This document shows, piece after piece, positions 1-64,000 of a DNA stretch of 64,000 nt. The translations under genes were made by a program, and so were the position numbers. Location of the stretch: the NCBI RefSeq assembly GCF_900114355.1, contig NZ_FOSS01000002.1, positions 387,491 to 451,490 on the forward strand. The letters run 5' to 3'. This DNA is from Lysobacter sp. cf310 (GTDB lineage: Bacteria; Pseudomonadota; Gammaproteobacteria; Xanthomonadales; Xanthomonadaceae). Position 1 is the first letter of the stretch, and the number at the start of each line of letters is the position of its first letter. Below the pieces are notes generated by a model. It searched no databases, was not told the origin of the DNA, and worked only from the letters and a program-made list of their open reading frames with translations.

Positions 1-3000
1 ACGCCGCCGGCCATGGCGTTGACCCCGGTGGCGCCGTTGTTAGCGTAGTTGCCGCCCTGCACGCCGCCGTCGTTGACGCTGTAGTAATGGGTCGCGGTGG
101 CGTTGATGTGGTTCTGCACCGCCTGCAGCTGGGCGACGTTGACCGCATCGCTGGGCGCGGTGCCCGCGGCCACGCCGGTGATCTGGCGGTACACGCCATT
201 GCCCGCATCGCCCACGCTGACCGCGCCGGCGGTGCTGGTGGTGGCCGCGATGGCCGCGGTCTGGCCAGCGGTCGCGCCCGGGGGCACGTAGCCGGCGACG
301 CCGGCCGCGGTGTTGGAGACCGAGCCCGCACCCAGCGCGACGCCGCCGGCGACGGTGGATTGCGAACCGGCGCCCACCGCCACCGAACCGGTGCCGGAAG
401 CGACGCTGTTGACACCCATCGCGACGCCGCCCTGCCCGCTCGCCGATGCGTTGACGCCGGCGGCCACGGAGTTCACGCCGCTAGCGCCGTCGTTGTTGTA
501 GTTGCCTCCGCGCACGCCGCCGTCGTTGACGCTGTAGTAGTGCGCCGTTGAAGCGTTGACGGTGTTGCTGAGATTGGCGATCGCTTGATTGGTCGCATGC
601 AACTGGGAACCGTTGATCGCATCGGTGCTGTCGACCGAGACGCGGCCGGCCGCCACGTTGGTGATGGTGCGCTCGGAACCCAGGCTACCCACGCTCACGG
701 TCCCGACCGGCGCGGTGCCCGCGAAGCTGTAGCTGGTGCCGCCGATGACGATGCCCGCCGTGCCCACCGCCGCCGCCGTGGACGCGTTCGAGCCTAGCGC
801 CACGCTGTCGTCGTCGGTCGCGGTCGCACCGTAGCCGATGGCGACCGAACCCGCACCGCCCGCCGCCGCGTTCACGCCCGCCGCGAGCGCGTTGAGGCCG
901 GTGGCACCATCATTGGCATGGTTGCCGCCCTGCACGCCGCCGTCGTTGACGCTGTAGTAGTGGGTCGCGCTGGCGTCGACCTCGTTGCTGAGGTTCTCGA
1001 TCGACTGATTGGTCGCGAACAGCTGCGAACCGTTGATCGCATCGGTCGAGCTGCCGGAAATCCGGCCCGCGGCGACATTGGTGATGGTTCGCTCGGCACC
1101 CAGACTGCCCACGCTGACGGTACCGGCCGGGGTCGTGCCGGCGAAGTTGTAGCTGGTGCCGGCGATGACGACGCTGGAGGTGCCCACCGCGACCGCCGTC
1201 GCTGCGTTCGACCCCAGTGCCACGCTGTTCGCATCCGCCGCCGTCGCCCCGAAACCGATCGCCACGGAGCCGGCGCCGCTGGCCGCCGCGTTCACACCTG
1301 CGGCCAGGGAATTGAGGCCGGTGGCGCCGTCGTTAGCGTAGTTGCCGCCCTGCACGCCGCCGTCGTTGACGCTGTAGTAATGCGTCGCGCCGGCTTCCAC
1401 CACGTTGCTCAGGTTCTCGATCGACTGGTTGGTCGCGAACAGCTGCGAGCCGTTGATCGCGTCGGTCGAACTGCCGGAGATCCGGCCCGCCGCGATGTTG
1501 GTGATAGTGCGTTCGGCGCCGAGACTGCCCACGCTGACCGTGCCGGTCGGCGTGGCGCCGGCGAAGTTGTAGGTCGTCCCGTCGATCGTGGTGCTGGAGG
1601 TCCCCACGGCGGCCGCGGTGGCCGAGCCGGAGCCCAGCGCCACGCTGTTGGCATCGGCCGCGGTCGCGCCGGCGCCAATGGCGACGGAGCCGCTGCCGCC
1701 GGCCGTCGCGTTCACGCCCGCAGCCAGCGAATTCAGACCGGTGGCGCCGTCGTTGTCGTAGTTGCCGCCCTGCACGCCGCCGTCGTTGACGCTGTAGTAG
1801 TGCGTCTGCCCGGCCGTTACTTCCTGCGACAGCGCGCGCAATTGGGCGACGTTGACCGCGTCGGTGTCGGTGGAACCCGCCGCCACGTTGGTGATCTGGC
1901 GGGTCTGGCCGCTACTGCCCACGCTCACCGCGCCCAGGCGGCTGACCCAGGTGCTGCTGGTGTCGGTGGAAGGCAGGCCGGTGACGGGGTCGTAGCCTGC
2001 TGCGCCGGCGGCGGTATTGGCCACCGAGAACGACCCCAGAGCGACGCCCTGCGGAGCGCCGGCGTTCGCGCCCGCGCCCAGGGCCGTGGCGTATTCGCCG
2101 CTGGACGAGGAACTGTCGCCTAGCGCGGTGGCGCTGCGCCCGCTGGCCGACGAAGCCGGTCCCATCGCCAACGCGCCCAGGGCGCTAGCATTGGAGCCGC
2201 GGCCGAACGCGGCCGACGAAACCCCCGACGCCCGCGAGGTATCGCCCACGGCGACGGCGCTGGCGCCGGAGGCGACGGCGTTCGGGCCGATGGCGGTGGC
2301 CGCACGTCCCGAGGCGGCCGAGTTCGCGCCGAACGCGCTGGAGAACTGATCGCCGGCCTGGGCGTTGTTGCCCACGGCCGTCGCAAACTGGCCGCTCGCG
2401 GTCGCCGTGTCGCCGACCGCGGTGGTCCAGGCCGCGGTCGCATCGGAGTTCACGCCCACCGCCACCGCGCCCTGATCGGCGGCGGCGGAATTGAAGCCGA
2501 CGGCCACCGACAGGTTGCCGCTGGCGCTGGCGTTCACGCCCGCCGCCAAGGCATTGGTCCCGGTCGCACCGTCGTTGGCGTAGTTGCCGCCCTGCACGCC
2601 GTTGTCGTTGACGCTGTAGTAGTGCGTGGCGCCGGCTTCGACCACATTGCTGAGGTTTTCGATCGACTGGTTGGTCGCGAACAGCTGCGAGCCGTTGATC
2701 GCATCGGTCGAAGCACCGGAAATCCGGCCCGCCGCGACATTGGTGATCGTACGTTCGGAGCCGAGATTGCCGACGCTGACCGTGCTGGTCGGCGTGGTGC
2801 CAGCGAAGTTGTAGCTCACGCCGTCGATCGTCGTGCCGGTGGTCGCCACCGCGGCCGTCGTCACCGAACCCGAACCCAAGGCGATGTCGCCGGCGCTGGC
2901 GGTCGCGCTGGCGCCGTTGCCGATCGCGACATTGCCGGCGATGCCGGCCGCGCCCGCCGCGGAACCGTTGCCCAGCGCCACGCTGCCCTGGCCTATGGCG

Positions 3001-6000
3001 CGGTTACCGTTGCCGATCGCCACCGCGCCGTTGGCCTGGTTGGCGGCCGTGGCGGTGGTCGTGCCGTCACTGTTGGCGATGTTGTTGGCGCCACCGACGA
3101 ACGCGCCGGTGCCGCTGGCGAAGCTGGGGTCGCCGATCGCGACCGCGCCGTCGCCGAAGGCGGTGTTGGACCGACCGATCGCCACCGCGCCGCCCGCGGC
3201 GCTGCCGGCGTTGGCGCTGCTCAGATTGCCGATGGCCACGTTCACGCCGGTCGCGCCGGTCGTGGAGGCGTCGCCGATCGCGACCGAGGAAGCGCTGCCG
3301 ACCGTGGCCCGGTAGCCCAGGGCGACGGATTGGGTCAGAGCCGTCGTGTTCTGCCCGATCGCAATGGCGCGGGGGCCCGTTGCGGAGGCCGGCGCACCGG
3401 TAAGCGGCGTCCCGCCGCCGCCGCCGATGGCGATCGAGCCGAAGCCGGCCGCGCTCGTTCCCGCCCCGGTGCCGGATCCGCCGATGGCGATGGCGTAGGC
3501 ATTCGTCGACGAGGCCTGCGAGCCCAACGCGACCGATCCGATCACACCCGCTTGGGATTGGAAACCGATGGCGGTCGTATAACTTTGGTTGGTCAACGCC
3601 GAAGCGCCGATCGCCGTCGCACCGAGAGTGCCGCCCGAGTTCTGATTGGAAGCTCCGCGGCCGATGGCGACGCCATCCAGCACCGTCGAGACGGCATCGC
3701 GTCCCACCGCGATCGAATTCGTTCCGGCCGCACCGTCGTTGTTGTAATTGCCGCCGGCCACGCCGCCGTCGTTCACGCTGAAGTAGTGGATGGCGTTGGC
3801 TTCGACCTCGTTGCTGAGGTTTTCGATCGACTGGTTGGTCGCGAACAGCTGCGAGCCGTTGATCGCGTCGGTCGAAGCACCGGAAATCCGGCCCGCCGCG
3901 ACATGGGTGATGGTGCGCTCGGCGCCGAGGTTGCCGACGCTGACCGTGCTGGTCGGCGTGGTGCCTGCGAAGTTGTAGCTCACGCCGTCGATCGTCGTGC
4001 TGGCCGTGCCGACCGCGGTCGACGTCACCGAGCCCGAGCCCAGCGCCACGTCGCGCGCGTTGTTGGCCACGGCGGTATCGCCGAACGCGACCGCGCCCGC
4101 CGCCAGCGCGCGGCTGGTGCTGCCGAGGGCGATGCTGCCCTGGCCTACCACGGTGTTCTGGTAGCCGATGCCGACCGCGCCCTGTGCCGCGGTGCCCGCC
4201 ACGCCCACCGCCTGGCCGCCGCCACCGACCATATTGGTGTTGCCCATCGCTATCGAACCGTTGCCGGTGGCGGTGTTGTCCAAGCCCTGCGCGACCGCGC
4301 CGTTGCCGGTGGCGGTATTGGGATCGCCGATTGCGACCGCGCCGTTGCCACTGGCGAAGTTGCCGGCGCCGATCGCGACCGCGCGGCCGCCGGTGGCGGT
4401 CGCATCGTTGCCGATTGCCACGGCGTCGGCCGAGTCCGCAAGCGCCGAACGGCCCATCGCGATCGTGTTGTCGGCGCTGGCGTTGGCCCCGGTCCCGATC
4501 GCGAGCGCGTTGAGGCCGGTCGCCTGGGCCAAGGCCGAGATGGCCACGGCGTTAACGGCGGTCGCATTGGTATCGACACCCAGGGTTATCGCGTTGACCG
4601 CGCCTGAGGTGCTGTTGCGCCCGATGGCGATGGCGCTCAGATCCGTCGATGCGGCGCTTTGACCCAAGGCGATGGCGTTGGTAGCGGTGGCCTGGCTCGA
4701 AAGGCCCAACGCGATGGCGTATTGCTGGGATGCCGTCACATCCGTGCCAATGGCGATGGAGCCCACCGCGGTAGCGCCCGCTCCCGGAGCCGTGCGCCCG
4801 CCGATATTGATCGAGTTGAGTTGAGAGGCGACCGCCTGGAAACCGATGGCGACGGCGTTCCGGCCGGCCGCGCTGGTGCCGGTGCCTTGCGCGACGGCGT
4901 CCAGTCCGGACGCGCTTGCCCGGGTACCGAGGGCGAGCGCGTTTTCCGCGCTCGCCCTCGCGTTCAAGCCGATCGCTGTCGTCGCATTGCTCGCAATGCC
5001 GATGCCCGCGTTGGTGCCGATGGCGATATTGTCGTTGCCGCTTACCAGGTTGCCCGCGGAAGCGTCCAGGGTGGCATCGTAGGCGACGCTGCCGTCGCCG
5101 CTGCCGAAGGCGACGTTGCGCGTACCCGTAACGCCCGAACCCGCGCCCCGCATCGCGCTGGGAATGCCTCCGCCCATGGCGGTGTTCTGCGCACCGCTGA
5201 CCAAGGTACCGGCGGCAATGCCCACGGCGATCGAACCCGTATTGGCGGTCGTCGAGCCCGCACCGGCACCCTGTCCGACCGCCACCGTGCTGGTTCCGGA
5301 CGCGAGCGCTTGCGCTCCGAGCGCGAGCGAACTATTGCCCAGCGCCCGAGCGTTGTTGCCCACGGCGGTGGCCGCATCGATGGATGCCGTTGCCTGGCTG
5401 CCTATCGCGACGGTATTGGTTCCGCTGGCGACGGACGCCCAGCCCCCGGCGAATGAAGCATTGCCGCTGGCCAGGGAGCTGACACCGACCGCGGTGGCGT
5501 TCCCTCCCGTAGCCTGGGAGAACGTGCCCAAGGCACTGGCACCGGCGCCGGTGGCCTGTGAACTGGCCCCCAGCGCGACCGTATTGATATTGCTTGCGAC
5601 CGTTTGGAAGCCGAGCGCTACGGACAGGTTGCCCGTCGACCTGGCTTGCGTACCGGCGGCAATGGCATGGGCAGCACCGGCAGTCACGTCCGTGCCGATG
5701 GCGATGGCGCCATCGAACAGCGCGCCTGTGCCCGCGGCGGTGCGCGCGCCCAGATAGATGGAGTTGCCGCCCGCGGAATAGGCCTGGAACCCCAGCGAAA
5801 TCGAGTTCTGCGCGGCGCTATAGGAGTTGTATCCGACTGCGAGCCCACCGAGGAGATCGACGCGCGCGAGCGAACCCAGCGCGGTCGCGCCGATCCCCGA
5901 GGCGACCGAATTGAGGCCCATGCACGAGGCGGTGCCGTTGTACTCGTCCCAAGGCGCCGTATCGCAGTTCACCGCCTGGGCCTGCGCCGATGGCGACCAT

Positions 6001-6167
6001 CCGACCCAGCCGATCGCCAGCAGCGCGGCCATGGTCCCGGATTGCAAGCTCCACACCGTGGCCCGCCTTCCGCCCGCGCGCGCCTTGCCGCGCGGCGCAG
6101 CCAACTCGGAGGCCACCACCAGCTGATTGAGAGACGGGCTCCATACGACGCTGTAGATTTTGTTCAC
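1..6167 (-). CDS. Giant trimeric autotransporter adhesin (YadA/Hep_Hag type), C-terminus off the left edge
   Basis: Surface adhesin secreted by the type V(c) route. The frame runs open from a GTG at 6167 to base 1 (about 2055 codons). A Shine-Dalgarno-like AGGGGA lies 7 nt upstream of the GTG. The N-terminus MNKIYSVVWSPSLNQLVVAS is a classic extended signal peptide region (ESPR), followed by a basic stretch, a hydrophobic core and a cleavage-like SPSAQAQA near residue 60. Next come hundreds of residues of degenerate YadA-head repeats (xxVASGxxSVAxGxx) and at least seven HYY[SF]VNDGGV modules separated by SIENLSN-like stalk segments. Frame phase was checked at 6167, about 3800 and 119 and agrees. 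The membrane-anchor barrel is not in the window, so completeness is unknown. Long open frames on the opposite strand here are shadows of the low-complexity repeats. Confidence 0.93.
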   Translation of the reverse strand, partial: MNKIYSVVWSPSLNQLVVASELAAPRGKARAGGRRATVWSLQSGTMAALLAIGWVGWSPSAQAQAVNCDTAPWDEYNGTASCMGLNSVASGIGATALGSLARVDLLGGLAVGYNSYSAAQNSISLGFQAYSAGGNSIYLGARTAAGTGALFDGAIAIGTDVTAGAAHAIAAGTQARSTGNLSVALGFQTVASNINTVALGASSQATGAGASALGTFSQATGGNATAVGVSSLASGNASFAGGWASVASGTNTVAIGSQATASIDAATAVGNNARALGNSSLALGAQALASGTSTVAVGQGAGAGSTTANTGSIAVGIAAGTLVSGAQNTAMGGGIPSAMRGAGSGVTGTRNVAFGSGDGSVAYDATLDASAGNLVSGNDNIAIGTNAGIGIASNATTAIGLNARASAENALALGTRASASGLDAVAQGTGTSAAGRNAVAIGFQAVASQLNSINIGGRTAPGAGATAVGSIAIGTDVTASQQYAIALGLSSQATATNAIALGQSAASTDLSAIAIGRNSTSGAVNAITLGVDTNATAVNAVAISALAQATGLNALAIGTGANASADNTIAMGRSALADSADAVAIGNDATATGGRAVAIGAGNFASGNGAVAIGDPNTATGNGAVAQGLDNTATGNGSIAMGNTNMVGGGGQAVGVAGTAAQGAVGIGYQNTVVGQGSIALGSTSRALAAGAVAFGDTAVANNARDVALGSGSVTSTAVGTASTTIDGVSYNFAGTTPTSTVSVGNLGAERTITHVAAGRISGASTDAINGSQLFATNQSIENLSNEVEANAIHYFSVNDGGVAGGNYNNDGAAGTNSIAVGRDAVSTVLDGVAIGRGASNQNSGGTLGATAIGASALTNQSYTTAIGFQSQAGVIGSVALGSQASSTNAYAIAIGGSGTGAGTSAAGFGSIAIGGGGGTPLTGAPASATGPRAIAIGQNTTALTQSVALGYRATVGSASSVAIGDASTTGATGVNVAIGNLSSANAGSAAGGAVAIGRSNTAFGDGAVAIGDPSFASGTGAFVGGANNIANSDGTTTATAANQANGAVAIGNGNRAIGQGSVALGNGSAAGAAGIAGNVAIGNGASATASAGDIALGSGSVTTAAVATTGTTIDGVSYNFAGTTPTSTVSVGNLGSERTITNVAAGRISGASTDAINGSQLFATNQSIENLSNVVEAGATHYYSVNDNGVQGGNYANDGATGTNALAAGVNASASGNLSVAVGFNSAAADQGAVAVGVNSDATAAWTTAVGDTATASGQFATAVGNNAQAGDQFSSAFGANSAASGRAATAIGPNAVASGASAVAVGDTSRASGVSSAAFGRGSNASALGALAMGPASSASGRSATALGDSSSSSGEYATALGAGANAGAPQGVALGSFSVANTAAGAAGYDPVTGLPSTDTSSTWVSRLGAVSVGSSGQTRQITNVAAGSTDTDAVNVAQLRALSQEVTAGQTHYYSVNDGGVQGGNYDNDGATGLNSLAAGVNATAGGSGSVAIGAGATAADANSVALGSGSATAAAVGTSSTTIDGTTYNFAGATPTGTVSVGSLGAERTITNIAAGRISGSSTDAINGSQLFATNQSIENLSNVVEAGATHYYSVNDGGVQGGNYANDGATGLNSLAAGVNAAASGAGSVAIGFGATAADANSVALGSNAATAVAVGTSSVVIAGTSYNFAGTTPAGTVSVGSLGAERTITNVAAGRISGSSTDAINGSQLFATNQSIENLSNEVDASATHYYSVNDGGVQGGNHANDGATGLNALAAGVNAAAGGAGSVAIGYGATATDDDSVALGSNASTAAAVGTAGIVIGGTSYSFAGTAPVGTVSVGSLGSERTITNVAAGRVSVDSTDAINGSQLHATNQAIANLSNTVNASTAHYYSVNDGGVRGGNYNNDGASGVNSVAAGVNASASGQGGVAMGVNSVASGTGSVAVGAGSQSTVAGGVALGAGSVSNTAAGVAGYVPPGATAGQTAAIAATTSTAGAVSVGDAGNGVYRQITGVAAGTAPSDAVNVAQLQAVQNHINATATHYYSVNDGGVQGGNYANNGATGVNAMAGG
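480..1740 (-). repeat. Three tandem ~420 bp modules inside the adhesin gene
   Basis: The segments starting near 480, 900 and 1320 are strongly similar over about 420 bp. Each encodes a stalk stretch, the HYYSVNDGGV motif and a head-repeat block. Further copies of the motif lie near 61-93, 1771-1803, 2598-2631 and 3759-3789. The 420 bp spacing also holds between the 1351 and 1771 copies. A repeat array of this kind can change copy number by recombination and is prone to assembly collapse. Confidence 0.85.
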
Positions 6168-7071
6168 TGCTCGTTCCCCTAAAGTCAGGCCAATGCGGCG
6201 GTCTGCGGAATGAAGGCGATGTGGCGGCGCTGGCGTAACCATCCGCAGGAACATCGCGATGGGCGCGCTCGCCGATGCGACGCGCGCGCCGATCGGCCTC
6301 GCCTTCCGGGAGGCACGCGTAACCGGATCGGATCGGTAGTCGGCGCTTCACAACCGGGGTCGCAGGCCTGGTCCGGACGCAGGCATCCGGTCGCATCGCC
6401 GCCACGCTCGTCGGTCATTCGCTTCATGCACTGCCCATCCTGTTGGCGGTCCGAAGCGCGCTATCTCCGCCGTGAAGAGATGCGCAACTGCTCGTTCGCG
6501 ACGAACGTTAGCGAGCGCAAGTCGCGAATACACGCACGATTTCTCACCAACGAATCCTGGGCGCGAAGGCGATTTCTCTGGAGGTGGATGCGCGATCGAA
6601 TCGGCCAGTGCGACGACGTTCTTTCGCGCATGCGAACGCAGCGAAGCGGGATCGCGGCGGCGCCGCACGAGAGATCGATTCGCCGAATGCCACAGGCGGA
6701 GACGAGAGTACATACGCCACGCCTGCCGATACCGCCCGGGGCGATGGTCCGTGCGGCTGCATCGTCCCGAGCGCACACGCAATCGGCGACGCCCGGCGAC
6801 GCAGTGCGCACGCGAAGCTAGCCGATGCTCACCTACGGTGAGAAATCAAACGAGTACCCCGCGCTCGCCGCGACCGAGCGAGCCGCACAAAATGTGACAT
6901 CCACTAGAGTTTTCCGCCGACGCGGCGCGTGCCACGTCGGCGTGCCAAAGCGCGGTGCTAACCTGACCACCGGTAGTCATCTAAGACACATAACCGCCAC
7001 CTTCCGTACCTAATCCGCTGAGCGAGCGCGCTCCGCTCCTCGGCCATCGATCGCTCCCTGTCTAGCCCACG
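6168..7071. other. Gene-poor intergenic region between adhesin and histidine kinase
   Basis: About 0.9 kb between two divergently transcribed genes. Several open frames occur but none has a plausible protein composition (rich in Arg, Cys, Ser, with no domain or signal sequence). The stretch should contain the promoters of both flanking genes. The only motif I note is TGTGACATCCACTAGA at 6893-6908, which shares TGTGACATC with the Clp-like box at 11782-11797 but has a poor second half. No terminator or large repeat is visible. Confidence 0.6.
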
Positions 7072-8532
7072 ATGACCGTCCGCGTACCGCCCCAGTCTGT
7101 TTGGCACGGCCTACTCGATTGGGTGCAGCGCGTGCCCGCCCGCGCCGCGCACGACCGACGCAATGCGCTGACCCTGCAGGCGCTGCTCGCGGTCGCAGTC
7201 GTAACCGCGCTGTTGGCGACGATCGGGGCCTACGCGGCCGCCCAGAACATGACCCGGATCACCGAGAGCTGGCTCACCCTGGTCATCGGCGCATACGCAT
7301 TGTCTTGCCTGTGCCTGCTGCGCAAGGGGCATTTCCGCTTGTCGGCCAGCCTTACCGTTATCGGCGGCCTGGTCCTGATGGGCATGAGCTATCAGGCCTA
7401 CGGATTGCGCGCGCAATCCGGGCTGCAGATCACCCATCTGCTGCCGCTGCTGTTCGCCGGCCTGCTGCTGGGCCGGACCGCGGTGTGGTGGACCGCCCTG
7501 GCCTATGCGGCGGTGCTGACCTTGGGCACGCTTACCGATCTGCGCCTGGCGACGGATGCCAGCCAGACCTCGGACGCCTTGACCAACCTGCTGCTGGCGG
7601 GCCTGAACTTCCTGGTCCTGGTAACCATCCTCGATCGCCTGATCCTGTCGTCGCAACGCGCGATCCGTCGCAGCGAAGAACTCAACGCGACCTGCCTGGA
7701 GCTCGAGCGCCAGGTGGAGGAAAAGGAGCGCGCCTACGAGCGTCTGCTGCAGACCCAGAAGATGGAAACCATAGGCCGCCTGTCGACCGGCATCGCCCAT
7801 GACTTCAATGCCATCCTCAGCGTGATCCTGGGCCAGGCGACGTCGGTGAACCTGCGCGGCGGTTCCATCGATACGGTGCTTCCAGGCATACGCGACGCGG
7901 CCCGACGCGGCGCCACGCTCACTCGACGCCTGCTCAGCTTCAGCCGCACCCACATCAGACAAGTGTCCACCTTCGATCTTGCCGAGGCGATCGACGAGGT
8001 GCGGCCATTGCTGCTGCCGATGTTCTCGCGCGCGATCCAGGTCTCGCTGGATACCTCCGCCACCGGCCTGCGGGTCAGCGCGGATCGCGACGAACTGGTG
8101 CTGGCGCTGTTGAACATCGCCAGCAACGCCTGCGACGCCATGCCGAAGGGCGGCCGCTTTCTGCTCGCGGTCGAAGCCGACGGAGCGCATGCCTCGCTGC
8201 GTTTGGAAGACACCGGCTGCGGAATGACACCGGAAGTACTCGCACGCCTGTTCGAGCCGTTTTTCACCACCAAGCCCAAGGATCGGGGCACCGGCATCGG
8301 CATGGCGACCGTGCGTCGTTTCGTCGCAGATCACGGCGGCGACATCGAAGCCGACAGCGCCCCAGGCCTGGGCACGCGCATCCGGATCCGTCTGCCGCTG
8401 GCGGAGCCCGCACGCGAGTCGTCGCAAGCGGCGCGCACGGATATTCCGTTCGAGCATGCGACCGTAAGCGAACGCTCGACGCATGCGTCTGCGGCCGTCG
8501 CCGTTGCGGGCGATCGCGCCGCCGCTCGCTGA
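7072..8532 (+). CDS. Membrane sensor histidine kinase
   Basis: Two-component sensor kinase of 486 aa. The N-terminal ~200 residues contain about five to six hydrophobic membrane segments with no large periplasmic loop. A short coiled coil (around 200-230) leads to the dimerisation/phosphoacceptor helix with the H-box IGRLSTGIAHDFN (phosphoacceptor His243). The HATPase domain shows the N-box (NIASNACDAM), G1 (DTGCGM), F-box (FEPFFTT) and G2 (GTGIGMATV). The C-terminal ~50 residues are low-complexity. The gene ends 21 nt from the convergent propeller gene; the response regulator upstream of that gene is the natural partner candidate. What it senses is not evident. Confidence 0.9.
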   Translation: MTVRVPPQSVWHGLLDWVQRVPARAAHDRRNALTLQALLAVAVVTALLATIGAYAAAQNMTRITESWLTLVIGAYALSCLCLLRKGHFRLSASLTVIGGLVLMGMSYQAYGLRAQSGLQITHLLPLLFAGLLLGRTAVWWTALAYAAVLTLGTLTDLRLATDASQTSDALTNLLLAGLNFLVLVTILDRLILSSQRAIRRSEELNATCLELERQVEEKERAYERLLQTQKMETIGRLSTGIAHDFNAILSVILGQATSVNLRGGSIDTVLPGIRDAARRGATLTRRLLSFSRTHIRQVSTFDLAEAIDEVRPLLLPMFSRAIQVSLDTSATGLRVSADRDELVLALLNIASNACDAMPKGGRFLLAVEADGAHASLRLEDTGCGMTPEVLARLFEPFFTTKPKDRGTGIGMATVRRFVADHGGDIEADSAPGLGTRIRIRLPLAEPARESSQAARTDIPFEHATVSERSTHASAAVAVAGDRAAAR

Positions 8533-8553
8533 AGCGATGCGCGGCGGCCTCTC

Positions 8554-10905
8554 TCAGTCGGCCGGTTCCTCGCGTCCGCGCCCGATCTGGCTTGCGCCGA
8601 ACTGGGTACCGCCCACCAAGGCCAACAGACTCAACGAGGTCGCCAGGATCAGGATCCAGGGCCGCAGATACCAGGGCTGCGGATTGAGCACGCGCAGGTC
8701 GGCCGACACCGTCGACCAGCGCCCGCCCTGGGTACGCGCCTGGACCTCGAACAGATGGTCGCCCCAGGGAATCGAGGGATAGAGAATGCTGCGGTTCTGT
8801 CCCGCGTCGACCCAACCGGGATCGAAGCCGAGCAGGCGGAAGCGGAAATGGGTTTCGCGAGGCCGGCTCAGATTTATGGCGGTGTAATGGATTTCCAGGC
8901 TGCGCGCGTAAGGCTCCAGAGTCAGCGACGACCCGGCGATCCTCTGCATGCGTCCATCGACCATGACCTGCTCTATCCGAGGCGTCAGCAGCGCCGGCGG
9001 GACGTCGGGGAAATCCGCGGGATCGAGTACGGCGAAGCCCTCGACCAGGGAAAACCAGAGCCTGCCTTGCGTATCGCGGTGGCAAGGAGTCGAGTAGCCA
9101 CCGTTGATCTCGGATGGCGTCAGGCCATCGCTGGTCGTGTAGCCGATCGACTCGATCTCGGCCGCAGCCCGCCGTGGCGCCGGCAATAGGGTGACGCCAC
9201 GATTGCCGCCCAGCCACAAACGTCCGCGCTCGTCGCGCAGGATGCACGACACCGTATCGTCGAATAGGCCGTTGCGGCTGTCGTAACGAGACACTTGGCC
9301 GTTGCGGATGCGATTCAGGCCGCCGCCGTACAGGCCTACCCAGAGCGTGGCGGTCTCTTTGTCTTCGTACAGGGCACGCGCGAAGCGGGAGGACAACCCC
9401 TCCCGAGGCGTCCATCGCTCGACGATCCGGTTATCGACCACGCGCCAAACGCCGCGGTCGCCGGCGAACCAATCGCCCCCGCGCGCGGCTGGAATGATGT
9501 TATTGACGTTCATGCCCTCAAGCGCGGCGATGCGCTGTTGTCCGACGATGCGCCCCTCGCCATCGGTGCGGACATCGAACATGGAACGCTCGGAGCTGAC
9601 GAGAAAACGTCGGTCGCCACGCTGCCAGACATTGATCGCGTTACCGATCGACCAGGCTCCGACCGGTTTGGCCTTGCCGTCGACGACGCGTATCAATCGC
9701 CCCTCGACCGTTCCCACCCAGAGCGCGCCCTCGCGATCCAGGACCAAGCTGGCCACGCAGCCATTGCCCTGACCCGACTGGATCGGATAGCGCTGCATGC
9801 CGCCGTCGGGCGCCCGATGCCACAGCCCTGCGCAGGCGGATCCCAGCCACATCCCGCCGCGGCCATCGTCGATCACCGCGCGGCCCGCCATGTTCATGCC
9901 CCATCCCGGGGCCGAGACCAACCCGAACAGCGGCTTGCGCACGCGCAACAAGCCCTTGCCGCCGCTGCCTATCCATAGATTGCCTTCGTTGTCCCAAGCC
10001 AGGCTGGTGATGCCAAGGCCGAACAGTTCGGGCACGTCCCGCCACTGTCCGGGGCCGGTCTCGCGCAGCAGTTGTCCGGAGATCGTGGCGACCCACCATC
10101 GGCCATCCGCATCCTTCACCGCTGCCTTGGGACCGGCCACGCCCAACAACTGCCATCGATCTAGCGCGGGATCGTAGCGATAGAGCGCGCGCTCCGTGCC
10201 GACCAGCAGCCCGCTACCGCTGGTTTTCAGCACCGGTACCCGCCGTTCCCCGTCGGGCAGCGGGATGGGTCGCAAGCGCCCATCGGCGACGACGAAGAAG
10301 CCTTCGTTTCCGGCTACGTGGATGCGACCCTGGGTGTCGCGCGCCAAACGGGCGTAGCCGATGCTTCCTCGACCGATCCAGGTCTCGCGCCCAAGCTCAG
10401 GATCCAGATTGAGCACACCCACGCTGGTAGCTATCCATAAGGTGCGATCGGGCGTCTGCAGGATGTCGTTGATCTGACACGAGCCGCCGCACACCGGCAG
10501 GTGATGGAATGCCCCTTGTCGACGCACGCTCAGCCCGGCGTCCTGAGTCCCGACCCAGAGCCAATCCCTGTCATCCTCATACAGCGCCAGGATGCGATCG
10601 CTGGCCGGCCCCGCTTGCGGGCCTTCCGAGGCGGATGTATCGAACGCAGGCTTTCCGCGGAATATCGTGAATGCCAGACCGTCGAAACGCGCCAGACCGC
10701 CGAACGTGCCGACCCAGAGATAGCCGTCGCGGGTCTGGACCACGGTGTTCGCGCCGGACTGCGGAAGCCCGTCGTCGCTGGTGAAAGCCCGCGCGCCCAT
10801 CCGATAGTCGAACCCGCCTGCGGGCAACGCGGACGCGGGAGCGCATATGACGAATAGCCCCGCGGCCAACACCATCGACCGCAGCCAGACTCCTATGTTT
10901 CGCAC
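8554..10905 (-). CDS. Two-component-type propeller protein with Y_Y_Y domain and no output domain
   Basis: About 783 aa from a GTG at 10905, chosen because GGAAGGA lies 4 nt upstream and a signal peptide (MVLAAGLFVICAPASALPAG) follows at once; an ATG 27 nt further in is the alternative. The body is made of propeller repeats of the type seen in the periplasmic part of hybrid sensors (SDDGLPQSGANTVVQTRDG, LWVGTFGGLARFDG and many later LW[VI]G motifs). A Y_Y_Y-like domain follows (ending VQARTQGGRWS), then one transmembrane helix (PWILILATSLSLLALVGG) and a short basic tail. No HisKA, GGDEF or AraC domain follows, so the signal must leave through another protein. It lies 41 nt downstream of the response regulator and is probably co-transcribed with it. 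Confidence 0.85.
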   Translation of the reverse strand: MRNIGVWLRSMVLAAGLFVICAPASALPAGGFDYRMGARAFTSDDGLPQSGANTVVQTRDGYLWVGTFGGLARFDGLAFTIFRGKPAFDTSASEGPQAGPASDRILALYEDDRDWLWVGTQDAGLSVRRQGAFHHLPVCGGSCQINDILQTPDRTLWIATSVGVLNLDPELGRETWIGRGSIGYARLARDTQGRIHVAGNEGFFVVADGRLRPIPLPDGERRVPVLKTSGSGLLVGTERALYRYDPALDRWQLLGVAGPKAAVKDADGRWWVATISGQLLRETGPGQWRDVPELFGLGITSLAWDNEGNLWIGSGGKGLLRVRKPLFGLVSAPGWGMNMAGRAVIDDGRGGMWLGSACAGLWHRAPDGGMQRYPIQSGQGNGCVASLVLDREGALWVGTVEGRLIRVVDGKAKPVGAWSIGNAINVWQRGDRRFLVSSERSMFDVRTDGEGRIVGQQRIAALEGMNVNNIIPAARGGDWFAGDRGVWRVVDNRIVERWTPREGLSSRFARALYEDKETATLWVGLYGGGLNRIRNGQVSRYDSRNGLFDDTVSCILRDERGRLWLGGNRGVTLLPAPRRAAAEIESIGYTTSDGLTPSEINGGYSTPCHRDTQGRLWFSLVEGFAVLDPADFPDVPPALLTPRIEQVMVDGRMQRIAGSSLTLEPYARSLEIHYTAINLSRPRETHFRFRLLGFDPGWVDAGQNRSILYPSIPWGDHLFEVQARTQGGRWSTVSADLRVLNPQPWYLRPWILILATSLSLLALVGGTQFGASQIGRGREEPAD

Positions 10906-10946
10906 GCCGTCCTTCCCCACCGTCGGCCCGATGCCGACACCAGCGA

Positions 10947-11666
10947 CTACCAGTTCAATACATAGCCGACGCTGCGCACCGCACGCAACGGAAGTTCTTC
11001 CTCCGCGACTTGCTCGCATTTCTTGCGCAAGCGGTGGATCAGCATCTCCAAGCGATGCGGATCGAAGTCGTGGGCATTCTTGACCAGGCGCGCGATCAGG
11101 GCCTCGCGCTGCACCGGCCTGCCGGCCGACGCGGCCAGCATCGCCATGACCTGGCGCTCGGCCAGGTTCATCTCGATCTGGACGCCACGCGGCGTCAGGA
11201 TGCACCAGCCTCTGTCGTCCAGCCGCCATTTGGCCTGCGTGCTGACCGGCACCGCGCTCTCGTCCGGGATCACCCATCGGGCCAGATTGCGCAAGGTGGT
11301 CACGACCTCTTCCATATCGACCGGCTTGGGCAGGTAGGCGTCCGCCCCCGCGCGCAAGCCGCGCATGCGGTCCTGGCTGGAGTCGTAGCCGGTCAGCATC
11401 ACGATGCCGATCCGCGGCGACAGGCTGCGCAGATGCTCGGCGATGCTGAAGCCGTCCTCATCGGGCAGGTCGATGTCCAACAGCACGAGATCGTAGGAAC
11501 GCTGGGTCATCGACCGGTACAGCTCCAGCGCGCCATTCATGCCGACGGCGGAAAATCCGGATTGGGTCAGCACGGGCAGGAGCACGTCTTCCCGGAATGT
11601 TCGATCGTCCTCGACCACCGCAAGCGTGGGCGGCCGACGCACGGCCTCCATCGAGCTAGCGCGCAT
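10947..11666 (-). CDS. OmpR/PhoB-family response regulator
   Basis: DNA-binding response regulator, 239 aa from ATG 11666. This start has GGGGAGA about 3 nt upstream; a longer frame to 11780 exists but reads as non-protein. The receiver domain (about 14-130) shows the acidic pair VVEDD, the phosphoacceptor Asp64 in DLVLLDIDLPDEDG, the conserved T in VMLTGYDS and the K in LPKPVD. The C-terminal winged helix (about 150-239) ends with IHRLRKK and the hairpin LRAVRSVGYVL. It heads a likely operon with the propeller gene. A CRP/Clp-like palindrome lies 116-131 nt upstream of the start. Confidence 0.9.
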   Translation of the reverse strand: MRASSMEAVRRPPTLAVVEDDRTFREDVLLPVLTQSGFSAVGMNGALELYRSMTQRSYDLVLLDIDLPDEDGFSIAEHLRSLSPRIGIVMLTGYDSSQDRMRGLRAGADAYLPKPVDMEEVVTTLRNLARWVIPDESAVPVSTQAKWRLDDRGWCILTPRGVQIEMNLAERQVMAMLAASAGRPVQREALIARLVKNAHDFDPHRLEMLIHRLRKKCEQVAEEELPLRAVRSVGYVLNW

Positions 11667-11781
11667 CACTCTCCCCCTGCGGAAACCAGAGCCAGCTTCC
11701 TGAAAAACACGCGAGCATCGCTCCCTGCTTTCGCGTGAGTTCAAAGTAGCATGGCGCGATTCGCGATAGCGAGGCGACATC

Positions 11782-11797
11782 CGTGATCGATGTCACA
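11782..11797. promoter_or_regulatory. CRP/Clp-like binding site
   Basis: CGTGATCGATGTCACA reads TGTGA-CATCGA-TCACG on the minus strand, matching 9 of 10 half-site positions of the CRP consensus TGTGA-N6-TCACA. Xanthomonadaceae carry the CRP homologue Clp, a c-di-GMP-sensitive regulator. The site sits in the 316 nt gap (11667-11982) between the S41 peptidase end and the response regulator start; I see no gene or terminator in that gap. Binding is inferred. Confidence 0.55.
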
Positions 11798-11982
11798 GCG
11801 CCCGATCGAATGCGCGAACTCGAGATCTTGACGACCGAACCTGCAAACACGCCGCGGCCGTCGCGTGCGTAGCAACTCCCGGACCTTCTACTACTTTCGT
11901 CCAATTGCGAAGCTCGGCATCGCGCGCCCTACGTCCGCGCGTGCGATCGATGAAGACGCCGCGCGCGCTGGCGAGGCGGCGA

Positions 11983-13251
11983 TTACTCCGTGACCGCGGG
12001 ATTCTGCAGAACGTTCGCCATCGCGGCTTCCAGATCCGGATCGCGACCGCCGCAATAGTCCGCGCGCGTCCAGGCCACGGCCTGATCGGGCTGCACGGCC
12101 TGATCGGCGAAGTCGCGGCCGTCGGCGCCCCACAGGCCATGCACCGGCACGGTCAGATTCCAACCCTGGCCGAGCGCGAAACGCTCGCCGCTGAGCAGCT
12201 CGCCGGCGCTGGCGCGGCCGATGAAGCGGGCCGGCGTGTGCAGGCGCAGAACCCAGGCGAAGCCTTCGCCGGAACTGGCGGTCTCGTGATCGATCAGCAC
12301 CAGCACGCGGCCGGCGTAGCGGCGGCCGTCCAGGGCGTCGCTGTGGAACACCGCCGCGCCGCCGTGCTCGGACACGGCCTTGAACACGGCCTCGTCGGTG
12401 TAGGCGCCGACCACCTTGGGGCCGGCGCGCACTTCGTCCGCGCTGGGTGCGTGGCCGAGCTTTTGCAGATAGGGGCGTGCGAACAGGCCCAGTACCGGCG
12501 TCTCGCCGGCGGGCATGAAGTAACTGGCCAGGCGCAGCGCCGAGGTGTTGCCGCCGCTGTTGCGGCGCAGGTCGACGATCAGGGCCTGGGTGTCGGCGAG
12601 TTCGTTCATGGCCTGATCGGCCAGCGCGGCGGCGCCGTCGTCGAAGCGATCCACGCGCAGATAGCCCACCGCCAGGCCGCTGCGCGGCGTATAGCGGGTC
12701 CAGCGCCAGCCCGGATGCTCCGGCGGCCACCCCATCGCGACGCGCTCGACGTTCAGTCGGCGCTCGCTGCCGGCGCAGTCGCGGATCGCGAGCTCGGCGC
12801 TGCTGCCCAGCGGCCCGGGCAGTTCGTCCGACGAACCCAACAACTGATCGCCCGGCCGCAGTCCGTGGCGCCAGGCCGGGCTCAACGGCGAGACGTCCAC
12901 CGCGGTCTGCACGCCGTCCACGAGTTCGAAACGCGCGCCGATGCCGCGGCGTTGATCGCCGCTCTTGCTCGGCGCCGACAGCGAAGTGTGCGAGCTCTTG
13001 AGTTCGCCCAGCATGCGCGCGATCAAGGCCTTGAAGGCCGCGTCGTCGCGAACTGGGCGCAGCTGTGCGCGGTAGCGGCGGCCGGCGTCCTGCCAATCCA
13101 CGCCGTGGAAACCCGGGTCGTAATAGTTCTGATCGACGCTGCTCCAGACCCGCTCGAACAGCGCGGCATAGTCCGTCGCCGGTTCGGGCTTGGCGGCCCC
13201 GCACAGCAAACCGGCTGCGATCACCCAGGCCACTGCGCTGCGCTTCGTCAC
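11983..13251 (-). CDS. S41-family (C-terminal processing/tricorn-type) peptidase, exported
   Basis: Serine peptidase of 422 aa from GTG 13251, preferred because GGAAGGA lies 8 nt upstream and a signal peptide (AVAWVIAAGLLCGAAKPEP) follows; an upstream start at 13293 would add 14 residues. An N-terminal helical segment (FERVWSSVDQNYYDPGFHGVDW) is typical of S41 proteins. It is followed by a short PDZ-like stretch (VSPLSPAWRHGLRPGDQLLG) and the catalytic fold with ALIVDLRRNSGGNTSALRL and the nucleophile region IDHETASSGEGFAW. The protein is probably periplasmic. The lone Cys in the signal region is not in a good lipobox. It is transcribed towards the response-regulator operon. Confidence 0.88.
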   Translation of the reverse strand: MTKRSAVAWVIAAGLLCGAAKPEPATDYAALFERVWSSVDQNYYDPGFHGVDWQDAGRRYRAQLRPVRDDAAFKALIARMLGELKSSHTSLSAPSKSGDQRRGIGARFELVDGVQTAVDVSPLSPAWRHGLRPGDQLLGSSDELPGPLGSSAELAIRDCAGSERRLNVERVAMGWPPEHPGWRWTRYTPRSGLAVGYLRVDRFDDGAAALADQAMNELADTQALIVDLRRNSGGNTSALRLASYFMPAGETPVLGLFARPYLQKLGHAPSADEVRAGPKVVGAYTDEAVFKAVSEHGGAAVFHSDALDGRRYAGRVLVLIDHETASSGEGFAWVLRLHTPARFIGRASAGELLSGERFALGQGWNLTVPVHGLWGADGRDFADQAVQPDQAVAWTRADYCGGRDPDLEAAMANVLQNPAVTE

Positions 13252-13626
13252 TCGGAGCTTCCTTCCTACGGGGAATGCGGGCGACGCTAACAACGCGCCC
13301 CAGGGCGCTCAAGGGGCGTGGGCACCCGCTGCGGCAGGACGTGGCCGGCGAGCGTCGGACGGCGACCACTTTGCCGAATCTGTCGTGCCAGACCGGTTTG
13401 GCGCAGATCGCACCGCCGCAACTCAAGCACGCGCCGCGGAGCCGCACCTTCGGAGTTCGCCCGCGTATCTTCGCCGGCGCCGGACGCGCGAGCGAACCGA
13501 CCGAATGCGACGGAGGATCGCGTGCCGCGCCGATGCGGTCCGACTGCGACGGATCGGCCGCGGCGATCATCCCTAAGACATGCCCGCCCCCGCTCCGACC
13601 AGGATCGGCACAGGCGGCCCCGCTTT

Positions 13627-13645
13627 GACAGGTTCTGCTCCTGTC
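13627..13645 (+). other. Hairpin just upstream of the terminator
   Basis: GACAGG-TTCTGCT-CCTGTC forms a perfect 6 bp stem with a 7 nt loop, followed by a C-rich linker and the terminator at 13651. Together these resemble the 3' end of a small RNA or leader. No open frame ends here on the plus strand. Confidence 0.45.
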
Positions 13646-13650
13646 CCCCA

Positions 13651-13675
13651 AACCGGCCACGTGCCGGTTTTTTTT
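13651..13675 (+). terminator. Intrinsic terminator upstream of pgaABCD
   Basis: ACCGGC-CACGT-GCCGGT stem-loop followed by eight T residues on the plus strand. The left side has only a short A run, so it acts mainly on plus-strand transcripts. No plus-strand gene precedes it: the neighbour starting at 13251 runs the other way. It therefore ends either a short untranslated transcript from 13294-13650 or read-through, and insulates pgaA. Nothing else coding is seen in 13294-13898. Confidence 0.75.
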
Positions 13676-13793
13676 GCCCGATCGATCGCCGATCCGCCCG
13701 CGCCGAACCTGAACGGGCCGCAACCCCCGCCTCGCGGCCTCCAGCAGCTAAGTACCTGCTCTAAATGAACAAAATCCTCCAGATGTACAGCTC

Positions 13794-13809
13794 TGGCACA
13801 GACTTTGCG
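13794..13809 (+). promoter_or_regulatory. Sigma-54 (RpoN) promoter for pgaABCD
   Basis: TGGCACAGACTTTGCG matches the consensus TGGCACRNNNNTTGCW at every fixed position except the last. The invariant GG (-24) and GC (-12) are present with correct spacing. It would start transcription near 13820, about 80 nt before the pgaA ATG. Sigma-54 promoters need an enhancer-binding activator; the activator and its sites are not identified here. Confidence 0.7.
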
Positions 13810-13898
13810 TCCAGGAACCGTGACTCAGTTCGCATTTTCAAGCGTCGTACCTCTGGGGCCGCCCCGCCCCCACCAGTCATACGGGATACGGACTATCC

Positions 13899-15944
13899 AT
13901 GCCGTCTTTACATCGCCTCACGCTGTCCCTGGCCTTGGTCTTGGCCGGTGGAACCTTACACGCCACGTCAGTAGCTGCCGCTGAAGGTCAGTCCGCGGCC
14001 GCGATCCCCTACGCCCAGATCGAACAACTGCGCGCCGACCGCGATTGGCTGGCGGCGCTGTCCCTGATCGAACGCCACCTCAACCTGCACCGCGACGACG
14101 CGCGCCTGTATCGCCTGCGCGTGCTGACCCTGGCCGACATCGGCGCGCGCGACCGCGCGCGCACCCTGTACTTGGCCCGCCCCGAGGCGTTCAGCGCCGA
14201 ACAAGCCGCCAGCCTCAACGCCGCCGGCCTGGCCCGGCGCATCGTCTGGAGCAAGCTCTACGCGGTCGACGAAGCCACCCGCCTGGAAGAGGCGCGCGCC
14301 GCCGACGCCGCGATCGATGCCTACCGCGCCGATCTCGCGCGCAGCGGCACGCCCGAGCCGGCCAGCCTGGCCTACGACCGATTGATCGTGCTCAACCGTC
14401 TCGGCCGCCATCAGGAAGTCGCCGACGAATTCCGCCGTCTGGAAAACAGCGGCCATCCGGTGCCGGGCTATGCGCTGGGCGCGGTCGGCGATTCCCTGCT
14501 CACCCTGCGCCGCCCCGACGAAGCCGCGCTCGCGCTGGAACGCGCGGTGCAGGCCGATCCAGAGGATCCCGACCTGCCGATCCAACTCGGTTACGCACAG
14601 CTGGAACGCGAACGCTACGACCTGGCCCTGCCGCTGCTGCGCGGGCTGGTCGACGCGCGCGCGCCCTGGCCGCGCGCGCCGGGCGCGCGCCGCGGCTACG
14701 AGAACTGGCCGCGCTACGACGCCGAAACCAACTACGCCCTCGCCCGCGCCTTCGGCGAAGACCTGCCCGGCGCTCAGGCCATGATCGAGCCGTTGGCCGC
14801 GATCGGCCCCAACAACGCCGACCTGCAGGCCACCCTGGGGTCCATCTATATGTTCCGCGGCTGGCCCAGCCGCGCACTGGAGCGGTTCTCGATCGCCAGT
14901 ACCCTGGACGAGCGCAACGTCGAGGCGCGCATCGGCCAGGTCGAAACCCTGTCCACCCTGCAGCGCTACGATCTGGCCCGGCCGATCCACGACCAGTTGC
15001 TGGCGCGCTATCCCAACGAAGCCCACGTGCGCTCGATGGACCGCAGCTGGGACATGCGCCGCGGCTGGCAGGCGCGCGTGTACGCGGCCGGCGGCCGCAA
15101 CCGCGACGGCGGCGGTGCCTCGCCACTGGGCAACCGCGACCGCGAGTACGGCGTCGAAGTCGCCACGCCCTTGATCGACGATCGCTGGCGCTTGCTCGCG
15201 CGCAGCGGCCGGCGCTGGGCCGATTTCCAGGGCGACCGCAGCGTCGCCCAGCGCAACGAAGTCGGCCTGGGCTACGCCTACGACCGTCTCGACGCGCAGC
15301 TCTACCTCGGCCGCGACCGCGACGGCCTGGGCGGCACCGCGATCGCCGTCGGCGCCGGCTGGCGCATCGACGACCGCTTCGCTCTGCGCGCACGCGTGAG
15401 CCGCAACGACGCCGCCGCTTCGCTGCAGGCGCGCGCCTCGGATATCACCGGCGATCTGTACGAGATCGGCGCCGACTACCGCCCCAGCGAACGCACCGCC
15501 GTCAGCGCCAGCCTGCAGCATTGGCGCTACGACGACGGCAACGACCGCGATCAGCTCAGCCTGGCGCTGGATCAGCGCCTGCTCAGCCGTCCGCACCTGC
15601 TGATCAACGGCCTGGCCAGCGTCGGCAGCGGCCGCGGCAGCCGCGACGATGCGCCCTACTTCAATCCCTCGCGCGACGCCTCGGCGGAGTTCGGGATCCG
15701 CCTCGATCATCTGGCCTGGCGCCGCTACGACCGCCATTTCCGCCAGCGCCTGACCCTGTCGTCGGGCGCTTACTGGCAGCAGGACTACGGCACCGCCTGG
15801 GTGCCGTCGCTGCGCTACGAACACGAGTGGCAATTCGCCCTGGGGCGGGTGCTGAGCTACGGCCTGAACTGGTCGCGCCCGGTTTACGACGGCCAGCGCG
15901 AAGAGCGCCTAGGCTTCGACGCCGAATTCCGCTGGGGAGAATGA
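13899..15944 (+). CDS. pgaA: PgaA: poly-beta-1,6-GlcNAc export porin with TPR domain
   Basis: Outer-membrane exporter of the biofilm polysaccharide PNAG, 681 aa (the E. coli protein is about 807 aa). The N-terminal signal peptide (LTLSLALVLAGGTLHATSVAAA) is followed by TPR-like helices (about 35-390; for example PDEAALALERAVQADPEDPDLPIQLGYAQLERERYDLALPLLRG-type pairs). A C-terminal half rich in alternating aromatic and polar strands (DRWRLLARSGRRWADFQG, AQLYLGRDRDG, VSASLQHWRYDDG) fits a beta-barrel. First gene of a four-gene operon; its stop is separated from the pgaB ATG by a single base. Confidence 0.9.
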   Translation: MPSLHRLTLSLALVLAGGTLHATSVAAAEGQSAAAIPYAQIEQLRADRDWLAALSLIERHLNLHRDDARLYRLRVLTLADIGARDRARTLYLARPEAFSAEQAASLNAAGLARRIVWSKLYAVDEATRLEEARAADAAIDAYRADLARSGTPEPASLAYDRLIVLNRLGRHQEVADEFRRLENSGHPVPGYALGAVGDSLLTLRRPDEAALALERAVQADPEDPDLPIQLGYAQLERERYDLALPLLRGLVDARAPWPRAPGARRGYENWPRYDAETNYALARAFGEDLPGAQAMIEPLAAIGPNNADLQATLGSIYMFRGWPSRALERFSIASTLDERNVEARIGQVETLSTLQRYDLARPIHDQLLARYPNEAHVRSMDRSWDMRRGWQARVYAAGGRNRDGGGASPLGNRDREYGVEVATPLIDDRWRLLARSGRRWADFQGDRSVAQRNEVGLGYAYDRLDAQLYLGRDRDGLGGTAIAVGAGWRIDDRFALRARVSRNDAAASLQARASDITGDLYEIGADYRPSERTAVSASLQHWRYDDGNDRDQLSLALDQRLLSRPHLLINGLASVGSGRGSRDDAPYFNPSRDASAEFGIRLDHLAWRRYDRHFRQRLTLSSGAYWQQDYGTAWVPSLRYEHEWQFALGRVLSYGLNWSRPVYDGQREERLGFDAEFRWGE

Positions 15945-15945
15945 G

Positions 15946-17835
15946 ATGAACCGTCCACACCGCCCCTCGCGGCTGATCCTGATCGTGCTGGTGCTGTACG
16001 CGCTGGTGTTCTGCATGCTGCTGCCCGCGACCGCGCACGCGGCCGAACCGCTGCTGGTGCTGAGCTATCACGACGTGCGCGACGACGTCGCGCGCAAGGG
16101 CGACGGCGACGCCTACGCCGTCAGCACCCAGAACTTCGCCGCGCATCTGGACTGGCTGTCCGGCCACGGCTATCACCCGGTGTCGCTGGCGCAGGTGATC
16201 GCGGCCAACAACGGCGGCGCCGCGCTGCCGTCCAAGCCGGTGCTGATCACCTTCGACGACGGCCTGCGCAGCCTGTACACGCGCGCCTTCCCGCTGCTGC
16301 GCGCCTACAACTACCCGGCGTTGGCGGCGGTGGTGACCCATTGGGTCGAACTGCCGGCCGGCGAAACCGTGGACTACGGCCCGCGTCCGTTCACCGGCGA
16401 CGACTTCGTGACCTGGGATCAGCTGCGCGAGATGCAGGACAGCGGGCTGATCGAGGTCGCCAGCCACAGCGACGACCTGCACCACGGCATCGTCTCCAAC
16501 CCGCAAGGCAACTCGACCCCGGCCGCGGTCACCCGCCGCTACGACCCGGCCAGCGCGCGTTACGAGAGCGAGAGCGAATACGTCGCGCGCGTGCGCGCCG
16601 ACCTGGAGCGCAGCAAGCAGCGTCTGCAACGCGAACTCGGCCGCGCTCCGCGCGCAGTGGTGTGGCCCTACGCCGCCTATAGCAGCGTCACCAACGGCAT
16701 CGCCGACCAGCTCGGCATGTCGGTCTCGTTCGACCTGGAAGGCCGCAGCACGCCGATGCCGTCGGACCTGCACGGCCTGGCGCGCCTGCTGGTGATGAAC
16801 AACCCCAACGTCGGCGACCTGGCCTACCAGTTGCGCCATGACGACGAACGCACGGGCGTGCGCGCGCTGCAGGTGGACCTGGACTCGGTCTACGACGCCG
16901 ACCCGGCCCAGACCGAGCGCAACCTCGATGCCCTGATCGAACGGGTCAAGCAGATCGCGCCCAGCCACGTGTTCCTGCAGGCCTTCGCCGATCCGGACGG
17001 CAACGGCTCGGCCGATGCGCTGTACTTCCCCAACCACGCCCTGCCGATGCGCGCGGACCTGTTCAACCGCGTCGCCTGGCAGCTCAAGTCGCGTGCCGGC
17101 GTGGTGGTCTACGCCTGGTTGCCGGTGCTGGGCTACGAGCTGCCCGACCCCGCCCAGCGCGCCGCGCTGGCGATCCCGGGCGCGCGCGCCGACGAGGTCT
17201 ACCGCCTCGACTACACCCAACCGGAGGTGCGCCGCCTGGTGGCCGGCATCTACGCCGACCTCGCCGCCGGCTCCTACCTGGAAGGCCTGCTGTTCCACGA
17301 CGACGCCTACCTGCGCGACACCGAACTGCAGGGCCGCGCGGCGACCGAATCGCAGGCGCGTACCCAGGAGCTGATCGACTTCACCCTGGAACTCAAGCGT
17401 GCCGCCGAACGCTGGCGACCCAAGCTCAAGACCGTGCGCAACCTCTACGCGCGCCCGGTGCTGGAGCCGCAGAGCGAGGCCTGGTTCGCCCAGCGCCTGG
17501 ATACCTTCAATCGCGCCTACGACTACACCGCGCTGATGGCGATGCCGTGGATGGAAGGCAGCCGCCAACCCGAGCGCTGGCTGGACCGCCTGGTCGCGGC
17601 CACGCGCGCGCACGATCCGCAGCTCACCCAGACCCTGTTCGAATTGCAGACGGTGGACTGGCGCAACCGCCGGCCGATTCCGGCCGAACAGTTGAAGGCG
17701 CAGGTGCGTCGCCTGCTCGCCCAGGGCGTGCGCCACATCGGCTGGTACCCGGACGACTTCGTCGCCGACATCCCGAACACCGCCGCGGCGCGCGAAGCGC
17801 TGTCGGCGCGTTCGTTCCCGTACCTGGAAAAGTGA
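15946..17835 (+). CDS. pgaB: PgaB: PNAG N-deacetylase with C-terminal glycoside hydrolase domain
   Basis: Periplasmic enzyme of 629 aa that partially de-N-acetylates PNAG, which is needed for export through PgaA. The signal sequence ends PATAHAAEP; no lipobox is seen, unlike the E. coli lipoprotein. The polysaccharide deacetylase domain (about 35-290) shows LSYHDVRDD, the catalytic pair in ITFDDGLRS and the metal-site histidines in VASHSDDLHHG. The second half (about 305-620; LFHDDAYLRD, TALMAMPWMEG, GWYPDDFV) fits the PgaB C-terminal GH153-like domain. It lies between pgaA and pgaC with very short gaps. Confidence 0.93.
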   Translation: MNRPHRPSRLILIVLVLYALVFCMLLPATAHAAEPLLVLSYHDVRDDVARKGDGDAYAVSTQNFAAHLDWLSGHGYHPVSLAQVIAANNGGAALPSKPVLITFDDGLRSLYTRAFPLLRAYNYPALAAVVTHWVELPAGETVDYGPRPFTGDDFVTWDQLREMQDSGLIEVASHSDDLHHGIVSNPQGNSTPAAVTRRYDPASARYESESEYVARVRADLERSKQRLQRELGRAPRAVVWPYAAYSSVTNGIADQLGMSVSFDLEGRSTPMPSDLHGLARLLVMNNPNVGDLAYQLRHDDERTGVRALQVDLDSVYDADPAQTERNLDALIERVKQIAPSHVFLQAFADPDGNGSADALYFPNHALPMRADLFNRVAWQLKSRAGVVVYAWLPVLGYELPDPAQRAALAIPGARADEVYRLDYTQPEVRRLVAGIYADLAAGSYLEGLLFHDDAYLRDTELQGRAATESQARTQELIDFTLELKRAAERWRPKLKTVRNLYARPVLEPQSEAWFAQRLDTFNRAYDYTALMAMPWMEGSRQPERWLDRLVAATRAHDPQLTQTLFELQTVDWRNRRPIPAEQLKAQVRRLLAQGVRHIGWYPDDFVADIPNTAAAREALSARSFPYLEK

Positions 17836-17845
17836 GGAGATCGCC

Positions 17846-19093
17846 ATGCATCGCCTCCTCTACTTCCTGTTCGAATTCGCGTTCTTCTATCCGATCGTGA
17901 TGTCGTTCTTCTGGATCTCCGGCGGGCTGTACTACTACCTGCGCCGCGAGCGCCACGCGCGCCCGCGCACCGATCCGCCGCCGCTGGCGGACACGCCGCC
18001 GGTATCGATCCTGATCCCCTGCCACAACGAGGGCGACAACGTCCACGAGACCATCGGCGCGGCGATGGCGCAGCGCTATCCGGATTTCGAAGTCATCGCC
18101 ATCAACGACGGCAGCCGCGACGACACCGCCGAGAAACTCAATGCGCTGGCCCAGCAGTACCCGCGCCTGCGCGTGATTCACCTCGACCGCAACCTGGGCA
18201 AGGCCAACGCCATGCGCATGGGCGCGCTGGCCGCGCGCTCGGAATACCTGGTCTGCATCGACGGCGACGCCCTGCTCGACGAATACGCGACCCACTGGAT
18301 GGTCTGGCACCTGGCTTCGGGTCAGCGCGTGGGCGCGGTCACCGGCAACCCGCGCATCCGCAATCGCTCCACCCTGCTGGGCCGCCTGCAGGTCGGCGAG
18401 TTCTCCTCGATCATCGGCATGATCAAGCGCGCCCAGCGCGTGTACGGCCGCCTGTTCACCGTCTCCGGCGTGATCTGCGCGTTCCGCCGCACCGCCCTGC
18501 ATCGGATCGGCTACTGGTCCGACAACATGGTGACCGAGGACATCGACATCAGCTGGCGCCTGCAGATGGACCACTGGGACATCCGCTACGAACCCAACGC
18601 GCTGTGCTTCATCCTGATGCCGGAAACCCTGAAGGGGCTGTGGCGCCAGCGCCTACGCTGGGCCCAGGGCGGCGTCGAAGTGCTGCTGCGCCACAGCCGC
18701 GACCTGCTGTCCTGGCGCAAGCGCCGCATGTGGGCGGTGATGGCCGAGTACCTGCTCAGCGTGGTCTGGGCCTACACCATGGCCTTCATCATGCTGCTTT
18801 GGGCGCTGGGCCTGTTCCTGCCGCTGCCGCCGGAGCTGACCATCCGCAGCCTGCTGCCGTCCTGGCACGGCATGATCCTGGCGATGGTCTGCCTGCTGCA
18901 GTTCGCGGCCAGCATCATCATCGACCGCCGCTACGAGACCGGAGTCGGCCGCAACTACTACTGGATGATCTGGTACCCGATGGCGTACTGGTTGTTGAGT
19001 TTCGCGACCACGGTCACCGCGTTGCCCAAGGCGCTGCTCAAGCGCCGCGGCACGCGCGCGACCTGGGTCAGTCCTGACAGGGGAATCCGATGA
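17846..19093 (+). CDS. pgaC: PgaC: poly-beta-1,6-GlcNAc synthase (GT2)
   Basis: Inner-membrane processive glycosyltransferase of 415 aa. A first membrane segment (FAFFYPIVMSFFWISGGLYYYL) is followed by the GT2 domain with VSILIPCHNEGDNV, the substrate Asp in INDGSRDD, DGDALL, the catalytic-base region TEDIDISWRLQ and the QxxRW motif in QRLRWAQGG. Further transmembrane helices close the chain. GTGAGGAG immediately after the pgaB stop supplies the ribosome site. In E. coli, PgaC and PgaD form a complex allosterically activated by c-di-GMP. Confidence 0.95.
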   Translation: MHRLLYFLFEFAFFYPIVMSFFWISGGLYYYLRRERHARPRTDPPPLADTPPVSILIPCHNEGDNVHETIGAAMAQRYPDFEVIAINDGSRDDTAEKLNALAQQYPRLRVIHLDRNLGKANAMRMGALAARSEYLVCIDGDALLDEYATHWMVWHLASGQRVGAVTGNPRIRNRSTLLGRLQVGEFSSIIGMIKRAQRVYGRLFTVSGVICAFRRTALHRIGYWSDNMVTEDIDISWRLQMDHWDIRYEPNALCFILMPETLKGLWRQRLRWAQGGVEVLLRHSRDLLSWRKRRMWAVMAEYLLSVVWAYTMAFIMLLWALGLFLPLPPELTIRSLLPSWHGMILAMVCLLQFAASIIIDRRYETGVGRNYYWMIWYPMAYWLLSFATTVTALPKALLKRRGTRATWVSPDRGIR

Positions 19094-19599
19094 ACACCAC
19101 CCAAGAGCGCCGCAACGCCGCGGCCAAGTTCGACTCGCGCCTGATCCAGAAGCGGCGTTCGCAGCCGCGCCTGCGCCGCACCGCCTGGGGCTTCGTGACC
19201 GCGGTGTTCTGGGGCATGTACGTCTACCTGTGGATGCCGGTCATCACCTTCCTGCTGTGGGTGCTGGGCATCCGCAACGCCTACTTCGAACTCTACCTGC
19301 GCGAGCACCGCGTCGAACCCTTCCTGCTGATCGCCCTGCCCAGCCTGGCGTTGTGCGCGGCCGTGCTGCTGATCGCCTGGGCCGAATACAACCGCTGGCG
19401 CTTCTCCGGCAAGGACCGCCGCGGCGCGCCGCCCAGCGCCCAACTGGACGAGATCGCGCGCGCATTGGGCGCGGACGTCGAGATCGGCGCGGCGCTCAAT
19501 GCCGGCCGCGTGGTGGTGTTGAACATGGACGCCCAGGCGATCCCGCGCGGCGTGCGCAACGTGCTCGCGCCCGTCGAAGAGGTACTGATTCCCGCTTAA
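19090..19599 (+). CDS. pgaD: PgaD: PNAG synthase accessory subunit
   Basis: Small inner-membrane protein of 169 aa, start overlapping the pgaC stop (ATGA). It has two hydrophobic helices (FVTAVFWGMYVYLWMPVITF and FLLIALPSLALCAAVLLIAW). The RFSGKDRRG segment after the second helix begins a cytoplasmic tail of about 70 residues. Identification rests on position, two-helix topology and length (E. coli PgaD is about 137 aa). It is expected to bind c-di-GMP together with PgaC. Confidence 0.88.
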   Translation: MNTTQERRNAAAKFDSRLIQKRRSQPRLRRTAWGFVTAVFWGMYVYLWMPVITFLLWVLGIRNAYFELYLREHRVEPFLLIALPSLALCAAVLLIAWAEYNRWRFSGKDRRGAPPSAQLDEIARALGADVEIGAALNAGRVVVLNMDAQAIPRGVRNVLAPVEEVLIPA

Positions 19600-19767
19600 G
19601 GCTTGCAGGGGCGGCGCGAACCGCGCCCGCGCGACGGCCCGTGACGTCAGCGCGCAGCCGTGGGTCGCGCCGCTTCTGTAATGCCCTTACTTTGTCGCAA
19701 GGCCGGATTGACGGCGGCGGCCCGCGGTACCCAGAATCCCGCTATCGCTGGATTCGGCGGATGGCTC

Positions 19768-20085
19768 ATGGACCACTACGCAGTCCTCGCACTCTTGCTC
19801 GCGGCGCTGGCGCTGCCGGTAGTCGCGTTCTGGCTGTTGCGATCGCGCACGCGCCTGCACGGCCTGGTCGCGGCCGGCATCGCGATCGCGCTGGGCTGGG
19901 CCCTCAACCTGGCCTATGCCTACGCCGTCCAGCACACCGCTGCCCCAACCCCCGACGCCGACGACAACATCGCCATCGCCGCCGCGTTCGGCTGGGCCTG
20001 CCCCACCGTGCTGGTGCTGCTGACCTGGCTGGTGTGGCGTTTCGTCTCGCGTCGTAAGCGCGTCGCGCAAGCGCGGGCGTCGTGA
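19768..20085 (+). CDS. Small three-helix membrane protein of unknown function
   Basis: 105 aa from the ATG at 19768, which directly precedes a hydrophobic helix; a longer frame from 19660 adds an unlikely 36-residue leader. Three hydrophobic segments are visible (YAVLALLLAALALPVVAFWLL, LVAAGIAIALGWALNLAYAYAV, AFGWACPTVLVLLTWLVWRFV), with a basic C-terminus (SRRKRVAQARAS). No recognised domain. It lies after the pga operon in the same direction but more than 160 nt away. Confidence 0.6.
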   Translation: MDHYAVLALLLAALALPVVAFWLLRSRTRLHGLVAAGIAIALGWALNLAYAYAVQHTAAPTPDADDNIAIAAAFGWACPTVLVLLTWLVWRFVSRRKRVAQARAS

Positions 20086-20114
20086 CCGGCGGCTAAACAT
20101 TCAGGAGCAGGGAG

Positions 20115-20453
20115 ATGCAGCGATATCTGATCTCGTTCGATGACGGAACGATGACGATTGCCGAAGCCGATTTGCCCGCGGTGTCCGAGGCCTCGCACGC
20201 CGTGGTGCGCGAAGCCAAGGCCGCGGGGGTCTGGATCTTCGGCGGCGGGCTACTGAGCCAGCAGGCCAGCATCGTGGCCAGCGACGGCTCGGTCTCCGCC
20301 GGCCCCTACCCGGAAACCAAGGCGGTGATCGGCGGCTTTTCGATCATCGAGGTGTCTTCGCGGGACGAGGCGCTGCAGTGGGCGGCCAAGCTCGCCGCGT
20401 CCTGCCGTTGCGCCCAGGAAGTGCGCGAGATCATGTACAACCCGGAGTCCTGA
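20115..20453 (+). CDS. YciI-family (YCII/DGPF domain) protein
   Basis: 112 aa soluble protein starting MQRYLISFDDG. It has the ferredoxin-like pattern of the YCII superfamily, with an early beta strand, WIFGGGLLSQQ, the DGSVSAGPYPETKAVIGGFSIIEV stretch that gives the DGPF-type motif, and a final helix (RDEALQWAAKLAAS). AGGAGCAGGGAG lies just upstream of the ATG. The cellular role of most members is unknown; some stand next to extracytoplasmic sigma factors, but none is present here. Confidence 0.8.
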   Translation: MQRYLISFDDGTMTIAEADLPAVSEASHAVVREAKAAGVWIFGGGLLSQQASIVASDGSVSAGPYPETKAVIGGFSIIEVSSRDEALQWAAKLAASCRCAQEVREIMYNPES

Positions 20454-20517
20454 TCGCGGCGCCAGCGTGCATGGACGAACGCTGGCCCCGGTCCGACGGC
20501 GCCCTTACCATGCGCCC

Positions 20518-21138
20518 ATGCCGACGCCCAGTACGCACGACCACGACCACGACGACGGCCACGTCATCCATCTGCTGCCGCGGCTGGAAGCGGCATCGCC
20601 GCTAGTGCAGGCCCCCGAGGCGCTGGCCTTCCCGCCCCGCATGCGTCGCACAGGACGCATCTTGTTCGCTCTGTTGAACGTGATCGCGTCCGCTGGCGCC
20701 GCCTGGGCGATCTACCTGTTGTGGACGGACGACACCCCCGGCTGGTGGTTCAACCTCATCTTCACCGTCATGTTGGGCGGCCTCGCACTCGCGCTCTGGG
20801 CCGTTCTGTCCGGCTCGATCCGGCAGGCCAAGCGCGAAGCGCGGCTGCAAACGATCTGGCGCGGGATCGCGCCCCGCGCAGTCGCGACCGGCGGACGAGT
20901 CAGCGAGCGGCGCTGGAAGCTCGCCGAAGACGGTGCGGTCGCCTCTTTCTCGCTCGTCGTGCAGATCCCCGGCGACCGGCCGATTTGCGGCCATTGGCGC
21001 CCGACGAGCTCGCGCGAGCAGTTGCTGCAAACGCAGGTGCCCGGCGTCGGCGCCGAAGCGCGCGTCTGGCGCGCCCCGAATAGCGCGCATCAGGCGCCAC
21101 TGGTGATCGAAGTCGCCGATCCCTCGGTGGTCAGCTGA
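20518..21138 (+). CDS. Membrane protein of unknown function
   Basis: 206 aa from ATG 20518; a start 51 nt upstream is possible but its extension reads as non-protein. The N-terminus carries a His/Asp-rich stretch (THDHDHDDGHVIHLLP) that could bind metal. Two transmembrane helices follow (ILFALLNVIASAGAAWAIYLL and FNLIFTVMLGGLALALWAVL), then a soluble C-terminal domain with RWKLAEDGAVASFSLVVQIP. No family recognised. Its stop lies 4 nt from that of the convergent UDG-like gene. Confidence 0.6.
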   Translation: MPTPSTHDHDHDDGHVIHLLPRLEAASPLVQAPEALAFPPRMRRTGRILFALLNVIASAGAAWAIYLLWTDDTPGWWFNLIFTVMLGGLALALWAVLSGSIRQAKREARLQTIWRGIAPRAVATGGRVSERRWKLAEDGAVASFSLVVQIPGDRPICGHWRPTSSREQLLQTQVPGVGAEARVWRAPNSAHQAPLVIEVADPSVVS

Positions 21139-21142
21139 GCGC

Positions 21143-21925
21143 CTAGGGGACGACGATGGAGATGTTGGCGCGCTCCGTGCCCGGCGGATCGCCCAGCTTC
21201 GCCCAGAAATCCGAGTCGCGCATCCAGGGCTGCAGGCCCATGGGAAAGTCGCGGCTGGGAATCGGCGGCAGCTCGGCCGCGGTGAAGTCGTTGCCGTAGG
21301 GCACCAGCGCCTTGCTCACGTCCGGATTCTGGATATGAGGACGGAGTTTGTTCAAAGCAACATTCCAGTTGTCCAGCAGATCCTTGCGCGTGATCGGCCC
21401 GCCGGGCTTGTCGGCCGTGGGGTGCAGCGCCTTTTGATGGAAGGCCGTCACCGCCTGCCCGGCCGGCGTCGCCTTGAACGCGGTCCAGGCGTTGAACGCG
21501 GCATTGCCGAAGGTGACGACGGCTTCGATCCGGCCCTTCGCGAACGCCGCTTCCAGCCACTGGTGGCGATAGGCCTGAATCTCCGGATCGTTCAGATGCG
21601 GCATCGCCATGTCCTGGTTGAAGATGCCGTACGCGAACGCGTTGATCATCAGATAGCTGCGCGTGAAACCCAGCTTCTCGACGAAGCCCTGCACGCGCTG
21701 CCCCGCCTGCCCCGACAGAATCCGGCGCGTGAATGCCTCGGTCTGGGCCGGGTCCTGGCCGATGACCAACAGGCGCGCGGTGCCATTGGCACGGCCGCGG
21801 TAGAAGATCGGGCCCCATAGCGAACGAAACCCGTCCGCGCCCCGATACACCGTGGCGTCGGGATACTTCTGGCACAGGGTGCGGAATTTGCCCGTAGGGC
21901 CGGTATCGAACGGGTCCGTGTTCAT
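21143..21925 (-). CDS. Uracil-DNA glycosylase superfamily protein
   Basis: 260 aa from ATG 21925, which has GGAGG 5 nt upstream. Probable base-excision repair enzyme or relative: the UDG-fold first motif appears as LLVIGQDPAQTEAF, a central aromatic segment as YLMINAFAYGIFNQD, a core strand as EAVVTFGNAAFNAW, and the C-terminal motif around ALHPTADKPGG. The motifs differ from canonical Ung (GQDPYH, HPSPLS), so this is a divergent branch and the substrate is uncertain. The neighbouring plus-strand gene is convergent; no repair gene stands nearby. Confidence 0.72.
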   Translation of the reverse strand: MNTDPFDTGPTGKFRTLCQKYPDATVYRGADGFRSLWGPIFYRGRANGTARLLVIGQDPAQTEAFTRRILSGQAGQRVQGFVEKLGFTRSYLMINAFAYGIFNQDMAMPHLNDPEIQAYRHQWLEAAFAKGRIEAVVTFGNAAFNAWTAFKATPAGQAVTAFHQKALHPTADKPGGPITRKDLLDNWNVALNKLRPHIQNPDVSKALVPYGNDFTAAELPPIPSRDFPMGLQPWMRDSDFWAKLGDPPGTERANISIVVP

Positions 21926-22222
21926 CGTGGCCTCCATGGCGCGGCGGTGTCGCCTACTAGGAACGCGGTCTTTTCCCGTCTGCGGCCATGGCCGGCGATA
22001 ACGCGGGCATGGTTCGGGCCTTCCGACGCAACGACCCAGATGAATGCGGCCCGGACTTCGCACGATGCAAGCGCCACGCCCGGGAGACCGGACCTTACGC
22101 GCCGCGGCCGAGCCCGTGAAGGGGCGACCGAGAACCGCGCCACCCAGCCGGAACCGCGATCGGACGGGCCAGGCATCGATTAGGATGGCCATCGAACCGA
22201 GCATCGCCTTAAGGGGGAGGAC

Positions 22223-22663
22223 ATGCTCACCGCACTGCTGCTGGCCGCCATCCTGGTCTCGGGCCAGGCGCAACACCGGGTCGTCGAGCCCGCGCCGCGC
22301 AGCGAGGCGGCCGCCTCGACCGTGTCGGTCGTCGGCGCCAGCCTGGGCTCGCACGTGGACCACCAACTGCGCACGCCCGTTCCCAAGACCCTGTTCAAGC
22401 CGACCGACAGCATCCACCTTTCGATCGCCACGCGCGTATCCGGCCCCGATCCGGTGGTGGGCACGCTGGGGGTGCTGTGGACCTACGGCGAAGGCGAAGA
22501 CCGCCAGGCCGTCAACGACGACAGCCGCGAAATCCTGTTCGAGGGCCAGGGCTACACCGTTTTCGAGATTTCCAAGCCGAACGACTGGCCGGAGGGCCGC
22601 TACCAGGTCGAAGTGTTCCTCAACGGCGTGAGCGTCCATCGGGCTGCCTTTAAGGTCCGGTGA
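22223..22663 (+). CDS. Secreted protein of unknown function, Ig-like
   Basis: 146 aa with a strong ribosome site (AAGGGGGAGGAC before ATG) and a short signal peptide (LTALLLAAILVSGQAQ). The mature part is beta-rich. The terminal stretch WPEGRYQVEVFLNGVSVHRAAFKV resembles periplasmic Ig-like domains that help build or sense surface structures. Followed by two further small exported proteins in the same direction. No function assigned. Confidence 0.65.
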   Translation: MLTALLLAAILVSGQAQHRVVEPAPRSEAAASTVSVVGASLGSHVDHQLRTPVPKTLFKPTDSIHLSIATRVSGPDPVVGTLGVLWTYGEGEDRQAVNDDSREILFEGQGYTVFEISKPNDWPEGRYQVEVFLNGVSVHRAAFKVR

Positions 22664-22817
22664 GGCCCTGCGCTTTCGCACCCGATCCACCTCGCAATCC
22701 GCCTGCGCTCCAGCCTCGAACTTTGACGACTAGCCGCAGACGCCCCGACCGCTCGCCAGCGCATGACGATTCAAGCGCGCGATAAGCCTTACCCCGCCAC
22801 TACCCAGGAGATGCACC

Positions 22818-23219
22818 GTGACCGTCAGAGCCATCGTCTTGCTTGCTGCCTTGTTCACCGGAAACGCCTGGGCGGTGGATCGGTGGGTGGCGCCACCGGC
22901 GCCTCGAGTTCGCGACGGCACGCCCATCCAGCCGCAAGCCGAAATCTACGCCGACCATCGCTACATCATTCATCTGCCGAAACCGGAAGGGGACTGGCGC
23001 CAGAGGCGCTATCTCGTCTACCTCGAGCGCAGCGACGAGCAGCCCTTCTGGGCCACACTCGAAACCCAGATATTCGAAAAAGACGACGAGGTTGTCTTCA
23101 TAACCATCCCCAAGGGCAGCCAGGACAAGTACCAGCTCGAAGTAGTCGACCGGACCAGCTATCCCTACACGCGGGTATTCAAAGGGAATCTGGGCAGCAT
23201 CCGGGAAATCGAAGACTAG
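22818..23219 (+). CDS. Small secreted protein of unknown function
   Basis: 133 aa from GTG 22818 with AGGAG 7 nt upstream and a clear signal peptide (VRAIVLLAALFTGNAWAVD). The mature domain is short and beta-rich, with several charged strands (RYLVYLERSDEQPFW, DDEVVFITIPKG, KYQLEVVDRTSYPY). No family recognised. It follows the 22223 gene by 154 nt and may be functionally linked to it. Confidence 0.6.
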   Translation: MTVRAIVLLAALFTGNAWAVDRWVAPPAPRVRDGTPIQPQAEIYADHRYIIHLPKPEGDWRQRRYLVYLERSDEQPFWATLETQIFEKDDEVVFITIPKGSQDKYQLEVVDRTSYPYTRVFKGNLGSIREIED

Positions 23220-23272
23220 CGCCCCCAGACGAAGCGCACGGCCTCCCGGCCCCTCCACCCTGCAGTGGCCCC

Positions 23273-23731
23273 ATGACGAAAGCTCTCATTGCGCTATTGG
23301 TTGTCTCGCCCCTATGGCTAGTCCATCCGGCAATGGCGCAGGGCTTTCCGGAGGCATGCGACGGCATCGGCCTGCGAGTTCGCAGCGAGACTTACATGAT
23401 GACCGCCCTGCTCTCCATGCAAGCGCACATCTGCGCGGAGATCGCGCCAGACACCGCGCCGTCCTTCGACAGGGTCCTGGCCCGTTACCGCGAAAAAGCG
23501 CCGCAGTGCTATGCCGCAACGCGCGCCAGCCCCGAACTGGCGGCGTTCCCGGAATCCGCGGAGGCCAAGGCGCTGATCGCGGACTACCGCAGCGGCGCGA
23601 TGCCCGAGGAAAAACGCGACCGCCTGCTACGCGAATGCCGGACCATCGAGGCGACCCAGCAGCAGCGCCAGGACGAACGCGATGCGCTGGAGGCGCTGTT
23701 TCCAAAACTTCCCGAGGACACGGGCGGTTGA
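23273..23731 (+). CDS. Small secreted Cys-containing protein of unknown function
   Basis: 152 aa from ATG 23273. The signal peptide (LIALLVVSPLWLVHPAMAQ) is followed by a mostly helical mature domain with four cysteines spread along it (EACDGIG, AHICAEI, PQCYAATR, RECRTIE), suggesting two disulfides. A charged C-terminal helix (TQQQRQDERDALEALF) ends the chain. No recognised domain. Confidence 0.6.
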   Translation: MTKALIALLVVSPLWLVHPAMAQGFPEACDGIGLRVRSETYMMTALLSMQAHICAEIAPDTAPSFDRVLARYREKAPQCYAATRASPELAAFPESAEAKALIADYRSGAMPEEKRDRLLRECRTIEATQQQRQDERDALEALFPKLPEDTGG

Positions 23732-23823
23732 GCCTTTGCCTGGCACAGCCATACCTCCGCCGGCGCACATCGAATGAATCATCGTTGTTTGTATCGGCCT
23801 GTCGGCCGACCAGGAGCAGGCCC

Positions 23824-24333
23824 TTGATCGAGCTTCCCATAAGAGAACCGTGCGACCTTTGCGTGGCGGCTCGCGAAGAACGCTGGAAGATCATCGAGGA
23901 GGGCGAGCACACGCTCACTGTGATCAATCCGCGGCAGTTCGAAGTGGGCCAATGCTGCGTGATCACCCGTCGGCATGTCGCAACGCTGCTCGATCTTTCA
24001 CAGCAAGAATGCGAGGCCGTGCTGATCTCGGCAAAGCGAGTCGCGCAGGCACTTGTCCTGACCTATCGCCCCCTCGGAATACTGACGTTTCAGAACAACG
24101 GGGTCTACAGCGGACAGGAAACACCGCACTTCCATTTCCACGTGGTACCCCGCCAGCGGGGAAGCGACTGGGGCGTAGGCCCGCCACAGCTCGCGACCTT
24201 CGATGGCGCCGGGCGCGAAAGAGGCAGCTCACACGAGCCCAGCGGGGATGCGCAGCGTCGCGAGCGGGTCCAAGCGTCCGCCAAGCGACTTACCGAAACC
24301 GTAAACCTGATTCGTTCGAATCTGCCGGGATAG
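23824..24333 (+). CDS. HIT-family protein
   Basis: 169 aa from a TTG at 23824 that has AGGAG 7 nt upstream; no good ATG stands in frame nearby. The histidine-triad signature is HFHFHVVPR, preceded by the usual ILTFQNNGVYSGQ strand and an N-terminal Cys pair (CDLCVA) seen in many HIT proteins. Members hydrolyse or transfer nucleotidyl groups; the substrate is not predictable here. The C-terminal 30 residues are charged and helical. Confidence 0.8.
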   Translation: MIELPIREPCDLCVAAREERWKIIEEGEHTLTVINPRQFEVGQCCVITRRHVATLLDLSQQECEAVLISAKRVAQALVLTYRPLGILTFQNNGVYSGQETPHFHFHVVPRQRGSDWGVGPPQLATFDGAGRERGSSHEPSGDAQRRERVQASAKRLTETVNLIRSNLPG

Positions 24334-24460
24334 CCAGGCCGGCAGCCCCGGATCGGCCGCCTATCGAATAGGCATCGAGGGCGCGGCCCGCCATACGATG
24401 CACCGTGGGCAGGTCGTACAATCGCCCCCGGAATTCGAATACTAGGCAGCTAGGTGCCGC

Positions 24461-24856
24461 ATGCAGCTTGTTCTGACCGAGTGGTACAGAAAATGGCGTG
24501 GCGCGGAGCCCCAGAAGATCCAGCCAACAGTTCTTCCGCTCGACGACGAGCGCGCCCTATTCGGGCTGTTGGTCATGCTGGGCAACGGCGAGTACGACGA
24601 CCTTTGCATCGAATCCGACAGCGCCGAGGCACTGAAATCGGCCAGGGAATTGCTGCTCGGAACCGGCGGCGCCGATAGAGCCCATGATCATCCGTTGGCA
24701 AACAGCTCTCCGCTGTATCGACCTGGCTACGAGATCTACGTTCAAGCCGACCAATCAGTCTTCTTTCTGAACCCTGAGCCCCGCCCAGCGCTGTTCCAAT
24801 CGGATATGGCTGCGTACATCGAAGAGTTTGGTTCGCCACTGGATCTGCCGAAGTAG
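24461..24856 (+). CDS. Hypothetical acidic protein
   Basis: 131 aa, cytoplasmic by composition, starting MQLVLTEWYRKWRG. It has a leucine-rich helix (ERALFGLLVMLGNGEYDDL) and an aromatic segment (YEIYVQADQSVFFLNPEP). No signal, membrane segment or known motif. Base composition is somewhat lower in GC than the neighbours, and the region around 24.9-26.5 kb shares this, a weak sign of different ancestry. The coding call rests on open length and codon pattern only. Confidence 0.5.
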   Translation: MQLVLTEWYRKWRGAEPQKIQPTVLPLDDERALFGLLVMLGNGEYDDLCIESDSAEALKSARELLLGTGGADRAHDHPLANSSPLYRPGYEIYVQADQSVFFLNPEPRPALFQSDMAAYIEEFGSPLDLPK

Positions 24857-25047
24857 CCAGGACCTCGCAGTGTTCCAACTCAAGCGTCGGGCCGCAGCAG
24901 GCTTGATGCGCGTACCGCCAGAAACAGGGATCAGAACGGGCTTTCTAGAAAATCAGCTCTGCCCCTTGTTTCGCCGAAACGCGATCGAATGGCGTTATGA
25001 CTTCGCGTTTCATCGCTCAGTCATGCTGCTCCGAAGCAGGCAGCAGA

Positions 25048-25548
25048 TCATCCCATCCCCGGACAACTCAACGCCGGCATATCTACTTCGACACAGCTCT
25101 TGGGGCCGCCGTCGACACTGGTACACGCCTGCCCCGTCTTAGTGGTGCTAATGCAGTCCTGCCAGGGATTATCGCCACCACCCGAGATCGGCCCGCTTCC
25201 GCCGCCGACTGCACCCCCGCCTCCATTGCCGACCTCGCCAGTACCGGTCCAGTCGCTGTACCAATAGCCCTCAGAAACGAACTGACCCGAAATCACCACG
25301 GCCGTGTAGAGCGAGCATTTGGTTCCGTTGCAGATGGTCACCTGATTGGGACGATTGTTGGAGTCGACCCAACTGGTGACCTTCTCGTTGACGATGGCGC
25401 GAATGAACGTATACGTGTCACCCATTGCAGGCCCCGCGCCCACCTCACAGGTGGCGCCGCAATAGAAGCGGCCGACGTACTTGGCTGCCACCCAACCGGT
25501 CACGGACGCCAGCAGCAGCACCAGTCCGATTTTGGCATAGGTCTTCAT
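25048..25548 (-). CDS. Signal-anchored protein with Gly-rich linker, unknown function
   Basis: 166 aa. The N-terminal hydrophobic segment (KIGLVLLLASVTGWVAAKYV) is a signal peptide or anchor. The exported part has about eight cysteines, a strand-rich middle (VTICNGTKCSLYTAVVISGQ), a glycine-rich linker (EVGNGGGGAVGGGSGPISGG) and a short Cys-rich tail. Its ATG overlaps the stop of the upstream gene by 4 nt (ATGA), so the two are translationally coupled. Both lie downstream of the cobalamin riboswitch on the same strand. No family recognised. Confidence 0.6.
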   Translation of the reverse strand: MKTYAKIGLVLLLASVTGWVAAKYVGRFYCGATCEVGAGPAMGDTYTFIRAIVNEKVTSWVDSNNRPNQVTICNGTKCSLYTAVVISGQFVSEGYWYSDWTGTGEVGNGGGGAVGGGSGPISGGGDNPWQDCISTTKTGQACTSVDGGPKSCVEVDMPALSCPGMG

Positions 25549-26351
25549 TTCTTCACTCCTGCGGCTTGAACGGTTTGAACGTAGGCGGCGCCGAGGGCTT
25601 GCCCTTGCTTGATCTGCGAAGGCGACAAGCCGCGACCGAGCTGGCCCAGCCGCAGGGCGGATACAGGCGAGTTCACGATCTGATGGCGCGCATACCCGTA
25701 GGCGTAGGCCTGCAACGGGTCCGCTGGGGTAAACAACCCGGTGTCGTAGTTTTCGGACAGTCGCGAAAGCGCCTCGACGCTACCGGCTTTGACGGCCTGT
25801 TCGAGATAGCGCATCGAATCGCGTTTGTATCGAGTGATCAGGTCGGTATCCAACGCCGCTTTCTGCAGGTCAAACACGCCAGCGGCCAGTAGCGAGAAAT
25901 CGAGCTGGGCCTGAAGGTCTCCGGCCTCGGCCGCATGTTCAGCCAGGGCATACACGCGGTATGGATCTGGATCAGGCGGGCAGTTCGCGTCCAGCGCGCC
26001 GCTGCTTTTCAGGAACTGCTCGGTTTGAACTTGCGTGAGCCCTTCGGGCACTGTCAGCTTGCGATTCGCCAGCCGCAGGCACTTGCTAAGGGAATGCGCT
26101 TCGGCCAAGGCAAGCTCAGGCGCCATCGTGCCGAGCCTCTGCGCTGCGACTCCCGCATTGGATGTACGGGGCGGACTGCGCACGCCCTCGATGGCGGCAA
26201 CGGACGCCGATGCCGTCGGCGTTGTCGTGCCGCTCACCGTGGTGGACGGAGGTGACGCAGGGGCACCGGCGTTCTTGACCCTCAAGAACGCGATGGCTGC
26301 CAGCGCCATCAGCACTACCACGCCTACTACCACGATGCGCTTCTTGCTCAT
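25545..26351 (-). CDS. Single-span membrane protein with Sel1-like helical repeats
   Basis: 268 aa from ATG 26351 (GGGGCAGGG just upstream); a longer frame reaches 26450 without a good start signal. A transmembrane segment (RIVVVGVVVLMALAAIAFL) is followed by a Ser/Thr/Pro-rich linker and a helical domain. Paired helices such as AEHAAEAGDLQAQLDFSLLAAG and LEQAVKAGSVEALSRLSENYD resemble Sel1/TPR-like repeats used for protein contacts. Four-nucleotide stop/start overlap with the downstream gene. It begins MSKKR, like the small frame upstream (MSKKG). Function unknown; possible B12 control is inference from the upstream riboswitch. Confidence 0.65.
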   Translation of the reverse strand: MSKKRIVVVGVVVLMALAAIAFLRVKNAGAPASPPSTTVSGTTTPTASASVAAIEGVRSPPRTSNAGVAAQRLGTMAPELALAEAHSLSKCLRLANRKLTVPEGLTQVQTEQFLKSSGALDANCPPDPDPYRVYALAEHAAEAGDLQAQLDFSLLAAGVFDLQKAALDTDLITRYKRDSMRYLEQAVKAGSVEALSRLSENYDTGLFTPADPLQAYAYGYARHQIVNSPVSALRLGQLGRGLSPSQIKQGQALGAAYVQTVQAAGVKK

Positions 26352-26514
26352 CCCTGCCCCACCGAGCACGCTGGTTGCGTGCAATCCGTTTGAACTATAC
26401 GGCGAATCATTGGCGGCCCCGATCGTTCGACCATATACATAACGACCCAAGGGGAGGGGCCCCTACTTCCAACTTCATCTGGATGCCTCAGCTGTAGTTG
26501 ATCGTTCGCGACCG

Positions 26515-26625
26515 CTACCACCAGCGCGCGGCGTAGGTAACAAACGCAAGCGCAATACCGATGGACAGGATCAATGCCGCATTAGCCAGCTTGTTCCCTA
26601 CCCGATCCGCGCCCTTCTTGCTCAT
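26515..26625 (-). CDS. Candidate small membrane protein downstream of the cobalamin riboswitch
   Basis: 36 aa: a charged head (MSKKGADRVGNK), one hydrophobic helix (LANAALILSIGIALAFVTYA) and an RWW tail. This is the first plausible protein after the riboswitch on the minus strand. The same frame extends to an ATG at 26751 (78 aa), but the extension looks unlike a protein. No convincing ribosome site is seen, so the coding call is tentative. It does not match CbtB (no His-rich tail). Confidence 0.4.
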   Translation of the reverse strand: MSKKGADRVGNKLANAALILSIGIALAFVTYAARWW

Positions 26626-26785
26626 AGCGCCCCGAACCTCAAGCTTGCTGCGACCGCTTTCGCTTCTCATCGGACTGTCCCACAAAGACGCGCACTCCCC
26701 TGCGACCCGAACAAGGGCTACTGGACGCAACACGGGGACATAAGCAGACATGCAAGGCCCCGCGACAGGCAAGCGCCAGTCGACT

Positions 26786-26812
26786 AGCTCAATCGCGTGC
26801 GTTGATTGAGCT
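26786..26812 (-). other. Hairpin at the 3' edge of the riboswitch (possible expression platform)
   Basis: Perfect 9 bp arms AGCTCAATC / GATTGAGCT around a 9 nt loop, beginning within the ACAGCTC that directly follows the conserved CCTGCCGACAG end of the aptamer. No U tract follows on the minus strand, so it is not an obvious terminator. It could compete with aptamer closing pairs or act on translation. Confidence 0.5.
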
Positions 26813-26985
26813 GTCGGCAGGTCTTCGGACTCTCGGGCACGGAAGGCTGACCTCCCACCTAATCCGCCACTTCCCGAGGGCTGCGCCTCAGTGCTCGTGG
26901 CGGGATCGTTCCCGATTACCGCTGCGGGGCAGTGTCGGAATAGCGCGAACGCCTCACCGACTTCCCTTTCAATCCATACGGCTTG
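26811..26985 (-). ncRNA. Cobalamin riboswitch (AdoCbl/B12 element)
   Basis: Read on the minus strand, the conserved blocks appear in the right order and spacing: AGGGAAGTCGGTG (26967-26955), the B12-box core CTGCCCCGCAGCGGTAA (from 26932), GCACTG (near 26893), GGGAAGTGGCGG (near 26875), and the terminal block GAGTCCGAAGACCTGCCGAC ending near 26813. These match the cobalamin riboswitch family; I judge this from memory of the consensus. It is 3' of a well-formed promoter. No btuB, cob, nrd or metE gene follows. Confidence 0.9.
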
Positions 26986-27009
26986 CTGGCCGATAGAACC
27001 GACGTTACG

Positions 27010-27038
27010 AAGATAGTGAGAAGGTTTCGCCTCGTCAA
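27010..27038 (-). promoter_or_regulatory. Sigma-70 promoter of the cobalamin riboswitch transcript
   Basis: Minus strand TTGACG (27038-27033), a 17 nt spacer, then TATCTT (27015-27010); transcription would start near 27003, about 35 nt before the first conserved riboswitch block. The surrounding 27000-27060 is locally AT-rich. It lies just past the end of the methyltransferase gene, so the riboswitch has its own transcription unit. I see no gene in 27039-27218. Confidence 0.65.
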
Positions 27039-27218
27039 CACCAAATATAGTGTTTTGACTCAATGCTTTAGCTCTCCGACAAGCGAGCAGCACTCTGCTT
27101 GCCGTCCGAATGCCCGGGCGCGTACGCGATCTGGAGCCGGAGCTGAGGCAGTCGCGAAAGAACAGCTCTCAAACGGCAAATAAAGGCTGCCGATGCGCGG
27201 TCGCGGCGCGTCAGCCGA

Positions 27219-28013
27219 TCAACGGCACCGGGCGCTGACGATCCACGCCCGCGAGCCGAACCACACGCCTCCATCCCGATAGTGCTGAGCGACGACGTCG
27301 TGCATCCTCTCCCGCTCGCGCTCGGCGGCCGCTATGTCCAGCGACTGTAGGGCGGTCTTGGTGGCCTGGAATTGCCCGATCCATTCCAATGCGGCCTCGA
27401 CGCTGTCGCCGTAGTACACAGGTTCTTGCACGTCCTGGAACGTCACCTGCGCGAACCCGGCCGTATCGAGCAGGCACTCCACTGTCGCCGGATCGCCTAA
27501 GGAGAAGGCGGCGGGGGACTGGGCGTTGGTGCCCTGTATGGCGGTGGTCCATTCGTTGGCCTCGCGGGCTTGCCAGACCATCATCACCAGGCGGCCCTCG
27601 TCGGTCAGTACGCCGCGAACATGGCGGAAGGCGGCGGCGGGGTCGGCGAAGAACATGGTGCCGTAGCGGCTGATAGCGACGTCGAACGCGTTCGCGGGAA
27701 ACGGATAGGCCTGCACGTCGCCCTGCTCGAAACGCACATTGCGCAGGCCCTGCGCCGCGGCCCGTTCGCGCGCGCTCGCGATCGCCGACGCCATGACATC
27801 GACGCCATACGCACCGCCCGCCGTGGCCGCACGTGCGGCCTCGCGGGTGGTCAGCCCTGTCCCACAGCCGATGTCCAATACCCGCTCATGCGCGGCGATG
27901 GCGCAGGCACGCATGAACAGCGGATGGTGCCGCTGCAATTCGGAGTCGAAGTCCACCGGTGCGCCGCCCGCCTTCGGGCGCGAATCCGGCGATGCCGCTT
28001 CAAAGGAGGTCAT
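27219..28013 (-). CDS. Class I SAM-dependent methyltransferase
   Basis: 264 aa. A Rossmann-type methyltransferase domain spans about 40-160: motif I VLDIGCGTGLTTREAA, motif II in GAYGVDVMASAI, motif III around VRFEQGDVQAYPFPANAFDVAISRYGTMFF, and a later DEGRLVMMVWQ. The C-terminal third (FQDVQEPVYYGDSVEAALEWIG) is typical of UbiE/COQ5-like enzymes acting on small molecules. Substrate unknown. It stands alone, upstream of the riboswitch unit and separated from the hydrolase gene by 130 nt. Confidence 0.8.
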   Translation of the reverse strand: MTSFEAASPDSRPKAGGAPVDFDSELQRHHPLFMRACAIAAHERVLDIGCGTGLTTREAARAATAGGAYGVDVMASAIASARERAAAQGLRNVRFEQGDVQAYPFPANAFDVAISRYGTMFFADPAAAFRHVRGVLTDEGRLVMMVWQAREANEWTTAIQGTNAQSPAAFSLGDPATVECLLDTAGFAQVTFQDVQEPVYYGDSVEAALEWIGQFQATKTALQSLDIAAAERERERMHDVVAQHYRDGGVWFGSRAWIVSARCR

Positions 28014-28144
28014 GGCGTCTTCCTGCGCCCGGTCTTGGGCCGCTGAAACCCTAGCACCCGGCCAGGGCCCGGATCACGACGCCTCGCACAAAGACGCAGG
28101 GCCCGGCTTGCCGGGCGCTGTGTCCGCGATGCCGCCGCGATGCT

Positions 28145-30421
28145 TCAACGGCTGAGCGGAATCTCCAGATAGCTGGCGCCGTACCACTTCACCCGCACCG
28201 GCTCGCCCGCGTCGGCCACGGTTTCGTCGGATACCGGCTTGCCGCTGCCGTAGTTGATCTGCTGCTGCTGGTTGCGCAGCACGCTGACCACCGCGACCAG
28301 GCGGCTGCCGGCCGCGTAGCGGCGGCTGGTCAGGCGGCCGGCGCTGAAGTCGAGCTGGGTGCGTCGGTCCGGGCTCAGCAAGGCGCGCCGCGACAGGTCG
28401 GCGACGTAGCTGGCGCGCGACTGGTAGCGCGACAGCTCGAAGTACTCGCCCTGCGCGCTGAGCTCGTACAGGCCGATGTTGAAGTCGAAGTCGCGCTTGT
28501 TCACCGCCAGATCGAGATGCCCGGAGAACAGGCCGCTGAACTCGCCGGCCTCGGCGAAAGGCTCGCTTACGAACACCAGGCTGTCGGCGGTGTCGATGAC
28601 CTTATCGACGATGCCGCCGCCGGGCAGGATGCGGTCGGCGTCGCTGCGGTCGCGCATGTCCAGGGTCTGGGTCACGTAGGCGTCGTGTCCCGGCGATTGG
28701 GTCAGGAAACGGTAGCGGTCGCCCTCGCCCGCCGGACCGAAATGGAAGCGCTGGCGCCGCTCGCCCATCGCGGCCAGCGAAGGGGCGTGCTTCCAGACAT
28801 TGGCGCCCATCACCTGGTAGTTGATGCGGTCGGCCAGCAGCGCCGGCTTGGGCGCGCCCTTGAACACGTAGTCGAACCACTGGTAGCGCAGCACGCCGAT
28901 GTCCAGTTGCGCGACCGGATCCAGCTTGTAGCCGCGCAGCCAATCGCCGGTGGCGACCGTGCCGCGCTGGCCGCTGATGTGGTTGTAGGGGCCGATCACC
29001 AGGTAGTGCTCGGCCTGCGGGCGGTAGCGGTAGTGCTCGCGCAGGTAGTACAGCGCGCCGATCTGGGCGCCGTCGTAATAGCCGGTGGTGGTGAGCACCT
29101 TGAGGTCGAGGTCGGCGAACTCCTCGCGGTACGGGATCATGTCCTGCCAATAGCGGTCGTAGTCGGGGTGATCCAGCCAGCGCAGGTAGAACGGGTTGGG
29201 CACGCCGTCGATCTTTTCCAGATCGCGGTAGCTGCGCCCGCTCACGTACCACTCGCGCTGCATGCGCTGCCAGCGCGCGTAGTCCTCCATCGGTGCGTTG
29301 TCGACGCTGCGGTTGTTGGCCACGTAGAACGGCCAGTAGTACTGGAAGCCGAAGGTGATGCCGCCCTCCATCGGCACGTCGATGCCGGGCGCGCCGGTGA
29401 CCGAGGGCATCAGCGCCTTGAGCGCCTTGGGCCGATGCTTGGCGGTGGCCCACTGAGTGAAGCCTTCGTAGCTGCCACCGTACATGCCGACGCGGCCGTC
29501 GCTCCAGGGCTGGGCCGCGATCCAGTCGATCAGCGCCGCGGCGTCGCGGCCGTCGTGTTCGTAGGGCGTGGGTTTATCCGGGCTGCAGGCCTTGCCGCGG
29601 CTGGTGCCGCCGACGCCGACGTAGCCGTGGGCGGCGGACCGCCGGGCCTCGTTGAGCAGCGTCACCGGATTGGCGTAAATGGTGAAGTTGAGCAGGGTCG
29701 GCGACTTCGCCGGCGCCGATCGCTGGCGCACCAGCAGCGCGCACACGGTGGCCCCTTCGGGCGTGCGCACCGCGATGTCGCGCTGGATCGTGTAGCGGCG
29801 CTGGTCGTCCTGCACCACCAGGCGCGGCAGCAAGGGCCTGAGCTCGCGATAGACCTGCTCGATCTGATAGACCCGCGACAAGCCCAAGGCCGGGTCGCGT
29901 TCGATCGTGGCCTTGCCCTTCTGCGCGGCCAGCGCATCGTCCACCGCGCGTCGTTCCTGCGTGCCTTCGGTCGGGTCCAGGTTCAGCACTCGCATGGCCA
30001 GGGCCGACGTCGGGTCGTCCATCGCCCCGACCACGTCCGTGAACGCTCGCTGGAACGCCGTCTCGAAGCTCGTGCCGTCGCGCGTCTGCAGCGCCTTGGC
30101 GCGCGCATATAGCTCGTACTGAATCAGGTTGGGGCGCACCGGCACGGGGCCGGTGCTCGGCGCGGTGGTGCGGATCTCGACCAGGCTGCGCTCGGCTTCG
30201 TCGTACTGGCCGGCGACCAGCTGCAGGCGGAAGCGGTTGTTCAAGTATCGCGCACGGTCTTCGTCGCGATAGTCGGTCAACAGTTGCCGCGCCAGGATCG
30301 GCATCGCCGCATCCAAGGCCGCGCGGTCCTCGACGGCCGCGGCCGGGAAGGCATAGGGGGTATCGGCGAATGCGGGCAGCGCGGCCAGCGACAGGCATGC
30401 ACACAGGATCAGTCGCAACAT
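28145..30421 (-). CDS. CocE/NonD-family (peptidase S15-like) hydrolase, exported
   Basis: 758 aa from ATG 30421 with GGAGGG upstream. The signal peptide (LILCACLSLAALPAFA) is followed by a long N-terminal helical extension (about 20-190). The alpha/beta-hydrolase domain has the nucleophile elbow GGSYEG (Ser317). The likely acid is in TTGYYDGAQ and the likely His in GPYNHISG, as in cocaine esterase and Xaa-Pro dipeptidyl peptidases. A C-terminal jelly-roll-like region ends with SYLEIPLSR. Probably hydrolyses peptides or esters in the periplasm. Last in the arg/pro gene string but about 90 nt beyond proA. Confidence 0.85.
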   Translation of the reverse strand: MLRLILCACLSLAALPAFADTPYAFPAAAVEDRAALDAAMPILARQLLTDYRDEDRARYLNNRFRLQLVAGQYDEAERSLVEIRTTAPSTGPVPVRPNLIQYELYARAKALQTRDGTSFETAFQRAFTDVVGAMDDPTSALAMRVLNLDPTEGTQERRAVDDALAAQKGKATIERDPALGLSRVYQIEQVYRELRPLLPRLVVQDDQRRYTIQRDIAVRTPEGATVCALLVRQRSAPAKSPTLLNFTIYANPVTLLNEARRSAAHGYVGVGGTSRGKACSPDKPTPYEHDGRDAAALIDWIAAQPWSDGRVGMYGGSYEGFTQWATAKHRPKALKALMPSVTGAPGIDVPMEGGITFGFQYYWPFYVANNRSVDNAPMEDYARWQRMQREWYVSGRSYRDLEKIDGVPNPFYLRWLDHPDYDRYWQDMIPYREEFADLDLKVLTTTGYYDGAQIGALYYLREHYRYRPQAEHYLVIGPYNHISGQRGTVATGDWLRGYKLDPVAQLDIGVLRYQWFDYVFKGAPKPALLADRINYQVMGANVWKHAPSLAAMGERRQRFHFGPAGEGDRYRFLTQSPGHDAYVTQTLDMRDRSDADRILPGGGIVDKVIDTADSLVFVSEPFAEAGEFSGLFSGHLDLAVNKRDFDFNIGLYELSAQGEYFELSRYQSRASYVADLSRRALLSPDRRTQLDFSAGRLTSRRYAAGSRLVAVVSVLRNQQQQINYGSGKPVSDETVADAGEPVRVKWYGASYLEIPLSR

Positions 30422-30513
30422 TCGCCCTCCAGGCGTGACGGTTCCCGGAAGGGATGCCTCCAGGGTGCCGAATCGTCGCACAAGGCCGAGGGCGGCGGGG
30501 ACCGCTCCGGCGC

Positions 30514-31782
30514 TCAGGCCTGTCTCGACTCCGGGTGCCGGACCTGTCCAGCCCCACGTACCACGTAGCGCTCGATGGTCAGCGATTCCACGCCCATCGG
30601 GCCGTAGGCGTGCAGACGCGTGGTCGAGATGCCGATCTCCGCGCCCAGGCCGAGCTGGCCGCCGTCGTTGAAGCGCGAAGAGGCATTGACCATCACCGCC
30701 GAGCTGCGCGTGCGGCGCACGAAGGCGTCGGCCGCGGCCGCGTCCTCGGTGGCGATCACTTCGGTGTGGTCGGAGCCGTGGCGGGCGATGTGGGCGAGCG
30801 CGGCGTCGAGGTCGTCGACCACGCGCAGGCTGAGGATCAGATCCAGGTACTCGGCGTCGTAGTCGGCCTCGCTGACCGGTCGCACCGCGTCCGAATACGC
30901 CTGCGCGCGCGCGCAGCCGCGCAGCTCGACTCCACGCTCGGCCAAGGCCGCGAGCGCACGCGGCAGGAACGTCGGCGCGATATCGGCGTGCACCAGCAGG
31001 GTTTCCAGAGCGTTGCACACGCCCGGGCGCGAGGTCTTGCCGTCGATCAGCAAGTCCAGCGCGCGCTCCGGGTCGGCGGCGCGGTCCACATAGAGGTGGC
31101 ACACGCCCTTGTAGTGCTTGATCACCGGCACGCGCGCGTGCTCGGCGACGAAACGGATCAGGCCCTCGCCGCCGCGCGGGATCGCCAGATCGATCAGGTC
31201 CGACAGCTGCAGCAGCTCCAGCACGTGCTCGCGCGCGGTGTCCTCGATCAGGGTCGCGGCGGCCTCGGGCAGGCCGACTTCGCGCAAGGCCGCATGCAGG
31301 CAGGCGGCGATCGCGCGGTTGCTGGCGCGCGCTTCCGAACCGCCGCGCAGCAGCACGGCGTTGCCCGCCTTCAGGCATAGCGCGGCCGCGTCGGCGGTTA
31401 CGTTCGGGCGCGCTTCGTAGATCATCGCGATCAGGCCCAGCGGTACGCGTTGGCGCTCGATCGTGAGACCGTTCGGACGTTGCTCGCGGCGGGTGACGTC
31501 GCCCAATGGATCGGGCTGGGCCGCGACTTCGCGCAGAGCGTCGGCGATCGCGGCCAGGCGCGCGGGATCCAGGCGCAGGCGGTCCAGCATCGCCGGCGAC
31601 AAGCCGGCGGCATGGCCACGTTCGAGATCCTCGGCATTGGCCGCCAGCACCTGCACCGACTGCGCGTCCAACTGCGCGGCCATGGCTTCGATCAGCCGGC
31701 GCCGGGTCGCGCCATCGCTGGCCGCGAGCGCGTCCGCGGCCGCACGCGCCTGCAGCGCCAGATTGCGCACGTAACCGCTCAT
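30514..31782 (-). CDS. proA: Gamma-glutamyl phosphate reductase
   Basis: Second step of proline biosynthesis: NADPH reduction of glutamyl-5-phosphate to the semialdehyde. 422 aa, full length. Signatures: [36 protein letters not shown]-type cofactor region, [12 protein letters not shown], the catalytic Cys in [15 protein letters not shown], and the C-terminal [30 protein letters not shown]. Its ATG overlaps the proB stop (ATGA), so proB and proA are coupled. Confidence 0.96.
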
Positions 31783-32960
31783 GCGGGCGTCTCCAGATCG
31801 TTGGGTTGCGCGTCCAGCAGGACCAGGTCGTCGCGGTGCACCACTTCCTCGCCGTAGCGGAAACCGAGCAGCGCTTCGATCTCGCGGCTGTGGCGACCGG
31901 CGATGCGCCGGGTCTCGGCGGCGTTGTACTGGGCCAGGCCGCGCGCCAAGGGCGCCGCGGCGGGATCGTCGTGCGGGCGCAGTTCGAGCACGTCGCCGCG
32001 CCGGAACTCGCCCAGCACCTCGACCACGCCGCCCGGCAGCAAGGACGCGCCGCGCGCTTGCAGCGCCGCCGCCGCACCGGCGTCGATGCGCAGCGCGCCG
32101 CTGGCGGGCGCATGCCGCAGCCATTGCTTGCGCGCACGCGCGCGATCGCGGCGCGCGGCGATCAGAGTGCCGCGCAGACGGCCCTCGCCGAGCGCGCGCA
32201 CGACCTCGGCGTCGCGGCCGCAGAACAGCGCGGTGGAGATGCCCGCCATCGCCGCCTTGGCGCCGGCCTCCAGCTTGGTGCGCATGCCGCCGGTGCCGAG
32301 CGCGCCGGCGCCGCCGCTGGCGGCTTGCAGCAGTTCGGGCGTCACCGCGGCCACGCGCTCGATCGGGCGCGCGTCGGGATCGCGCTGCGGGTGGCCGCTG
32401 TAGAGGCCGCCGATATCGGTGGCGATCAGCAGCAGGTCGGCGTCGACCAGCGAGGCCACCGCAGCGGCGAGGTTGTCGTTGTCGCCGAGCTTGAGCTCGT
32501 CGACCGCGACGGTATCGTTCTCGTTGATGACCGGCAGTGCGCCCAGGCGCAGCAGCTCGCGCAACGCGGCGCGCGCGTTGAGGTAGCGGCGACGATGGCG
32601 CAGATCGTCGTGGGTCAGCAGTACCTGCGCGACCGGCGCGGGCGACAGCGACTGCCAGAACGAGACCAGCGAGGCCTGGCCCAGCGCGGCCAGCGCCTGG
32701 CGCAGCACCAGGCCGTCGCCGCCGGTCTTGATGCGGCCGCGCCCGGCCGCGACCGCGCCGGAGGAGACCAGCACCACTTCGCGGCCTTCGGCGCGCGCGT
32801 GGGCGATGAAGTGCGCGAGCTCGGTGGCGTAACGCGGGTCCAGACCGTCCTCGGACGGCCGGTCGGGCGCGCCGGCGAGCAGGCTGCTGCCCACCTTCAA
32901 TACCGCGCGCCGCCAGGACGGCAAAGGCTGCGCTGCGAAGTCCTTTGCCGTCGTGCTCAT
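31779..32960 (-). CDS. proB: Glutamate 5-kinase
   Basis: First enzyme of proline biosynthesis. 393 aa: amino-acid kinase domain (about 18-270) with [41 protein letters not shown] and [15 protein letters not shown], followed by a C-terminal PUA domain (about 290-375; [22 protein letters not shown]). The start codon overlaps the argH stop by 4 nt and the stop overlaps proA, placing proline synthesis inside the arginine operon. Usual feedback inhibition by proline is expected from the family. Confidence 0.96.
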
Positions 32961-34246
32961 GTCAGATCCTGCAATCGTTGCCGCAAGCTGTCCAAGCGCA
33001 GATCGGCGGCCGCGCCGGGCGAGACGCGTGCGGCCAGGCTGGCCTCGGGATCGCCCTGGGCCCAGCGCGCCGGGTCGGCGGCCTGCTTGTAGGCGTCGCG
33101 GAACGGCAGACCGTCGCGCGCCAGATCGACCGCCAGGTCGGTGGCGTACATCGAAGGGTCCAGCGCCGCGCGCAGGCGTTCGGGCTTCCATTCCAGATTG
33201 CGCAGCAGATCCGGCAGCAGCTCCAGCGCGGCCAGGCCTCGGCCGAAGGCGTGGAAGATCGCGCCCTTGGAGAACTGCAGATCGCGGTGATAGCCCGAGG
33301 GCAGCGACAGCAATTGCTCGATCTCGGTGCGCGCGGCGGCCGCGGCCGAATAGCTGGCGCGCATCAGCTCGATCACGTCGGGATTGCGCTTGTTGGGCAT
33401 GATCGAACTGCCGGTGGTGTACTCCGCCGGCAGGGCGACGAAATCGAACTCGGCGCTGGTGAACAGGCTCAGGTCCCAGGCCAGGCGGCGCAGGTCCAAC
33501 AAGGCCGAGGACAGCGCCTCGATCGCGCCCATCTCGAACTTGCCGCGCGACAGCTGCGCGTACGCGGCCGACACCTGCAAGCGGCCGAAGCCCAGGGCCT
33601 GAGTGGTGTGGTCGCGCGCCAGCGGCAGGTTCACGCCGTAGCCGGCGGCGCTGCCGAGCGGATTGGCGTCGACCCAGTCCAGGGTCTGGCGCGCGCGCAG
33701 CGCGTCGTCGATGTAGCCTTCGGCCCAGGCCGCCCACCACATGCCGGCCGAGGACACCACGGCGCGCTGCAGATGCGTGTAGCCCGGCAGCGGCAGCGCG
33801 GCTTCGGCCTCGGCGCGCGCCAGCGCGACCTGCGCGCTTTCGCGGCACAGCGCGAGCAGGCGCGACAGCCGGTCCTTCAGCCACAGGCGCGTGGCGACCA
33901 GGATCTGGTCGTTGCGGCTGCGGCCGGTGTGGATCTTGCGACCGGCATCGCCCAGGCGCTCGATCAGGCGCGACTCGATCGCCGAGTGGCCGTCCTCGAA
34001 ACGCTCGTCGAGCACGAATGCGCCGGCGCCGAAATCCGCGGCCAGCGCATCGAGCTCGCGCGACAGCCCGGCCAGCTCGTCGGCGGACAGGATGCCGATC
34101 TGTTGCAGGCCCTGCGCATGCGCACGGCTGGCCTCGATGTCGAACAGGAAGAACTCGCGGTCCAGGATCACGTCCTCGCCGGCGAGGAAACGCTGGATGC
34201 GCGCGTCGACCTTGACGCCGGGTTTTTGCCAGAGCAGATCGGACAT
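32957..34246 (-). CDS. argH: Argininosuccinate lyase
   Basis: Last step of arginine synthesis, argininosuccinate to arginine plus fumarate. 429 aa from ATG 34246 (GGAAGG 4 nt upstream). Fumarase/aspartase superfamily regions: [20 protein letters not shown], and the signature loop [17 protein letters not shown]. The chain is slightly shorter than E. coli ArgH (457 aa) and the C-terminus differs, as in Xanthomonas. It sits between argC (11 nt gap) and proB (overlap). Confidence 0.95.
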
Positions 34247-34257
34247 GGAGCCTTCCT

Positions 34258-35202
34258 TCAAAGGGGGATGCCGGCGGCTTCGTCGTAGCCGAAGGCCAGG
34301 TTGAGGTTCTGCAGCGCCTGGGTGGCGGCGCCCTTGAGCAGATTGTCTTCGGTCGCCACCACCACCGCGCGGCGGCCGTCGTCGGCCAGGGCGAAACCGC
34401 CCAGCTCGACATGATGGCGCCCGGCGATCGCACTGACCCAGGGCGCCGCATCGAGCACGCGCACCAGGGCTTCGCCGGCGTAGCGTTCGCGATAGCGCGC
34501 GACCAGGGCCTCGTGCGTGAGCGCCTGGCTCAGGTGCAGGTTGGCGGTGATGGTCAGGCCGCGGAAATGCGGCGCCACGTGCGGCAGGAATTCGACCGCG
34601 TGCCCGAGCTGGCGGGTCACCTCGCGCTCGTGCACGTGACCGGTCAGCGCGTACGGCATCAGATTGTCGCGCAGCTTGTCGGGGTCGTTCTTGTCCGAGG
34701 GAGTGGTGCCCGCGCCCGAATAGCCGGACACGCCGAAGCACTGGACGGGGCCGTCCAGCACATCCAGCAAGGGCGCGACCGCCAGCTGCATCGCGGTGGC
34801 GTAGCAGCCGGGGTTGCTGATCCGGCGCTGGCCGGCATAGCGCGCGCGGGTGAGCTCCGGCAGGCCGTAGTACCAGCCCTCGTCGAAGCGGTAATCGGCC
34901 GACAGATCGACGATGACCGGATCGACGCCGGCCGTGTCGAACGCGGCCACGCAGTCGGCGGCCTTGCCGTTGGGCAGGGCCAGGATCACCGCGTCGGCGC
35001 CGTAGCCGGGCAGCTGTTCGTGCGAAGGCGCGCTGTAACGCAGTTCGCCGCCGACCTCGGGAAAATGCTCGGCCACGCGCTGGCCTTCGCGCTCGCGCGA
35101 GGACACGAAGGCGAGCTCGAAGCCCGGATGCGCGGCGATCAGGCGGATCAGTTCCGCGCCGACGTGGCCGCGCGCGCCGACGATGCCTACGGTCTTAGTC
35201 AT
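34258..35202 (-). CDS. argC: N-acetyl-gamma-glutamyl-phosphate reductase
   Basis: Third step of the acetylated arginine pathway, NADPH-dependent reduction of N-acetylglutamyl-5-phosphate. 314 aa. The N-terminal Rossmann fold starts [15 protein letters not shown]; the catalytic cysteine is Cys133 in [22 protein letters not shown] and HHVELGGFA-type regions complete the dehydrogenase/dimerisation domain. Its start overlaps the end of the GNAT gene by 8 nt. Confidence 0.95.
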
Positions 35203-35815
35203 GCGAGGCTCCCGTAGCGTGCCGTTGAAGTTGGTAGTGCAGGTTGCGCTTCACCGCCTGCCATTCCGAGTCGATGATCGAGAACGCGACCGTGTCGCGC
35301 GGGCTGCCGTCGGCGTGGCGGCGATGGTTGCGCAGCACGCCGTCCTGCTTGGCGCCGAGCCGGGCGATGGCCGTGCGCGAGGCCAGATTGAACCAACTGG
35401 TCTCGAAGCCCACGGCGATGCAGCCCAAGGTTTCGAAGGCGTGCTGCAGCAACAGCAACTTGGCCTGGGTGTTCAGACCGGTGCGCTGCACGCGAGGAGC
35501 GTAGAAGGTGTAGCCGATCTGCAGGCGCGGCACCTGCGCGTCCATGTCGTAGTAACGCGTGCTGCCGACCACCCCGCCCTGCGCGTCGAGCACGGCGTAG
35601 GGCCAGGCCTGGCCGCGGTCGCGCATCGCCAGCGCCGCGTCGATGTAGGCGTCCACGCCCTCGGGCGCCGGCACGTTGGTGTACCAGAGCCGGGCCAGCG
35701 CGCCGCCGGCCAGGGCCGCACGCAGGCCGTCGGCGTGCGCGGGCGTCAGGGGTTCGAGTGCGACGTGCTCGCCGCGCAAGCGCGGCTGTGCGTTCCAGGC
35801 GGGGTTCGTGCCCAT
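35195..35815 (-). CDS. GNAT acetyltransferase (RimJ/RimL-like) in the arginine operon
   Basis: 206 aa, starting 1 nt after the NAGS/K stop and overlapping argC. A single GNAT domain: [18 protein letters not shown] at the N-terminus, the core strand [12 protein letters not shown], and the acetyl-CoA-binding region [48 protein letters not shown] typical of RimJ/RimL proteins. Close packing in the operon suggests a role linked to arginine metabolism, but the acceptor is unknown; the fused NAGS/K already supplies acetylglutamate synthase activity. Confidence 0.85.
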
Positions 35816-35816
35816 C

Positions 35817-37145
35817 TCAGCCCTCCAGGGTCGGCGCGCGCCGGCTGGAATAATCGACGCAGGCGGCGATTTCGTTGAAGCCCTGCATGCCGTACCAGAA
35901 CACCTTCCACTTCTCCTGCTTCAGGCAGCCGTCGGATTCGGAGTAGTAGAAGGGATTGACCGGATTGCCGTGGCGCGAGCGCCAGAACACGCTGGGATTC
36001 TGCTCGCGCATGACCTGCCACACCGCGCGCCCCAGGCCTTCGCCCTGGGCGTCGTCCAGCACCGCGAACTTGTCCAGATAGGTGCGGCCCTCGGCCTCGA
36101 TCAAAATCACCGCGGCGCGGTAGTTCTCGCTGACGTAAGCGCGCTTGAGCACAGTGCTGTCGAAATAGTCGTCGACCAGCTTGCGGCCGAACGCGGATTC
36201 GATCAGCGAACGCAGCCGCACCAGATCCAGTTCGTCCCAGCGCTGCGCCTGCAGCACGCGCTCGCCGCGCCGGACCAGGGTGCCCGAGCCCTTGTGGGTG
36301 AACAGTTCCTTGGCCAGCTCGGCCGGCTTGGTGATCGACACCGACGAGGTCAGCGGCAGCTTGTCCAACAGGTCCTTGATCTGCTCGATCTTGACCCGCA
36401 TGCCGCCGTTGATCCACGGCTGCTGGATCAGGTCTTCGTATTCGGTGGACAGGTTGATCGAATCGATCACCCGGCCGTTGTCGTCGAGCAACCCGCCGGT
36501 GCCGGTCAGGAACACGATCTTGTACGGCTGCAGCACCTGCACCAGCTCGTTGGCGGCGAAATCGGCGTTGACGTTGAGGATCTGCCCGCCCGCGGTCTCG
36601 CCCAGGCTGGCGATCACCGGGATCGAGCCGGCCTGCAGGCTGGCCTCGATCGGGGCCAGGTTGACCTTCCTGACTTCGCCGACCAGGCCGTAGGTGTCGC
36701 GGTCGAGATAGTCGGCCTCGAACACGCCGGAGATGATCGAGGTCGCGCGGCCGTCGCCGGCCTGCAGCGCTTCGACCAGCTTGAGGTTCTGCGACTGAAA
36801 TACGCGGCGCACGATCGCCAGCGCTTCCGGCGAGGTCACGCGCAGGCCGTTCACGGTCTGCTTGACGATACCGGCCGCCGACAGCTCGTCGTCCAGCTGC
36901 GGGCCGGCGCCGTGGATCACGATCGGGGTCAGGCCCACGTCCTGCAGGAAGGCCAGCGACGAGGTCAGCGCCTCCAGATCGTCGCGCAGCACCGCGCCGC
37001 CGACCTTGACCACGGCGAAGCGCTTGGCGTCGAGCTGGGAGAAGCGCTTGAGGTACTGCGAGATCTCCTTCGCGCTGGCCATGCTGGACAGCAGGCGCAC
37101 GATGGTCTGGCGGGTTTGCAGGTGGGCGTCCATCGAGATGGCCAT
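35817..37145 (-). CDS. argB: Bifunctional N-acetylglutamate synthase/kinase (NAGS-K)
   Basis: 442 aa fusion catalysing the first two steps of arginine synthesis. The N-terminal amino-acid kinase domain (about 40-285) shows [40 protein letters not shown] and [13 protein letters not shown]. The C-terminal domain (about 300-440) is an acetyltransferase domain of the vertebrate-NAGS type ([44 protein letters not shown]). This architecture is established for Xanthomonas. The start overlaps the upstream deacetylase stop by one base (TGATG). Confidence 0.94.
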
Positions 37146-38236
37146 CAGACCTTGCCTCCCATGATGCGGGCGACGCTGTGCGCGTAACGCTCCAGTTGCT
37201 CCAGGCTCACCCATTCGTCGGCGGTATGCGCCTGGGCGATGTCGCCGGGGCCGTAGACGATCGCGGTGAGGCCGGCGGCCGAGAACAGCGAGGCCTCGGT
37301 CCAGAAATCCACCGCGTTGCCGATCGGCAGGTCCAGCGCGTCGGCCAGATCGCGCGCCTCCAGCCGGCGCTGCTCGGCCGTGGCGACGTCGCCGCCGGGC
37401 AGCGAGGGGCCGCGGAAGGTTTCCTCGTAACGCTCGATCGCGCCGGCCTCGATCAGGGTGCCGAAGGTCTCGTGCAGGCCGTCGATCGACTGCGAGGGCA
37501 GCGGGCGGAAGCCGAAGCGCAGCTCGGCGCTGGGCGCGATCATGTTGGCCTTGATGCCGCCTTCGACGCGGCCGATGTTGAAACGCAGGCCGGTCAGGCC
37601 GCCGAAGCGCTGATGCGACTGCGATTCGACGTAGTCCAGCGCCTTCCCGCCCCAGCGGATGGTCTGGTGCAGCGCGCTGGCCTGGATCGCGTTCGCGCCC
37701 GAGGCATGGCCGGCGACGCCGCGAAACTTCAGCAGCACCGAGCTGATGCCGCGATGCGCGAGCACCGCCTCGCACTGGGTCGGTTCGGCCACCACCACTT
37801 CGTTGAAACCGTGCGCAGTGGCCAGGAAGCCGGCGATGCAGCGCGGGTCGTTGGCCTCTTCGTCGGTGCTGAACAGGAACGCGGCATCGCCCGTGGTCGC
37901 CGCCGCCGCGGCCAGCAGGCCGGCCGCCGCGCCCTTGATGTCGCAGGCGCCCAGGCCGATCGCGCGGTCACCGGTCACGCGCAGGGTATGCGGGTCGGCG
38001 CTCCACGCGTCCGAGGACGGCACGGTGTCGAGGTGGACGTTGAACAGACGCTGCGGCTTGCCGCGCACGGCCAGCATCGACACCGCGCCATCGCCGTGGT
38101 CGACGACCTCGATGCGGAAACCTTCGAGCTGGCTGCGCAGGTAATCGAAGATGCCGCCCGTGCCGATCTGGCGCGGCGGGTTGCGGGTGTCGAAGGACAC
38201 CAGGGCTTCGAGGTGTTGCAAAACTTCGGAGAGCAT
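37145..38236 (-). CDS. argE: N-acetylcitrulline (acetylornithine-type) deacetylase, M20 family
   Basis: Zinc-dependent M20 amidohydrolase of 363 aa. Metal-site motifs: [28 protein letters not shown], and the acidic pair in [12 protein letters not shown]; dimerisation domain around [17 protein letters not shown]. In Xanthomonas the pathway runs through N-acetylcitrulline, made by the carbamoyltransferase ahead of deacetylation, so the expected substrate is acetylcitrulline rather than acetylornithine. Flanked by argG and NAGS/K; a long palindromic repeat separates it from argG. Confidence 0.9.
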
Positions 38237-38291
38237 GGAGTTCGTGGCTCGTCGTGTCGGGCGGCGGTTCGGGTTCGGTGTTGCGTTGGTT

Positions 38292-38426
38292 CCCTCTCCC
38301 GCTTGCGGGAGAGGGCTAGGGTGAGGGCCGCTGTTGCTTTGAGAGAAACAACAACAGCAACAGCGGCTTGCGCCTTCGGCGCTTGCTGCCCTCGCCCCAA
38401 CCCCTCTCCCGCAAGCGGGAGAGGGG
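38292..38426. repeat. ~135 bp inverted repeat built from two CCCTCTCCCGC palindromes
   Basis: The left part (CCCTCTCCCGCTTGCGGGAGAG plus a GGTGAGGG tail, 38292-38328) is repeated inverted at 38389-38426, and between them GCCGCTGTTGCT pairs with AGCAACAGCGGC. The whole can fold into one long stem, with small hairpins in each arm, between argG and the argE-type gene. Related copies stand at 39663-39698 and 39753-39777. These look like dispersed intergenic palindromes (REP-like) and may modulate operon mRNA stability. Confidence 0.8.
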
Positions 38427-38443
38427 CTTCACGCTTGTTTGCT

Positions 38444-39640
38444 TTACTGCTTGCGATTGATCTCGGCCCACAGCGTGCTGCTCATGCCGAACAGCTTGAT
38501 GAAGCCCTCGGCCTCGGCCACGCCCCAATCCGCGGCCTGGGCGTAGGTCGCGCCCTTGGCGTTGAGGATGTGCGGCGAACTGATCGCGACCGCGTTGACG
38601 ATGCCGCCGTTGGTCTCCAGCACGACCTCGCCGTTGACGGTGGACTGCGAGCTGGCCAGGTAGGCCTCCAGGTCGGTCTTGAGCGGATCGTGGAAGAAGC
38701 CTTCGTAGACCAGCTCGACCCACTTGCGCGCCACTTCCGGCTTGAAGCGGTTCTGCTGCTTGGTCAGCACCGCCTCTTCGAGCGCGCGGTGCGCGGTCAG
38801 CAGCGCGATCAGGCCCGGGGCCTCGAAGATGATGCGGCCCTTGAGGCCGATGGTGGTGTCGCCGGTGTACAGGCCGCGGCCGACGCCGTACTCGGCGAAC
38901 AGGCCGTTGAGCTTGGCCAGCAGGGTGTGGCCGGCGATCTTCTGGCCGTCCAGGGACACCGCTTCGCCGTTCTCGAAGCCGATCGTCACCTTCAGCGCGT
39001 CCGTCGGCCATTCGGCACGCGGCTTGCACCAGCCGCGCGCGCCCTCGCCCGGCGCCTGCCAGCGGTCGATCTCGCCGCCGGACATGGTCAGGCCGAGCAG
39101 GTTCTCGTTGATGGTGTAGGCCTTTTGCTTGGCGCGCACGCCGAAGCCGCGCTCTTCCAGGTATTTCTGCTCGTAGGCGCGCACCTCGGTGTGCTCCTTC
39201 TGGATTTCGCGGATCGGCGCGACGATCTCGTAGTCGCCCAGCGCCTTCACCGCCAGGTCGAAACGCACCTGGTCGTTGCCCATGCCGGTGCAGCCGTGCG
39301 CGATCGCCTTGGTGCCCAGCTCGGCGGCGCGCGCGAGCGCGGCTTCGACGATCAGGTAACGGTCGGAGACCAGCAGCGGGTACTGGCCCTGATAGCCCTC
39401 GCCGGCCCATACGAAGGGCTTGACGAAACCGGACCAGATCGCCGGGCCGCCATCGACGGTGACGTGGCTGGCCACGCCGAGCTCGGCCGCGCGCTGTTCG
39501 ATGAAGGCGCGCTCTTCCGCGTCCACGCCGCCGGTGTCGGCGAACACGGTGTGCACGGCCCAGCCGCGCTCCTGCAGGTAAGGCACGCAGAAGCTGGTGT
39601 CGAGGCCGCCGGAGAAGGCGAGGACGATGTCTTTGCTCAT
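38444..39640 (-). CDS. argG: Argininosuccinate synthase
   Basis: ATP-dependent joining of citrulline and aspartate. 398 aa from ATG 39640 (purine-rich AGAGAAAGAA upstream); the frame extends further up through a repeat but that part is not protein-like. The N-terminal PP-loop is [18 protein letters not shown]; further marks are [14 protein letters not shown] and [14 protein letters not shown]. Second gene of the arg string, flanked on both sides by palindromic repeats. Confidence 0.95.
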
Positions 39641-39662
39641 TTCTTTCTCTCTTGTCTTTGCC

Positions 39663-39777
39663 CCCTCGCCCGCTTGCGGGAGAGGGTTGGGGTGAGGGCA
39701 AACGAATGCGGTCAAGGTTTCGGAGCGAAGGCGAACGCGCCTCCACTCCAAGCCCTCTCCCGTGCCGCGGGAGAGGG
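39663..39777. repeat. Two further CCCTCTCCCGC-type palindromes between argF' and argG
   Basis: Copies at 39663-39698 (with GGTTGGGGTGAGGG tail) and 39753-39777 (CCCTCTCCCG-TGC-CGGGAGAGGG-like stem). Same family as the element at 38292-38426. They fill the 145 nt intergenic space. Confidence 0.75.
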
Positions 39778-39785
39778 GCTGGAAA

Positions 39786-40793
39786 TTACTGTCCGATCAA
39801 TGCCGCCATGATCGCCTTCTGCACGTGCAGACGGTTCTCGGCCTCGTCGATCGCGATGCACTGCGGCGAATCCATCACCGCGTCGGTGGCCTTGACGTTG
39901 CGGCGCAGCGGCAGGCAGTGGCTGAAGACGCCGTTATTGGTCAGCGCCATCTTGGCTTCGTCGACGATGAAGTGCTGGTACTGGTCGCGGATCGGCTTCT
40001 CCGGGCCCCAGTTGCCGAAGTACGGCAGCGCGCCCCAGCTCTTGGCGTAGACCACGTCGGCGCCGCGGTAGGCGCTCTCGATGTCGTGGCTGACCTGGAG
40101 CGAGCCGCCGCTCTCGGCCACGTTCTGCTCGGCCCAGCCCATGTAGCGCTCGTCGAGCACGTACTCCGGCGTCGGGCACAGCAGGGTCACGTCCATGCCC
40201 AGGCGGGTGGCGATGGTCAGGGCCGAGTTGGCGACCGCGGTGTTGAGCGGCTTGGGGTGGTAGGTCCAGGTCAGCACGTACTTCTTGCCGCGCAGGTCGG
40301 AGGTGCCGAAGTGCTCCTGCAGGGCCAGCGCGTGGGCGAGCTCCTGGCAGGGATGGGTGATGGTCTCCATGTTGATGACCGGCACCGGCGAATACTTGGC
40401 GAAGCTGGCCAGCACCTTGTCCTGGCGGTCGTTGGCCCAGTCGACGAACTTCGGGAACGCGCGCACGCCGATCAGGTCGACGTAGCGGCCCAGCACCTTG
40501 GCGACTTCGGCGATGTGCTCCTCGGTGTCGCCGTCCATGACCGTGCCCAGTTCGAACTCGATCGGCCATGCGTCCTTGCCCGGCTGCAGGACCACGGCGT
40601 GGCCGCCGAGCTGGAACGCGCCCAGCTCGAAGCTGGTGCGGGTGCGCATCGACGGGTTGAAGAACACCAGCGCGATCGACTTGCCTTTCAACTGGTCGCC
40701 GAGCTTGCTGCGCTTGAACGCGGCGGCCTGCGCCAGCAGCGCGTCGAGGTCGGCGCGCGACCAGTCCTGGGTGTTGAGGAAGTGCTTGATCAT
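39786..40793 (-). CDS. argF': N-acetylornithine carbamoyltransferase
   Basis: Transfers a carbamoyl group to N-acetylornithine, giving N-acetylcitrulline; the hallmark of the Xanthomonas arginine route. 335 aa. The carbamoyl-phosphate loop is [11 protein letters not shown], followed by [21 protein letters not shown] and [12 protein letters not shown]. Residue 92 is Glu (in GDTEEH), the residue reported to set specificity for acetyl- over succinyl-ornithine in the X. campestris enzyme. First gene of the operon; a terminator-like hairpin lies in its leader. Confidence 0.94.
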
Positions 40794-40874
40794 GGGCGGT
40801 GTCGTTGGGCGTAGTTCTGGATCGGTGGGAGGGAGGCCGGAAACCGCGGTTCGGGGTTTGCGGAGGCTGAAAAC

Positions 40875-40904
40875 AAAAAAGCCCAGCGCTAAGGCTGGGC
40901 TTTT
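40875..40904 (-). terminator. Terminator-like hairpin in the leader of the arginine operon
   Basis: GCCCAGC-CTTAGC-GCTGGGC on the minus strand, followed by six U residues, 82 nt upstream of the argF' start. A second hairpin, GACGG-TGCTCG-CCGTC, lies about 30 nt further upstream. The element could end read-through from the 41123 gene or serve as an attenuator. On the plus strand it has only four T residues. The rest of 40905-41122 shows no gene. Confidence 0.7.
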
Positions 40905-41122
40905 CGTGTGTGTGGCTTGTTACACGAACGACGGCGAGCACCGTCACCCAGCGGATTGGCAGGGCAACGGTCGGCGCGCGCGCGAGGTCATGCCCGCCGC
41001 CATGTAGGCGGAGGTGAGGACGTCGGCGTCGGCGCGCAGGTGGGTCATTAGGGGGCGAATGCTCGCATGCGGCCCCCGGCGGCGCAAGTCGAAACCGGGC
41101 CGGGCCTTATGCCGGATCGGCA

Positions 41123-41596
41123 TCAGCGCGAGTTGAGCGGGGCCACCACCGGGGTCACGGCGACCCGGATGCGCAGCCGGTTGCCCGGATCCTCGGGCAG
41201 GCGCGAGCGGTACTTGGAGCCCTTGTAGACGTAGTCCACGTCGTAGGCGATGGGCTGGCGGAACTCGCGCTCCACCGGCACCGAGCGGCAATTCTCGGCC
41301 GCGGCCTGACGCTCGCGCTCGTGGCGGTCGCGGGTCAGCACGTCCTTGACCGCACCGACCATGCGCGACAGGCGCGAGTCCTCGGTGGCGGGTTTGGGGC
41401 TCTGGTCGCAGCGTTTTTCGATGCTGGTCGCGGTGAGGGTCTGGTAGACCGGGGTCACGCGCAGGACCTGGGCGTACTCGTAGCGCACGTTCTCGGCCTG
41501 GATCACCGTCGTGCTCTGCGCCGACGCAGCGCCGGCCCAAAGGGCCCCCAAGGCGCCAGCCAGCAAGAGTGGGACTACCAGGTGAGGACGGTTCAT
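41123..41596 (-). CDS. Periplasmic protein of unknown function, Xanthomonadaceae type
   Basis: 157 aa from ATG 41596. The signal peptide (LVVPLLLAGALGALWAGAASAQ) is followed by ENVRYEYAQVLRVTPVYQTL, a segment I associate with conserved Xanthomonad proteins that often carry a glycine-zipper domain; no glycine zipper is seen in this one. Two cysteines (EKRCDQS, ENCRSV) and the ending AYDVDYVYKGSKYRSRLPEDPGNRLRIRVAVTPVV-type beta block. Divergent from cysS. Function unknown. Confidence 0.7.
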   Translation of the reverse strand: MNRPHLVVPLLLAGALGALWAGAASAQSTTVIQAENVRYEYAQVLRVTPVYQTLTATSIEKRCDQSPKPATEDSRLSRMVGAVKDVLTRDRHERERQAAAENCRSVPVEREFRQPIAYDVDYVYKGSKYRSRLPEDPGNRLRIRVAVTPVVAPLNSR

Positions 41597-41838
41597 CGGG
41601 CTCGCATCGGTTCCGTGAACAAATTGTAAGGACCGGAGTGTAGCCACGACCTGAATCAACCCTCCAGTCCCGAACCCAGGACGAGATCGGCGCCCTCGCA
41701 TCGATTCTCATTCCGCCGACCGAGCGCGGTCGGAGGGCTTTCGGCCGGATCGGGATCGCCGCGGGCCTGAGTGGAAGGACGCCGGCTGCGCGGGTCGGGC
41801 CCCTGCCGCTAGAATGGCCTGAACCATAGCGTGCCCCC

Positions 41839-43215
41839 ATGAGCCTGCATCTCTACAACAGCCTGACGCGACGGGTCGAGCCGTTCGTACCCGTCGATCC
41901 CGCCCGCCCGACCATGTACGTGTGCGGGCCCACCGTCTACAACTACGTGCACATCGGCAATGCCCGTGGCCCGGTGGTGTTCGGCGTGCTCGCCGACCTG
42001 CTGCGCCGCCGCTACGGCGGCCTGGTCTACGCGCGCAACATCACCGACGTCGACGACAAGATCAACGCCGCCGCCGCCGAGCAGCGGGTGCCGATCTCGG
42101 CCATCACCGACCGCTACGCCGCCGCCTACCGCGAGGACATGGCCGCGCTGGGCGTGCGCGCGCCGGACCTGGAACCGGCCGCCACCGCGCACATCGACCA
42201 GATCATCGCCATGATCGAGCGCCTGATCGCCAACGGCCACGCCTACGCGGCCGAGGGCCACGCCCTGTTCGCGATCGGCAGCTTCGACCGCTACGGCAAG
42301 CTGTCGCGCCGCGACCCGGAAGAAATGCTGGCCGGCGCGCGCGTCGAGGTGGCCCCGTACAAGCGCGACGCCGGCGATTTCGTGCTGTGGAAGCCGTCCA
42401 CCGACGACCTGCCCGGCTGGGACTCGCCCTGGGGCCGCGGCCGCCCGGGCTGGCACATCGAATGCTCGGCGATGGCCGCCGCCCACCTGGGCGAGACCAT
42501 CGACATCCACGCCGGCGGCGTCGATCTGCAGTTCCCGCATCACGAGAACGAGATCGCCCAGAGCGAATGCGCGCACGGCGGCAAGATCTTCGCCCGCCAC
42601 TGGCTGCACAACGGCATGCTCAACTTCGGCGGCGCCAAGATGTCGAAGTCGCTGGGCAACATCGAGCGCGTGCACGACCTGGTGCGCGAGCACCCGCCCG
42701 AAGCCCTGCGCTACGCCCTGCTCTCGGCCCACTACCGCCAGCCGCTGGACTGGTCGGACGCGCTGATCGAGCAAAGCGTGCGCACCTTGGACCGTCTGTA
42801 CGGGACGCTGCGCGACCTGGCCGACATCGCCCTGGTCGAGGGCATCGAGATTCCGGCCGCGATCGAGGCGGCGCTGGAAGACGATCTCAACACGCCCAAC
42901 GCGCTGGCCGAGATCGCGCGCATCGCATCCGAGGCGCGCAAGGCCGAGGGCGACGAGCGGGCGGCGCTCAAGCGCCAGCTGCTGGGCGCCGGCCTGGCCC
43001 TGGGCCTGCTGCAGCAGGATCCGGCGGCCTGGTTCGCACGCGGCGCCGACGGCAGCGACGATGCGCGCATCCAGGCCCTGATCGACGAACGCAGCGCGGC
43101 CAAGAAGAACCGCGACTTCGCGCGCTCGGACGCGATCCGCGACCAGCTAGCGGGCGAAGGCATCCTGCTGGAAGACACGCCGCAGGGCGTGCGCTGGGTG
43201 AGGAAGCGCGCTTAG
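41839..43215 (+). CDS. cysS: Cysteinyl-tRNA synthetase
   Basis: Charges tRNA-Cys. 458 aa, full length. Class I signatures are HIGN (38-41) and KMSKS (267-271). Zinc ligands are expected at Cys29 (YVCGPTV), in WHIECSA, and in [16 protein letters not shown]. The C-terminal helical tRNA-binding region follows. The gene stands alone, divergent from the periplasmic protein gene. Confidence 0.97.
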
Positions 43216-43286
43216 GCGATGCCCTATCGGCACCAGCTGCTCTTGCGAACCGCCGGGCTTGCGCGCTCGCTAAGCCGTGCCGAAAA

Positions 43287-43399
43287 GCAAATCCTCCCCG
43301 GCCCTCCTTTTTCAAAGGTGGGGGTAAAGCGCGGCGCTCAGCGATACCGGCTTTTTGCATCCCCCTTTGAAACAGGGAATTTAGGGGGATTTTCTTTGC
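43287..43399. repeat. GCAAATCCCCC-type inverted repeat (degenerate copy)
   Basis: A left arm reading GCAAATCCTCCCCGGCCCTC with CCTTTTTCAAAGG, and a right arm CCCCCTTTGAAACAGGG followed by TTTAGGGGGATTTTCTTTG. Same family as the clearer copies at 45212-45312 and 60423-60631. It occupies the space between cysS and sufE. Confidence 0.7.
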
Positions 43400-43464
43400 G
43401 AGCGACAAGACAGCCCACGCAGCGACGCAGCGTCCCGCCCGTTCCCGCGCATGAGGCGTAGAAT

Positions 43465-43926
43465 ATGCAGGCAATGAACGCCATCGCCGTCCCCGTCTCG
43501 CCCTTCCCGCTCGAACCCACCGCCACCGAAGCCCAGGCCGCGATCCGCGAGGAATTCGCCTTCTTCGGCGACTGGTCCGAGCGCTACCAGTACCTGATCG
43601 ACCTCGGCCGCAAGCTGCCCGCGCTGCCGGAGGCGTGGAAGACCGAGGAGCACCGCCTGCACGGCTGCCAGTCGCTGGTCTGGATCGTCGCCCAGGGCGA
43701 TGCCGAGCGCCTGGATTTCCATGCCATCAGCGATTCGGCGATCGTGTCCGGCCTGATCTTCCTGGCCTTGCGGGTGTACTCGGGCCGCAGCGCGGCCGAG
43801 ATCGCCGCCACCGAGGCCGACTACATCGCCGACATCGGCCTGGCCAAGCACCTCTCGCCGACCCGCAGCAACGGCCTGACCGCGCTGCTGGCCTTCATCG
43901 GCGACCAGGCCCGTCAGCGGCTGTGA
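43465..43926 (+). CDS. sufE: SufE-family sulfur acceptor protein
   Basis: 153 aa. Family signature HRLHGCQSLVWI with the persulfide-accepting Cys68, preceded by FAFFGDWSERYQYLIDLG. SufE takes sulfur from a SufS-type cysteine desulfurase and passes it to Fe-S cluster assembly; no sufS lies in the window. The start may be nine bases further in (MNAIAVP). Its stop overlaps the start of the MFS gene (GTGA). Confidence 0.88.
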   Translation: MQAMNAIAVPVSPFPLEPTATEAQAAIREEFAFFGDWSERYQYLIDLGRKLPALPEAWKTEEHRLHGCQSLVWIVAQGDAERLDFHAISDSAIVSGLIFLALRVYSGRSAAEIAATEADYIADIGLAKHLSPTRSNGLTALLAFIGDQARQRL

Positions 43927-45176
43927 ACGCAGCGGCGACCGCGCCCGAGCCGTCGCTGCTGCATAACCGCGGTTTCGTCGGCCTGCTGGTCTATCGTCTG
44001 CTGGCGATGATGTCCTACCAGATCGTCGCGGTGACGGTCGGCTGGCACATCTACAAGCTCACCAACGACACCCTCGCGCTGGGCCTGATCGGCCTGACCG
44101 AGGTGGTGCCCTACTTCTGCTTCGCCTTGTTCGCCGGCTATGCGGTCGATCACCTGCCGCGGCGCAAGCTGGGCATGTTCGCCTGCCTGGGCCTGCTGCT
44201 GACCACCCTGATGCTGGCCGGCGTGGCCAGCGGCCATCTGCCCGCGGGCGCGTTCGGCATCGGCACCCTGACCATCTATGCGGCGATCGCGATCAACGGC
44301 GTGGTGCGCGCGTTCCTGTCGCCGGTCTACATGTCGCTGTTCGCGCGCGTGCTCAAGCGCGAGCAGTTCGCGCGCGGCGCCGGCGTCGGCAGCGTGGTCA
44401 TGCAGACCGGGCTGGTGGTGGGCCCGGCGCTGGGCGGCGGCCTGATCGCCTGGGGCGGGGTGACCTCGGCCTACCTGACCTCGGCCGCGTTCGCGCTGGC
44501 CGCGGCGATCGCGATCATTTCCCTGCGCGTGACCGAACCCGCGCCCGCGGCCGAGCGCGCGCCGGTGTTCAAGAGCATCGGCGAAGGCCTGCGCTTCGTG
44601 TTCAACAACCAGATCGTGCTGGGCGCGCAGGCGCTGGACATGTTCTCGGTGCTGTTCGGCGGCGCGGTCGCGTTGCTGCCGGCCTTCATCCACGACGTGC
44701 TGCATTACGGACCCGAGGCCTTGGGCATCCTGCGGGCGGCGCCGGCCGCCGGCGCGGTGCTGATCGGGCTGTGGCTGGCGCGACATCCGCCGCAGAAGCA
44801 CGCCGGGCGCCTGCTGCTGTACGCGGTGGCCGGTTTCGGCCTGTGCATCATCGGCTTCGCGCTGTCGCGCCAGTTCTGGCTGTCGGCGACCATGCTGCTG
44901 TTGTCGGGCATGTGCGACGGCGTGTCGGTGGTGCTGCGTTCGACCATTCTGCAGTTGTCGACGCCGGACGAAATGCGCGGCCGGGTGTCGTCAATCAACG
45001 GCATCTTCATCGGTTCGTCGAACGAGCTGGGCGCGTTCGAATCGGGCGTGGCGGCCAAGCTGCTGGGCCTGGTGCCGTCGGTGGTGTTCGGCGGCTGCAT
45101 GACCCTGATGGTGGTGGCGGCGACGGCCAAGCTGGCGCCGAAGCTGCGGCGCTTGAATCTGCGCGATTTGCAGTAG
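43923..45176 (+). CDS. MFS transporter (enterobactin-exporter-like)
   Basis: 417 aa from the GTG at 43923 that overlaps the sufE stop. About 11-12 hydrophobic helices. The loop after helix 2 carries DHLPRRKLG (the MFS A-motif position) and GDGV-type turns follow; LSTPDEMRGRVSSINGIFIGSSNELGAFESGVAAKLLG near the end is typical of EntS/DHA3-type MFS proteins. Substrate unknown. Coupled translation with sufE looks incidental. Confidence 0.82.
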   Translation: MNAAATAPEPSLLHNRGFVGLLVYRLLAMMSYQIVAVTVGWHIYKLTNDTLALGLIGLTEVVPYFCFALFAGYAVDHLPRRKLGMFACLGLLLTTLMLAGVASGHLPAGAFGIGTLTIYAAIAINGVVRAFLSPVYMSLFARVLKREQFARGAGVGSVVMQTGLVVGPALGGGLIAWGGVTSAYLTSAAFALAAAIAIISLRVTEPAPAAERAPVFKSIGEGLRFVFNNQIVLGAQALDMFSVLFGGAVALLPAFIHDVLHYGPEALGILRAAPAAGAVLIGLWLARHPPQKHAGRLLLYAVAGFGLCIIGFALSRQFWLSATMLLLSGMCDGVSVVLRSTILQLSTPDEMRGRVSSINGIFIGSSNELGAFESGVAAKLLGLVPSVVFGGCMTLMVVAATAKLAPKLRRLNLRDLQ

Positions 45177-45211
45177 CGGCGCTGGGGCGTTGCGGTCGGT
45201 CGAGCTTAGAA

Positions 45212-45312
45212 GCAAATCCCCCCTAGCCCCCCTTTTTCAAAGGGGGGAACAGCAAGCCGCCTTTCGACGCACCGCCTCCCCCTTTGAAAAAGGGGGATTG
45301 AGGGGGATTTGC
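45212..45312. repeat. GCAAATCCCCC-type inverted repeat (clear copy)
   Basis: Starts GCAAATCCCCCCTAGCCCCC and ends GAGGGGGATTTGC, with internal arms CCCTTTTTCAAAGGGGGG and CCCCCTTTGAAAAAGGGGG. It forms a long imperfect hairpin between the convergent MFS and DksA-like genes. Confidence 0.8.
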
Positions 45313-45332
45313 TCCTGCCCGCGCCGCCAACG

Positions 45333-45359
45333 AAAAAGCCCCGCTCGCGCGGGGCCTTT
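45333..45359. terminator. Bidirectional intrinsic terminator
   Basis: GCCCCGC-TCGC-GCGGGGC stem (45338-45355) with five A on the left (U tract for the minus-strand DksA-like gene) and CTTT on the right. It sits between two convergent genes and serves mainly the minus-strand one, whose stop is 25 nt away. Confidence 0.8.
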
Positions 45360-45383
45360 CGCAAGCGATCCTAGCCGCGAGGC

Positions 45384-46457
45384 TCAGTCGCCCATCTGCT
45401 TCTGCATGTGCTCCCAACGCTCCTGCGCGTCGATGGTGCGCTCGGCGGTGAGGCGGGCTTCCAGACGCTCCAGGCCGATCTCTTCGCCGGTGTCGACGCA
45501 GAAACCGTAGTCGCCGGAGTCGACGCGCTTGAGCGTGCTGTCGATCTTGCTGATCAGCTTGCGGTAGCGGTCGCGGGTGCGCAGTTCCAGCGAGTTCTCG
45601 GTTTCGCGGGTCGCGCGCTCGGCTTCGTCGCCGACGTCGCGGACTTCGTCCTTGAGGTTCTCGATGGTCTGCTTGGACTCTTCGACCAGGTCGGCGCGCC
45701 AGCTGAGCAGGCGCTGGCGGAAGTACTCCAACTGCAGCGGGCTCATGTATTCCTCGTCCACGGCCGGGCGGTAGCCCTGCGGCACGATCGGACGGCCAGT
45801 GGCCTCATCGTTCTGATACGGGACGACCTTCACCTTGGCCTTGGGCGCGGGCGCCTGGGGCTTGGCGGCCACGGCCACGGCGACCTTGCCCAGGGGGCGG
45901 GTAGCGGCGGGCTTGGCGGCGGGCGGGGTCGCAGCGGCGGGGGACTTGCTGGAGACTGGTTGGGTCACTGTGCTCTTTGCGGGTTCGTTCTTGCTCGCGA
46001 GCGTCGCCACCGGTGCGGTCTTGGTCGGCGGGCTAGCGGCGGGTTTCTTGACGACGGTGGGCTTGGGCTCTGGCTTCCTTGCCGCGGCCGCCGGGGCCAC
46101 CACGGGTTTCTTGACCGGGGCCTTGCTGGCCGCGACCGGCTTTTTGGCCGGCGCAGCGGGCTTGGCCGCGGGCTTCTTCACGGGCGCCGCCTTCTTGGCG
46201 ACGACCGGCGATTTCTTGGCTGCAGGCTTGGACGCGGGCTTCTTGACCGGCGCCGCCTTCTTGGCCGCGGGCTTCTTGACTGCGGGCTGCTTGGCGACCT
46301 TCTTGGCGGCGACCTTGGCCGCGGGCTTCTTCGCCGCCGGCTTCTTGGTCGCGGTTTTGCTGGCCGCAGTCTTGGAGGAGGCGGCCTTCTTCACGGCCGG
46401 CTTGACGGTCTTCTTAGCCGCCTTGGCGGCCTTCTTCGCAGGTTTTTTCACTGCCAC
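45384..46457 (-). CDS. DksA/TraR-family protein with long histone-H1-like N-terminal tail
   Basis: 357 aa. Residues 1 to about 215 are an AlgP/H1-like array of Lys, Ala and Pro (repeats such as [12 protein letters not shown]). The last ~140 residues are DksA-like: a long coiled coil ([29 protein letters not shown] onwards), then the finger region [33 protein letters not shown]. DksA usually has four zinc cysteines there; only the first is kept. It is probably an RNA-polymerase secondary-channel regulator or nucleoid protein. Ends at a strong terminator. Which function the basic tail adds is unknown. Confidence 0.85.
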
Positions 46458-46735
46458 GAGCGGCTTGTCCTTCTATTCCCTGAGGGAACTCCCGGACCGT
46501 TCCGGAAGCTTCGCGAACCGCGAGGTCCGCTCGGCGATCAAATACACAAATGCGCGACCGCCGCAAGCGAAATCCGCCGTACCCGGCATTTTTCGCCTCG
46601 TCAGGCCAACCCTGTCACTGGGGTTCGCCCGGCCTTGCCTTGCGCTTGCCTTGTGAGAGGAAAGCGCGCTGTTATACCCTGCCCCGACTACTGCGGCAAC
46701 CGCAATCCGACGCCGGTCGTCCGCATTAAGGAAAC

Positions 46736-46984
46736 GTGATCGACCGCCTCCTCATCGTCCTGCTACGCGGTTACAAGCGCTGGATCAGTCCACTGCTCGG
46801 GCCGCGCTGTCGCTTCTATCCGACCTGCTCGGAGTACGCGATGCAGGCGATCGCCCGTTTCGGCGCCTTCAAGGGCAGCTGGCTCGCCTTGCGGCGGATT
46901 TTGCGCTGTCATCCCCTGCACCCCGGCGGCCACGACCCGGTGCCGCCCCTGGACCCCGGAAAACACTCATGTCATCGACACTGA
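46736..46984 (+). CDS. yidD: Membrane protein insertion efficiency factor YidD
   Basis: 82 aa from GTG 46736. The family core is [34 protein letters not shown], with the YPTCSEY motif and the later [18 protein letters not shown] small amphipathic protein that aids YidC insertion at the inner membrane. It normally sits in the rnpA-yidC region, but here it stands alone and its 3' end overlaps pyrC by 16 nt. Confidence 0.92.
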
Positions 46985-48300
46985 TCGTCAACGCCCGCCT
47001 GGTCAACGAAGGCCGCGAATACGACGGCGACCTGCGCATCGAGGACGGCCGCATCGCCCGGATCGGCACCGGCCTGACCGCCCGCGACGGCGAAATCGTG
47101 GTCGACGCCGGCGGCCGCCGCCTGCTGCCGGGCATGATCGACGACCAGGTCCATTTCCGCGAACCGGGCCTGGAGTACAAGGCCGACATGGCCACCGAAT
47201 CGGCCGCCGCGGTGGCGGGCGGGCTGACCACCTTCATGGACATGCCCAACACCAATCCGCCGACCCTGAATGCCGAGGCGCTGGAGGACAAGTACCGCCG
47301 CGCCGCCGGTCGCGCCTGGGCCAACTACGGCTTCTACCTGGGCGCCAGCAACGACAACCTGGCCGATATCCAGCGCCTGGACCCGCGCACCGCGCCGGGC
47401 GTGAAGGTGTTCATGGGCGCGTCCACCGGCAACATGCTGGTCGACGATCCGGTCACCCTGGACGCGATCTTCCGCGACGTGCCCACGCCGATCATCACGC
47501 ATTGCGAAGACACTCCGATGATCGACGCCGAACTGGCCCGCTACAAGGCCAAGTACGGCGACGACATCCCGGCCGAATGCCATCCCGACATCCGCTCGCG
47601 TCAGGCCTGCAAGAAGTCGACCGAACTGGCGATCTCGCTGGCGCGCAAGCACAACACCCGCTTGCATGTGCTGCACATCAGCACCGCCGACGAACTGGCC
47701 CTGTTCACGCCCGGCCCGATCGAGGGCAAGCGCATCACCGCCGAGACCTGCATCCACTTCCTGCGCTTCGACCGCGCCGATTACGCCGCGCTCGGCCATC
47801 TGATCAAGTGCAATCCGGCGATCAAGGACGCCAGCGACCGCGAGGCGCTGATCCGCGCCGTGGCCGAGGACGTGATCGACGTGCTGGCCACCGATCACGC
47901 GCCGCACACGCTGGAGGAAAAGGGCCGCCCCTACACCTCCGCGCCCAGCGGCCTGCCGCTGGTGCAGTACGCGCTCAACGCCGCGCTGGAACTGGTACAC
48001 GAAGGCCGCTTGAGCACCGCCCAGGTGGTCGACAAGTTCGCCCACGCGCCGGCCAAGCTGTTCGACGTCGAAGGCCGCGGCTTCCTGCGCGAGGGCTACG
48101 CCGCCGACCTGGTGCTGATCGACGACACGCCCTTCACGGTGCGCCGCGAGGACGTGCTGTCCAAGTGCGGCTGGTCGCCGTTCGAAGGCCGCACCTTCCA
48201 TTCGCGCATCGCCTCGACCTGGGTCAACGGCGTGCTGGCCTGGGACGGCGCGCGCCTGGTCGGCGCCGCCAACGGGCAGCGCCTGGCGTTCGCGCGATGA
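46969..48300 (+). CDS. pyrC: Dihydroorotase (class I)
   Basis: Third step of pyrimidine synthesis, cyclising carbamoyl aspartate. 443 aa amidohydrolase-fold protein. Metal site: [10 protein letters not shown], the bridging Lys in [24 protein letters not shown] and the catalytic Asp in LATDHAPHT. The length and the DQVHFREPG motif match the class I type (longer than E. coli PyrC). The ATG lies inside the end of yidD; the stop overlaps the next gene (ATGA). Confidence 0.94.
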
Positions 48301-49193
48301 GGTTGGCCGTGGCGGCCGCGCTGGCGACGCTGGCGCTGGCCGCCTCCAGCGCGGCGCCGGTCGCCGACGCCCAGCCCGCGCCGACGCCGGTCGCGGCGCC
48401 CGCCGGCGACGCCGTCGACCCGCGCATCGTGTTTCCGCCATCGGTGCAACAAGGCGCGATGGTGATCGGCAAGGTGCCCGCCGGCGCGAGCGTGCGTTAC
48501 GGCGAGCGCACGCTGCGCGCCACGCCCTACGGTTCGGTGGTGTTCGGCATCGGCCGCGAGCAGACCGCGCCGGTCGAGGTCGACGTGATGGCCGCCGACG
48601 GCCGCAGCCAGCGCGTGAGCATCGTGGTGCTGCCGCGCGACTGGCCGATCGAACAGATCAACGGCGTGCCGCCCAAGACCGTGAATCCGCCGCCCGAGAT
48701 CGCCGAACGCATCCGCCGCGAGCAAGCCCTGGTCACCGCCGCGCGCGATCGCGACGACGAGCGCGCCGACTTCGCCCAGGCCTTCGTGTGGCCGGTGCGC
48801 GGCCGCATCAGCGGGCGCTTCGGCAATCAGCGCGTGTACAACGGCCAGCCCGGCTCCGCCCATTCGGGCATGGACATCGCCGCGGCCACGGGCACGCCGG
48901 TGCTGGCGCCGGCCGCGGGGGTGGTCACCTTCGCCGCGCCCGACCTGTACCTGACCGGCGGCACCCTGCTGCTCGACCACGGCCATGGCATCAGCTCCAA
49001 CTTCCTGCACCTGTCGCGCATCGACGTGAAAGTCGGCGACCGCATCGTCCAGGGCCAGGTCCTGGGCGCGGTCGGCGCCACCGGCCGCGCGACCGGGCCG
49101 CACCTGCACTGGGGCATGAACTGGTTCGACGTGCGCATCGATCCGCTGCTGGTGCTGGAACGCGGCGACGCGGTGCGCGCCGGCGCCAAGTAA
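48297..49193 (+). CDS. M23-family peptidoglycan metallopeptidase
   Basis: 298 aa. Signal peptide (LAVAAALATLALAASSAAPVADAQ), a beta-rich N-terminal domain (about 45-130), a short helical linker and a C-terminal LytM domain with HSGMDIAAATGTPV (zinc His and Asp) and the HxH motif in GPHLHWGM. GYGNxV-type substrate-loop residues appear as LDHGHGISSNFLHLS. Likely periplasmic cell-wall endopeptidase or an amidase activator. Coupled to pyrC by a 4 nt overlap. Confidence 0.9.
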   Translation: MRLAVAAALATLALAASSAAPVADAQPAPTPVAAPAGDAVDPRIVFPPSVQQGAMVIGKVPAGASVRYGERTLRATPYGSVVFGIGREQTAPVEVDVMAADGRSQRVSIVVLPRDWPIEQINGVPPKTVNPPPEIAERIRREQALVTAARDRDDERADFAQAFVWPVRGRISGRFGNQRVYNGQPGSAHSGMDIAAATGTPVLAPAAGVVTFAAPDLYLTGGTLLLDHGHGISSNFLHLSRIDVKVGDRIVQGQVLGAVGATGRATGPHLHWGMNWFDVRIDPLLVLERGDAVRAGAK

Positions 49194-49211
49194 ACCCGCG
49201 CCCGCGCCGGG

Positions 49212-50894
49212 CTAGTGCACCAACTCCTGCGCGCGCGAAGCGCTGTGGCCGGTCACGCGATCGCGGCCGGCCGACTTGCTGGCGTACAGGGCCGCGTCGG
49301 CGCGCTCCAGCAATTGCTCGGCGGTTTCCTCCAGCATGAGTTCGGCCACGCCCACGCTGAGGCTGGCGCCGAGCAGCTTGCCGTCGATCGACAAGGGCCG
49401 GCAGTTCACCGACGAACGCAGGTTCTCGGCCACGCCCAGGGCTTCGCGCAGCTGGGTGTCGGGCAGCACCACCAGGATCTCGTCGCCGCCGTAGCGGCCG
49501 AACAGGTCGTAGGTGCGCAGGCGATTGCGGGTGCGCAGGGAGATGATGCGCAGGGTCTGGTCGCCGACCCGATGGCCGTGCTCGTCGTTGATGCGCTTGA
49601 AATGGTCGACGTCGAAGAACACCACCGACAGCGGGCGCCGGCTCTTGTGCGCCGACTCGACCGCGGCCTTGAGGCGGGCCTCGATCGCCGGGCGCGTCAT
49701 CGCGCCGGTCAACGCGTCGTAGGTGGCCTGGCGGCTGGCCTGATCGCGATCCCGGCGCAGCTGCTGCAGCTTGTCGGACAGCCCGATCATCAGCACCAGT
49801 CCGCCCATCGCGAAGCCGAGCGGGAAGGCGTAGTCCATCCATTCCGGATTGCCCCACCAGCCCAACTGCCCGGCGAAACGCAGGGCCGTCAGCACGAACA
49901 TCGGCGTCCACGACAGCAGCAGGAAATACGCCTCGCGCTGACGCCGCAGCACGCCGATCGCGCCGGCCGCCACCACGATGCCGAAGCCGGTCAGCAGAAT
50001 CAGGTTGGCCGCCAACGCGATCACCGGCGCGACCGTGGCCAGGGTCACCAGCATCAACAGCACGATCGCGATATTGCAGCCCATCAGCACCCGCATCAGA
50101 CCGGGCTGGGTCTGACGCAGGCTCAGGTAGTGGGCCAGGAAGGCGTTGCTGGCCAGCACCGCGATCAGGCCGAACATGCGCCCGGCGCGCGCATCGTCGC
50201 CGACCAGCATGGCCAGGAACGGAATCGAACGCACTTCGCCGCCGTAGCTGATCAGGTACAGCAGCTGCGCCAGCAGGGTCAGGCTCAGCATCAGATAGCT
50301 GCGCTCGCCGATTCCGGCCCAGAAGCCGAACGCGAGGATCGCCAGCACCACCATCGTGGTGAGCACGGCGGTGCGCCAGGCGACATGGGTCATGTCCTTG
50401 CTGTGCACCACCGCCAGGGGTTCGATCGAGGCCGTCATCGGCAGCGGCGTGAGCGACTGCACGCGCAGGTACACCGATTCGCCGGCGGCCAGGCCGTGGC
50501 TCAACGGGACCACCAGTGCGCGCGTGGACGCGCTGCGGTCGGCGCCGTTGCCCAGCAGCGCGCGCGGCACCGGCAGCGGCGAATTCGGCAGCCAGACTTC
50601 GACGCGGTTGAGGTGCGGCGAGCGCAGCACCAGCTGCGGCTGATCGGCGGCGCTGCGGTCGCGGGTGGTGGTCAGCCGCCACCAGCGCGGCGCGCGGTCG
50701 CGTTCGCGCAAGGACAGATCGGACACGGCGACGAAGCGCTGGTCGAAGTCGCCGGCCAGGACCTGCACGGGCAAGGGGTCGGCATCCAGGCGCGAGAGTT
50801 GCAAGGAAGGCGACTGCGCCGGCGCGACGGCCGCCACTAGCATGCCCAGCCAGACCAGGACGGCCTGCCACTTACGACGCGAGGGTTTCCCCAT
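49212..50894 (-). CDS. Diguanylate cyclase with 7TM-DISM sensor
   Basis: 560 aa from ATG 50894. Signal sequence, then a periplasmic 7TMR-DISMED2-type domain (about 40-175), seven membrane helices (about 180-390), a short coiled coil and a GGDEF domain beginning YDALTGAMTRPAIEARL. The active-site motif is GGDEI (469-473), an active-type variant, and the inhibitory I-site RTYD (460-463) has the proper five-residue spacing. It makes c-di-GMP, which would bear on FimX, Pga and Clp functions in the same region. Confidence 0.9.
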   Translation of the reverse strand: MGKPSRRKWQAVLVWLGMLVAAVAPAQSPSLQLSRLDADPLPVQVLAGDFDQRFVAVSDLSLRERDRAPRWWRLTTTRDRSAADQPQLVLRSPHLNRVEVWLPNSPLPVPRALLGNGADRSASTRALVVPLSHGLAAGESVYLRVQSLTPLPMTASIEPLAVVHSKDMTHVAWRTAVLTTMVVLAILAFGFWAGIGERSYLMLSLTLLAQLLYLISYGGEVRSIPFLAMLVGDDARAGRMFGLIAVLASNAFLAHYLSLRQTQPGLMRVLMGCNIAIVLLMLVTLATVAPVIALAANLILLTGFGIVVAAGAIGVLRRQREAYFLLLSWTPMFVLTALRFAGQLGWWGNPEWMDYAFPLGFAMGGLVLMIGLSDKLQQLRRDRDQASRQATYDALTGAMTRPAIEARLKAAVESAHKSRRPLSVVFFDVDHFKRINDEHGHRVGDQTLRIISLRTRNRLRTYDLFGRYGGDEILVVLPDTQLREALGVAENLRSSVNCRPLSIDGKLLGASLSVGVAELMLEETAEQLLERADAALYASKSAGRDRVTGHSASRAQELVH

Positions 50895-50943
50895 AACCCG
50901 CCTCGGCACCCTGCAACGCTTCGAGCATAGCCCAATGAGGTGA

Positions 50944-51383
50944 CGGCACGCACAGTTTTACGGCCGTTTAAGCGCTCCGAACGGCCGGCGGGGGTGTTTT
51001 AAGAGGCGGTAAGCGGTGGTTTTTGGATGCCGGGTGTGTGCCGACATGGGCTGCGGGGTCGGCGTGGGCTGATGGCGGAGCGAGGCCTCTCCGGGAAGCC
51101 GCTCGGGGGCGGTTCATGGCGGGCCGTTCGAGCCGCGGATCGTGGGCCTGCGTGGCTCCGGCGAGTCAGGCGCCGTATCGGCGCATGGCGCCTAAGTCGC
51201 TGGATATTCGGCTCCGCCGACGTAAAGGGGAGCCCGCGCGGGAATGACGAACTGGGCAGCAGCGCCAGGCGATCGGGGTTGCGACTGCGCCTGCCGTCCA
51301 CCGCCGCGGCTTAGCCGCGATGAGCCGTTCACGATGCGCTTATCGAAGCATGAACAGCCAACCCGCGCGTCGGATCGCCGGGT
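50944..51383. other. Intergenic region upstream of the diguanylate cyclase
   Basis: 440 nt between the divergent ends of the cyclase 5' end and the folE2 3' end. It contains a palindrome with perfect arms CGGCCGTT / AACGGCCG (50961-50968 and 50980-50987), 66 nt upstream of the cyclase start, and a relic of the GCGCGGGAATGACG repeat near 51236-51250. No convincing gene. Confidence 0.55.
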
Positions 51384-52316
51384 TCAGTCGCGAGCGCCCT
51401 GCCCGCTCACTCGCGCGACCGCATCGTGCGCATGCAGGCTTTCGAAATGCGCTACCTGTGCCTCGTAGCGGTCGATGCGCGGATCGGCCGACAGCGCCGC
51501 TGCCACGCGGCGGGCGGCGTCTTCGCAGAACATCAGGTTCTCGGCATTGAGGCGGGCGAAGGCCTGCTCGTCCTCGCGCTTGACCGCGGTCTGCACCGGC
51601 GTGCCCAGGGCCTGCTCGATGGCATCGATAAACGCGTTCAGCGGCAGCTCGTCGAAGGCCGGACGCAGTTCGACCCTGATCTCGGCGCGGCTGCGCTGGG
51701 CATGCGGGGTGGCGGCCAGGCCGCGCTCGGACGCCAGCCACTCGCCGACCACGGCGGTCGACAGCGGGCGGGCGGCGGCGAAGTCCTCGACGAAGCGCTC
51801 GGCGTTGAGCTGGCGCGACAGCGCCGCCGAAGCCGGACAGGTGCTGGAGTATTCGACCGAGAAACGCAGGCCCAGATGCAGATGGCCGTCCAGCAAAGTC
51901 GCGTCGATCTCGACCGGATAGCGCTTCCAGCCGGCGTTGGCGCTGGCCAGGGCCGGACGCAGCAGCAGTTGTTCGTAGCGCAGCACCAGGCGCGCGGCGC
52001 TGGAGATGCCGCCCTGGCCTTCGATCAGCGCCTGCAGCACGCGGCGCAGGCCGGCCGGAGTGACCGTCTCGCTGGCGAAGGCGTCCTGCAGCTGCAGGTA
52101 CATGCGCGACATGTGGATGCCGCGCGCGTCGGCATCGCGCAGGTCGACCGAGACGTCGACCGAGGCCGCGACCTGGATCGGATCGCCGCGGCCCGAGGCC
52201 ACGCGCAGCGGCAGGGCGATGTTGGACATGCCGACCCAGTCCAGCGGACGCGCCGCGGCGGCGGCGTCGAAAGCGACATCGGGGAGGCGACGCGGGGTGT
52301 TCGTATGGGTGGTCAC
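51384..52316 (-). CDS. folE2: GTP cyclohydrolase FolE2 (type IB)
   Basis: 310 aa from GTG 52316. First step of folate (and queuosine-type) pathways in organisms using the metal-flexible FolE2. Family features: an N-terminal WVGMSNIALPLRV, the catalytic Cys in SSTCPASAALSRQL, and the C-terminal NAENLMFCEDAARRVAAAL. In several bacteria folE2 is Zur-controlled, but I see no obvious Zur box in the 146 nt upstream. Same strand as the gph-ubiG string. Confidence 0.92.
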   Translation of the reverse strand: MTTHTNTPRRLPDVAFDAAAAARPLDWVGMSNIALPLRVASGRGDPIQVAASVDVSVDLRDADARGIHMSRMYLQLQDAFASETVTPAGLRRVLQALIEGQGGISSAARLVLRYEQLLLRPALASANAGWKRYPVEIDATLLDGHLHLGLRFSVEYSSTCPASAALSRQLNAERFVEDFAAARPLSTAVVGEWLASERGLAATPHAQRSRAEIRVELRPAFDELPLNAFIDAIEQALGTPVQTAVKREDEQAFARLNAENLMFCEDAARRVAAALSADPRIDRYEAQVAHFESLHAHDAVARVSGQGARD

Positions 52317-52462
52317 GACAGCTTCAATGAGGGCGGCGTGGGGGACCGCAACGGGGCCATTCTACCGGCCGCGCCGGGCCCGCCCCTGTCCGGGGCTGAA
52401 ACGCTGTGTCTGCGCGGCCGCGGTTGGGCCGTGCGCGGGCCGCGCCTATGTGCCGGCGCGGC

Positions 52463-53221
52463 CTAGCGGCCGCCGCGCGCGCCGCGCCAGGCGCTGAGCA
52501 GGGCGCGCCAGGGCGACAGCGGCCGGGCGGCGTCGCCCGCGCGCAGGCGCCCCAGCGCCAGCGCCGCCCACAGCCGCCTCGGTCGGGTCGCGGCCGGCTC
52601 GGTGGGCCAGTGCCTGCGCAACTCCTCGGCCCAGGCCTCGACCGCGGCGGCCTCGCCCGCGCGCGCCAGCACGCCCAGCGGCACCGCGCTTTCGCCCTCG
52701 TGGGCCAGACGCGCATGCAGCAGGCCGGCGCTGGCCACGGCGGCGTCGCCGGTAGCGACCGCGGCGCCGAACAGGGCCGCATCGACCGCGGCCAACGCGG
52801 CCGCGTAAGTATTCAATTGGGTGGTCGCATCGGCGCGGTCGAGCGGACGTTCGCGCGTTTCCAGCAAGCTCGGCAGCGCGGCCGCAAGCGCGGCCCAGGG
52901 CGCAGGCAGGCGCTGCAGGGCCTGGCCCAGCGGATGCCGGCGCCGGCCCTGCGACCAGCCCTGCAGCTCTTCCAGCCACCAGCCCAGCTTGAGCTCGCCC
53001 GGCCGTGCGTCGCGCCCGCCCCAGGCGGCGTCGGCCAGCTCCTGCTGCAGCGCGGCCCAGGCCAGCGCGGTCTCGCGCTGTGCGGCCGGCACGAAGGTTT
53101 CGGCCAGCGCCCATTCCGGCCAGCGTGCGCGCCACTTGCCGATGAAGCTGGCCAGCGCGTCTTCGGGCGCGGCCGCGCCGTGGCCGGCGTCGCGCGCCGG
53201 GTCGGCCTTCGGTTCGCTCAT
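52463..53221 (-). CDS. Squalene/phytoene synthase-like protein
   Basis: 252 aa helical protein starting inside the gph stop (ATGA). PGELKLGWWLEELQGWSQGRRRHPLGQAL resembles the helix of the squalene/phytoene synthase family around KLxWWREEL; I do not see the two DxxxD metal motifs clearly, so it may be non-catalytic. The stretch DATTQLNTYAAALAAVDAALFGA continues the all-alpha pattern. Its place with ubiG hints at isoprenoid/quinone metabolism, but that is inference. Confidence 0.6.
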   Translation of the reverse strand: MSEPKADPARDAGHGAAAPEDALASFIGKWRARWPEWALAETFVPAAQRETALAWAALQQELADAAWGGRDARPGELKLGWWLEELQGWSQGRRRHPLGQALQRLPAPWAALAAALPSLLETRERPLDRADATTQLNTYAAALAAVDAALFGAAVATGDAAVASAGLLHARLAHEGESAVPLGVLARAGEAAAVEAWAEELRRHWPTEPAATRPRRLWAALALGRLRAGDAARPLSPWRALLSAWRGARGGR

Positions 53222-53904
53222 CGCGTGGGCGGCCACGCCGCCGCCGCGCACAAGGTGTCGGGTTGTTCGATCAGGCGATCGCCCTGCCAGGCCGACGGAT
53301 CGTCCTCGGCCAAACGGTAGCCCCACAGCGCCACCACCGACGGCATGCCGGCGGCGCGCGCGGCGATGATGTCGCGCTCGTCGTCGCCGACGTAGACGCA
53401 GTCGGCCGGCGCCACACCGATGCGTTCGGCGGCCACCAGCAACTGCAGCGGGTCGGGCTTGCGCTTGGCCAAGGTGTCGCCGCCGATCAGCACCGCGCAA
53501 CGCGATTCCCAGCCCAGCAGCGGCATCAGCAGCTGCGCCAGATACTCGGGCTTGTTGGTGACGATGCCCCAGACGCTGCCGGCGGCTTCCAGTTCGGCCA
53601 GCATCGCCTCGATGCCGTCGAAGGGCCCGCCGTGGCGGCCGAGTTCGCGCTGGTAGTGATCGAGGAATTCCTGCAGCCAGCCGCTGCGCTCGTCGGCCGG
53701 CACCTGCGGAAACGCGGCCGCGAGCATGGCCTGGCCGCCGCGCGACACGTGCGGACGCAACTGCGACAGGGGCATGGGCGCGTCGCCGCGTGCGGCGCGC
53801 ATCACGTTCAGCGCGGCCAGCATGTCCGGCGCGCTGTCGAGCAAAGTGCCGTCCAGATCGAACAGCACCGCCTTGGGAAACGCCGTCGCGATCTCGCGGT
53901 TCAT
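53218..53904 (-). CDS. gph: Phosphoglycolate phosphatase (HAD family)
   Basis: 228 aa. HAD motifs: [24 protein letters not shown] around [25 protein letters not shown]. Removes phosphate from 2-phosphoglycolate formed in DNA repair. The four-nucleotide overlap with ubiG upstream and with the downstream gene indicates one operon; a gph next to ubiG is a common proteobacterial arrangement. Confidence 0.9.
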
Positions 53905-54650
53905 GCGCTCTCCGGCTTGCGCGCGCAGGCCAGGTAATTGACGTCGGTGCGCGCGATCACGCGGGCGGCGTTGCGCCAGGGTTCGTACATCAGGCCGCTC
54001 ACGTCTTCCAGTTGCAGCTCGGCCGCGCGCAGCCATGCCGCCAGCTCGGACGGCTTGATGAAATCGCGGTACTGGTGGGTGCCCTTGGGCAGCACGCGCG
54101 CGACGTACTCGGCGCCGACGATGGCCAGCGCGAACGCGGCCGGGGTGCGGTTGAGCGTGGACAGGAACAGGCGCCCGCCCGGCTTGAGCAGGCTGGCGCA
54201 GGCGCGCACGATCGCCGCCGGATCGGGCACGTGCTCGAGCATTTCCATGCAGGTGATGGCGTCGAAACTGCCCGGCTGTTCGGCCGCCAGCGACTCCACC
54301 GACTGCTGGCGGTAGTCCACGCGCACACCGGTTTCCAACTTGTGCAGGCGCGCGACCTTGAGCAGTTCCGGCGCCAGGTCGATCGCGACCACGTCGGCGC
54401 CCGCGCCGGCCAGGGCCTCGCTGAGCAGGCCGCCGCCGCAGCCGACGTCGAGCACGCGCGCGCCGCTCAGGGTGCTGCGCTGCGCGACATAGCCCAGACG
54501 CGCCGGGTTGAGCGCGTGCAGCGCCTTCTGCGGGCCCTGCGGGTCCCACCAGCGGTTGGCCAGGGCGCCGAACTTGTCGAGTTCGGCCTGGCTGTAGTTG
54601 TCGTCGCCGCCGGCCTGGGCCGATTCGGACGCGGTGCCGTGTGCGCTCAT
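53901..54650 (-). CDS. ubiG: Ubiquinone biosynthesis O-methyltransferase UbiG
   Basis: 249 aa. Carries out both O-methylations of ubiquinone synthesis. Signatures: [27 protein letters not shown] near the N-terminus, SAM motif [16 protein letters not shown], and [16 protein letters not shown]; the end [27 protein letters not shown] is typical. Overlaps gph. Confidence 0.95.
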
Positions 54651-54696
54651 GGGGGATCTGCCTGTGCGTACGTGAAAAGGGGGAACGACGCCGGAC

Positions 54697-56037
54697 TCAG
54701 CGCCCGAGCGCGGCGATCCGGCCGCGCCATTGGCGCGCGTTGGCGATCAGGGCCTGGACGTCCATATCCACCAGCACGCGCTGGCGCAGCTTGGCAGCGC
54801 CGGCGATCCAGACATCGCTGACCTGGTGGCGGCCGGTGGCGTAGATCAGTTGCGAGACCACGTGGTGCAGCGGCTGGGTTTCGAGCTGACCCAGATCGAC
54901 GCAGACCAGATCGGCCTGCTTGCCGATCTCGATCGAGCCGATCCTGGTTTCGAAGCCGAGCGCGCGCGCGCCGCCCAGGGTGGCCGCGCGCAGCGCGCTG
55001 AACGCGTCCAGCGCCGAGGCGTCGTCGGCCACGGCCTTGGCCAGCAGCGCCGCGGTGCGGGTCTCGCCGAACATGTCCAGGTCGTTGTTGCTGGCGCAGC
55101 CGTCGGTGCCGATCGCCAGATTGACCCCGGCGTGGTGCAGCTTGCAGGCCGGGCAGAAACCCGAGGCCAGCTTGAGATTGGATTCCGGGCAATGCACCAC
55201 GCTCACGCCGCGCTGCGCGCACAGCTCGATCTCGGCGTCGGTGAGCTGGGTCATGTGCACCGCGATCAGGCGGTCGGTGACCAGGCCCAGCCGGTCCAGT
55301 CGCGCCAGCGGGCGCTGGCCGTGCAGCTTGATCGAGTCGGCGACTTCCTGCGCGGTCTCGTGGGTATGCAGGTGCACCGGCAGGTCGAGCTGATCGGCGA
55401 GCATGCGGATGCGTTCGAAGTTCGCATCGCTGACCGTGTACGGCGCATGCGGCGCGAACGCGGTCGCGACCAGCGGATCGTCGCGCCACAGGTCGTGGAC
55501 CTCGCCGGCGCGGTCGAAGTATTCGTCCGAACTCTGGGCCCAGGCGGTCGGGAAATCGATCACCGGCAGACCGACCCGGGCGCGGAAGCCATGGCGCTTG
55601 TAGACCGCGGCCTGGACGTCGGGGAAGAAGTAGTTCTCGTTGGCGCAGGTGGTGCCGCCGCGCAGCATCTCGGCGATCGCCAGGGTGATGCCGTCCTCGA
55701 CGAACTGCGGCCCGATCACCGCCGCCTCGACCGGCCAGATATGGCCTTGCAGCCATTCCATCAGCGGCAGGTCGTCGGCGATGCCGCGCAGCAGGGTCAT
55801 CGGGTTGTGGGTGTGGGCGTTGACCATGCCCGGGATCAGCGCCGCCTCGGGGCGCGACACGGTCTCGGCGGCGCGGTAGCGGCTGCGCGCTTCGGCGATG
55901 GGCAGCACGTCGACGATCGCGCCGCCGCGCACCGCCACGGCGTGGTCTTCCAGCACCACCGCATGCGGTTCGACCGGGACCACCCAGCCCGCTTCGATCA
56001 ACAGGTCGCAGGATCGGGTTTCGGTATCGGTCGTCAT
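54697..56037 (-). CDS. mtaD: MTA/SAH deaminase-type amidohydrolase (TRZ/ATZ family)
   Basis: 446 aa from ATG 56037. Amidohydrolase fold with metal ligands in [29 protein letters not shown] and the catalytic [17 protein letters not shown]. The closest function by motif is deamination of 5'-methylthioadenosine and S-adenosylhomocysteine, which would suit a neighbour of the SAM-using UbiG, since it removes SAH. Other TRZ/ATZ activities cannot be excluded. Confidence 0.82.
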
Positions 56038-56160
56038 TCGCGTAGTCGGCCCTTCGTTTTCGCGCAACGGCGGCGCGTATCGATAGCGTAGCGGGTCGGG
56101 GGCCGATTGCGGTTACGCGCGGATGGCGAGTGGGCGCGGGGTGGCGTTCGGACCGCCCGG

Positions 56161-56371
56161 CTCAGGCGGAGGCGCCTGAGCTTTGGTGGATACCCCGCTT
56201 GCGCGGGAGGATCCTGATTCGATCGCGAAGGTGGGGGTCGGGGGAGTTCAGCATGGCGCTGATTCACTGGACCCCCGCTTTCGCGGGATGACGCAATGGC
56301 ATCGCGAATGCGGGGAACCAGGGAATCCAGCATGGCGCTGAAAGCACTGCCCCCGCTTTCGCGGAGTGACC
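56161..56371. repeat. CCCGCTTTCGCGGG-type repeats between mtaD and efp
   Basis: Three stems of the form CCCGCTTxCGCGGG near 56193-56209, 56272-56290 and 56350-56370. The last two lie in a ~75 bp direct repeat that also shares CAGCATGGCGCTGA. A separate perfect palindrome CTCAGGCG-GAGG-CGCCTGAG stands at 56161-56180. No gene is visible in 56038-56413. Confidence 0.7.
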
Positions 56372-56413
56372 CGATGGCAAAGCCTTGGCCACAAGCGGCC
56401 AAGGGCCCTCGCG

Positions 56414-56980
56414 TCACTTCACCCGGCTGACGTATTCGCCGGAACGGGTGTCGACCTTGATGATTTCGTCCTGGCCCACGAACAGCGGCACGCGCACCAC
56501 CGCGCCGGTTTCCAGGGTGGCCGGCTTGCCGCCGCCGCCCGAGGTATCGCCGCGCACGCCCGGGTCGGTCTCGGTGATCTTGAGCTCGACGAAGTTCGGC
56601 GGCTGGACCGCGATCGGCACGCCGTTCCACAGCGTCACCACGCACTCTTCCTCGCCCTTGAGCCACTTCTCGGCGCCGCCCATGCCGGCCTTGTCGGACT
56701 GGACCTGCTCGAACGACTCCTGGTTCATGAAGTGCCAGTACTCGCCGTCGGAGTACAGGTACTGCATGTCGGTGTCGACCACGTCGGCCTGTTCGACGCT
56801 GTCGGTGGCCTTCATGGTCATTTCGACCACGCGGCCCGACTTGATGCTGCGGTACTTGATGCGGGTGAAGGCCTGGCCCTTGCCCGGCTTGACGTACTCG
56901 GTCTCGGTGATGATGCACGGGTCGTTATTGACCAGGATCTTCTGTCCGGTCTTGACGTCGTTCATGCCCAAGCTGGCCAT
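56414..56980 (-). CDS. efp: Elongation factor P
   Basis: 188 aa, three-domain EF-P that relieves ribosome stalling at polyproline. The modified lysine is Lys34 in VKPGKGQAF, consistent with beta-lysylation rather than rhamnosylation (which uses Arg). Later domains: [49 protein letters not shown]-type OB folds. Divergent from epmB, whose product acts on this modification. Confidence 0.97.
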
Positions 56981-57198
56981 GCTGAAACTCCTGCGAATGT
57001 AAGAATGAGGCGGTTGCGCCGGCCGGTGCGCGGGGCCCCGACGGGTCGGGGCCGCCGTACCGACGGCGGGAGGCTAGAATGTCGGGCTGCGCCAGCCACC
57101 GCCGCCGAAAGGCCGGGCGGGACGCGAACGGGACCGGAGCCGGGGGAAGCCCCTGGGCGCCGGACCCACGAAACCGGATCCATACAAGCTAGCCCCGC

Positions 57199-58230
57199 AT
57201 GATACCCGCAGCCCCGGCCTCCATACAGCCGCAGCCCCTCCCGCACCCCGGCGCGTCCGCGCGCTGGCAGGCGCTGTGGCGCGATGCGGTGCGCGATCCG
57301 CGCGAGCTGCTGGCCCTGCTGGGGCTGGACGGCGTCGCCGCCGGGGTGTCGGACGAGGCCGCGGCGCAGTTCCCGCTGCGGGTGCCGCGCGGCTTCGTCG
57401 CGCGCATGCGCGCCGGCGACCCGCACGACCCGCTGCTGCGCCAGGTCCTGCCTCTGGACCAGGAGCTGCGACCCATGCCCGGCTACGTCCTGGACCCGGT
57501 CGGCGACGGCCTGGCCAAGGCCGGCGACGGGGTGATCCGCAAGTACCGCGGGCGCGCCCTGCTGGTCACCACCGGCAGCTGCGCGATCCACTGCCGCTAC
57601 TGCTTCCGCCGCCACTTCCCCTATGCCGAGGAAACCGCGGCCGCGGCCGGCTGGCGCGCCGCGATCGACCTGATCGCAGCCGACCCGGAGATCGACGAGG
57701 TCATCCTGTCCGGCGGCGACCCCTGGTCGCTGGCCACCCCTAAGCTGGCCGAGCTGACCCAGGCCCTGGCCGCAGTCCCGCACCTCAAGCGCCTGCGCGT
57801 CCACACCCGCCTGCCGGTGGTCCTGCCCGAGCGCGTGGACGCGCCGCTGCTGGCCTGGCTGCGCGCCCTGCCCTGGCCGGTCACCGTGGTCCTGCACGCC
57901 AATCACGCCCAGGAGTTCGACGCCGCCGTCGATGCCGCCCTGGGCCGGCTGCGCGCCGCCGGCGCGACCCTGCTCAACCAGGCCGTGCTGCTGCGCGGCG
58001 TCAACGATAGCGTCGAGGCGCTCGCAGATTTGAGCGAGCGTGGTTTCCGTGCCGGCGTCCTGCCGTACTATCTGCATCAGCTCGATCGTGTGCAGGGGGC
58101 TGCGCACTTCGAAATCGAAGACGAACGTGCCCGCGCGCTGCATCGCGCGCTGGCCGCGCGGCTTTCTGGCTACCTGGTTCCAAAACTGGTGCGCGAGATC
58201 GCCGGAGATCCCGGAAAGCGACCGCTGTAA
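57199..58230 (+). CDS. epmB: EF-P beta-lysylation enzyme EpmB (lysine 2,3-aminomutase-like)
   Basis: 343 aa radical-SAM enzyme that makes (R)-beta-lysine for attachment to EF-P Lys34. The cluster motif is C128-x3-C132-x2-C135 in GSCAIHCRYCFRRHFPY; further family stretches are LSGGDPWSLATPKLAEL and VLLRGVNDSVEALADLSE. The EpmA ligase is not within the window. Stops and starts are independent of efp. Confidence 0.95.
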   Translation: MIPAAPASIQPQPLPHPGASARWQALWRDAVRDPRELLALLGLDGVAAGVSDEAAAQFPLRVPRGFVARMRAGDPHDPLLRQVLPLDQELRPMPGYVLDPVGDGLAKAGDGVIRKYRGRALLVTTGSCAIHCRYCFRRHFPYAEETAAAAGWRAAIDLIAADPEIDEVILSGGDPWSLATPKLAELTQALAAVPHLKRLRVHTRLPVVLPERVDAPLLAWLRALPWPVTVVLHANHAQEFDAAVDAALGRLRAAGATLLNQAVLLRGVNDSVEALADLSERGFRAGVLPYYLHQLDRVQGAAHFEIEDERARALHRALAARLSGYLVPKLVREIAGDPGKRPL

Positions 58231-58292
58231 CGCGGTTCGCATGGACTCCGGCCCGGCCTTCGTGTCATAAACGCGGGCCACGGAGGTGGTGA

Positions 58293-60368
58293 ATGCAATT
58301 CGGCAAAGACATGGTGCTGCGCCTGCTGATCGTCGACGACAGCGTCGAGGCGGCGGAAGCCATCGTCAGCGGTCTACGCAACAGCGGCATCGCCGTGCGA
58401 CCGTCGCGTCCCGAGAACGAAACCGAGCTGGCCGCGCAGGTGCTGCAGCAGCCCGACCTGGTGCTGGCCGCGCGCGACGCGCGCAACCTGCCGCTGCCCA
58501 AGGTCATGCAGCAGGTCGACAGCACCGGCAAGGACCTGCCGGTCCTGGTCCTGCTGGACAACGTCGACGACACCGGCCTGCTGGAAGTCCTGTCGATGGG
58601 CGCGCGCAGCGTGATCCTGCGCGGTCACACCGACCACGTGCAGAACGTGGTCCGCGCCGAATGGGCCGACCTGGAAGCGCGCCGCTCGCTGCGCCGCCTG
58701 GAAGCCCAGGTGCGCGAGACCGAGCGCCGCTGCGACACCCTGATCGATTCCTCGCGCGAGCCCATCGCCTACATCCACGAAGGCATGCACATCCGCGCCA
58801 ACGCGGCCTACCTGGATATCTTCGGTTTCGAATCCTTCGAAGAGATCGAGGGCATGTCGCTGCTGGACCTGGTCGCACCCGGCCAGGTCGACGGCTTCAA
58901 GCAACTGCTCAAGCAGTTGTCCAAGGGCGAGGCGCCGCCGCCGCGTTACGAAACCGAGGCGCGCGCGCTCGACGGCAGCCATTTCGCCGCGGTCATGGAA
59001 TTCACGCCGGCCAGCTACGAAGGCGAGCAGTGCCTGCAGGTGATCCTGCGCCGCCAGGAGTTCGACCCCGAACTGGCGCGCGAGGTCGAGGCCCTGCGCC
59101 AGCGCGACCAGGTCACCGGCCTGCTCAACCGCGCCACCTTCCTGCGCGCGCTCGAGGACGCGGTGTCCGACGCCGCCCAGAACAACACCCACCACGGCCT
59201 GCTGCTGATCGAACCCGATCATTACGCGCGCCTGCTGCAGGAAATCGGCCTGGACGCGTCCGACGAGCTGATCGCCGCGTTCGGCGAGCGCCTGCGCACC
59301 GTGATCGGCCCCGACGACGTCGCCGCGCGTTTCTCCGAGCACCAGTTCGCGGTGCTCACGCCCAACTGCGACTACCACGCGACCTCGGCCCTGGCCGACC
59401 GCCTGCGCACCGCCTTCGCCGACCACGTGCTGGAAACCCCCAGCCGCTCGCTCAACACCACCGTCAGCATCGGCGGCGTGCAGATCGGCGAGAAGATCGC
59501 CAGCGTCACCGCGGTGCTGGGCAAGGCCAGCCAGTGCGTGCTGTCCAGCATCGGCGTGGGCGGCAACCGCACCGAACTGTTCGACCCGGGCGCGGCCGAC
59601 CGCGCCGAGTCCGAACGCGTCGAAGCCTGGGTCACGCGCATCCGCGACGCGCTGGACGCCGACCGCTTCCTGATGAACTACCAGCCGCTGATCAATCTGC
59701 ACGGCGAGCCGATGGAGATGTACGAGGCCTACCTGCGCATGCAGGGCGAGCCCGGCGAACTGGTGCAGCCGCTGAGCTTCCTGCAGATCGCCGAGGAGCA
59801 CGGGCTGTTGTGGGAAATCGACCGCTGGGTGGTCGGCAAGGCCATCCAGGTCATCGGCGATCGCCTGCGCGCCGGCAAGCGCACCACCTTGCTGGTCAAG
59901 ATCACCCAGGCCTCGCTGCAGGACGAAAGCCTGCTCCAGCACATCGAAGAGCAGCTGGCGCGGCAGAACGCCGAAGGCAGCCTGCTGGTGCTGCAGCTGC
60001 CCGAGTCCAAGGTCTTCACCCACCTGCGCGCGGCGCAGGAATTCCAGGCCCGGGTCTCGCGTTTCGGCGTGCGCGTGGGCCTGGAACAGTTCGGCTCGGG
60101 CCTGAACTCGTTCCAGATGCTCAGCCATTTCGATGCTTCGTTCCTGAAGATCGACCGTGCCTTCATGGAAGACCTGCCCAGCAGCGCCGACCACCAGCAG
60201 CGCATCCGCGAGATCGCCAGCAAGGCGCGCGAACTGGGCAAGCAGACCATCGCCGAGTTCGTCCAGGACGCGGCCAGCATGTCCTTCCTGTTCGCCGCCG
60301 GCATCGATTACGCCCAGGGCCACTTCCTGGCCGCGGCGGGTCCGGATATGGATTACGACTTCCAGTAA
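58293..60368 (+). CDS. fimX: FimX-like c-di-GMP receptor (REC-PAS-GGDEF-EAL)
   Basis: 691 aa. Order: degenerate receiver (about 8-125; LLIVDDSVEAAEA), PAS (about 145-260; FDTLIDSSREPIAYI-type), degenerate GGDEF (about 275-430) where the active-site motif reads SEHQF, and degenerate EAL (about 445-685) where the EAL position reads EAY in MYEAYLRM. Loss of both catalytic motifs fits a c-di-GMP-binding effector. FimX in Pseudomonas and Xanthomonas controls type IV pilus assembly and twitching. GGAGGTGGTGA precedes the ATG. Confidence 0.88.
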   Translation: MQFGKDMVLRLLIVDDSVEAAEAIVSGLRNSGIAVRPSRPENETELAAQVLQQPDLVLAARDARNLPLPKVMQQVDSTGKDLPVLVLLDNVDDTGLLEVLSMGARSVILRGHTDHVQNVVRAEWADLEARRSLRRLEAQVRETERRCDTLIDSSREPIAYIHEGMHIRANAAYLDIFGFESFEEIEGMSLLDLVAPGQVDGFKQLLKQLSKGEAPPPRYETEARALDGSHFAAVMEFTPASYEGEQCLQVILRRQEFDPELAREVEALRQRDQVTGLLNRATFLRALEDAVSDAAQNNTHHGLLLIEPDHYARLLQEIGLDASDELIAAFGERLRTVIGPDDVAARFSEHQFAVLTPNCDYHATSALADRLRTAFADHVLETPSRSLNTTVSIGGVQIGEKIASVTAVLGKASQCVLSSIGVGGNRTELFDPGAADRAESERVEAWVTRIRDALDADRFLMNYQPLINLHGEPMEMYEAYLRMQGEPGELVQPLSFLQIAEEHGLLWEIDRWVVGKAIQVIGDRLRAGKRTTLLVKITQASLQDESLLQHIEEQLARQNAEGSLLVLQLPESKVFTHLRAAQEFQARVSRFGVRVGLEQFGSGLNSFQMLSHFDASFLKIDRAFMEDLPSSADHQQRIREIASKARELGKQTIAEFVQDAASMSFLFAAGIDYAQGHFLAAAGPDMDYDFQ

Positions 60369-60410
60369 GCGGCTACTCCGCATTCGAAGCCGAGCAAAAC
60401 CCCGCGCCGC

Positions 60411-60752
60411 CCCGCTCTTCCTCCCCCTTTGAAAAAGGGGGATCGAGGGGGATTTGCTTTTCCGCGCCACTGCCGCCGCAGCCCGACAGGCCCATCACCA
60501 ACGAATCGCGCGAACGGCGCTATATCCGCACACGCCGATTGAACGGGAACCTCAGCCCGATCCCACCCCATACAAATGCCCCCGCTCTTCCTCCCCCTTT
60601 AAAAAAGGGGGATCGAGGGGGATTTGCTTTTCCGCGCCACAGCCACCGCAGCCCGACAGGCCCATCACCAACGAATCGCGCGAACGGCGCTATATCCGCA
60701 CACGCCGATCGGAATAGGACCTCAGCCCGATCCCAACCTATACAAATGCACC
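60411..60752. repeat. ~169 bp tandem duplication carrying GATTTGC-type palindromes
   Basis: The unit starting GCTCTTCCTCCCCCTTTGAA at 60415 recurs at 60584 (period 169 bp). It includes CCCCCTTTGAAAAAGGGGG, GAGGGGGATTTGCTTTTCCG, the unique filler ACGAATCGCGCGAACGGCGC and the tail CAGCCCGATCCCA. The two copies are nearly identical with a few substitutions. The second copy ends over the 3' end of the small gene at 60722. Confidence 0.85.
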
Positions 60753-61024
60753 GGCTTGATCTCCGCCCGCGCGATCACGCCCTTGGCCTCCAGATCCAGC
60801 TGCACCGCCTTCAGCCACCACCCCGCCGTCTTGCCCTGCGGAAACAGCGCCTCCGGCAGCAGCGGCAGCAACGCCTCCTTCGCCTCCGGCACCTTCAGCC
60901 CCGGCGCCGCCTTCGGCAGCACCGCCAGCAACGCCTTGCGCATCGCCGTGTATTTGGCGCGATCCACCCGCTCGGTCTTGCCGGGCGTGTTGACGTTCTC
61001 GATCTCGACCTTGTCCTCAGGCAT
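60722..61024 (-). CDS. DUF6958-like small protein
   Basis: 100 aa soluble protein. It reads VEIENVNTPGKTERVDRAKYTAMRKALLAVLP, then TAGWWLKAVQLDLEAKGVIAR and VHLYRL, a compact helical/winged-helix-like pattern I associate with DUF6958. Its start overlaps the end of the DUF6151-like gene. Function unknown; controlled by the same TetR operon. Confidence 0.7.
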   Translation of the reverse strand: MPEDKVEIENVNTPGKTERVDRAKYTAMRKALLAVLPKAAPGLKVPEAKEALLPLLPEALFPQGKTAGWWLKAVQLDLEAKGVIARAEIKPVHLYRLGSG

Positions 61025-61553
61025 CGACTTTCCCTCCCACCTCGATCTTCGGATTGCGCAGCCCCATCGCGACCCAGGCGGCGAACAACTTGGCGTAGAA
61101 GCGCACCGTGTGGGTCTTCAGATTGGGGAGGTCGTCCGGCACCCGCGACGCATCGGCCAGATCGCCGACCATCGTGCGCAGCTGCGGCCGCGGCCGCGTC
61201 GCCGCCGGCCATAGGTGCGAATACACGCTGAGCCAGTGCGCGCCCTTCATCTCCAGGAACAGCGGCGTGTTGCAGCAGGTCGCGACCACGCGGCGCGAAC
61301 CGGCGCCGGGGCTGAGGCGGAACTCGGCCAACTGCGCCGCGTCGGCCAGGATGCGGATGCGGTCCTTGCGGTACTCCGCGCTGGGCGTGGCGCGATACGG
61401 CGTGAGCATGCTGCTCGCGCCGGGCAGCGTCGCCAGGCGATCGGCGGCCTCGCGGCAGCTGTCGCACAGGCATTCGGACACCAGGATCGGCGCGCCGCTG
61501 ACTTCCAGACGGGTGCGCCCGCAGGCGCAGGCCAGGCTCGTGGTCTCGTTCAT
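61017..61553 (-). CDS. DUF6151-like (GFA-related) zinc protein
   Basis: 178 aa. N-terminal cysteines LACACGRTRLEV and ECLCDSCREAADRL suggest a zinc-bound fold like the GFA (glutathione-dependent formaldehyde-activating) superfamily; a later CCNTPLFLEM resembles the third GFA cysteine block. Second gene of the TetR operon (start overlaps the tetR stop, ATGA). Substrate unknown. Confidence 0.7.
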   Translation of the reverse strand: MNETTSLACACGRTRLEVSGAPILVSECLCDSCREAADRLATLPGASSMLTPYRATPSAEYRKDRIRILADAAQLAEFRLSPGAGSRRVVATCCNTPLFLEMKGAHWLSVYSHLWPAATRPRPQLRTMVGDLADASRVPDDLPNLKTHTVRFYAKLFAAWVAMGLRNPKIEVGGKVDA

Positions 61554-62188
61554 GCCGCTTGCTCCTGCACGACGTGGAACAGATGCCGGATGTACCGGTC
61601 CAGATGATCCAGCGCTTCGCGCGCATGCGCGGGATCGTTGCCGGCCTTGGCCAGCACGAAGCCGCCCTGGATCACCGCCTGGGTATGCCGCGCCAGGCTG
61701 GCGGCGCTCCAGTCGTGCGCGTCGATGCCGCGATCGCGGCGCGCGCGTTCGATGTCGGCCTCCAGCGTGGCGGTGTGGCCGAAGATGCTGCGGCCGCAGG
61801 CGTCGCGGATCTCGGGCGCGCTGCGATGCACCTCCTGCGCCATGGTCCCGACCAGGCAGGTGAACTCGGCCAGGTCGCCGGCGATGATCGCCTTGCGGAA
61901 CGCGACATAGGCCAGCACGCGGTCCAGTGCATCGGCGGGTTCGTGGTACGGCGCCGCGGCGAAGAAGGCGGTGGTGGTCTCGGCCCAGAACTCGGCCGCG
62001 GCGACGCCCAGCGCGTCCTTGCTGCCGAAGTGATGGAAGAACGCGCCCTTGGTCACGCCGGCCGCCGCGCACAGCTCGTCGACCGTCGTAGCCGCATAGC
62101 CCTTGGCGCGGATCACGTCGCGTGCCGCCTCCAGGAGTCTGAGTCGTGCGCCGCCGCGCTCGGGCGATTGCTTGGTAGGTCTGGCCAT
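61550..62188 (-). CDS. TetR-family transcriptional regulator
   Basis: 212 aa. The N-terminal helix-turn-helix is LLEAARDVIRAKGYAATTVDELCAAAGVTKGAFFHHFGSKDAL-type, the hallmark of TetR proteins; the C-terminal ligand domain is unspecific. First gene of a three-gene overlapping operon and probably autoregulated through the palindrome at 62196-62217, just upstream of its start. Confidence 0.92.
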   Translation of the reverse strand: MARPTKQSPERGGARLRLLEAARDVIRAKGYAATTVDELCAAAGVTKGAFFHHFGSKDALGVAAAEFWAETTTAFFAAAPYHEPADALDRVLAYVAFRKAIIAGDLAEFTCLVGTMAQEVHRSAPEIRDACGRSIFGHTATLEADIERARRDRGIDAHDWSAASLARHTQAVIQGGFVLAKAGNDPAHAREALDHLDRYIRHLFHVVQEQAA

Positions 62189-62195
62189 GGCCTAA

Positions 62196-62217
62196 ACATA
62201 CCAAATAGTCGGTATGT
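62196..62217. promoter_or_regulatory. TetR-type operator
   Basis: ACATACC-AAATAGTC-GGTATGT, a perfect 7 bp inverted repeat with an 8 bp spacer, 7 nt upstream of the regulator start. The sequence is of the kind bound by AcrR/NemR-type TetR regulators. It is placed to block transcription of its own operon. Confidence 0.8.
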
Positions 62218-62329
62218 GTCAACCCCTCCCTTCAGCCCCGCCCTGATCCCGCATCCGCCCTCCCCAACAGGAGCGGCGCAAGCCGCGCCCCACCCGCCCA
62301 CGAATCCCGGACCCGCCCCCAGCCCCAAA

Positions 62330-62353
62330 GAAAAAGCCCGCCATCCGGCGGGC
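62330..62353 (-). terminator. Intrinsic terminator of htpX
   Basis: GCCCGCC-GGAT-GGCGGGC followed by TTTTTC on the minus strand, 28 nt after the htpX stop. Nothing else is seen in 62218-62329. Confidence 0.85.
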
Positions 62354-62380
62354 TTCTTCCTGACTATCGGCAGCGCTGGA

Positions 62381-63289
62381 TTAGCGCGCCACCACCGACC
62401 CGCGCACCGTCTCGACCGGCGCATTGCGCAGCGCCGTGATGCGCTCTTCCAGCGGCGGGTGGCTGCGCAGCAGCTTGGACAGGCCGTGGCCGACCGCGCC
62501 GCTGATGCCGAACGCCTGCACCTGCTTGGGCAGGGTGCTCTCGCCGTAGGTCTGAGCCAGGCGCTCCAGCGCGCCGATCATCTTGTCGCGACCGGCCAGA
62601 CGCGCACCGCCGGCGTCGGCGCGGAACTCGCGATAACGCGAGAACCACATCGCGATCATGCTCGCGAACAGGCCGAACACCATGTCCAGCACGAACACGA
62701 TCACGTAGTAACCCAAGCCCGGGCCGCCGTCGCGGTTGCCGGACAGATAGCCGTCGATCACGCGGCCGACCAGGCGCGCCAGCACGATCACGAAGGTGTT
62801 GAGCACGCCCTGGACCAGCGCCATGGTCACCATGTCGCCGTTGGCGACGTGGCTGACCTCGTGGCCCAGCACCGCCTCGGCCTCGTCGCGGCTCATCGAG
62901 CGCAACAGGCCGGTGGACACCGCGACCAGCGCGTTGTTGCGGTTGGCGCCGGTGGCGAAGGCGTTGATCTCGGGTGCGTCGTAGATCGCGACCTCGGGCA
63001 TGCCGATGCCGGCCGCTTCGGCCTGGCGTCGCACCGTGTTCACCAGCCACTGCTCGGCTTCGTTGCGCGGCTGTTCGATCACGTACGCACCGGTGCTGCG
63101 CTTGGCCATCCACTTGGACAGCAGCAAGGACACGAACGAGCCGCCGAAGCCGAACAAGGTGGCCATGATCAGCAGCGAGCCGTTGCGCCCGGTGGTGATG
63201 CCGAACGACTGCAGCACCGCCAGCACGATGCTCAGCAGGGCAAGGACGGCCAGGTTGGTAGCGAGGAATAGAGCGATGCGTTTGAACAT
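62381..63289 (-). CDS. htpX: Heat-shock membrane protease HtpX (M48)
   Basis: 302 aa inner-membrane zinc metalloprotease for quality control of membrane proteins. Two N-terminal helices ([21 protein letters not shown] and [19 protein letters not shown]), the zinc motif HEVSH (His143, Glu144, His147), two further helices and the third-ligand region [15 protein letters not shown]. Full length. In E. coli it is Cpx-regulated; no regulatory site is evident here. Confidence 0.95.
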
Positions 63290-63486
63290 GGTCGTGGGGT
63301 GAACCGTACCCGCGCACCGTGCGCGGTCCGGAACAAAATGTGGCAGGCTCCCCGTGAATTCAAGTGAAACCCCGCCCCGCGCGGCTTTGCCCGGCGAGTC
63401 GGTTCAAGCAAGCGCCAGGCCTTCGATCGGGCTTGGGCTCGCGACCGCCGCACCACCCCGTCCCAGCACCCGCCGTCCGAACGCCC

Positions 63487-64000
63487 TTGCCCACGCCCCT
63501 GAATTCCAGCTACCGCGGCCGTTTCGCGCCCTCGCCCACCGGCGACCTGCACTTCGGTTCGCTGCTGGCCGCGTTCGGCAGTTGGCTGCTCGCGCGGCAT
63601 GCGCAGGGCACTTGGCTGGTGCGCATAGAAGACCTCGATCCGCCACGCGAAGTCGCCGGCGCGGCCGAGCGCCAGTTGCGCGCCTTGAGCGCGTTCGGCC
63701 TGGAATCCGACGAACCCGTGCTGCGCCAGAGCGAGCGCGGCGAACGCTACCGCCAGGCGCTGGACGATCTGCTCGCGCGCGACCTCGCCTTCCCCTGCCA
63801 TTGCAGCCGCAGCGACCTGGCCGCGGTCGGCGGCATCCACCGCCGCTGCGTGGCCGCGCCGGAACGCCCCGGGCGTACGCCGGCGATCCGCCTGCGCGTG
63901 GCCGACGCCAGCGTGGTCGAGTTCCAGGACCGCATCCGCGGCCTGCAGACGCAGGATGTCGCGCGCGCAGTCGGCGACGTGGTACTGCGCCGCGCCGACG
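63487..64000 (+). CDS. gluQ: Glutamyl-Q tRNA(Asp) synthetase, start only (right edge)
   Basis: At least 171 codons, continuing past the window. SYRGRFAPSPTGDLHFGSLL carries the class I HIGH-like motif (LHFG) of GluQRS; VRIEDLDPPREV follows, and FPCHCSRSDL with HRRC gives the zinc site. The product attaches Glu to queuosine in tRNA-Asp. TTG at 63487 is the likeliest start, with no strong ribosome site seen. KMSKS-type end not visible. Confidence 0.88.
   Translation, partial: MPTPLNSSYRGRFAPSPTGDLHFGSLLAAFGSWLLARHAQGTWLVRIEDLDPPREVAGAAERQLRALSAFGLESDEPVLRQSERGERYRQALDDLLARDLAFPCHCSRSDLAAVGGIHRRCVAAPERPGRTPAIRLRVADASVVEFQDRIRGLQTQDVARAVGDVVLRRAD

Follow-up and report, generated by a model that had tools for sequence, protein, structure and literature searches.

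Which gene does a cobalamin riboswitch serve when no B12 gene stands behind it? This question is raised by a 64,000-nucleotide stretch of Lysobacter sp. cf310 (contig NZ_FOSS01000002.1), hereafter the window, on whose minus strand an earlier note had described a cobalamin riboswitch with its own promoter, followed by genes without a recognised link to B12. Either a new B12-controlled function or a switch left behind by a lost target was proposed there. Based on sequence comparison, we suggest that an nrdA-type leader has been joined to the gene of a phage-family, 51-residue single-helix membrane protein, forming a mobile cassette in accessory DNA, a reading to which we assign a probability of about 0.6.

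Identity and kinship of the aptamer

26799–27018, minus strand: cobalamin riboswitch aptamer (RF00174, 98.9 bits), with P1 formed by 27003–26999 and 26817–26813

A cmscan run established the riboswitch on the minus strand at a score well beyond the gathering score of 31.5 (E = 1.8e-23), the match covering RF00174 model positions 1–189 and thus a full-length aptamer. When compared with 152 other aptamers, it kept 38 of 39 columns conserved to at least 97% and 51 of 53 columns conserved to at least 90%, whereas over the 165 variable columns its best identity to any other aptamer was 0.64.

We read the gene behind the riboswitch for 154 RF00174 matches from 58 genomes, comprising 98 from the genus (20 genomes), 55 among the family matches listed and one from the order; the family riboswitches represent the best-scoring loci and genomes already of interest rather than a random draw. 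Target labels were given by tblastn to own-genome genes and by eye, with six example proteins checked with Pfam. The targets were btuB (56), nrdA (49), metE (26), an mmsA-like aldehyde dehydrogenase (13), cobN (5), another TonB receptor (3) and a MetE-like gene (1), leaving the focal switch as the sole one of the 154 without a transport, corrinoid or B12-alternative gene behind it; the earlier note was right that no known B12 gene follows. The 13 aldehyde dehydrogenases read as methylmalonate-semialdehyde dehydrogenase (e.g. L147 1856–3220; Pfam Aldedh, one checked).

The focal genome (4.7 Mb, 12 contigs) yielded five RF00174 matches including the focal one. Of the remaining four, two stand before TonB receptor genes regarded as btuB, one before nrdAB and one before metE; a Pfam check covered one receptor, NrdA and MetE. 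This genome also encodes the B12-dependent NrdJ (582.5 bits) beside nrdAB, a setting in which B12 can replace the class Ia ribonucleotide reductase (RNR).

A tree of 153 aptamers placed the focal aptamer inside the nrdA switches of other genera and away from those of its own genus. Its grouping with nrdA aptamers received support of 93/91 (11 rows) and 98/96 (13 rows), on a long branch and with the bootstrap unsettled. One aptamer (G020_C34_168522) was dropped from this tree, from the aptamer profile and from the conserved-column count. The B12 riboswitch is genuine, probably functional and akin to the nrdA switches.

An accessory insert with a small membrane protein gene

21996–27217: accessory insert, 5,222 bp, between a methyltransferase gene and a uracil-DNA-glycosylase-like gene
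26515–26670, minus strand: 51-codon ORF with one hydrophobic stretch, PHROG 12997 family
25545–26351, minus strand: gene of a weakly Sel1-like membrane protein
25048–25548, minus strand: gene of a Cys-rich anchored protein, overlapping the stop of the Sel1-like gene

Blastn comparison with the loci of two same-genus genomes, G012 and G013, showed that homology stops at 27218, where the methyltransferase gene ends. In the comparison with G012, homology returns at 21995, before the gene named by eye as uracil-DNA-glycosylase-like, with 633 bp in place of 21996–27217; these junctions define the stretch as accessory. RF00174 was absent from the G012 and G013 loci, and the syntenic btuB that the earlier note had considered for relatives was not there. 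From about 22500 on, the G+C content of the insert is 0.59–0.66, versus 0.65–0.71 in the flanks. No repeats of at least 20 bases were present in 21900–27400 and no tRNA-end-type repeat in the window. An integrase was not recognised by eye in the insert, and virion genes were found there neither by eye nor by Pfam in five ORFs, PHROGs having been applied to the 51-codon ORF. The insert also holds a HIT-domain ORF (23314–24330, plus strand; Pfam HIT 4.5e-12, PADLOC HIT-family model ThsC 4.8e-20).

The 36-residue membrane frame that had been placed directly behind the switch proved to be the 3' part of the 51-codon ORF, which starts 45 bases further upstream. Its product has a basic amino-terminal part and one hydrophobic stretch (Kyte–Doolittle maximum 2.0, 19 residues from residue 28), and matches PHROG 12997, an uncharacterised phage family, over residues 7–44 (E = 2.3e-9). 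PADLOC gave no family for this protein at E 0.001. Probably by chance, the same frame is open upstream through the whole aptamer, giving 192 codons when read from a GTG (27093–26515, minus strand).

For the next gene, the label Sel1-like is weak, with a Pfam E value of 0.23 and 12.5 bits against a cut-off of 30.7. It is possibly read through from the same promoter and co-transcribed with the 51-codon ORF. Distant relatives of the Sel1-like and Cys-rich genes lie side by side in two further genomes of the genus, G007 (L102 7422–8701) and G002 (L103 7842–6689), and a search of the genome contigs with the 268-aa protein gave no match. As RF00174 is absent from both loci of these paired relatives, the two genes are poorer target candidates than the 51-codon ORF.

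A second cassette in another genus

A DNA search with 27062–26775 in 397 genomes of the order matched 63 genomes, the focal one included. One of these, G420, belongs to another genus of the same family and carries, besides its nrdA switch (G420a), a second switch elsewhere (G420b; RF00174, 112 bits). Behind G420b lies an ORF of likewise 51 codons, whose product is 53% identical to that of 26670–26515 without gaps, and the start codon follows the 3' strand of P1 at 148 nt in the focal cassette and 151 nt in that of G420. Comparison of the two ORFs yielded a dN of 0.43 and a dS of 1.33, with 15, 17 and 29 differences at the three codon positions. The G420 protein also matches PHROG 12997 (E = 4.7e-8), and for neither ORF did Pfam return a family at E 0.01. 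Like the focal genome, G420 encodes NrdJ (580.9 bits). Just these two cassettes were found in 395 family genomes, 38 genomes of the genus of G420 and 397 of the order, samples that overlap.

Alignment of the focal and G420b leaders scored 94, a value reached by none of 2000 shuffles (maximum 68 or 73 in two runs), and the best of 56 nrdA leaders scored 57 against the focal leader. Without the first hairpin the score was 77 versus a shuffle maximum of 63. In a four-way alignment, leader identity amounted to 50% for focal/G420b and 53% for G420a/G420b, the latter likeness being weak, as 13 of 2000 shuffles were as good, and lost beyond the first hairpin, where 405 of 2000 were. The likeness of the focal leader to the G420 nrdA leader was equalled by 636 of 2000 shuffles, or by 1889 of 2000 with a slightly different cut, and beyond GACAGC a profile showed no likeness of the focal leader to nrdA leaders.

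The aptamers, like the four-way leader identities, count against a simple single origin of the two cassettes. At the columns conserved in nrdA aptamers alone (n = 80), the focal aptamer deviates at 6 and G420b at 7. G420b is identical to the nrdA aptamer of G420 at 188 of 191 positions, and the two form a group (100/88) that does not take in the focal aptamer; this nrdA-aptamer tree omits four of the 50 nrdA and focal rows, whose core had not been cut. As the two cassette aptamers do not group, either gene conversion in G420, which would explain the kinship of G420b, or two separate assemblies must be assumed. The two G420 switches (L255 7662–7881 and L256 6373–6592) have promoters that are 80% identical next to the more divergent leaders, the aptamer appearing as if gene-converted.

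The G420b cassette is located between a tRNA-Met gene and an integrase gene, beside an Mrr-type endonuclease, a ScaI-type endonuclease and a DNA methyltransferase. The 3' end of the tRNA-Met recurs about 140 bases past the ORF (24 of 26 bases; L278 10751–10776 and 14022–14047), a repeat that is likely an attachment-site pair as expected for an integrated element.

Promoter and NrdR-like boxes

27010–27038, minus strand: sigma-70-type promoter TTGACG-17-TATCTT
27038–27053, minus strand: NrdR-like box 1, ACACTATATTTGGTGT, overlapping the −35 box, 15/16 to the NrdR consensus
27006–27021, minus strand: decayed NrdR-like box 2, TCTCACTATCTTCGTA, over the −10 box, 8/16, right arm lost

The promoter, too, stood up to analysis: TTGACG-N17-TATCTT is the sole promoter-like site in 24900–27300, which alone is no better than chance (shuffles, mean 0.6), and it is conserved in the aligned nrdA leaders. 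The distance of 35 nt that had been given between promoter and riboswitch holds if the count begins with the first base of the −35 box and not otherwise, because P1, starting at 27003, begins about where transcription would start.

NrdR-like boxes were scored against an NrdR consensus. Box 1 outscores every other site on either strand of the window; the centres of the two focal boxes are 32 bp apart, leaving a spacer of 16 bp. A pair with centres 31–32 bp apart and a score of at least 20 occurs in 47 of 48 nrdA leaders, in 45 of these 47 at 32 bp. For centres 30–33 bp apart, the best pair has a median score of 23 in nrdA leaders and of 14–16 in the other classes, compared to 23 at the focal locus. 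G036, whose locus match lacks the upstream part, was left out of the count of pairs at 31–32 bp and of the conserved-column counts. Box 1 scores 15 in both cassettes versus at most 14 in the 47 nrdA leaders, and box 2 scores 8 in both, equal to the lowest of the 47, its right arm being gone also in G420b. NrdR sites are commonly spaced by 15–16 bp, and both boxes are needed in E. coli (PMC12051234). With box 2 decayed, NrdR control is probably weakened at the focal promoter.

Judged by these sequence features, the parental leader is of the nrdA (class Ia RNR) type. As both aptamer and promoter are of this type, btuB was rejected as the lost target.

The leader between aptamer and ORF

26786–26812, minus strand: hairpin immediately following P1, stem AGCTCAATC / GATTGAGCT, loop containing GCAC
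26757–26763, minus strand: GCGGGGC, candidate kissing-loop partner, a 7-nt complement of the conserved aptamer loop GCCCCGC (26930–26924)

The hairpin following P1 has counterparts at the same place, with stems CCGCGCG/CGCGCGG in nrdA leaders and CCCCATT/GGTGGGG in G420b. The stems thus differ among nrdA leaders, focal leader and G420b, and the loop keeps GCAC. A search of the genome contigs with the focal hairpin gave no match. In cobalamin riboswitches, ligand binding is coupled to a contact of loop L5 with the downstream loop L13, and a G-rich partner is accordingly expected for the GCCCCGC loop (PMC10653944). For this reason we dropped the assignment of the hairpin as P13 and refer to it merely as a conserved hairpin. 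The G-rich candidate GCGGGGC is present in the G420b leader as well. Its complementarity to L5 extends over 7 nt, the other classes having a median of 5–6 nt and a maximum of 7 nt (nrdA, metE), although at the focal locus it falls in a predicted stem rather than a clear hairpin loop. Shuffled sequences fold as well as the leader (z = 0.32), the folds of the focal and G420b leaders agree by eye in the first hairpin alone, and a search of the stretch from aptamer to ORF revealed no intrinsic terminator.

Relatives of the small protein

At E 0.01 the 51-residue protein had relatives in 8 of 395 family genomes. Those of the focal genome, G420, G131, G553 and G632 held up on reading, and the matches in G007, G458 and G288 (E 0.002–0.005) were discarded as chance after reading their loci. 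The proteins of the focal genome and of G131 also match PHROG 28762, whereas that of G420 does not at E 0.1. Furthermore, 25 viral loci, several of them near-identical, were obtained out of 75 pattern matches. The phage relatives are of similar length, and the shared core reads GxMSxxGADRxGNKLANAALI. Searches with the 51-aa protein in plasmids and phages, with alignment A1 in viral contigs and with the G131 protein in phages returned no match.

Applied to the 25 viral loci, the five genome loci and the window, the aptamer profile detected an aptamer at G420 and in the window alone. RF00174 of Rfam was likewise absent from the G131, G553 and G632 loci, of which the G553 locus covers about 860 bases upstream. 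The aptamer core pattern occurred in one viral contig, which has no recognisable target. Phage genes surround the gene in G131 and G632, including a P22-type coat protein in G632 and a PHROG 26190 neighbour in both. Several phage relatives lie between virion genes in positions that, by eye, vary, as for an accessory phage gene. A T-run hairpin shortly precedes the gene in 12 of 21 viral loci (counted by eye). One viral contig, L282, carries two members of the family that look unlike each other, separated by about 1 kb (6902–7084, placed by eye, and 7980–8129).

Discussion

In the arrangement that we favour, AdoCbl most likely represses the small membrane protein, the sign of regulation being taken from the riboswitch class. 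With AdoCbl plentiful, the aptamer would close P1, and the GCCCCGC/GCGGGGC loop contact would then alter the leader such that the ORF is not made, either through blocked translation or through Rho-dependent termination; these two modes are proposed because no intrinsic terminator was detected ahead of the ORF. With B12 scarce, when the host depends on class Ia RNR in place of the B12-dependent NrdJ, the small protein would be made. Its task is most likely an accessory membrane function of phage type, to judge from the family it belongs to and from its surroundings. A more specific proposal, in which a mobile membrane protein of phage origin is wired to B12 and, through the residual NrdR site, to dNTP signals, so that exclusion or defence of a phage type is switched on together with class Ia RNR, appears rather improbable.

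The two options of the earlier note, a new function or a lost target, both deserved weighing, and the evidence leans towards the former. An nrdA leader could have arrived with the accessory DNA, lost nrdAB and become functionless, consistent with the kinship of the aptamer, the decayed box 2, the nrdA-type platform missing after P1 and a window in which no remnant of nrdA, nrdB or metE was found (best E 0.58). We consider this unlikely, as the same switch, leader and ORF recur in a second genus, which speaks for a new target instead of a relic, and as the aptamer core is intact despite divergence elsewhere and dN is below dS in the ORF. It is improbable that the target of the switch is instead the Sel1-like and Cys-rich pair, with the small ORF a mere leader peptide of their operon: the two genes lie on the strand of the switch, with no other promoter-like site found in 24900–27300, and are paired in G007 and G002, but in G420 switch and ORF are followed by different genes, the loci of the pair's relatives lack RF00174, and 163 bases separate the ORF from the ATG at 26351.

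An aptamer that is the attachment-site copy of a riboswitch-integrating island, exerting no control over the next gene, has a precedent in Vibrio cholerae GI-23, described as inserted in the btuB cobalamin riboswitch (PMC12409358), and both cassettes do lie in accessory DNA. This origin is nevertheless very improbable here, since promoter, whole aptamer and leader are all carried with no nrdA adjoining, the att-like repeat in G420 is a tRNA-Met end past the ORF instead of the aptamer, and the focal insert region lacks repeats of at least 20 bases. Antisense or sequestering RNAs switched by B12 are known elsewhere, so the transcript might act as a B12-responsive small RNA with an incidental ORF; ORFs of equal length in two genera with dN below dS, together with phage relatives of similar length, make this extremely improbable.

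The other 153 riboswitches read all precede transport, corrinoid or B12-alternative genes, and the combination of B12 switch and phage-family gene would bring mobile accessory functions into the B12 regulon. B12 limitation offers a defined condition under which to seek the function of an uncharacterised phage protein family.

Comparison with known systems

Excerpts of the open-licence literature among the matches listed contained no cobalamin riboswitch placed before a phage-type small protein. The 49 nrdA(B) cobalamin riboswitches resemble the focal element in their NrdR-box promoter, aptamer and GCAC-loop hairpin after P1, but behind the focal one there is no nrdA, its platform is unrelated to the nrdA leader once past the first hairpin, and its box 2 is decayed. 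Proteins of PHROG 12997 and PHROG 28762 share the 51-residue ORF and the core, and unlike the focal gene, the phage and prophage relatives examined have no cobalamin aptamer. The Mbox riboswitch (PMC12810186) is similar in that its direct target is a conserved small ORF with a homologue outside riboswitch control; it differs in its ligand, Mg2+, and its phylum, and the abstract mentions no phage family. A glutamine riboswitch on phage genes (PMC9004378) likewise serves a phage-type gene but responds to another ligand and belongs to the genome of a marine phage instead of accessory DNA in a bacterium. GI-23, in turn, shares the association of an accessory island with a cobalamin riboswitch, yet that island is described (PMC12409358) as sitting inside the btuB riboswitch, whereas the focal switch is complete and heads its own gene. 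The focal cassette represents known parts in a new combination, a B12 riboswitch on a phage-family small membrane protein.
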